Source: a virus
Strand: one strand, 5' to 3'
DNA length: 31,900 nt
Virus record (IMG/VR): IMGVR_UViG_3300020214_000071
Span: 1 to 31,900 of that record
The notes beneath the pieces are model-generated. The model did no database searches, was not told the DNA's origin, and worked only from the letters and a program-made list of their open reading frames with translations. Below, piece after piece: positions 1-31,900 of this stretch; position 1 is the stretch's first letter, and each line of letters begins with the position of its first letter. The position numbers and the translations under genes are program-made.

Positions 1-983
1 ACGCCGTAAATTTTTTCAAGTAACGACGTATGCTGATGTAGAATTTTTACAATGTCTTGTCCGCTGTCCCCCGCAACACCGATACTTCCATTAACGGGGG
101 GGTCAGGTGCGACGGCGTATTGTCCATCCGCCCCGAGTATTCCTTGAAATGGTGAGGTGGAAGGTGCACCCGCCGCACCCGACGCGGGGCCCGACGCGGT
201 GCCGGCAGACGCACCCGCCGCACCCGTCGCGGGGCCCGACGCGGTGCCGGCAGACGCACCCGCCGCACCCGTCGCGCCTGACGCGGCACCCGTCGCGGGT
301 TGACGGTTGGCACGACTCGTGGCTAGTTGAAGTTTTTTTCGTTTGATGTCGTACTTGTCCGCGTAATCGTTTTTCTTTTTTGATTGCTGATACGCAAACA
401 CTCCGAGGGCAATAAGCGGACTTTTGGTAGCCGCGCCCGCCAACGCGCCCATGACGACGTCACTACCCATTAGTTTTGACAGTGACCCCTTTAACCGCCC
501 TTCCAGCGACAGTCGTGATTCTAACTCTGTTTTGATTTTATTGGCATATTTTAACAGCGCAGTTTTGGCACCGGTCATTTTGTCAGAATCAAAAATTGGG
601 TCTGTTTTGATGGCCGCGGTCACTACATCAAGGGTGGGAAGATACTTTTTCGTGATGACGTTGCTTGCGGTAAAGGGGTTGATATCCGATGAGGACGAAT
701 CGTAGTAGATCTCGGTGAGTTCGTCCGTATACTCTTTTATCGCATCTTGAACGTCCGTGTCTTGTTGAAGATATGCTTCGGTAAGTTGTGACTGAAGTTG
801 TGCTTCCTCACCCGCCACCGCAGACATCAACTTGTCGACTTGTTTTTGTGTTAATTCGGCGAGCGCCGAACGTCTGGAGGCACTAAGAACGTCATCCGCC
901 TGTAATGACGCAAGTTCTTGGTTTGCTTGCAACTCCTTGCGTAGTTTACCCTTACGAGAACGTGAATTGCGTTTGACTGCCAT
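1..983 (-). CDS. Tape-measure-like tail protein, N-terminal part (runs off left edge)
   Basis: The frame opens with an ATG at 983 and stays open to position 1, so about 327 residues are visible and the C-terminus is missing. The first 100 residues are basic, then rich in Gln/Glu/Leu helix-forming sequence. A hydrophobic Gly/Ala stretch (VVMGALAGAATKSPLIALGVF) lies near residue 190, and a lysine-rich segment (QQSKKKNDYADKYD) follows. Residues about 227-275 are low-complexity Gly/Ala/Ser/Thr, including two exact 45-bp repeats. The visible end reads DIVKILHQHTSLLEKIYG, a pattern common in long tail-length and hub proteins of T4-like phages. It lies just downstream of the frameshifted gp26-like gene and a tube-fold protein, the usual place for a tape measure. 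Family assignment rests mainly on position and composition; a T4 gp29-like role is an inference. Confidence 0.55.
   Translation of the reverse strand, partial: MAVKRNSRSRKGKLRKELQANQELASLQADDVLSASRRSALAELTQKQVDKLMSAVAGEEAQLQSQLTEAYLQQDTDVQDAIKEYTDELTEIYYDSSSSDINPFTASNVITKKYLPTLDVVTAAIKTDPIFDSDKMTGAKTALLKYANKIKTELESRLSLEGRLKGSLSKLMGSDVVMGALAGAATKSPLIALGVFAYQQSKKKNDYADKYDIKRKKLQLATSRANRQPATGAASGATGAAGASAGTASGPATGAAGASAGTASGPASGAAGAPSTSPFQGILGADGQYAVAPDPPVNGSIGVAGDSGQDIVKILHQHTSLLEKIYG
186..275 (-). repeat. Two exact 45-bp tandem repeats inside the tape-measure-like gene
   Basis: Read on the minus strand, 275-231 and 230-186 are identical 45-bp units encoding ATGAAGASAGTASGP. Degenerate partial units flank them (about 276-296 and 162-185). 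The unit is in frame, so copy-number change would alter linker length without a frameshift. It is a flexible Gly/Ala/Ser linker and not a known domain. Confidence 0.85.
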
Positions 984-989
984 AAAAGC

Positions 990-997
990 TATTTATC
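990..997 (-). promoter_or_regulatory. GATAAATA late-promoter-like motif
   Basis: On the minus strand GATAAATA lies six bases before the ATG at 983. It matches the T4-type late promoter octamer (TATAAATA) in its NATAAATA form. It overlaps the TAA stop (995-993) of the frameshift extension upstream. Confidence 0.5.
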
Positions 998-1196
998 GGG
1001 AATGCCGCAATTGTTGCCGTGCAATTTCTTCGTTTTTCTTATCAACCCATTGTTTTAATAGAATTAGATAGATGTCGCGCTCGAACGGAATCATATTTTG
1101 AATATCGCCCCACGACCAATGATACTCCTGCATTAATGTAAAAATAGTCTGATAGTGATTCAGCAGGGTATCATAGCGGGCGACTAGTCTAAAAAA
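993..1196 (-). CDS. -1 frameshift extension of the gp26-like protein (gp51/chaperone-like C-terminal part)
   Basis: In the -1 frame relative to the gp26-like gene, an open frame runs from the slippery site to a TAA at 995-993. After AGA come 64 residues and the stop (LVARYDTLLNHYQ, then QEYHWSWGDIQNMIPFERD, then IYLILLKQWVDKKNEE, ending RQQLRHSR). Aromatic residues, the MIPFERDIY motif and the charged C-terminus look like a real conserved protein. Similar 'QxHxxSxxxIexMxPxERdIY' segments occur next to gp26 in T4-like phages. There is no good start codon or ribosome binding site for it alone; the first in-frame ATG falls 19 codons in. Slippage would give a fusion of about 315 residues. The arrangement parallels the G/GT tail-assembly chaperones of many phages. 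T4 itself has separate genes 26 and 51 here, so a 26-51 fusion by frameshift is one reading. Confidence 0.7.
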   Translation of the reverse strand, partial: FFRLVARYDTLLNHYQTIFTLMQEYHWSWGDIQNMIPFERDIYLILLKQWVDKKNEEIARQQLRHSR

Positions 1197-1939
1197 TCCA
1201 CGACCCCCGACAACACAATGGTATGATTAAATGCACAGGCTTCACATGTAAAAGATACCGTTTTTTCTACGGTCGGTAGTCGGTCTAAAAATTCAACCAG
1301 TTCTTCATAGTTGCGAGTCGATAACGATTCAAGAAACTGGAGTTTTTCTTCTGTAGTGTAATCGGCAAAATTGTAGGACTGTCCGGTTTCGTGATCATTT
1401 AATGTGTCAAATACGTCACACACGGCCTCCATAAATGGTATCGAATTAATTTTTCCTTCTTCTGATGCGGTCAAGACTAATTGATGAATGGTGTAAACTG
1501 TGGGATATCGTAACCGCAGCGTATATCGATCTGACAATTTTAACATAAACGCTTCGTCGGGTTGATTTAGTCCGAGAACGGAAATGTCGGTTAAATTAAT
1601 GGACACGGGGGTGCGATGGCCACATTCAACTTCTCCGCCATTGGGTTTATGATGACACACATATACGGGGGTGGCAATTTCTCCGACGCTCCGCGCGCGT
1701 AGTTGTAGTAATAGATATTCAATGTCAAAATAGGGCGAAACTCGCGGATTGACCTGCTCATTGGTACAGTTGCGAATAATTTGTGCAATGGCTTCTACTT
1801 GGTCTTGATAGTTGTCGGATTCTTGGGCCATTAACAACAATTTTTCTTCGCGCACCAAATAGGGGCGCATTGTAATAGTTTTGCCGGTTGACGGAAGAGT
1901 GACGGGGAACGCATAGGTATCGAGCACGGGCAATTTCAT
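1184..1939 (-). CDS. gp26: T4 gp26-like baseplate hub/assembly protein (zero-frame product)
   Basis: This 251-residue protein begins MKLPVLDTYAFPVTLPSTGK and continues TITMRPYLVREEKLLLMAQE. The 'LPSTG..i..RP(F/Y)LVrEEK.LL.A.E' pattern is the hallmark of the T4 baseplate protein family around gp26 (Pfam T4_baseplate). Four cysteines, C95, C106, C232 and C235 (the last pair as CEAC), are arranged like a structural zinc site, with a hydrophobic VVDFLD end. A GAGGT ribosome binding site (1945-1949, minus strand) precedes the ATG. T4 gp26 is somewhat shorter (about 208 residues). The gene lies between a tube-fold protein and a tape-measure-like gene, and its last codons hold a -1 slippery site, which suggests an assembly-chaperone role in addition to, or in place of, a structural one. 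Confidence 0.8.
   Translation of the reverse strand: MKLPVLDTYAFPVTLPSTGKTITMRPYLVREEKLLLMAQESDNYQDQVEAIAQIIRNCTNEQVNPRVSPYFDIEYLLLQLRARSVGEIATPVYVCHHKPNGGEVECGHRTPVSINLTDISVLGLNQPDEAFMLKLSDRYTLRLRYPTVYTIHQLVLTASEEGKINSIPFMEAVCDVFDTLNDHETGQSYNFADYTTEEKLQFLESLSTRNYEELVEFLDRLPTVEKTVSFTCEACAFNHTIVLSGVVDFLD
1190..1196 (-). other. Canonical -1 ribosomal frameshift slippery heptamer T TTT TTA
   Basis: Minus-strand codons near the end of the gp26-like gene read GAT TTT TTA GAC TAG. The in-phase heptamer T-TTT-TTA (X XXY YYZ) is a canonical slippery sequence and sits one codon before the stop. The -1 frame beyond it is open for 66 codons including its stop. I see no strong downstream pseudoknot: only a weak TGATA/TATCA pairing is visible by eye. 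Confidence 0.75.
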
Positions 1940-1953
1940 AAGTTACCTCACAG

Positions 1954-2604
1954 TTAAGATTTAATGAGCGAGTTAGTGTGAAAGAATTCAAAGGTGACAG
2001 ATAGCGTTAATGGGGCGTCCGGCGATTCCCATGATGGGGAAAGTCCCCCCAATGCTTGGGGCCAAATTTCACGATATTTATTGTGAATAACTGCTTGTAG
2101 GGTGTTGGTCGTTCCATTGACAGTAGGTGCAAAAATTTCAACTTCCGCTTCACACACATAATCGTCGTAGTATGCTAAAGCAAAAAATGTTGAGTCAGAA
2201 CGTGCTCCTCTATCCACTTCATCTGAAGCAAAGCGTGCTCCGGCGATTTTTTCTTGCCAGACAAGGAAGGTATGATGTATTGCTTGGGCCTCGAGTAGCG
2301 ACTGCCCCATTAAAAAAAACTCTACCGTTATCGGACCAAATAGTTGTGTGTGCGCGTGTTTGCGAGTGGGTCCTATGTAACTAAATTCTTCAAACGTGGC
2401 CATGTTATAGCCGGCCAGAGTAACCGATTTGGCCATCAACCCTGTAGTTAATAACTTCCACCCTGTGTCCACGAGGGGGTCATTCTGATTCGTCGACAAC
2501 ACCTTCGGTCTCTCGGTCAACCGAAATAAACTTCGCCCTTGACTGGCGTAGTATGCGGTTTTTGTGAAAAATTCTTGTGCGTCAAAAATGTTGGTGTTGG
2601 CCAT
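1954..2604 (-). CDS. Tail-tube-fold protein (gp54/gp19-like)
   Basis: The protein has 216 residues. The N-terminal half has LFRLTERPKVLSTNQND and a segment leading to YIGPTRKHAHTQLFGPITVE. The C-terminal half ends with YREIWPQALGGLSPSWES followed by LTLSVTFEFFHTNS. An 'Y...(y/w)P..lg.l...w......tlsVtFef' ending is typical of the T4-like tail tube fold found in gp19 and gp54. Length fits neither T4 gp19 (163) nor gp54 (320) exactly. Because gp48 (tube cap) is the next gene across the divergent spacer and 48-54 are neighbours in T4, a tube-initiator role is plausible; a tube terminator or minor tube protein is also possible. The upstream CTAAATA motif overlaps the stop of the preceding gene. 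Confidence 0.6.
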   Translation of the reverse strand: MANTNIFDAQEFFTKTAYYASQGRSLFRLTERPKVLSTNQNDPLVDTGWKLLTTGLMAKSVTLAGYNMATFEEFSYIGPTRKHAHTQLFGPITVEFFLMGQSLLEAQAIHHTFLVWQEKIAGARFASDEVDRGARSDSTFFALAYYDDYVCEAEVEIFAPTVNGTTNTLQAVIHNKYREIWPQALGGLSPSWESPDAPLTLSVTFEFFHTNSLIKS

Positions 2605-2613
2605 CGCAATATG

Positions 2614-2620
2614 TATTTAG
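2614..2620 (-). promoter_or_regulatory. CTAAATA late-promoter-like motif
   Basis: On the minus strand CTAAATA lies nine bases before the ATG at 2604. Its TAA is also the stop codon of the upstream 247-residue gene. The same heptamer precedes several other genes in the window. Confidence 0.45.
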
Positions 2621-3360
2621 CGGAGATTTTTGCGGCTTTCCGCCCACACGGTTGTGGGGGTGGTACCGATGAACTGCTGACTGGGGTATGCGAGCGCGAC
2701 CGCCCATTCTAGCGGAGAGACGAACACCGCCCGACCTTGTATGTTGGGGTATAGATATCGTTTAATAGTCGGCAGTGTTCCTATCAATCGTCGCTGCTTC
2801 AGAGTTCGGTAGGTCAGAAAAATACGACTGAGTTGAAATACCGGCAAAGGGGCGATCAAGGGCATCATCGATTCGAACAATCCAAACCGTAGAGTCGGGG
2901 GTAGGTAGTGAAAGTTCATGCCTAAAATGCTGTCGGCTGTGCGATCCAACACGAGGACCAGCGGAAATTTGTCATACATGGGGGTGGTGCTGGCTCGATA
3001 GGCAAATGTGTAAATCATGCCTGGAATCATTTGTTTGGCATTAACAAACATGCTTTTGAATTTGCCGTATCGTGTCACGATGTCTGCTTGGTCATTCGGG
3101 TCTATTTGCCCAAGTATTTCGGTGATATTTTGTGCCCACGCAACGACACCGGCACTTGCAGAAGATCCGGGAGTGTTGCCCATCATATTAAGCATCGGAA
3201 CAACGGACACTCCTAGATGATTGGGGAGCGGTTTGGCGGTCGTGGCGCGTCCGCCAACCCGTGCCGGTCGTTGTTCGTGTAGATGACCTCGGAGCGACGG
3301 AGTACTGCGTCCTCCGCGCAAATGGCGTTGAATGAGCAGGTCGAGAAAGTTATCGGCCAT
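2617..3360 (-). CDS. Conserved T4-like structural/assembly protein with YDKFPLV and NFHYLPP motifs (possibly gp2-like)
   Basis: This 247-residue protein has a basic, low-complexity first 50 residues (RGGRSTPSLRGHLHEQRPAR). A globular part follows with MIPGMIYTFAYRASTTP, MYDKFPLVLVLDRTADSILG and MNFHYLPPTLR. The 'y..FPLv..l......lG.NFHYLPP..R..L' pattern is one I recognise from T4-like phages, in a gene near gp4. In T4 the gene next to 4 is gene 2, the DNA-end protector (274 residues), so gp2 is my best guess, but I cannot confirm homology by eye. The start overlaps the end of the gp4 gene by 11 bases, so the two are probably translated together. Confidence 0.4.
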   Translation of the reverse strand: MADNFLDLLIQRHLRGGRSTPSLRGHLHEQRPARVGGRATTAKPLPNHLGVSVVPMLNMMGNTPGSSASAGVVAWAQNITEILGQIDPNDQADIVTRYGKFKSMFVNAKQMIPGMIYTFAYRASTTPMYDKFPLVLVLDRTADSILGMNFHYLPPTLRFGLFESMMPLIAPLPVFQLSRIFLTYRTLKQRRLIGTLPTIKRYLYPNIQGRAVFVSPLEWAVALAYPSQQFIGTTPTTVWAESRKNLR

Positions 3361-3796
3361 GAGGATACAGTTCTTTTTCGGTAATCACCACAAACTTCCA
3401 TCCTTTGGCAGAACAAAACGATTTGGCAGCGGTCCATTTGGCTTGATTTTTGGCATATTCAATCGTCTCGCGGATTTGCCGGCGCTGGTTGGTGTAACGT
3501 TTATTTACGGGAGATTGCACTTGTGACGACGGCTTAATTTCGACCATCCACGTTTGTTTTTCGTCGTTTTTGGTGCGCACGTTAATAATGAAGTCGGGAT
3601 AGTAGCGATGCCATTTGCTGTCGCCCGTAAAGTAATACGGCACGGTGAATTCCTCCGACGCCCACTGGAAAATGTCTGTGTGGGTGTCGCAATACTCCAT
3701 GAACGTGCGCTCCCAGGCGCTCCGAAAGATAATATTATTCGGATTTCCTAAATATTTGCTTGGGTTGCGCGGAAAAAAGCGTCCTTTTAATGCCAT
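3350..3796 (-). CDS. gp4: Head completion protein gp4 (nuclease-fold)
   Basis: The 148-residue length is almost that of T4 gp4 (about 150). It begins MALKGRFFPRNPSKYLGNP and continues IIFRSAWERTFMEYCD, then YYPDFIINV and MVEIKPSSQ. The spacing of E29, D68 and E86-x-K88 looks like a PD-(D/E)xK nuclease core of the TnsA N-terminal type, to which gp4 (alias gp50/65) is related. In T4 this protein is needed to finish DNA-filled heads before tail attachment; whether it cleaves DNA there is less clear. It is the first gene of the leftward block, with a CTAAATA motif 25 bases before its ATG. Confidence 0.85.
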   Translation of the reverse strand: MALKGRFFPRNPSKYLGNPNNIIFRSAWERTFMEYCDTHTDIFQWASEEFTVPYYFTGDSKWHRYYPDFIINVRTKNDEKQTWMVEIKPSSQVQSPVNKRYTNQRRQIRETIEYAKNQAKWTAAKSFCSAKGWKFVVITEKELYPHGR

Positions 3797-3835
3797 ATAT
3801 ACACGTAGGAGATCCCTACTCTATTTAGAGGCACC
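3797..3835. promoter_or_regulatory. Divergent intergenic control region between gp4 and gp48
   Basis: These 39 bases separate the leftward and rightward blocks. A minus-strand CTAAATA (3828-3822) points toward gp4. A perfect 5-bp inverted repeat, gtagg at 3805-3809 and cctac at 3815-3819 with a 5-base gap, lies in the middle; it could be an operator or a hairpin in the gp4 leader. For gp48 a GAGG at 3828-3831 is four bases before the ATG. I see no clear rightward TATAAATA. Confidence 0.4.
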
Positions 3836-4894
3836 ATGGTCAAGAACGCATACTTTACATTAAGCAATTATTCGGGAAGCATTGATAGTATCCGTGACTT
3901 CACGTCCTCGGCCTTGAATAAGGGCGTCGACAAGGACGGCATTGCGATTCCCAGCGGGGGAGTGTTACAGTTTCCGCCGGGATTGGGAGGATCGTCTGGG
4001 TCTGCTACCATTCCGTTTACGTTGTTTATGCCGTATAAACGACGGACGGGATTTGACTCGATATATTCTGCTCTAGGTGGCGATAGTTTATACAGCAGCC
4101 TTCCGACTCCTGATTTTGCAATTGCGCTGCCAACTCCCACAAGTGCGTTAAAAACCACCTATGGTGTTGAATACGAAACATTTGAAGTGGGTCAAGCAGC
4201 CGGAATTGTTGCATCAAATAGAGGGGAGTCCGCTACGGTGGGCGCCGGCGCCATACTTGGAGGTCTATTAGGCGGCGGGAAGGGGGCCCTGTTCGGCGCG
4301 ATCGCTGCCGGCACCCTCACCGCAGCGGGTGGCGGAAATTTACTTAAAGCCGCGGGGTTCACCGCCGCACAGACGGCCATAGGTGCGCTTGCAAAGGTCG
4401 GCGGTGGAGATTCAGAAGGGGTTGGCGCAATTGCGCTTGGCCTACAAGACAATCCATTTACGGAAAACGTATTCAAGAATGTTAACTTTCGTGAACACAC
4501 CTTTACGTATACGTTTATGCCAAAAAATATTGGCGAATCGGAAACAATAGATCAAATTATTAGTGTCTTCAAATATACCATGCTACCAATGCCGGCAGTT
4601 GGGGGTGCATTTTTTGAATTTCCGTATGAGTTTCAAATCGTACATTCGATACAAAATACCACATTTACGTTGTTGCCTTCGGTGCTCACCTCATTTGCGG
4701 TAGATTATGGAGGGGGAACGGATTCGTTAAAATTATTTGTGTCACAAAACGGAAAACAATTTCCCGCCAAAATTACCGTCGATATGGCATTTAAAGAGAT
4801 GGTGCTATTAAATAGAAACAGAGTTAAAAATGATTTTGATCTAAAAGACGAAAGTGCACCTACGACAAACAATACATTGCGGTTTCGGTTTTAA
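3836..4894 (+). CDS. gp48: Baseplate tail tube cap protein gp48
   Basis: This 352-residue protein is close to T4 gp48 (364). The N-terminus is polar. A Gly/Ala-rich hydrophobic stretch at about residues 130-185 (GAILGGLLGGGKGALFG) resembles the low-complexity insert seen in marine homologues. The C-terminal half has NPFTENVFKNVNFREHTF, then YTFMPKNIGESETIDQII and a tube-fold-like ending with FPAKITVDMAFKEMVLLNR. 'NP..e.lFk....R.F.f.f.f.p.n..Es..i..Ii..fK...lP' is the classical gp48 pattern. The protein caps the hub and starts tube polymerisation. It is the first gene of the rightward block, and gp53 follows after three bases. Confidence 0.85.
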   Translation: MVKNAYFTLSNYSGSIDSIRDFTSSALNKGVDKDGIAIPSGGVLQFPPGLGGSSGSATIPFTLFMPYKRRTGFDSIYSALGGDSLYSSLPTPDFAIALPTPTSALKTTYGVEYETFEVGQAAGIVASNRGESATVGAGAILGGLLGGGKGALFGAIAAGTLTAAGGGNLLKAAGFTAAQTAIGALAKVGGGDSEGVGAIALGLQDNPFTENVFKNVNFREHTFTYTFMPKNIGESETIDQIISVFKYTMLPMPAVGGAFFEFPYEFQIVHSIQNTTFTLLPSVLTSFAVDYGGGTDSLKLFVSQNGKQFPAKITVDMAFKEMVLLNRNRVKNDFDLKDESAPTTNNTLRFRF

Positions 4895-4897
4895 CTT

Positions 4898-5482
4898 ATG
4901 CGATATTTTCAATATTTTCCCAAACTCGAATACCACACTACGGAAATTCAAAACGGATTGCCGCAAAAAATTCGTCGTATAGTGCCAAATATGACGGTGC
5001 AACTGCGATCAACGGTGGAGTTGGGTGCGTATGAGTGGTATAAAATACAAGACAGAGATCGTGCGGATATATTAGCGGCGCAATGGTATGGGGACTCTCG
5101 CTACTCATGGGTGGTAATGCTATCCAATAATATGCGCGATTTGTATGATTGGCCACTAACAAACCGCGAATTTTACGACTATATGGCCAAGAAATATGAA
5201 TCGTGTAACGAATGTGCGGATGGAAACGAACAAAGTCAGGACGCCATCTATCAATATGTGTGGAAAAACCCAGACACGGGACAGGACTTAATAATTGACA
5301 GCACATTATACGCGGCAACTCCTTCAGACCAGCGACGTCAGATATCTGTATATGATTATGAAACTGAATTAAACGACGCGCGACGAGATATTAAACGATT
5401 ATTACCGACGACATTTCAATCGTTTTTGCGACAATTTCAGCAATTGATGGGGTCATTGAGCAATGTTGAATTCACCCGTTAG
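4898..5482 (+). CDS. gp53: Baseplate wedge protein gp53
   Basis: This 194-residue protein matches T4 gp53 (196) in length and pattern: MRYFQYFPKLEY at the start, YEWYKIQDRDRADILAAQWY, then RYSWVVMLSNNMRDLYDWPL and REFYDYMAKKYES. The 'yeV.dgeRPd.iA...YGd..y.WvvlL.N...dp..dWPl....f..yi..KY' signature defines the gp53 wedge family, here with KIQDRDRADILA. T4 gp53 helps join wedges around the hub. Its last 20 bases overlap the start of the gp27-like gene, suggesting translational coupling. Confidence 0.88.
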   Translation: MRYFQYFPKLEYHTTEIQNGLPQKIRRIVPNMTVQLRSTVELGAYEWYKIQDRDRADILAAQWYGDSRYSWVVMLSNNMRDLYDWPLTNREFYDYMAKKYESCNECADGNEQSQDAIYQYVWKNPDTGQDLIIDSTLYAATPSDQRRQISVYDYETELNDARRDIKRLLPTTFQSFLRQFQQLMGSLSNVEFTR

Positions 5483-6851
5483 TTCTTCCCCCGCTGCCGA
5501 TAAAGCCGTTTCGGTTGACCGACTCCAGATTCTTTCTCCGTATTTGTTAAATCCTACAACCCCAGATTTACAAAAAACTAAAGCAATATTAGATGACGTA
5601 CGCACGTATGTCAATCGTATTGACGTGTTTGAAAATATGTTTGCGCCGGCACTGACGGGTGAGGTGTACTTTCGTGATACACAAGCGTTGACTAATTTAG
5701 CATTAATGCGTGGATTAGATCAAATGTGGATGCAATTTAGTGTGCTCGACAAACAAACGTCTGAACCCCGTACATTTGGGCCGTTTGGTTTTGCCATATA
5801 TAATCAATCCAATCGTTCTCCGGTCAACCAATCGAGCGAAGAATTTGCATTAGGGATTTGTAGTCCAGAATTGGTGACGTCCACTATTCGAAAAATATCG
5901 CGGTCGTATGTAAAAAATGGAAATAAAAATTGGTTCCCTGAAGACATTATTCGAGATATTGTTGAACAACCCTATGGGTTGTCCAGCAACAAACAATTTG
6001 TCGAACGGCAAAGAACCAATCGACCTATTAAAATGGTTGTGCCTTTTATGCGACCGTTAGAAGTCATTCAACTCCTGACGTTACAGGGCCAATCTACAAC
6101 AAACGAAACGAACTATTTGTTTTTTGAAACACTAGAAGGGTATTATTATACGTCATTTTCACGCTTGCTTGAACGATCGGCGCAAGATACACAAATTCCT
6201 ACAATTTACGTAGAACTTGCGGGACAGCGCGACACAGGTAATACCCGCACTCGTATTAAAGCCGAACAACTACAGGTTATTTCGGGGTTTGATATTTTGT
6301 ATGCCATGTCTCGTGGATATTTCGCGTCAACAACTATTGCGCCAGATGTATTGTCGGGGGTATGTGGCGTTGAAATTTCAGGCACAGGACTGGATACCGC
6401 CTATGATCGTCGCCGGCGCGTGAATCCTAACGGGGTCGATATTTATCCTAAAGAAATTGGACTAACCACTCCCCCGACATCCCGCATATTTGTGGTGCCT
6501 ACTACCGCGTTCAGTGCGACCAATACAGAATTGATACGTAAAGATCCTACCATCACTGACAATTTTATTGCGCAAACATTAGATGGTCGCAATCGAGAAT
6601 TACTTGGATTGCAATCGCGATGTATTCGTGGTCGGGTTGCCGGCGCGCCTGAATTACATGCTGGAAAGTTTATTGACGTCGAATTTCCTACCTCACTAAA
6701 CAATAAAAGATCTGGTACTCCGTTTAAAGATTCTGCGTCGGGTCGGTATATTATTATCAACGCCAAACATAGTATTATTGCTGACGGTCGGCAGGGGTTT
6801 TTGTATGAAACAACGTTTGAAGCCGTCACCGACTCTTTTGCAACGTCCTGA
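5463..6851 (+). CDS. gp27: Baseplate hub protein, gp27-like
   Basis: This 462-residue protein is longer than T4 gp27 (391). The N-terminal half shows YVNRIDVFENMFAPALTGEV followed by YFRDTQALTNLALMRG and MWMQFSVLDK: 'i..idiyEsi..p.ltG.v.i.D...l......G.d.l...f' is the opening of phage hub domains. Later segments PIKMVVPFMRPLEVIQLL, NYLFFETLEGYYYTSF and a C-terminal HAGKFIDVEFP...GRYIINAKHSI region fit the gp27/gpD hub architecture. The following genes encode the gp5 spike parts that sit on this hub, as in T4. The start at 5463 overlaps gp53; a GGGG-rich stretch but no textbook ribosome binding site precedes it. Confidence 0.8.
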   Translation: MLNSPVSSSPAADKAVSVDRLQILSPYLLNPTTPDLQKTKAILDDVRTYVNRIDVFENMFAPALTGEVYFRDTQALTNLALMRGLDQMWMQFSVLDKQTSEPRTFGPFGFAIYNQSNRSPVNQSSEEFALGICSPELVTSTIRKISRSYVKNGNKNWFPEDIIRDIVEQPYGLSSNKQFVERQRTNRPIKMVVPFMRPLEVIQLLTLQGQSTTNETNYLFFETLEGYYYTSFSRLLERSAQDTQIPTIYVELAGQRDTGNTRTRIKAEQLQVISGFDILYAMSRGYFASTTIAPDVLSGVCGVEISGTGLDTAYDRRRRVNPNGVDIYPKEIGLTTPPTSRIFVVPTTAFSATNTELIRKDPTITDNFIAQTLDGRNRELLGLQSRCIRGRVAGAPELHAGKFIDVEFPTSLNNKRSGTPFKDSASGRYIIINAKHSIIADGRQGFLYETTFEAVTDSFATS

Positions 6852-6857
6852 TAAATA
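6850..6857 (+). promoter_or_regulatory. GATAAATA late-promoter-like motif
   Basis: GATAAATA overlaps the TGA stop (6849-6851) of the hub gene and ends five bases before the ATG at 6863. In T4 late promoters the octamer covers about -13 to -6, which would place the transcript start at or next to this ATG. Confidence 0.5.
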
Positions 6858-6862
6858 TTCAT

Positions 6863-7246
6863 ATGGAATTTAACGAATCGTCTCGACTTGGCACTATTAG
6901 CGCCCATGATTACATGGGCAAAAATGGATTTTTTTGGTGGATCGGAGTTGTCGAAGACCGTAACGACCCACTCAAATTAGGTCGCGCTCGTGTGCGCATT
7001 TTTGGCTGGCACACCTCCGATCAAACATTACTCCCGAAAGAAGACTTACCGTGGGCACTGCCTGTCGCACCGTTAAATAATCCCCACGGCGTGAAATCTC
7101 CTGAAGAATCGTCGTGGGTGCTTGGATTTTTTTTGGACGGGCAAATCGCCCAACAACCCGTGATGCTCGGTGTATTGCCTGGGGTGCGGGTCAAAGACGT
7201 TATTCAAGCCCCACAGTTTGCGAAGTTTCCAGAAATGAACATATAG
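6863..7246 (+). CDS. gp5: Spike OB-fold protein (gp5 N-terminal domain as a separate gene)
   Basis: This 127-residue protein reads FFWWIGVVEDRNDPLKLGRA, then RVRIFGWHTSDQTLLPKED, LPWALPVAPLNN, SSWVLGFFLDGQIAQQPVML and GVLPG. This is the OB-fold N-terminal domain of T4 gp5 ('ff.GvVEdr.DP..lGRvrVRi.g.H......lp..dLPWA....p' and 'p.egt.V.gfF.dG...Q.PvilG.lpG'). In T4 this domain is fused to lysozyme and the beta-helical needle. Here it ends with a stop, and the needle is carried by the next gene, which begins after one base (TAG t ATG). The split is clear in sequence; whether the parts associate is an inference. Confidence 0.88.
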   Translation: MEFNESSRLGTISAHDYMGKNGFFWWIGVVEDRNDPLKLGRARVRIFGWHTSDQTLLPKEDLPWALPVAPLNNPHGVKSPEESSWVLGFFLDGQIAQQPVMLGVLPGVRVKDVIQAPQFAKFPEMNI

Positions 7247-7247
7247 T

Positions 7248-10200
7248 ATGCCACGCTTAAATAAACAACTTAAATCCGCGTTAGGGGCATCCACCACCCA
7301 GTCACTGTCTTATAATGGCACTGTCATTCACTGGGATGCGAATGCTCCGGTGAATTCGCTTGTCAATACGCCCATTCTCGGCCGTCATGCCGTCTGGTTA
7401 AATGATTGGACTCTCGTCTTTGAGTCAAGTCAGTCAGGAAGTGCGCGTCTCTACACATATGATACGCGCACGGGCGTGTCTGCGCAAGTCTCGGCCTCAG
7501 GTGCGGATCGTCTTTATGCGGGGGGAGATGTTTGGGCGGCGTGGACATCGAGCGGAGGTTATCGCGACTCGTTAGGACGGTCGCATGCTGACTATGCTTC
7601 TGTTGCCGTAGACGATACCGGCACGGTATTGATAATTTTAGATAGAAATACTGATACGGGACTTGGCTATCTCACCAAAGATGCGAATATTAATGCGCCG
7701 GTAGTTATTACCTATGATCCAATCACCACCGCACATGTACGGAATGGGGTGGTGGTTTACGTCGCAAATGATGTCTTGAATCGCTATGTTATTGACACCG
7801 GAAAGTTTGCATCAATTTATGTTCCGGTATCGTTGACGCAAAACGATGGGGACTGGGTGCTGGGATTTCATCCAAACGGGCTAGGGTTGGTGGTCTTTGA
7901 GTTTGGCAAACTATATGGATATAGAGTAAATTTTCAGAAGAATATTGAGTTTAATGGCGACATTCGCGTGTCGGATACCGGCAGTATCACGGTGGTCACT
8001 AGCACCGGACCAGAAGAGCAGCCCAGAGAACTTCGTAAATATACGGTTGACCCGTCTATTGACACTTCTTATTATTTATGTTCAACTAACGATAATCTTC
8101 GTACTGTAAGTATTACTGCGCCTCCAGACACCTCGGTGATTGGGTCGGATGTGATTACGATAGGCCGCAATCCAGATGGTGAAGGTCAGGGATTTGCAAA
8201 AGTTATTACGAGTCACGACTGGTTCAACGAGGAGGGTGGGAACCATATTCGTGGCGCGTGGCAATATGATATCACGGCGGTTGTGGCGCAAGTGGGATCC
8301 GATGGTAGTGGGTATGTGTCGGTCAAAGATTCGCAGGGGAATGTGTGGGTGGGATCTGAAGTGGCCCACGGAATACATTGTGTGGCAATTCGACCCGATC
8401 CCACAACATCGAGTGGTGCGCCGTTGTGGGAAGTTACGTGGGTGCGCGGCGCGGCCAGTTCGTATGGGGTAGGCCGGTCGTATGCACGTATTATATTAGA
8501 CGACACACTAACCCCCGTGGGGTCGCTACTTGAAAGTGGAAACATTGCATTTGGGTCACAGGGGTTTTTGGACCTTGATGACGACGGCGAACCCATTCCT
8601 ACAGATGAAAATCAATACGCGTGGTACGGGTACGTCACTATTGGATTGGCGACGACTCGGGGCGACTGGACGATAGGGCAAGACGCGTCTCCAACCGTAC
8701 AAACTGATCGTTTGATTGCGTGGAATGCGGCAACACAAAAAGCGTACGTTGTGTGGAATGGATACACTAATGCACAATCTCGACTCGCGCTTGAATACGA
8801 TGTGAACGATCTTCCTTTTCCTGTAGTAGTTCCGGCGGGGCGGTCGTCTAAAGTTGTATTTTCGCAATTTTTGCCTATAGGACAAGTCGACGTTGAGATA
8901 GGAACGACGCCGGGAATTCTGGCACCGCCGTTGCCGATACCGTCACCGTCGTCCACTGTGCCTGTTAGTATTACTCCGTCCGAATTAAAAAGTAATACAC
9001 GAGTATTCCGTCAGCCTCAGAGCATTCCCCCTACCGCTAAAGTGTTAATGGCTGCCGCACGATCCTCATCCCCCACCGTCCCGTCTTTGTCTGCGGCGAT
9101 CGCGGCGGGTGGTGCGGTGGCGGCCACGTTATTTGGGTCGGGGTCCAAAACAATGGAAGAAGAGGCGCCGGCGTATAATCCGCAATATCCATATAATACG
9201 GTGCTAATGGAATCGGAATCTGGGCACCTTATTGAAGTAGATGATTCTCCGGGCGCGGAGCGAGTGCATGTTTATCATCGCACGGGGTCGCACATTGAAA
9301 TGCGACCCGACGGCGGGGTCAAGTATAAGACCGTTAAAAAACGTCAAGACATTACCATCGGCGATAATGAGGTATATGTTGCGGGTGACTGGAATATTGT
9401 TGTTGAGGGAGGGTATACATTACACGTACGCAAAGGGGAGTTAGTGATTGACGCCAAAGATGGCGCGGCGTTTAATGTCAAGGGAAATTTGAAAATTTCT
9501 GCGGATGCGATCGAGATGAAGGCCTCGAAGAAGATTTTTTTAAATTCTCCACAGGTGGATATCGGGGGCATGTCTCCGGGGGGAATGCCTATGATGTCGA
9601 TTCCAACCGGAATTGCCCCGTATCCGGCACTGTCGATTCCGCCTATATTTGTACCAATAGTAAAAATGCCTTTGGGTGCGCTTGGTCAACAAAGTATGAG
9701 CGGATTGTCAAAACAAATCAAAGACGGAAAGATTACACCAGCGGCTGCACAAACACAAATGGCTCAAATTCTTGCTAATACTGCGGTGGATGCGGCGGGA
9801 GAACCGGCGTTCTCCACATTGACGGAACAGCCCAGTGAACTCCCCCTGTCCAATCCAAAATTGTATAGCTCGGCGGCGGTCCTCGCGTCTTTGGGTGCTG
9901 GTGTCGCGACCCCATTAATATATGCTAAGTTGCGAGGACGTACATTGGACACCCCAGACGATGTGAGTGGGGAGAGTTATAGTGCGCATACTAATCTTAG
10001 TGTCGAATTGGGTGACTACTCCGCATCCGCAAAAACGTCGCCTGGAAAAGCCGTACAATCCGATATCACACCCCCCGACCCCGAACCCAGGCCACGATAT
10101 GCGTTTAATTTGCCTTCCGGAGGAAATGTTCGGTGCACGACCGGTAGTAATGTGATGGAGGGCATCAACACAAAGTTCACTGAAGATTTGGAACTAGGAA

Positions 10201-10895
10201 TGACTGTTACGGTGGACGGAACTGATGCGGTAATTGAATCGATTGCGTCCGATACGTCGGTAATATTGACGGCGCCGTGGCCGGCAGAAACTCGGTCAAG
10301 TACGTTGCAGGTATATCGTCTTCGTCCAATGCAAGAATTTTTTGGTAAGTTTAAATATAAAGATACTGACATGTTGGGTCATAGTGGACTGCGACTAGCC
10401 GATATGATGGTGAATTTTACAAGTCCGGTTATTGAGGTGCCTCAAATTAATGCGACGATGTTGTCGAGTAGCACAGGAAGCGCGAGCGAAGAGGGAGAAT
10501 GTGGAAATCCAGATCCTACAGTACAAGACCCAGGCATTGTAGGATTCTATGATCCATCGCTCCATAATTTGACAACCGTACGAGGCGCCGGAGAATGGGT
10601 GGAATATGTCGTGAATCAACTAGGACCAGAATGGGGTCACGTTACAAAAACTTCTGGTCAAAATCAATGGAATGGACATGCCGTGGATGCTATTATGTAT
10701 CACAGCCCCACGCCGCTGTATAATGGAAAGTCGTATCAAGTTGTTGATATCATCAACGACGCTCCAAATAGTAATGAACCAAATGCGATTGTTAATCCTA
10801 AACCACAATTTGTGCCGGTGTGTGCTCCGGAGGCGGGGCCACGATGGGGAGGTAAAATCAATGCTAGAGGTTCTGGAGGCCGACGCGGCGAATGA
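7248..10895 (+). CDS. Giant spike protein: propeller-like N-terminus, gp5-type needle domain and novel C-terminal domains
   Basis: The protein has 1215 residues. Residues 1-560 are rich in short Trp/Gly/Asp beta segments (HAVWLNDWTLVFESS, GDWVLGFHPNGLG, VYVANDVLNRYVID), suggesting a beta-propeller or similar. Residues about 560-640 form a Pro/Ser/Ala-rich linker. Residues about 644-770 are clearly the gp5 C-terminal spike: YNTVLMESESGHLIEVDD, SPGAERVHVYHRTGSHIEM, RPDGGVKYKTV, then repeated short strands to SPQVDIGG. After a further Ala-rich linker, residues about 955-1030 hold a beta domain (NVRCTTGSNVMEGINTKF) of a type recurring in other proteins here. The last about 90 residues (WVEYVVNQLGPEWGHVTK, QWNGHAVDAIMYH, YQVVDIINDAPN) form a domain I cannot name. 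No lysozyme domain is visible, unlike T4 gp5. The ATG follows the OB-domain stop by one base. Confidence 0.75.
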   Translation: MPRLNKQLKSALGASTTQSLSYNGTVIHWDANAPVNSLVNTPILGRHAVWLNDWTLVFESSQSGSARLYTYDTRTGVSAQVSASGADRLYAGGDVWAAWTSSGGYRDSLGRSHADYASVAVDDTGTVLIILDRNTDTGLGYLTKDANINAPVVITYDPITTAHVRNGVVVYVANDVLNRYVIDTGKFASIYVPVSLTQNDGDWVLGFHPNGLGLVVFEFGKLYGYRVNFQKNIEFNGDIRVSDTGSITVVTSTGPEEQPRELRKYTVDPSIDTSYYLCSTNDNLRTVSITAPPDTSVIGSDVITIGRNPDGEGQGFAKVITSHDWFNEEGGNHIRGAWQYDITAVVAQVGSDGSGYVSVKDSQGNVWVGSEVAHGIHCVAIRPDPTTSSGAPLWEVTWVRGAASSYGVGRSYARIILDDTLTPVGSLLESGNIAFGSQGFLDLDDDGEPIPTDENQYAWYGYVTIGLATTRGDWTIGQDASPTVQTDRLIAWNAATQKAYVVWNGYTNAQSRLALEYDVNDLPFPVVVPAGRSSKVVFSQFLPIGQVDVEIGTTPGILAPPLPIPSPSSTVPVSITPSELKSNTRVFRQPQSIPPTAKVLMAAARSSSPTVPSLSAAIAAGGAVAATLFGSGSKTMEEEAPAYNPQYPYNTVLMESESGHLIEVDDSPGAERVHVYHRTGSHIEMRPDGGVKYKTVKKRQDITIGDNEVYVAGDWNIVVEGGYTLHVRKGELVIDAKDGAAFNVKGNLKISADAIEMKASKKIFLNSPQVDIGGMSPGGMPMMSIPTGIAPYPALSIPPIFVPIVKMPLGALGQQSMSGLSKQIKDGKITPAAAQTQMAQILANTAVDAAGEPAFSTLTEQPSELPLSNPKLYSSAAVLASLGAGVATPLIYAKLRGRTLDTPDDVSGESYSAHTNLSVELGDYSASAKTSPGKAVQSDITPPDPEPRPRYAFNLPSGGNVRCTTGSNVMEGINTKFTEDLELGMTVTVDGTDAVIESIASDTSVILTAPWPAETRSSTLQVYRLRPMQEFFGKFKYKDTDMLGHSGLRLADMMVNFTSPVIEVPQINATMLSSSTGSASEEGECGNPDPTVQDPGIVGFYDPSLHNLTTVRGAGEWVEYVVNQLGPEWGHVTKTSGQNQWNGHAVDAIMYHSPTPLYNGKSYQVVDIINDAPNSNEPNAIVNPKPQFVPVCAPEAGPRWGGKINARGSGGRRGE

Positions 10896-10912
10896 CTCCG
10901 TAGTTTTCCCGA

Positions 10913-10951
10913 GCGTATAATTTAATGTATCGCTGACTAAATACAAAGATG
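10913..10951 (+). promoter_or_regulatory. 39-bp leader, copy A (TATAAT plus CTAAATA), upstream of the M15 peptidase gene
   Basis: This segment and 12642-12680 match at about 31 of 39 positions, ending in each case at the ATG. Both contain a perfect sigma70-like -10 TATAAT (here 10916-10921) and a GACTAAATAC block (CTAAATA at 10937-10943) that ends five bases before the start codon. No Shine-Dalgarno sequence is visible between the motif and the ATG. Confidence 0.55.
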
Positions 10952-12649
10952 CCATCTCCCGACGTTAGTGGAAAGAAAAAATTTGCGTTTCGTGACGTGC
11001 GGGACGCCGCCGAGCTATTAGAATCTGGTCGCCCCCCGAAATCGTTGAGTTTTTTGAAGAATAATCCGGTGTCGACAAAACTGTCGAAACTGAAAAATAA
11101 ACTCAGCGGAAAGGTTTCCGGGCTTTCCGGAAAGGTTCCCCAAGCATTAAAATCCCAAGCTGTGGCGGCTGGTGCAACCGCTGCACTAGGACCGGTCGGG
11201 GCGGCGTTAGCAGGAAAGGTGCTTGGAAAGTTCAAATTACCTGGCGGAAAAAAACTTACGGGTGGACTGAGCACCGTAACAAAAGCAGTTGGCGCCGCGG
11301 CGCTGGGCGTGGCAATTGTTGAAGAATTAGATCCAGAAAAAATTCGACGCCCACTGACGGAGGGGTTATCTGCGTCTGCGAGCGCCGCGGCAAAAGCATT
11401 GTCGGAAACAGTGGCCAAGTCAGTGGCACAATCGCTGATATCTGGAGTCCCGATTGGTGCAGGTCTCCCTACTTTACCTCGCGCATTCAAAACGGCGGCG
11501 GCACTGGTCCATTCTCCTCGGTTTTTTAATCCACGAGGAACCGCATATACACTAGACGACAAAGAAAAAACAATCGCACACCAAGCCGTTCGACACGTGA
11601 TTATTAGCACCCCAGACGAACGGTTGTACCCACAAGCCGGCTTGTTGGAAGATGAACTGATGTACCGGCTAACACTGTTGGCAGAAAATGTATACGCACC
11701 CACCAATACACACGCACAGGCGCAAGGATTTGGATCGGTATCTATTTTGGAAGGGTTTCGCGCCGAAACTACAGGTACATCACCACACGAGCGAGGAGAG
11801 GCAATAGACGTTACGTTAGGTGATGGTTCGTTGGCGGTTGCGTCAAATTTATATACGTTGGCACAATGGATGCGCGATCATATTTTATATGATCAACTAA
11901 TACTATGCTATGATATTTCGGGTAAAGGTCAGGCGTGGATTCACGTGTCGTTTAGTATTGACGCACGACGCCGTCAAGTGCTCACCAAAACATTTAATGA
12001 TACATTTGTCGATGGGTTGCACGTATATCAACCAAATACAGGCACAGACACACAAGCCACTCAAAATATTGCTACAGGAACCGAATTATTACAGACGTTA
12101 TCGGAGCGTCAACAGCGACTACAGCCGGTGGGTCTAGATACAGAACTTCCGCAACAACTCCCGGCCAGTATTTTTAGTAGTATTGAGGGGGGGTGTGCGG
12201 CTGTGGTGTTTCCCCCGCCCGGCACAGATCCTACCAATCCCTATTATTGGGAATTGCCTGCGGGAATTAGCATTGATCCCGAATACTTGCGGGCGACTAT
12301 TCGCCAAGACATTCTCAATGATCCGCTGTTGGGAATGGACATTGCGACAGAGGCCGGTCGTCGGGCGCTGTCATGTCCGGACGAACCTTTTAGGGTAGAG
12401 GACTGGGTTGCGTATTCTTCCAAGCCCGATCAATTAAGTGACGGTCGGTGGGTAATTGGATGGCAAGGCTATTTCTTGGCCCGACTGGAAAACTTGTATA
12501 TCACCGCATGTGGTAATACAGAATCCGCAGATCCCCGCCGCGCCAGTGATGCGCACGTTATTTCGTCTCGATGGACCAATAATTGGCCGTGTAATGGGGG
12601 AACGGGGGGAGGGAAAGGTGCACCGCCTCCTCCCCCACCGAGCATATAA
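10949..12649 (+). CDS. Tail-associated M15-type peptidase (putative peptidoglycan endopeptidase)
   Basis: The protein has 566 residues. Residues 1-180 are basic, then Gly/Ala/Lys-rich (LSGKVSGLSGKVPQALKSQA), without a recognisable fold. Residues about 200-350 contain the peptidase: SPHERGEAIDV gives zinc ligands H280 and D287, and WIHVSF gives H332. These match the HxxxxxxD and WxH motifs of the M15 D-Ala-D-Ala peptidase family. The C-terminal part (LPAGISIDPEYLRATIRQD, then WVIGWQGYFLARLENLY) is unrecognised and ends in a Gly/Pro tail (GAPPPPPPSI). Following the spike genes, which lack a lysozyme domain, this is a good candidate for the cell-wall opening enzyme. Substrate is inferred from family only. 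Confidence 0.7.
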   Translation: MPSPDVSGKKKFAFRDVRDAAELLESGRPPKSLSFLKNNPVSTKLSKLKNKLSGKVSGLSGKVPQALKSQAVAAGATAALGPVGAALAGKVLGKFKLPGGKKLTGGLSTVTKAVGAAALGVAIVEELDPEKIRRPLTEGLSASASAAAKALSETVAKSVAQSLISGVPIGAGLPTLPRAFKTAAALVHSPRFFNPRGTAYTLDDKEKTIAHQAVRHVIISTPDERLYPQAGLLEDELMYRLTLLAENVYAPTNTHAQAQGFGSVSILEGFRAETTGTSPHERGEAIDVTLGDGSLAVASNLYTLAQWMRDHILYDQLILCYDISGKGQAWIHVSFSIDARRRQVLTKTFNDTFVDGLHVYQPNTGTDTQATQNIATGTELLQTLSERQQRLQPVGLDTELPQQLPASIFSSIEGGCAAVVFPPPGTDPTNPYYWELPAGISIDPEYLRATIRQDILNDPLLGMDIATEAGRRALSCPDEPFRVEDWVAYSSKPDQLSDGRWVIGWQGYFLARLENLYITACGNTESADPRRASDAHVISSRWTNNWPCNGGTGGGKGAPPPPPPSI

Positions 12650-12680
12650 TCTAATGCGGCGTTGACTAAATACGAACATG
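12642..12680 (+). promoter_or_regulatory. 39-bp leader, copy B, upstream of gp25
   Basis: Second copy of the duplicated leader (see 10913-10951). TATAAT lies at 12645-12650 and overlaps the TAA stop of the peptidase gene. CTAAATA at 12666-12672 ends five bases before the gp25 ATG at 12678. Confidence 0.55.
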
Positions 12681-13088
12681 GCAGCTCAAATCCTGTACAG
12701 CGATTTTGACATTTCGTTTCTTCCGGATCCGATTACGGCGGATTTAATGAAGGTAGAAAATGAAGAATCGATTAAACAATCGCTACGGGTATTAGTATTA
12801 ACGTCGCTCGGGGAGCGCGTGTTTCAACCGGGATTGGGGGGCACCGTCAATCGCATGTTGTTTGAGCCGTTAGATACAGTTACTACAACGGTGCTAGTTA
12901 AAAATATTGGCGATACAATTCGTCAATTTGAACCTCGGGTAGAACTGCAATACATTGACGTGTTTTTTGATAAAAAACCCACAGGGGAATACTTGGAGCC
13001 GCATACAGTATGGATTGAAATTGCAGTCACGGTATTAAATTTGCCAAATCTTATTACAACTGGCGTTTTGTTGCGCCGCTTACGGTAA
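12678..13088 (+). CDS. gp25: Baseplate wedge protein gp25
   Basis: This 136-residue protein is near T4 gp25 (132). It has YSDFDISFLPDPITADLMKV, then NEESIKQSLRVLVLTSLGER, VFQPGLGGTVNRMLFEPLD and IRQFEPRVEL. The ordered pattern 'D.d..f......gD...v....ai.qs...ll.t..GER.f.p..G......LFe' followed by a conserved EPR motif is the GPW/gp25 family, the sheath-initiating inner wedge protein conserved in contractile injection systems. It lies eight bases before gp6, its direct partner in the wedge. Confidence 0.92.
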   Translation: MAAQILYSDFDISFLPDPITADLMKVENEESIKQSLRVLVLTSLGERVFQPGLGGTVNRMLFEPLDTVTTTVLVKNIGDTIRQFEPRVELQYIDVFFDKKPTGEYLEPHTVWIEIAVTVLNLPNLITTGVLLRRLR

Positions 13089-13095
13089 CGCACAT

Positions 13096-15039
13096 ATGGA
13101 CACTACCTCCAATATTCAAATTGTTCCGCTTGATTTTGATACCATTCGCGCAGATCTTAAACGATATCTTCAAGCCCAGACCGAGTTTCAAGATTATAAC
13201 TTTGAAGGGTCCTCGCTGTCGTTATTATTGGATATTTTGGCGTATGATGCGTATTATCACGGATGGTATACAAATTTTGCCGTCAATGAAGTATTCTTGC
13301 AGACCGCACAAGTTCGTAACTCTGTCGTGGCCGCGGCCAAACAGGTGGGATATATTCCTCGGTCGGTGACCGGATCTACCGCAGAAGTTGATGTTACTGT
13401 AAATGATGTGGAACCTGAAGAAGGCACGCTGTTATTACCCAAGTATGCGTCATTTCAATCAAATGTTTCTGGCACGGTGTTTACGTTTTATACATTAAAC
13501 GACGCCCTTATTTACCCGAATGGCAACACCAACGTAACATTTACTGGCGTACAACTTCGCGAAGGCACCTTACTGACACAAACCTACGATATTACGTCAA
13601 CTAATTATTCGGATACGGGTACCGTATTACGTGTATTAAATCAAAATGTAGACACCACCACCATTAGTGTGACCGTCACTCCCCCCTCTTCTCCGATCGC
13701 ATACCTATATACACGGGCCACTTCTGCGGTGGCGGTTAATGCGACTTCTAATGTGTATTTTTTGTTTGAAACAACCGCTGGTGATTATGAGATTCAATTT
13801 GGGGACGGCCGGCTTGGTCGAAATTTAAATATCGGACAACAAGTTATTATCACCTATTTGGATTCGCGAGGTTCCGCCAGTTCTGGAGCCAATACGTTTG
13901 TGTATACCGGTAACGCATTAGGTACGGTTAGTCAAACAAGCAATGTATCGACGACACTCAGTAATGTAAATATTCCGTCGTATGGGGGTGCGCCCAGAGA
14001 AAGTATTGAAAGTATTAAACGGTTGGCGCCAAATATCTATCAAACGCAGGGTCGGATTGTAACGCCAGACGATGCTCGCGTCATACTATTGTCGGAGGTT
14101 ACTGGAATTGATTCTCTTACTATTTGGGGGGGAGAGGACAACGATCCCCCGACATACGGTAAAATGTTTGTGTGTCTCAAACCGATTAATGCCGAACGAT
14201 TTGGTCCCACCCAAAAAGCGCAAATTATCAAAAATGTGTTGCGCCCAAAGGCGTCCCCAACGCTGTCGTTTGAAACGGTCGATCCAGATTACATTTATTT
14301 GGTAACGGATTCGGAAGTTCGGTATACATCTGCGTCGACGGCGCTGTCAATTCAAGAACTACAACAGACCGTCAGCACGGCCATTCAAAATTATGCCACT
14401 CAATATCTGGGTCAATTTGGTTCATATTTTCGGTATTCTCAATTGTCGCGGATTATCGACACCGCCGAAATTAGTATTCAAAGTAATATGTCAACCGTGT
14501 TGTTAGAAAAGAAATTTCGGGTCAACGCAGGAGTCGCGAATTATACGTTAAATTTTGCCAATCCATTATTTGCGCCCGGAACGACCGTCGGTATTGGTGG
14601 ATATGCAAACGCCACCGGTGTAATATCCGTTAGTAGTAAAATTGGCACTCAAACGTTTTCGCACATCGATGAATTTGGGTTTGTGCAGAAATTTTGTTGG
14701 GTCGAAAATGAGGGAACGGCGCTGCATGTGTATAAAACGGATGCGAACAACACTTCAATAACAATAAAATCCAACGTGGGGTCGGTGGATTTTGCCGCCG
14801 GCGTTGTGACGTTTACAAATTTTTCTCCCAGAGCAATTACTACCAATTTAATTAATGAATTGCGTATTCGCGCTATCCCGTTGAACTCAGACGTTGCCCC
14901 AAACCGAAGTCAAATTATTCTACTGCCGTCCGGTAATATCAAGATAACGATGGTAGAAGATTTATTGAATCGTCGTAATACCACTACAGGCCGCAGCAAC
15001 TTTGTGGGGCAACTAGGGTTTGGGTCATTCGGAGCGTAG
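13096..15039 (+). CDS. gp6: Baseplate wedge protein gp6
   Basis: This 647-residue protein is close to T4 gp6 (660). The N-terminus (IRADLKRYLQAQTEFQDYNF and LSLLLDILAYDAYYHGWYTN) matches the baseplate J/gp6 family opening. EIQFGDGRLGRNLNIGQQVI, PRESIESIKRLAPNIYQTQG and YGKMFVCLKPINAERF are further gp6 signatures. The protein forms the inner baseplate ring with gp25 and gp7. The gp7-like gene follows after six bases. No unusual feature is seen. Confidence 0.92.
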   Translation: MDTTSNIQIVPLDFDTIRADLKRYLQAQTEFQDYNFEGSSLSLLLDILAYDAYYHGWYTNFAVNEVFLQTAQVRNSVVAAAKQVGYIPRSVTGSTAEVDVTVNDVEPEEGTLLLPKYASFQSNVSGTVFTFYTLNDALIYPNGNTNVTFTGVQLREGTLLTQTYDITSTNYSDTGTVLRVLNQNVDTTTISVTVTPPSSPIAYLYTRATSAVAVNATSNVYFLFETTAGDYEIQFGDGRLGRNLNIGQQVIITYLDSRGSASSGANTFVYTGNALGTVSQTSNVSTTLSNVNIPSYGGAPRESIESIKRLAPNIYQTQGRIVTPDDARVILLSEVTGIDSLTIWGGEDNDPPTYGKMFVCLKPINAERFGPTQKAQIIKNVLRPKASPTLSFETVDPDYIYLVTDSEVRYTSASTALSIQELQQTVSTAIQNYATQYLGQFGSYFRYSQLSRIIDTAEISIQSNMSTVLLEKKFRVNAGVANYTLNFANPLFAPGTTVGIGGYANATGVISVSSKIGTQTFSHIDEFGFVQKFCWVENEGTALHVYKTDANNTSITIKSNVGSVDFAAGVVTFTNFSPRAITTNLINELRIRAIPLNSDVAPNRSQIILLPSGNIKITMVEDLLNRRNTTTGRSNFVGQLGFGSFGA

Positions 15040-15045
15040 GTACTT

Positions 15046-17805
15046 ATGGCTCATTTTGCCAACGATGTTCATCATCGACTGAGCACACGCATTCGTGATA
15101 TTATTCCTGATTTTGTAGAGTCAGAATATCCGGCGTTTGTTTCGTTTGTCACTGCGTATTATGAGTTTTTGGAACAGTACGACGACCAACCGGTGGCGTC
15201 CACATATACCCCACAATCCGGTGTTGTGACGGTACGGTCGGGCAATTCAACGATTATTGGCGCAAACACCCAGTTTAGTAATACCAGCATCTATGCGAAT
15301 AATGTGCAATTGCGCGTGGGTAGCGATCAATTTCGTATTCGCAGCGTGACCAATAATAATCATGTAATTGTATATGAAGTGCCGGTGCGGTCGTATTTTG
15401 CCAATACACATACCGTAGAAACAAATAAGTCAATTCGTCAAGCGTCGGGAACGCTTCGTCAACTTCTTACTACACACGATGTAGAGCATACGTTAGATGA
15501 TTTTGTTGCTTACTTTCGCGACACATATTTACGCGATATTCCGCGAGGATTAACGGATACTACTGTATTAATTCCTCGAATTTTAGATTTTTATCAATCT
15601 CGGGGTAGTGAGGCATCGTATCAATTTTTGTTTCGGTCTTTGTATGGAAAAGATGTAGAATTTTCATATCCTCGTGAGTCCGTGTTTACAACCTCGGATA
15701 ACGAATGGGTCAAGCCGACTATTTTACGACTGGATTATGACCAAGACGACTCGGTAACAGGGAATGTGGCCTTAATTGAGACCCGCGAAATTGTCGGGCA
15801 ATCCAGTAATGCACACGCGACGGTATTGCAAGCGGTGCAGGCATTTGAAGGTGATCGTCGTGTCGTGCGATTATTTATTAGCGAACCGGTGGTTGCGCAA
15901 GAACTTGGAGGATTACTTCTTGAAGACGGCACAGGGGTATTGGTGGCTACGATGTACGGGGTGCCTCCGGAAGGATTGGCGAGTATCGTATATGAGTTTG
16001 CGCTGGTTCAAGAATTTGTTACTGCGACAACGTTTCAAGCCGGGGAAACAATTTCTACGGTGCCCCCCAACGACCCCGAGGCGATTACCGGTCAATTACT
16101 GGGGTCAATTACCGGATTTGTTATCAATCAACGAGGGTCCGGCTATCAACTAGGCGACCTAATTTATCCTCCGTCGCGATATGCCAATGGCGTAACGGCG
16201 ACTGGAGGGTTTGGTGCGGTTGGTCGTGTTTCTGCGTTTACTGATACTGACTTAACTCAATTGAATATCAACGATCCGGGATTGGGGTATTATGAAGGAT
16301 TGCCGTTAATTATCGATAACTCAGGCACAGGGGGTGGATTTGGCTTATCGGGATATGTAGATAAAATTTCTTCTGGTAATATTTTAATTAGTCATGATGG
16401 GTCGGGAACAACGAACAGTATTGCTGATGGAGACACATTAACATTTACATGGGAAGAAGACGGGTTAGATTATGGGGCGGAACGACAATCTATTAATTAT
16501 TATGAGGTGGGTATCTCGCTTGTTGATTTGTTAACTGCGGATCCTCCTATTACACTAGACGAGCCGTCGTGGAGCATTAACGCCAGTTCTGCTTTATTTG
16601 GGACCAATTTACAAACCACAATTATTGGTTTAACATCAAATCTTTCAGTTTATCCTGTCTATGTTAATGGTGCACGCACAGCACTCGGTGAAGTATTCAG
16701 TGTAGCTGTTGACAGTTTTGGTCAGGGGTATGTTGCTGGATTACCGACGATCATTGTACAACCTCCCGTTGCACCCACCGCAGATGAAGCGGGAGTAGAA
16801 CCACTGTCCTATAACCAAATTTTTGGCACCGCATTTCGTCCCGCCTTAATAACGGCACAAAAAGAAACGGGTCAACTTGGTCAAGTGGATGTTATCGTCG
16901 GCGGATCTGGATATAGTAATGTGGCATTTACGGTAAATACCAGCACATCTACTACCACAAGTGGAAGTAATGCCGAGTTGGCCTTGACGCTCGGGGCGGT
17001 AAGTTCCGGTGCGCCGTATTTCCGCAACACCCGAAGTTTTACGTCAGCGGACCAATATCTTCAGGATATTACTAAGTATCAGCCGTTCTCGTATGTGATG
17101 ACGGTGGAAGAAGACCTGTCGCGGTATGCCACGGTATTAAAACGGCTACTCCATCCGTCTGGGGGTCTATTACTTCCGCGACAAACTATTACCACAGAAA
17201 TTGATAGTACTTCGATTATTACCTTTGGGGGTATGGATCTAACCTTCACAATAGCCGAAGATTTAAATTCGACCCCCCAAAGTATCAAAACTATTACGGT
17301 ATCTGCGCCCTCCGCATCGTTGGCAATAACATTATTCGTCGGGAGTGTTCCGTCATCGTCTGCGCTTCTCAACGTGCAACCGGCGTCTGGAACGTTGCAT
17401 ATAACGATGCGCCCGTCGACGGATATTATTAATATTACCAACGAAGAAACAACCGTTCAATCGAGTGTTGCCGTTGCAGTCAATGTCTCAGGCATTACGA
17501 TTAGTAACGAGGAAGAAAGTCAGCACATTATTGTACCGATCGATTCGGCCCATATAGGGATTAGTAATGAAGAAGAAGAACTTTACCCCGGAAATGTTGA
17601 CACACCGGCACCGACAAGCACCGTATCATTAAGTGCTCCGGTAGTATCAACGGACATAACAGTCAATCTATTTGTTGTGTTTGATACGGAAATTGCGCCC
17701 TACGAAACACAAGAATTAACTGGGTATGAAACAGCGCAGTTATTGTCGGTGGTTGACTGGAACCCACCCGTGGTTGATATAAGTGCACCAACAGCAGTTG
17801 TGTAG
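15046..17805 (+). CDS. gp7: Large baseplate wedge protein, gp7-like
   Basis: This 919-residue protein compares with T4 gp7 (1032). It opens with RIRDIIPDFVESEYPAFVSF and VTAYYEFLEQYD, then FYQSRGSEASYQFLFRSLYG and YPRESVFTTSDNEWVKPTIL. That combination is typical of the large protein after gp6 in marine T4-like phages. Residues about 50-125 hold an inserted beta domain (SGNSTIIGANTQFSN). Repeats around GSGYQLGD, GLGYYEGLP, GQGYVAGLP and GSGYSNVAF mark a Gly-Tyr beta-repeat region. The C-terminus carries three NEE repeats (ITNEET, ISNEEES, ISNEEEE) from residue about 796, then an acidic Pro-rich tail. Assignment to gp7 relies partly on gene order. Confidence 0.65.
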   Translation: MAHFANDVHHRLSTRIRDIIPDFVESEYPAFVSFVTAYYEFLEQYDDQPVASTYTPQSGVVTVRSGNSTIIGANTQFSNTSIYANNVQLRVGSDQFRIRSVTNNNHVIVYEVPVRSYFANTHTVETNKSIRQASGTLRQLLTTHDVEHTLDDFVAYFRDTYLRDIPRGLTDTTVLIPRILDFYQSRGSEASYQFLFRSLYGKDVEFSYPRESVFTTSDNEWVKPTILRLDYDQDDSVTGNVALIETREIVGQSSNAHATVLQAVQAFEGDRRVVRLFISEPVVAQELGGLLLEDGTGVLVATMYGVPPEGLASIVYEFALVQEFVTATTFQAGETISTVPPNDPEAITGQLLGSITGFVINQRGSGYQLGDLIYPPSRYANGVTATGGFGAVGRVSAFTDTDLTQLNINDPGLGYYEGLPLIIDNSGTGGGFGLSGYVDKISSGNILISHDGSGTTNSIADGDTLTFTWEEDGLDYGAERQSINYYEVGISLVDLLTADPPITLDEPSWSINASSALFGTNLQTTIIGLTSNLSVYPVYVNGARTALGEVFSVAVDSFGQGYVAGLPTIIVQPPVAPTADEAGVEPLSYNQIFGTAFRPALITAQKETGQLGQVDVIVGGSGYSNVAFTVNTSTSTTTSGSNAELALTLGAVSSGAPYFRNTRSFTSADQYLQDITKYQPFSYVMTVEEDLSRYATVLKRLLHPSGGLLLPRQTITTEIDSTSIITFGGMDLTFTIAEDLNSTPQSIKTITVSAPSASLAITLFVGSVPSSSALLNVQPASGTLHITMRPSTDIINITNEETTVQSSVAVAVNVSGITISNEEESQHIIVPIDSAHIGISNEEEELYPGNVDTPAPTSTVSLSAPVVSTDITVNLFVVFDTEIAPYETQELTGYETAQLLSVVDWNPPVVDISAPTAVV

Positions 17806-17809
17806 TTCG

Positions 17810-17817
17810 TATAAATA
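17810..17817 (+). promoter_or_regulatory. TATAAATA, perfect T4-type late promoter octamer
   Basis: TATAAATA lies 20 bases before the gp8-like ATG at 17838. A strong AAGGAG ribosome binding site (17821-17826) lies between them. This is the one gene here with both a perfect late octamer and a classical Shine-Dalgarno sequence, consistent with high late expression. Confidence 0.7.
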
Positions 17818-17837
17818 AAAAAGGAGAAACGCGCATA

Positions 17838-19586
17838 ATGTCGGTCATTACTACTGAAAAATACCGCATTCACAACGCACAACAGTTTGTTGAGTCGTTG
17901 ACGGAAGGGTTGCGTACATACGGCGCCAATACCGCGACGGCGAATGCAAATAGCGTTGTATTGACCATTTCCGGTAATGTGTTTAGTACTATGCGCGTAG
18001 GGGATATTCTGGTCGTCAATAATGAGTCGCGACTAATTACAGCAATTGCATCAAATGGTAGGGCGGTCACTGTAAATACGTCGTTTTCGTCCGCGATCAG
18101 TAACACGTTATTTAAAACTCGCGAGCAACTAGCCCAGCACGACACATATTATTTGTTTATTGGTCGGTCAACCCCGTGGTCGCAGTCAGATACGAGTCCA
18201 GATACTCCTATAGACACAGAACAGACGTCATATGGCTACTTACGTGATGCGTTGGCGCTTCGTCGTTTGAACGATACTGACGTTGCGTATGTTGTACCAA
18301 AATACGTATGGTCTAATGGCGCAACGTATCAGATGTACGATCATCGTACTACGCGCGACGAGTTCGCAAATACCGCATTGGGTGCTCCGTATGTGGTTAC
18401 CTCTACAAATGATGTATTCAAATGTATTTTTAATGGTCGTACGTCCGACAACGTCGCAACGACTGCGATCAGCATTCAAGAGCCCACGATTGCGGGCGTG
18501 GCATCCCCGAGCGATCTAGTAACGTCTGATGCAGAAAATAACAAATTTTATGTATGGAAATACTTGTATTCGATACCGGAAATTGCCGCGCAAAAATTCG
18601 AAACGGCGGCATACATACCAGTCATTAATCCAAGCGATACCATCGATTCCGGTACAGGAGACGTGCAAAGCGATAGTTCCGCGACGTATGCGGTATTTGA
18701 TGCGGCGCGCAAGACGGGGAATGGCGCAATTTATCAAATTGTTGTTAATGAAGGCGGTAGCGACTACGACCCAAACAATACTCCTGCGGTCATTATTGAA
18801 GGGGATGGGACGGGCGCCGAAGCGTCTGTTCGGCTGACGGGCAACGTAGTCACCGGTATTCACATGGTGGCATATGGGCAAAATTATAGTTTTGCGAACG
18901 TATCCTTCGCGGCTGCCAGCGGCACCGGCGCCGAGGCCACGGCCATTATTACGCCACGCGCACCATTTAGTAATACTAGCGGCACCCATTACATATCCAA
19001 TCACGGAATTAATCCTCGACACGAGCTTCATGCACATCAAGTTATGCTGTATGCAGAGTTAACGGGGTCCGAGGGAGGACTTATTACGACGGCCAATGAG
19101 TATCGTCGTATTGGTATTGTAAAAAATCCCGTGTTACAAAGTGGGGAGATTGCATCCGCCAATACGTATGATTTATTGACTGCATTGACCGTTTCAACAG
19201 CCGACACATTTTCAAAAGACGAAATTGTGTATCAAGCCGCGACGGGTGCCTATGGTGTAGTAGTTGAGCAATCTGGAGGCGTGTTAAAATTGACGCACGT
19301 TTCCCGAGTTTCATTTTCAACAACAGTGAACGATACTACAATTCTTGGTATTGGAAACGGGAACACCGTCGCCGTACGAAATGCATCTAATGATCAGGTG
19401 CCGTCGGCACTTCCCGAAATGTTTACTAACCTTGTTGATGCCTCTGGGTCCACGGCGACCGTGACTGATGTTGCGGTTCCTGATATTTTGCTCCAAACCG
19501 GTGAAATTTTATATGTTAACCATGTAACGCCCGTAATTCGTGCCAACGCACAATCAGAAGCCATTCGTACAATACTGACTTTTTAA
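17838..19586 (+). CDS. gp8: Baseplate wedge protein gp8-like
   Basis: This 582-residue protein is longer than T4 gp8 (334), as is usual in marine homologues. Residues about 1-20 (TTEKYRIHNAQQFVESL) and 100-220 (YYLFIGRSTPWSQSDTSPDT, RLNDTDVAYVVPKYVWSNGA and YQMYDH) match the gp8 core: 'fa.n..F...y.f.G...pW.......P......' and 'k.......i.R..W..gt.Y..Yd'. NKFYVWKYLYSIPE is another gp8 signature. An inserted beta domain lies at residues about 25-95. Gly-Tyr type repeats (EGGSDYDPNNTP, YGQNYSFANVSF, each followed by GTGAEA) occupy residues about 300-370. gp8 is an outer wedge subunit next to gp7 and gp10 in T4. Confidence 0.8.
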   Translation: MSVITTEKYRIHNAQQFVESLTEGLRTYGANTATANANSVVLTISGNVFSTMRVGDILVVNNESRLITAIASNGRAVTVNTSFSSAISNTLFKTREQLAQHDTYYLFIGRSTPWSQSDTSPDTPIDTEQTSYGYLRDALALRRLNDTDVAYVVPKYVWSNGATYQMYDHRTTRDEFANTALGAPYVVTSTNDVFKCIFNGRTSDNVATTAISIQEPTIAGVASPSDLVTSDAENNKFYVWKYLYSIPEIAAQKFETAAYIPVINPSDTIDSGTGDVQSDSSATYAVFDAARKTGNGAIYQIVVNEGGSDYDPNNTPAVIIEGDGTGAEASVRLTGNVVTGIHMVAYGQNYSFANVSFAAASGTGAEATAIITPRAPFSNTSGTHYISNHGINPRHELHAHQVMLYAELTGSEGGLITTANEYRRIGIVKNPVLQSGEIASANTYDLLTALTVSTADTFSKDEIVYQAATGAYGVVVEQSGGVLKLTHVSRVSFSTTVNDTTILGIGNGNTVAVRNASNDQVPSALPEMFTNLVDASGSTATVTDVAVPDILLQTGEILYVNHVTPVIRANAQSEAIRTILTF

Positions 19587-19598
19587 TAGGAACATAGT

Positions 19599-22500
19599 AT
19601 GCCGCTATCAAATACGACACAGGACATTCTTCGCAGCAGCCCATACTGGGACGATTATGACCGCGATAAACGATTTCATCGTGTGTTGATTAAACCTCGC
19701 ACTCCAGTACAAACGCGAGAATTGAATCAAATACAGTCCATCCTGCAAAATCAGGTGGAACAAGTTACGTCAAGTGTGTACCGCGAAGGAAGTGCGGTTA
19801 GCGGGGGTCAACAAACGCTTGATACAAATGTGGTAGTATTGCAGGTGTTGCGCAACGACGCAATTGACATCAATAATTTTTTCAATCAAGAAACGAATGT
19901 TGGGGCACTTGTCGAAGGATTAAGTAGTGGTGCTAGAGCGATAGTAACGCAAGTATCGTCACAGCCGACCTCCTCTTATGCGGCTATTTTGTTTGCGCCA
20001 TTATCCGCTGTCTCGTTTGACGCGGAAGAAAGTGTGCAATTTTCTGATATTACGACTGGAAGTGCCATTGCCACAATGGTAGTTGCTCCCGGTGTGTCGG
20101 CCACGAACGTAGCCAGTACTTTTTCGGTCGAAAAGGGCGTATTCTATCTGCGCGGACATTTGGTTGAGGTGCCCAAACAAACGGTGATTTTGAGTACGGG
20201 GTCTCAAACGCCCAGCAAGCGGATAGGTTTCACTATCCTTGAGCGTATTGTTACGTCGTCGGACGATGCAACGTTGTTAGATCCGGCCCTAGGCACAACC
20301 AACTATGCTGGTCCCGGTGCCGATCGACTGAAAATTACGGCCATTTTAACGGCCAAGGATATTCTGGACGATCGTATCGCGACGAACAGCAATACAGATT
20401 TTATTGAAATTGCGCGTATTGTGGATGGCGTAGTTCAACCACAATCTGATCGACTACAATCAACGTTTATTGAAAATACACTGGCGCGTCGCACTAACGA
20501 TGAGTCGGGGGACTATGTAGTCACGCCGTTTCGTTTGCTGGTAAAAGATCATAACCCCCCACTGAATATTCCAAATATTACAGGATTTGTCACGGGAAAT
20601 GCCACCAGTCCCATTATTCAAGGGGCAAACACAATTACTATTATTACGGCGGCCAATGGCACGACCAGTAATGTAACCACATTATTTCAGTCAGAAATTA
20701 CTTCGGGTGATGTGTTAGTAGTGAATGGTGAGCGCCGAGCGGTAGTCACTATTACGAGTAACACCGTACTGGAGGTCAACGCCGCATTTACCGTGGCATT
20801 TACAAATACTATTGCGACCGTGGTGTCGTCGGACAAAGTTAATTTAGAACTAGAAACAGGCAAAGCGTATGTGCGGGGGTATGAAATTGCGACGCGTGGA
20901 GTGACAAAAATTGCGGCGGAGCGAGCCCGCACCACCCATGCCATTGATAATGGTACTGTAAGCACAGGATTCGGTCCGTATGCGATTGTCACGCGAGATA
21001 GAGGGCTGTTTAACATCAATACAATGGAAGTCGTTGATCTGCATTGTGTGCCATTTTCTAATGTTAATGTCAACCTAGTTAATGCAACGTCTGGCAATTA
21101 TCTATCGAGTAAAATTGGCACGGCACGTGCACGGTCGTTTGTGTATCATTCGGGTATCGGTGACGCCAACACTACCTATAAACTGTATATGGTAGGTGCG
21201 CAATTTCAAACTAAAACATTTCAAGTGCTGGCGGTTGCCAATTCAGATGTGGGATTAACGTCGGTTACAAAAAATGCGGCCGCCAAAACGCTCACGTTAA
21301 CACAAAACACATCTACTAGTAATGGTGGGGTGCTTCCTGTTGGCAATCATGCGTTTGTCGGGGCAACGGTCAACCTGTATACGACGGAGGGATATGAGGT
21401 CATTTATCCTGTAGTAGCGTCTGCATATTCCAACACCTCCGCCACTAATCGGATACATACCCTGACGCTAGTATCGGATGATGTGCTGGAATTCGTTAAT
21501 ACCACGGCGAATGTGCAAGTGACGTTTAGCGACAAATGCATTCGGTCAATGACCAACAATGCCAATACTAAAACCAAAGGCGCGACCGTCAGCATTTTTA
21601 GTAAAGTTGGACACGCAGCAAATGCCAATACCGTGATGCAGAGCACCAACGCCACCTCGTTGCTGTTTCGCTATCGCGGAGGGGTTATTAAACCCGACAC
21701 GATTACTGACGAAAATTATGAAGTACTGCGATATATTGGATCTGTGTCTGGTAATGATGCGGCCACGACGGGTAATGTCGAATTTGTAATCAATGCCTCA
21801 ACCGTTGCTCTAGGCACAGGAGAGGCTCCATATCCACAGTCAGAAGACGTATTTCATTACATTGCGGCGTCATTAAGTAGCAATGGAGCGGTCATTCCAT
21901 TAAATGCAGCCGTTGCGGATGTAGACGACTACACTATTACTTTGGGTGTGCCGAATACTGCCATTTCTGGATATGCCAGTCCGGGACCAACTACCATTGA
22001 TGTGTATGCTCGCATGGCCATAGACTTACCCACAGACGTATCGGGTGCGCGCACAAAAACATTATATGTAGGGAACACAACGCTTAGTAGCGTTGGAGTT
22101 AATGCGTCAGGAATGTTAATTTCTAATACGTCGAATAATAAAGGACATATTGCAATTAACAGTATCAATACGACATCCGATCGGGTGGTTAGTTTAGGGA
22201 TTGCGGACGTTAAAACAATTAAGAAAATATATGCCGTAAAAGACGCCAACACCATAAGCACAAACGTCGCCGCGGTGGTAGATGTGACGGATAACTATAA
22301 CTTCGATTCTGGACAACAAGATTGGTGTTATGATTTTTCTTCTATTGCACTCAAATCTGGAAAAGTGCACTACACGACCAACAGTTCTCAACTACTGGTC
22401 ATTGTAGATCGGTGGCATCATAGCACGGCCACTGCCGGTCTGAGTTACTTCAGCCCCGCAAGTTATAGCGGCGTCGTAATAGAAGACATCCCGGTTTTTG

Positions 22501-25500
22501 TCGATTCTAAAAACGGCAATGTGCGACCGTTAGCTACACATGTGGATTTTCGCCCCGTGCGCACGGCCAATCTTGCTTCCGCGAATACGGCCACAAATCC
22601 ATACACGTCAGATTCGGGCACGTTTGAGACCACGGTATTGCCGTATCCAACGGCGGCGTATCGTGCGGATTATGAATTTTATCTGCCGCGGGTCGACAAA
22701 TTAGTACTTACAAAAGATAAACAGTTCCGTGTAATTACCGGCACGCCGGCGGTCGATCCGCAAGTGCCAGGAGATGATCCTGACGGCATTACGTTATATG
22801 TAATGTCGTATCCAGCGTACACTCCATTTCCAAATACGGTCGTCGTACATCCGTTTGAATATCGTCGATACACGATGAAGGATATTCGCACTCTCGAAAA
22901 GCGTATTGAAAATTTGGAATACTACGCAGCACTGTCCACGATGGACTTACAGTCGTTGAATAATCCGGAATTGGATGACTATGATAATGAACGGTTTAAA
23001 AATGGGATTGTAACCGATAATTTTTCGACGGATAAAGTTGGCAACTTTAGAAATCGCGACATGACCGTCGCGTTAGATCATAAAAACCAACAGATGCGCC
23101 CGCGCGGAGTGGTCGCGCAGAAAGCACTAACGGTCAATCCGTCGGCATCGTCTAATGTGCAAGAGATGGGTAACAAAGCGTCGCGATTAGTCTCATTGAC
23201 ATACACCCAAGTACCTCTCGTTACACAAGGGTTGGCCTCAAAATCAATCAATATCAATCCTTTTAATGTGTTTTCGTGGGATGGGTCACTTCGCATGTTT
23301 CCGAGTAGTGATACGTGGGTTGATACCATTACAAAACCAGATTTAGTGGTGTCCTTGTTTAATGAACATGACGGAATTTTGGATGGCGAGAGGGTAGATA
23401 CATCGTGGAATTATTGGGAATCTACGGTCGTGGGCATGCCAACAACAACACAAGAACCGTGGTACGGATGGCGAACGGGAACTACCAATCCGAACAATCC
23501 AGATCCAGACGGATGGGCTTCTGACACAGACGATGTGCGCGAACAAGAATGGCTAATTACTAAAACTATTGCTCCAACAACCACCACCACATTTTCACAA
23601 GCCACATTTACTCATACCAAAGTAAGCACTGTTACTACAGACATGGGTGAACGGGTAATTGATCAATCCGTTGCCCATAAAATGCGCGGAATTGATGTGG
23701 ATATTGCGGCCGGAGGACTATTGCCTGGCGCAACACTACGCGCCACGTTTGATGAGATCGATGTTACCGACTACATCGAACGAGCAAATCGTACTACCAT
23801 CGCCGACAGCAATGCCGATGTATTTCAAGTGGAAGATACGATTACCGCAAACAATGGAGCGGTTGCGCGTATTGTTGGAATCGTAACCAACACATCAGAG
23901 GAAATCACATATTTGTATTTGACCGATGCGCGAGGGTCATTTGCAAATACAACGATTATATCTCGTCGTAATGATGGCGCTGTCCGTTCCGCAGAAACGG
24001 TCAGTGTTCCTGTACAGGAATATGAGCATTGGCACGGTCAAGCGCAACAGGTAACCAGTCAATCGCCATGGACGCTCCGTTTGGGAGTCGGTGCCCCGAC
24101 TACCGGCGATCCGTATACAGGGAAAATTATTCATTTTACGGATGGGGGATATACTGCCCGGATCAGTTTGTTGGACGATGTCTTGTTGCCGGCCGTATAC
24201 CTCAACTCCGGTGTGGCCGGATATAGGGCCCGAATTGTAAGTTACGACGCGAGTACTCGCGACGTGGTGCTTGAAGCGTTGCCGGGCGACGTGATTGAGG
24301 CGTTTACGCAACAATTTGGTTCGTATACGACTGATAATCCCATTCGGTATAGTATCGGAGATCTTGAAACGACCCCCACCGGCACGACCACAACCGTGGC
24401 CGTAAGTCCCGGCTCATTCTTTGGAATGTTCCGATTACCGGGAATGCGACAACCAACTGGTACTAATGCAACCTCCAGTCTGCGTGGGACGAGTTCGGAT
24501 TTGCAATTTAATACTGGTACGCGAGTGTTTCGATTGGAAAATGTTACGCCAAACAGCCTTACCGAATCATCCGCCCGTCGTCAATTTACTTCGCAAGGCA
24601 CAACCGTCGTCAAACAAAAAGAAGTGATTCGCACGCGACAAACGGAGTCTCGCACTACGCAAGGTGAGATAACGTCGTCGACGTCTAATTCTACGTCGAC
24701 CATCGATGAAGATTGGGACTTTATCAGGTATCTTGATCCTTTGGCACAAACGTTCTTAATCAACCAGCTTGAGTACCCGAATGGTGTATACGTCACGGCC
24801 GTAGATTTATTTTTTGCGAAAAAGGGCGTCACAGATATGGATGTAACCGTCGAACTGCGCACCACAGTAAATGGTGTGCCTTCTGCGGATACGATATTGG
24901 CGAGCGCGACCGTGACGGCCGGAAATATTAACGTGATACCGCCGGGGGTTACTCCGTCTCCGGGCAATCAATCACATTACACGCGATTTACGTTTGATAC
25001 TCCCCAATACTTGACGCCAAATTTTGAATATGCGCTTGTAGTGCTATCCAATTCCAATGAATACGAAGTTTTTGTGGGTGAAATTGGTAAACAATTGATC
25101 GGATCCAGTAATATTATTGCACAACAGCCGCACGGTGGAGTGTTGTTTAAGTCACAAAATCAGCGGACATGGGTGCCTGAGCCACTGGAAGATTTAACGT
25201 TCGTGATTCATCGGGCCGATTTTAGTATGGCCCAAGGCACGCTGGCGTTGCAGGTAGCAAATAACTATAGCACGTTGATCGACGAAACTGATTATGATTT
25301 GTTGTATTTGGGAATGGATTATTTGGATTTTCCCGCAACACGACCATACACCCAGCATACACTTACAACGGTAAATACGTCAAATGTGGCCATAGCACAG
25401 ACATTTACCCCAAATATGACGGTTGAAATGTCAGAACGTAAACGCATTTTTGATGGTCGTGCGTCATCGTTACAATTAACGGCCACGTTACGGACGTCGA

Positions 25501-26297
25501 ATTCTCACGTATCGCCGGTGTATGATGTGGAGCGAGTGAGTGCGTTACTCATTAAAAACATGGTGGATAATGGTCGGTTATATGCCACTGGTGTGGCATT
25601 TACGGCCGCAACACCGAATACCGCTGCGTCCGGTAACTACACTGCCAATGGCAATTCATACGCATTGTCGGTGACGGGAGGAAACGGTACGGGTGCGGAA
25701 GTGTATGCCAATACAAATACCACGGGGTATGTAACCAGCATTTACGTCGCAAATGCGGGATATGGGTATACGGAAACCCCCACACTGACGTTATCCTCAA
25801 ATAACGACTTTACGTCAACCGGACAACCCGTCTTTACTTACAGCGGAGAAACCAGCAGCATTGCGTCACGTGCGCTCGGGGAACAAAAAGCCCGGTATCT
25901 GACATTACCGATTACCTTGGCGGATGGGTTCGACGCCGGCGATCTAAAGGTGTACTTGTCCGCCGTCCGTGCACCACAACACAATATTGATGTCTATTAT
26001 CGTGTGCTGGCTACAGGCGATGCCCAAAAATTTGAAGAGAAACCGTGGACATTGATGGTGCTCAAAGAAGGACAAGAATCTGTATATTCGTCGTCAGCGG
26101 CAATCCGTCGCGAGTACGAGTACCGCACGGTAAATAATAAAGCGTCGTATGTGTCTAATAACACCACGTTCGATCGTTTCCATACGTTTGCAATTAAAGT
26201 AGTGCTGCGGTCGTCAATCCCCAACAATCCGTATACGGTAGATACAGTAACGGTACCGTTAATTTCGAATCTGCGTATTATTGCGTTAGATGAGTAA
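19599..26297 (+). CDS. Giant virion protein with N-terminal DUF4815-type region
   Basis: The protein has 2232 residues. The opening YWDDYDRDKRFHRVLIKPRT followed by PVQTRELNQIQSILQNQVEQ is the signature of DUF4815-type structural proteins common in marine T4-like phages. An inserted beta domain lies around residues 330-410 (SGDVLVVNGERRAVVTITSN). Residue about 1091 starts a coiled coil (MKDIRTLEKRIENLEYYAAL). Around residue 1713 LDPLAQTFLINQLEYPNGVY begins a conserved C-terminal module that includes YEVFVGEIGKQLI. A Gly-Tyr repeat (GNGTGAEVYANT, then NAGYGYTETPTL) lies near 2029-2065. Its position after gp8, at the gp9/gp10 place of T4, suggests a peripheral baseplate protein connecting to fibres. 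That role is inferred. Confidence 0.75.
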   Translation: MPLSNTTQDILRSSPYWDDYDRDKRFHRVLIKPRTPVQTRELNQIQSILQNQVEQVTSSVYREGSAVSGGQQTLDTNVVVLQVLRNDAIDINNFFNQETNVGALVEGLSSGARAIVTQVSSQPTSSYAAILFAPLSAVSFDAEESVQFSDITTGSAIATMVVAPGVSATNVASTFSVEKGVFYLRGHLVEVPKQTVILSTGSQTPSKRIGFTILERIVTSSDDATLLDPALGTTNYAGPGADRLKITAILTAKDILDDRIATNSNTDFIEIARIVDGVVQPQSDRLQSTFIENTLARRTNDESGDYVVTPFRLLVKDHNPPLNIPNITGFVTGNATSPIIQGANTITIITAANGTTSNVTTLFQSEITSGDVLVVNGERRAVVTITSNTVLEVNAAFTVAFTNTIATVVSSDKVNLELETGKAYVRGYEIATRGVTKIAAERARTTHAIDNGTVSTGFGPYAIVTRDRGLFNINTMEVVDLHCVPFSNVNVNLVNATSGNYLSSKIGTARARSFVYHSGIGDANTTYKLYMVGAQFQTKTFQVLAVANSDVGLTSVTKNAAAKTLTLTQNTSTSNGGVLPVGNHAFVGATVNLYTTEGYEVIYPVVASAYSNTSATNRIHTLTLVSDDVLEFVNTTANVQVTFSDKCIRSMTNNANTKTKGATVSIFSKVGHAANANTVMQSTNATSLLFRYRGGVIKPDTITDENYEVLRYIGSVSGNDAATTGNVEFVINASTVALGTGEAPYPQSEDVFHYIAASLSSNGAVIPLNAAVADVDDYTITLGVPNTAISGYASPGPTTIDVYARMAIDLPTDVSGARTKTLYVGNTTLSSVGVNASGMLISNTSNNKGHIAINSINTTSDRVVSLGIADVKTIKKIYAVKDANTISTNVAAVVDVTDNYNFDSGQQDWCYDFSSIALKSGKVHYTTNSSQLLVIVDRWHHSTATAGLSYFSPASYSGVVIEDIPVFVDSKNGNVRPLATHVDFRPVRTANLASANTATNPYTSDSGTFETTVLPYPTAAYRADYEFYLPRVDKLVLTKDKQFRVITGTPAVDPQVPGDDPDGITLYVMSYPAYTPFPNTVVVHPFEYRRYTMKDIRTLEKRIENLEYYAALSTMDLQSLNNPELDDYDNERFKNGIVTDNFSTDKVGNFRNRDMTVALDHKNQQMRPRGVVAQKALTVNPSASSNVQEMGNKASRLVSLTYTQVPLVTQGLASKSININPFNVFSWDGSLRMFPSSDTWVDTITKPDLVVSLFNEHDGILDGERVDTSWNYWESTVVGMPTTTQEPWYGWRTGTTNPNNPDPDGWASDTDDVREQEWLITKTIAPTTTTTFSQATFTHTKVSTVTTDMGERVIDQSVAHKMRGIDVDIAAGGLLPGATLRATFDEIDVTDYIERANRTTIADSNADVFQVEDTITANNGAVARIVGIVTNTSEEITYLYLTDARGSFANTTIISRRNDGAVRSAETVSVPVQEYEHWHGQAQQVTSQSPWTLRLGVGAPTTGDPYTGKIIHFTDGGYTARISLLDDVLLPAVYLNSGVAGYRARIVSYDASTRDVVLEALPGDVIEAFTQQFGSYTTDNPIRYSIGDLETTPTGTTTTVAVSPGSFFGMFRLPGMRQPTGTNATSSLRGTSSDLQFNTGTRVFRLENVTPNSLTESSARRQFTSQGTTVVKQKEVIRTRQTESRTTQGEITSSTSNSTSTIDEDWDFIRYLDPLAQTFLINQLEYPNGVYVTAVDLFFAKKGVTDMDVTVELRTTVNGVPSADTILASATVTAGNINVIPPGVTPSPGNQSHYTRFTFDTPQYLTPNFEYALVVLSNSNEYEVFVGEIGKQLIGSSNIIAQQPHGGVLFKSQNQRTWVPEPLEDLTFVIHRADFSMAQGTLALQVANNYSTLIDETDYDLLYLGMDYLDFPATRPYTQHTLTTVNTSNVAIAQTFTPNMTVEMSERKRIFDGRASSLQLTATLRTSNSHVSPVYDVERVSALLIKNMVDNGRLYATGVAFTAATPNTAASGNYTANGNSYALSVTGGNGTGAEVYANTNTTGYVTSIYVANAGYGYTETPTLTLSSNNDFTSTGQPVFTYSGETSSIASRALGEQKARYLTLPITLADGFDAGDLKVYLSAVRAPQHNIDVYYRVLATGDAQKFEEKPWTLMVLKEGQESVYSSSAAIRREYEYRTVNNKASYVSNNTTFDRFHTFAIKVVLRSSIPNNPYTVDTVTVPLISNLRIIALDE

Positions 26298-26299
26298 AG

Positions 26300-26307
26300 G
26301 ATAAATA
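26300..26307 (+). promoter_or_regulatory. GATAAATA late-promoter-like motif
   Basis: GATAAATA ends five bases before the ATG at 26313, the same geometry as at 6850-6857. It would drive the small coiled-coil gene and the fibre genes behind it. Confidence 0.5.
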
Positions 26308-26312
26308 AACAT

Positions 26313-26579
26313 ATGGCGTTAGTGCAGACCACAGATTCTCGCGTCGTCCGTGATACCGAAACGCAAGCATTACTCGCAACCAATGCGGACGAATTGCTGC
26401 GGCATCGTCGGATGCGAGCAACGATAAAAAGAGCGACGATACAGCAACATACGGCCGACGCCCGATTTGAATATTTAAAAGATCGGATTGATCGATGTGA
26501 GACATTATTACATGAACTGACACAACATGTGTCGGCACTGGTTGCCAAGTATCCGATAATATTTTCTGAGCGAGAATAA
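26313..26579 (+). CDS. Small coiled-coil protein of unknown function
   Basis: This 88-residue protein is highly charged, with an Arg/Ala/Thr-rich middle (RHRRMRATIKRATIQQH) and a predicted helix ARFEYLKDRIDRCETLLHEL running to VSALV. Hydrophobic positions fall roughly in heptads. I do not recognise a family. Its place between the giant baseplate protein and the fibre genes, two bases before the next ATG, suggests a fibre adaptor, trimerisation helper or assembly factor. It has its own late-promoter-like motif, which supports it being a real gene. Confidence 0.65.
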   Translation: MALVQTTDSRVVRDTETQALLATNADELLRHRRMRATIKRATIQQHTADARFEYLKDRIDRCETLLHELTQHVSALVAKYPIIFSERE

Positions 26580-26581
26580 CT

Positions 26582-27850
26582 ATGCCCATACCCGCCATCA
26601 TTCAGACTACCGACACGTTTAATACGTGGCTTGATGCCACCAATAATGTTATTAGTGAGATTGCAAACACAAGCACGTACGTGCTTGTAACAAATGCGAC
26701 GAGTGCAAATTTAGTGTCGACCGGTAATGTATATGTGAACGGGGCGGTACATACTGCGGTATTGGTGGCCAATGCAAACGTTGTGCTAGGGGGTACCGCA
26801 CTGGAGGGGGGCACTCCGATATTACGACTGACTACAAACTCCTCAAATAGTAATACCGCGACATTACGCGGAACAAATCTTACTATTACCATGACCAACA
26901 CGGTGTGGGCCGGAACAGATTTAACGATAGGACCGAATACTCTATTTCAGGGGGTGGTTACAATTAATGCGACCGCCACTTTAACTAAGAATGCGGCAAT
27001 CGCAGGATCGGTGCTGACCATCCACAGTAACACCACAGTAAATACGCTATCCGTTGGCGCAGACCAAGCATTAACATACAATGTTAATAGTACTGTTTCA
27101 CAGATTAAGACCAACAGCACAGTGTACACCACTAATGCGGCCAATATTTTCTTTACGGGCACAAACCTAACGCTTGGTCCAAATACGGTGACTAACGGCG
27201 CATTGACCACAAATAATAACGTCACTTTTGGTGGGAATGTGACGTTTAGCAGCAATGCGACGTTTAATAATGCCATGGTGTTGGGTGGTCCGCTGTCGTT
27301 TGGTAGCAGTTTTGTTGAAACCGCCACTAATTTAAGTGGGTCGGGTATTGCCGGACCGCTTTCCGCCAATGCTAATTCCGTTATTCATCGCGTGACGGCA
27401 ACGGATCCGTCCTCTGGATATACCGGAAAGATAGTTGCAGGAATTCAACAAGCCAACACGACGCAATATCGTCAATTGGTGCTGTTCAATACAGGTGCGG
27501 TTACATTAATTTTTCAACACGCAAATGCCGCCGCCGGTGCCAATGGTGTGTTGTGTCCCGCGAACAGGGACTTTCAAATTCCTGGCGGCGGCACCTGTAT
27601 GTTATACTATGATGTCAGTGTCGCGAGTGGCGCGCGTTGGCGGGTAATAAGTGCTCCGATTGACCTTGATGCCAACACAAGTGTTGCTGGATATGTCAAT
27701 ACCACCGCCCAATCGTTTGCAGGAGCCAAGACGTTTACGGGGACACTGACGGTAAACGGTGCGGTAGTGGTGGCGAATACCGTGGATTTGAATGATTCTA
27801 ATAGTGGTCGTTTAGTTCTTCCGGTCGGCGTCGATAAATGGAGCACCTAA
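26582..27850 (+). CDS. Tail fibre protein
   Basis: This 422-residue protein opens with TDTFNTWLDATNNVISEIAN, an N-terminal segment often found in fibres of marine T4-like phages. Residues about 40-250 are Asn/Thr-rich beta repeats (FTGTNLTLGPNTVTNGALTT, NVTFGGNVTFSSNATFNN). The C-terminal 170 residues form a more globular part, with SSGYTGKIVAGIQQ and a final SFAGAKTFTGTLTVNGAVVV then SGRLVLPVGVDKWS. The 'f.G.ktF.g.ltvnG.' strand is a standard trimeric fibre motif. The next fibre gene starts four bases later. Receptor specificity cannot be read from sequence. Confidence 0.7.
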   Translation: MPIPAIIQTTDTFNTWLDATNNVISEIANTSTYVLVTNATSANLVSTGNVYVNGAVHTAVLVANANVVLGGTALEGGTPILRLTTNSSNSNTATLRGTNLTITMTNTVWAGTDLTIGPNTLFQGVVTINATATLTKNAAIAGSVLTIHSNTTVNTLSVGADQALTYNVNSTVSQIKTNSTVYTTNAANIFFTGTNLTLGPNTVTNGALTTNNNVTFGGNVTFSSNATFNNAMVLGGPLSFGSSFVETATNLSGSGIAGPLSANANSVIHRVTATDPSSGYTGKIVAGIQQANTTQYRQLVLFNTGAVTLIFQHANAAAGANGVLCPANRDFQIPGGGTCMLYYDVSVASGARWRVISAPIDLDANTSVAGYVNTTAQSFAGAKTFTGTLTVNGAVVVANTVDLNDSNSGRLVLPVGVDKWST

Positions 27851-27854
27851 TATC

Positions 27855-28952
27855 ATGGCAGCAAATGGTTCAATGTGGATTGACGAAAGTTATTTGTATT
27901 GGCGTGACGCCGCTAATACTCGCTTTCGTTTTTTAGGAACCACTATTGCCACACCTGCGGGGGCGCGTTCGGGGAGTCTTTGGGTCGAGGCGAACAATAT
28001 TCATTATATCGATGCGACGGGCGTTGAACGGCGAGCGAATGGTGTTGCCGTCGCGCAACAGATCGGAAAAGCCGGTTCTGTTTGGGTTGAGACGTCGTAT
28101 GCGCCCTCGACTGCTAATGGGCAACTTCATTTTCTCGGGGAGTCACAATACGAGCATTGGGCACATAACGATACTGCGTTTGTTAATGCGCATACCGACA
28201 CGCCACACACGGATGCCCATACGGACACCGCCCATACGGATGCCCATACCGACACCGCCCATACGGATGCCCATACCGACACCGCCCATACGGACGCCCA
28301 TACCGACACCGCCCATACGGATGCCCATACGGACACCGCCCATACGGACGCGCATACCGACACGGCCCATGTCGACGTGTCGCATACCGACGAGGCGCAT
28401 GAGGACGTGCCGCATATCGACACGCCCCATGTCGACGTGCCGCATACCGACACGCCACACACGGATGCCCATACGGACACGCCTCATACGGACGCGCATA
28501 ACGACGAACATACCGACGCCCATACCGACGTGCCGGAGGGCATCGCCGAGGAGGGGGGGATCTTCACGCCGCATCAAGACGCTCATGACGACACCCACGG
28601 CGACACGCCTCATAGCGACGTAGCGTTCGTCAACAGTCATAGCGACGTAGCGTTTGTCAACAGTCATAGCGACGATCCGTTCGTCAACAGTCATAGCGAC
28701 ACGGCCCATGTCGACGTGCCGCATACCGACTATCCGTTCGTCAACAGTCATAGCGACGTAGCGTTCGTCAACAGTCATAGCGACGTAGCGTTCGTCAACA
28801 GTCATAGCGACGTAGCGTTCGTCAACAGTCATACCGACACGGCCCATGTCGACAGCCATACTGACGATGCGCATGTCGATAGTCATACCGATGTGTCGTT
28901 TGTGAATGCACATACGGATACTGCGCATATTGACGAGCCTCAACCCGTTTAA
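27855..28952 (+). CDS. Fibre-like protein with about 45 His-x-Asp repeats; proposed substrate of the downstream radical SAM enzymes
   Basis: The protein has 365 residues. Residues 1-100 hold three 'GS(M/L/V)WV(D/E)' beta repeats (GSMWIDESYLYWRDA, GSLWVEANNIHYIDATG, GSVWVETSYAP), which are common at the N-terminus of small fibre or tip proteins in marine T4-like phages. From H104 to the end almost everything is His-x-Asp. There are about 45 motifs, mostly HTD, with HSD, HVD, HID, HED, HND, HQD and HGD. Two repeat styles share a nine-residue period: AHTDAHTDT and HSDVAFVNS. A short acidic break (EGIAEEGG) lies near residue 230. There is no Cys. The protein ends DEPQPV. It is followed after 34 bases by two radical SAM/SPASM genes whose first member carries HGDHTD repeats. 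Metal binding, a Ca-type beta-roll, or enzymatic crosslinking of His and Asp are all possible; modification is inferred from context. Confidence 0.8.
   Translation: MAANGSMWIDESYLYWRDAANTRFRFLGTTIATPAGARSGSLWVEANNIHYIDATGVERRANGVAVAQQIGKAGSVWVETSYAPSTANGQLHFLGESQYEHWAHNDTAFVNAHTDTPHTDAHTDTAHTDAHTDTAHTDAHTDTAHTDAHTDTAHTDAHTDTAHTDAHTDTAHVDVSHTDEAHEDVPHIDTPHVDVPHTDTPHTDAHTDTPHTDAHNDEHTDAHTDVPEGIAEEGGIFTPHQDAHDDTHGDTPHSDVAFVNSHSDVAFVNSHSDDPFVNSHSDTAHVDVPHTDYPFVNSHSDVAFVNSHSDVAFVNSHSDVAFVNSHTDTAHVDSHTDDAHVDSHTDVSFVNAHTDTAHIDEPQPV
28203..28364 (+). repeat. Six tandem 27-bp units encoding (A/P)HTDAHTDT
   Basis: The six units run 28203-28229, 28230-28256, 28257-28283, 28284-28310, 28311-28337 and 28338-28364. 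They differ almost only at third codon positions (GAT/GAC, ACG/ACC), apart from the first unit, which begins with Pro. The low divergence suggests recent expansion or gene-conversion-like homogenisation in frame. Confidence 0.9.
28611..28829 (+). repeat. 27-bp units encoding HSD(V/D)(A/P)FVNS, interrupted once
   Basis: Units begin at 28611, 28638, 28665, then after an HTD/HVD interruption (28692-28748) at 28749, 28776 and 28803. The nucleotide units are nearly identical. The nine-residue period equals that of the AHTDAHTDT array, although the sequence between histidines differs. Confidence 0.88.
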
Positions 28953-28963
28953 TAATTAAAAGA

Positions 28964-28977
28964 TGTTATACTAGGAG
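28964..28977 (+). promoter_or_regulatory. Extended -10 promoter-like TGTTATACT and AGGAG ribosome binding site before the radical SAM genes
   Basis: TGTTATACT (28964-28972) fits the extended -10 consensus TGnTATAAT with one mismatch. No convincing -35 is seen. AGGAG (28973-28977) is nine bases before the ATG at 28987. If the promoter is used the transcript would start near 28979, after this AGGAG, so the two signals are partly competing readings: the Shine-Dalgarno would serve read-through mRNA from the fibre gene. No late octamer is present here. Confidence 0.4.
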
Positions 28978-28986
28978 TGTTTAATT

Positions 28987-30657
28987 ATGAGTATTGAAGT
29001 GCGACCAGTTGGTGTGACGTGTAATCTGCGATGTTCGTACTGCTACGAAGAGCCCGTCAGAAAACTCACCCCAACCCTTCGGTATAATCGTGAAGCGGTT
29101 CTTGCCGCAATCGAACATTCCGATAGTCGGTGGTCATTATTTGGCGGCGAAGCATTGCTTATCGGATTGCCTGAATTGGAAGAATTGCTGTCACTCGGGT
29201 TTCAAAAATGGGACAGCACCGGCGTCCAAACTAATGGCACGTTGATAACTGAAAAGCATGTGGAATTGTTTGAAAAATACAACACACACGTGGGGATTAG
29301 TTTGGACGGTCCGGATGAATTAAATGACTCGCGCTGGGCGGGCACGGTGGAGGCCACCCGTAAAGCCACCGAAAAAACCTTTCGTGCAATCGATATGTTA
29401 CTGACACGCGCCGCGGAAACAAACAATCCGAGATTGATTCCGAGTTTGATTCTGACGCTTCACGGAAAAAATACCACACCCGAAACGTGGCCACGCATGA
29501 AAGCGTGGCTTTCTGACATGGACCGGCGCGGCATTCAGTCATTTAACTTTCATGTAATGGAACTAGATGCCGACGCAACAAAGGATAGTGAATGGTATGT
29601 GCCACACGAGCGCATGAAGACGGTGATGTTAGACTTGTGGGACTTATCTACGACATGGACTAACGCGTCGGCTATTAATTTTAAAGAAATCATTAATTTA
29701 TTGCGGGCCAATGACAAGCAAGTGATGTGCGTCTGGCGCGCCTGTGATCCGTGGAATACCTCGGCGGTACAAGGACTGGAAGGTGATGGGTCACCGTCAC
29801 ACTGTACGCGCACGAATAAAGACGGGATTGATTGGCTACCGGCGGAAGGGTTTGGGGAAGTCGCAAAGTGGCAAATCGGCGACTTTCCATTGACCAATCG
29901 GAGCCACGAACGACAATTGTCGCTGTATGTGACTCCACAAGAACACGGAGGATGTCAGGGATGTCAGTATTGGTCGATGTGTATGGGTCAGTGTCCCGGC
30001 ACCGGAGAAGAAAGTCAAACGGGGCAGTATGGCGACTGGCGGCTGCGCACGACGTATTGTCAAACATGGAAAGATTTATTTGAAGAAGGCGAACGACGAT
30101 TGTTGGACATCGGAGAAACGCCATTTACAATGACACCCCAACGTATAGAAATTGAACGAGTGATGTATACGGCATGGACGCAAGGCAAAAATATACCACT
30201 ATCTACCGCAAAAAATATTGTGAATGGCACTATTTCGTTAGAGCAAGTTCTCGCGGCGCCGACATTAAAAAATTCTCACGGTGACCACACGGATCACGCT
30301 CTAGTACGCAATGACAACAATCGACCACATGGTGACCACACAGACCAAGCCTTGGTAGAAGGAATTGTCGATCGACCACATGGTGACCACACAGACCAAG
30401 CCTTGGTAGAAGGAATTGTCGATCGACCACATGGTGACCACACAGACCAAGCCTTGGTAGAAGGAATTGTCGATCGACCACATGGTGACCACACGGATAT
30501 TGTTCCTCATGGAGATCATGTCGATGAGGCGACAGAATCGTTAACATTACCGAAATCGCGAGAGCATGGCGATCACTGGGACACAGCACAAATTCATCGT
30601 CGGAACGCTCGCGAAGAGCACACAACAGCGACTGGGAAAAAAGTCGTGTTATGGTGA
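28987..30657 (+). CDS. Radical SAM/SPASM enzyme with C-terminal HGDHTD repeat tail
   Basis: The protein has 556 residues. The radical SAM cluster motif is C12-x3-C16-x2-C19 in VTCNLRCSYCYEEP. LFGGEALL (GGE at 53-55) and VGISLDGPDELNDSRW are core SAM-binding signatures. The SPASM part has C248, C253 and C273, then C323-x2-C326-x5-C332-x3-C336 and C358, the set expected to hold auxiliary 4Fe-4S clusters. Residues 370-430 are a helical linker. From H431 the tail repeats HGDHTDQALVEGIVDRP (three exact copies, one variant before), then HGDHTD, HGDHVD and HGDHWD, ending KKVVLW. SPASM enzymes modify peptides, for example sulfatase maturases, sactipeptide and cyclophane synthases. The tail shares the His-x-Asp signature of the upstream fibre protein, so that protein is the most likely substrate. 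The exact reaction cannot be told. Confidence 0.85.
   Translation: MSIEVRPVGVTCNLRCSYCYEEPVRKLTPTLRYNREAVLAAIEHSDSRWSLFGGEALLIGLPELEELLSLGFQKWDSTGVQTNGTLITEKHVELFEKYNTHVGISLDGPDELNDSRWAGTVEATRKATEKTFRAIDMLLTRAAETNNPRLIPSLILTLHGKNTTPETWPRMKAWLSDMDRRGIQSFNFHVMELDADATKDSEWYVPHERMKTVMLDLWDLSTTWTNASAINFKEIINLLRANDKQVMCVWRACDPWNTSAVQGLEGDGSPSHCTRTNKDGIDWLPAEGFGEVAKWQIGDFPLTNRSHERQLSLYVTPQEHGGCQGCQYWSMCMGQCPGTGEESQTGQYGDWRLRTTYCQTWKDLFEEGERRLLDIGETPFTMTPQRIEIERVMYTAWTQGKNIPLSTAKNIVNGTISLEQVLAAPTLKNSHGDHTDHALVRNDNNRPHGDHTDQALVEGIVDRPHGDHTDQALVEGIVDRPHGDHTDQALVEGIVDRPHGDHTDIVPHGDHVDEATESLTLPKSREHGDHWDTAQIHRRNAREEHTTATGKKVVLW
30277..30480 (+). repeat. Four 51-bp units encoding HGDHTD plus spacer, three exact
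   Basis: Units start at 30277, 30328, 30379 and 30430; the last three are identical over 51 bp. A further partial unit starts at 30481, then degenerate HGDHVD and HGDHWD units follow. All are in frame inside the first radical SAM gene, so this is a protein repeat. Confidence 0.92.
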
Positions 30658-30663
30658 TACATC

Positions 30664-31900
30664 ATGTCGATTGAAATTTTACCGGTTGGGGTTACCTGTA
30701 ATCTGCGATGCGACTATTGTTATGAAGAGGCCGGACGACGGGTTACTCCAACGGCCAAATACCACCGCAAAGAAGTGCTGGCCGCGGCCAAACAATCCAC
30801 GGGGTTTTGGCAATTATTTGGCGGTGAGCCCCTACTCGTGCGTCTCGAAGAACTAGAAGAATTATTAAAGGTTGGATATGAGGACTGGGGACAGACGGGT
30901 CTGCAAACCAATGGCACGTTAATCACTCCCGCACACATTGATTTATTTCGAAAATATAAAACACAAGTTGGTATTAGTTTGGATGGTCCGGACGATCTCA
31001 ATGATTCTCGTTGGGCGGGCACAATAGATGCTACCAGAAACGCAACACAAAAAACGTTGCGCGCAATTGATATGGTGTGCAACTTACAAAAAGAACCCGG
31101 TGCATGGTGGGGACACGGACCAACATTGATTATCACACTTCACGCAGGAAATTGTGCACCGGCCGTGTTGCCACGTTTCAAAGAATGGATTCGAGAACTC
31201 GATTGTAAGGGTGTGCGATTTATTAATTTTCATTTTTTAGAGATGGACTATGACGCGGGAAAATGGTTTTTGCCCGACGATCAACTTAAAACCGCGATGC
31301 AGGAGTTGTCGGCTCTTGAACCTGAACTGGTTCAATTAAAATTTTTAAACTTCCATGAGTCGCGCGAGTTACTACGGGGCGACGCCAGTAAAGCGATGTG
31401 TGTTTTTGGGTCATGTGACGGATGGAGCACCGCGGCGGTACAAGGAATTGGGAACGAGGGGAATCCCGCAAATTGTACTCGTGCAATAAAAGATGGAATT
31501 GATTGGTTGCCCGGAGAAGGATTTGGCTATCCGGCGCCGTGGCAAATTGGAGAGCCGTTTCCAAGTACTCGCGCCCATGTCCGTCAACTATCATTATACG
31601 TGACGCCACAGGAACATGGGGGCTGTAAGGATTGTCGATTCTTTATAACATGCACCGGCCATTGCCCAGGCACGGGGCTAGAGTTTGAGGAAGGTCGTGA
31701 TGGTGACTGGCGACTGCGCTCGACCCATTGTGCCGTATTGAAAGAACAATTTACTGAAATGGAAAAAAAATTGCGCGGGGTGGGAGAAGACCCGATTACA
31801 TTATCTCCACTACGACCAAAAATTGAACAAATTATGATTGACGCATGGTCTAAAGGTCGTAATATGCGTTTGAATGCGGCATTGGCGATCGCGACAGGCA
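30664..31900 (+). CDS. Second radical SAM/SPASM enzyme, paralogue of the first (runs off right edge)
   Basis: About 412 residues are visible with no stop. The start ATG is six bases after the first enzyme's stop. The opening MSIEILPVGVTCNLRCDYC nearly repeats the first enzyme (19 of the first 22 residues identical), with C12, C16 and C19, and LFGGEPLL at the same positions. GISLDGPDDLNDSRWAGT, the SPASM CKDCRFFITCTGHC (Cx2Cx5Cx3C) and CVFGSCDGWSTAAVQG are conserved. The following helical segment (IEQIMIDAWSKGRNM) aligns with the linker of the first enzyme just before its HGDHTD tail, so whether this one has the tail lies beyond the window. The divergence between the two enzymes suggests an old duplication with different sites or steps rather than a recent copy. 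Confidence 0.85.
   Translation, partial: MSIEILPVGVTCNLRCDYCYEEAGRRVTPTAKYHRKEVLAAAKQSTGFWQLFGGEPLLVRLEELEELLKVGYEDWGQTGLQTNGTLITPAHIDLFRKYKTQVGISLDGPDDLNDSRWAGTIDATRNATQKTLRAIDMVCNLQKEPGAWWGHGPTLIITLHAGNCAPAVLPRFKEWIRELDCKGVRFINFHFLEMDYDAGKWFLPDDQLKTAMQELSALEPELVQLKFLNFHESRELLRGDASKAMCVFGSCDGWSTAAVQGIGNEGNPANCTRAIKDGIDWLPGEGFGYPAPWQIGEPFPSTRAHVRQLSLYVTPQEHGGCKDCRFFITCTGHCPGTGLEFEEGRDGDWRLRSTHCAVLKEQFTEMEKKLRGVGEDPITLSPLRPKIEQIMIDAWSKGRNMRLNAALAIATG

Follow-up and report, generated by a model that had tools for sequence, protein, structure and literature searches.

Gene organization of the locus

The window (the whole 31,900-nucleotide stretch of DNA analyzed, positions 1 to 31,900 of IMG/VR record IMGVR_UViG_3300020214_000071) comes from a T4-like myovirus and spans its tail region, with genes for the tail tube, DNA end protector, tube cap, and baseplate wedge and hub, and with a 2232-aa DUF4815 protein encoded upstream of a 422-aa fibre-like protein. 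The features considered here are as follows.

26582..27850, + strand: fibre-like protein, 422 aa, C-terminal end PVGVDKWST; context, directly upstream of the repeat fibre
27855..28952, + strand: repeat fibre, 365 aa, the candidate substrate, with 45 H-x-D and 9 F-x-N motifs
27855..28163, + strand: N-terminal domain of the repeat fibre, three GSxW-type repeats (sequence)
28164..28934, + strand: repeat region of the repeat fibre, residues 104-360, aromatic-x-Asp/Asn units (motif positions)
28987..30657, + strand: radical SAM/SPASM enzyme 1, 556 aa (Pfam, SPASM cysteines, AlphaFold model, ChlB/anSME fold)
30268..30600, + strand: disordered HGDHTD-rich tail of enzyme 1, residues 428-538 (pLDDT <50)
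30664..31899/31900, + strand: radical SAM/SPASM enzyme 2, a paralogue, 412 aa within the window and open at its end (ORF, Pfam, SPASM cysteines, tree)

The original prediction had described a fibre-like protein with about 45 H-x-D motifs; the count is exactly 45, whereas 10,000 shuffles of the same letters average 6.7 and never exceed 16. The nine F-x-N motifs, which the original prediction left unmentioned, share the register of the H-x-D motifs (FVNSHSDV...), and just three His residues lie outside H-x-D, all before the repeat region. The N-terminal GSxW-repeat domain, which the fibre shares with Thermus phage proteins, is likely an attachment or recognition domain.

Genes immediately 5´ of repeat fibres, including the 26582-27850 gene of the window, often terminate in [VIL]P[VF]Gxxx[WFY]. 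Counted by eye, about 33 of the 45 repeat fibres in the listed loci are preceded by a gene ending in PVG/PFGxxx[WFY], a number that becomes 15 under a stricter script pattern. This ending might be a tag recognised in docking by the GSxW domain, and the repeat fibre may dock on the 422-aa protein.

Two radical SAM/SPASM paralogues and an H-x-D tail

As originally described, two paralogous radical SAM/SPASM genes (28987-30657 and 30664-31899) directly follow the fibre gene; their products are 54-55% identical, and both match Pfam Radical_SAM above its cut-off. The three cysteines of the CxxxCxxC radical SAM motif (C12, C16, C19) and all the SPASM cysteines (C253-X14-G268-X4-C273, C323-X2-C326-X5-C332-X3-C336, C358) are invariant in 46 aligned family sequences, and the full SPASM pattern, CX9-15GX4C ... 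CX2CX5CX3C ... C, is present in both window enzymes. Enzyme 2 clusters in the tree with the second enzymes of three related phages, L011, L012 and L014 (support 100/100), indicating that the duplication predates the split of these phages.

Assignment to a known family was less clear-cut, with both window enzymes scoring far under every curated family cut-off. None of the cyclophane-family models (YhhB, AmcB, GrrM/OscB, XyeB, FxsB, DynA) matched them above cut-off, the best of these being AmcB for enzyme 1 (68.6 bits, cut-off 425) and DynA for enzyme 2 (64.7 bits, cut-off 450); the DynA, YhhB and AmcB models were matched by all 46 aligned family enzymes. Anaerobic sulfatase maturase (anSME), which has a SPASM cysteine layout of the same style, is the best sequence match in the PDB and the best NCBIfam match of enzyme 1, at scores (81.6 bits for enzyme 1, 62.4 for enzyme 2) far below the TIGR03942 (anSME) cut-off of 349.45 bits. 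Among solved structures, the fold search returned ChlB first (E 3e-14) and anSME at 1e-13, which is in practice a tie. Judged from sequence, the window enzymes sit near both anSME and the cyclophane synthases.

Enzyme 1 was also originally described as carrying H-x-D repeats of its own, and it has 15, of which 14 fall at residues 431-530 in a C-terminal tail. This HGDHTD-rich tail of about 110 residues is disordered in the AlphaFold model (pLDDT <50), and a tail with at least two H-x-D motifs is found in 52 of 63 non-redundant family enzymes. Enzyme 2 probably has such a tail too, past the window end, since its orthologue (L001:9732-11129) has eight HxD motifs. The simplest, though tentative, reading of the tail is a substrate-like segment for docking or self-modification. 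A different arrangement was observed in one group of loci (L022, L023, L024, L027, L028, L032, L034), where the order is fibre, DUF483-methyltransferase, radical SAM gene, in some cases with small uncharacterised proteins between. The HxD tail is absent from most enzymes of this group, and the small proteins might stand in for its role.

A third gene and a wide distribution of the module

The original prediction covered the fibre and the two enzymes; a third conserved gene belongs with them. In related contigs the module consists of the fibre, a radical SAM gene (usually with an HxD-rich tail) and a gene for a DUF483-like protein, often fused to a C-terminal methyltransferase domain. The DUF483-like protein has four invariant cysteines (C148, C149, C198, C202 in L011); a model of the methyltransferase fusion reached a pLDDT of 92.6, and the fold search with it gave methyltransferase-type matches only, among the matches listed. 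The gene comes after the second enzyme gene in L011, L012 and L014, and a DUF483-methyltransferase gene is expected just beyond the window end. Its product may have a tailoring role or help in substrate handling. In one of these phages, a 2OG-Fe(II) oxygenase-like gene (L014:16160-16756; Pfam just below cut-off) lies directly 3´ of the second fibre gene, and its product could hydroxylate the fibre.

The module is not confined to a single phage but is found in T4-like phages, in Thermus phages (phiMa, Cumys) and in a haloarchaeal provirus on Halomicrococcus plasmid NZ_CP100467, where it adjoins a baseplate J gene. Three viral scans driven by the radical SAM sequence, a genome scan, phage and plasmid searches, and annotated records together yielded 66 loci with a distinct family radical SAM gene. 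The proposed pairing of enzyme and fibre is borne out by most of them: a gene dense in aromatic-x-Asp/Asn motifs lies within 6 kb on the same strand in 58 of the 66, and a DUF483-like gene is present in 62. Among the eight uncounted loci, phiLo encodes proteins with 72 and 101 H-x-D motifs on the opposite strand, L021, L040 and L047 lie at contig ends or on small fragments, and four (L060, L090, L355, L579) have the enzyme but seemingly no repeat gene nearby. These counts are the outcome of the check, named in the original prediction, for enzymes without any HxD-repeat protein.

Two of these four loci have no obvious virus context. One, on a Halorussus aquaticus plasmid (L355:8001-10206), has a family radical SAM gene with a DUF483-like partner; the other, in a Bryobacterales MAG (L090:10001-11977), encodes a radical SAM protein fused to a DUF483-like domain and is the only locus clearly in the family among the 80 kept from the genome-contig scan. 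Both are perhaps cellular relatives with another substrate. Their combination of genes without a repeat fibre fits a reading in which the radical SAM/DUF483 module serves to modify DNA or some other target and its adjacency to the fibre is incidental, as does the suggestion of DNA modification for Cumys, published on the basis of cyanobacterial gene context (PMC11437467). Nevertheless, diverse phages and the haloarchaeal provirus have the repeat fibre next to the module, the enzymes carry substrate-like H-x-D tails, and their closest relatives of known role act on peptides or proteins; this reading is the least probable of those weighed here.

A reverse search was carried out with HxD DNA-pattern scans in which the enzyme was not a query. 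The repeat fibres found mostly adjoin the same enzyme, in keeping with the predicted co-occurrence, and a few contigs have repeat proteins and no detected enzyme. When 30 contigs, most of them enzyme-free in the stretch initially retrieved, were searched whole, the enzyme was present in 11, and several of the remaining enzyme-free fibres end at a contig end (e.g. L290, L338). A real exception so far is L323 (46 kb), which has a repeat protein and no detected family enzyme. A shorter HxD protein of 12-13 motifs was seen in L189, L217, L239 and L245, three of these four contigs being without a detected family radical SAM gene. Weak HxD matches in L216, L222, L223, L233, L250 and L284 were set aside as low-complexity sequence or spurious frames. 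An F-x-N pattern scan of viral contigs was no test of the module, the dense matches among those listed being pentapeptide-repeat-like proteins, and a Y-x-D scan of viral contigs gave no new family locus.

As an intended negative control, we took 100 loci with distant radical SAM genes, six of which had dense motifs. Five of the six look like real cases of a second lineage, and the set is therefore no clean negative. The repeat proteins of four viral stretches (L069:3003-4355, L071:11354-12088, L075:12032-12760 and L076:8806-9729) have [Y/H/W]-x-[D/N] motifs (YSDHTNTGY..., SHSNSNNACST...), and each stretch has 3 to 11 radical SAM-like ORFs, with radical SAM genes that are only distantly related to the family. 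They may represent an independent second lineage that arrived at the same arrangement. The occurrence of the repeat fibre beside its enzymes is well established and extends far beyond this one window.

An aromatic-x-Asp/Asn motif under selection

Since selection by the motif itself was to be avoided, 46 non-redundant fibres were chosen by their N-terminal domain and nearness to the enzyme, some of the loci having first been fetched by the HxD pattern. Each of the 46 contains six or more aromatic-x-[D/N] motifs, and 1470 of their 1501 His residues lie in H-x-[D/N]. F-x-N is 6.8-fold and Y-x-D 1.6-fold enriched, while H-x-S, H-x-T and H-x-H hardly occur. A larger set, assembled by H-x-D count, shows nearly every amino acid in the middle position, though Pro very rarely, and its gaps between motifs are irregular, 3 to 10 residues long.

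The pattern of substitution was compared across 14 independent orthologue pairs. Amino-acid change was 2.9% at H1 and 3.4% at D3, against 24.9% at x2 and 24.0% in the linker, with synonymous change of about 20% in all four classes alike. The conservation of positions 1 and 3 at similar synonymous rates reflects selection on the protein and not the copying of DNA repeats. The commonest changes at these two positions are D to N and H to Y. Where H-x-D is missing or scarce beside the enzyme, other motifs stand in: H-x-N takes the place of H-x-D in L044, Y-x-D occurs along with H-x-D in L045, and the L032 fibre has 37 F-x-N and 4 H-x-D. The proposal that His1 and Asp3 are natural partners is upheld as to the two positions, which change at about 3%, and was too narrow as to the residues: from the sequences, the motif is aromatic (H, F, Y)-x-Asp/Asn, not His-x-Asp as such.

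Perhaps, in the two-enzyme phages, one enzyme serves each motif type, H-x-D and F-x-N. The two-enzyme T4-like clade accounts for six of the seven fibres with at least five F-x-N motifs, and L032 for the remaining one. Against such a division, the two-enzyme F-x-N phages are one clade, and L044 has two enzymes without F-x-N.

The H-x-H needle of T4 gp37, which binds metal, is a known fibre device, and His and Asp are good metal ligands, so that the repeat could instead be an unmodified metal-binding trimeric fibre of this kind, with the radical SAM module acting elsewhere. We consider this very improbable. H-x-H accounts for only 12 of 2538 His in the larger H-x-D set, L582 being the exception; the motif spacing is irregular; the enzymes themselves have H-x-D tails and are tightly linked to the fibre gene; and in L032 an F-x-N fibre adjoins the same enzyme. 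The L032 fibre does not fit metal binding easily and presents a known cyclophane pair. The L582 protein (L582:5431-7575) mixes H-x-D with many H-x-H motifs (PHSHTPHGD...), unlike the rest of the family.

A proposed maturation module for the fibre

The gene adjacency and sequence composition make the fibre very probably the substrate of the radical SAM enzymes. What they do to it is suggested by the motif grammar of the fibres, which, as far as primary structure tells, is that of the substrates of three-residue cyclophane synthases; together with ChlB as the top fold match, level with anSME, this leaves cyclophane-type SPASM chemistry, as originally proposed, the best precedent. We think it probable that these enzymes place a crosslink at every motif of the fibre and that the product is a three-residue cyclophane.

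The main rival is that the fibre motifs are modified by other chemistry: beta-oxidation, epimerisation, or a dynobactin-like bond between His nitrogen and carbon. The anSME is as close to the enzymes as ChlB in both sequence and fold, the dynobactin model is among their best matches, and position 3 is almost only Asp/Asn, narrower than in the cyclophane systems covered by PMC11002830. However, in L032 Phe replaces His with Asn at position 3; a nitrogen-linked bond is excluded in that fibre, and epimerisation need not be invoked. Moreover, an aromatic residue kept two places before Asp/Asn suits a bond between two residues better than a change to one. We regard such other chemistry as unlikely.

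Under the crosslinking model, the three window genes and the expected DUF483-methyltransferase gene would make up a module that matures a phage tail-fibre protein. Acting on the fibre repeat region, the two radical SAM/SPASM enzymes would link the aromatic side chain of His or Phe at position 1 to the beta carbon of Asp or Asn at position 3, and the DUF483-methyltransferase would assist or add a second modification. Up to about 54 three-residue cyclophane rings per fibre chain could be formed in this way, which would make an otherwise flexible chain a rigid rod that resists proteases, and the matured product would presumably be located in the virion.

The sequences suggest that many unrelated bacterial and archaeal viruses may chemically staple their own fibres by means of adjacent radical enzymes. 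Whether a viral tail part is a gene-encoded poly-cyclophane, with dozens of aromatic-x-Asp/Asn sites, dedicated radical enzymes and possibly more than one enzyme lineage, we judge to be evenly balanced. The best-known cases of radical SAM crosslinking concern small peptides; a virion protein matured at about 50 sites would be a new kind of structural material, and its covalent radical maturation a new tail-assembly step. A function would also be suggested for the phage radical SAM family and the adjacent DUF483-like genes, and enzymes that accept many repeats per chain could be useful for protein stapling. The module-bearing Thermus phages phiMa, Cumys and phiLo were grown on T. thermophilus HB8.

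Comparison with known systems

Among the open-licence papers listed by full-text searches, none was seen to describe radical SAM enzymes that act on a phage fibre or virion protein, which is weak evidence of absence. The hxs (His-Xaa-Ser) system, to which the original prediction drew a parallel, likewise combines a His-motif protein with radical SAM proteins. It is nonetheless a different system: H-x-S accounts for 6 of 2538 His in the larger H-x-D set, the HxsB model is a weak match in only 3 of 46 family enzymes, and HxsC is not among the 25 families listed. The anSME, as close to the window enzymes as ChlB, oxidises Cys/Ser and makes no crosslink, and no sulfatase gene was noticed in the module loci inspected.

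The enzymes of triceptide, or three-residue cyclophane, systems (XncB, OscB, YxdB, HaaB, YhhB; ChlB) are SPASM-type radical SAM proteins, as here, and their aromatic-x-X3 motif with conserved positions 1 and 3 recurs in the candidate fibre substrate. Precedents include Phe, Tyr, Trp or His at X1 and Asn or Asp at X3, with SPASM-enzyme crosslinks of Phe-Asn, Tyr-Asp, Trp-Asp/Asn and His-Ala/Arg (PMC11002830); the bond from Phe C4 to Asn C-beta is made by XncB or OscB (PMC11002830), and the passages of that source consulted here include no crosslink between His and Asp. ChlB is termed a 'multiple cyclophane synthase' in the reference list of PMC12636437. A triceptide substrate is a short leader-bearing precursor that is later trimmed, whereas the candidate here, a fibre-like protein of 365 aa, carries dozens of motifs, and neither a leader peptide nor a protease gene was seen in the modules inspected. 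The phage module also differs from triceptide systems in its extra DUF483-methyltransferase gene and its HxD enzyme tail.

Another close counterpart is the 'rSAM module' of Cumys and phiMa, an unknown protein, a radical SAM protein and a DUF483 protein for which DNA modification was proposed in 2024 (PMC11437467). This trio corresponds to the same three genes as the fibre module described here, its unknown protein, phiMa_29 or Cumys_13, being the repeat fibre, with 53-54 H-x-D motifs, repeats of which the passages of PMC11437467 consulted here make no mention. Described there for Cumys and phiMa, the module is here traced to T4-like phages and a haloarchaeal provirus as well.
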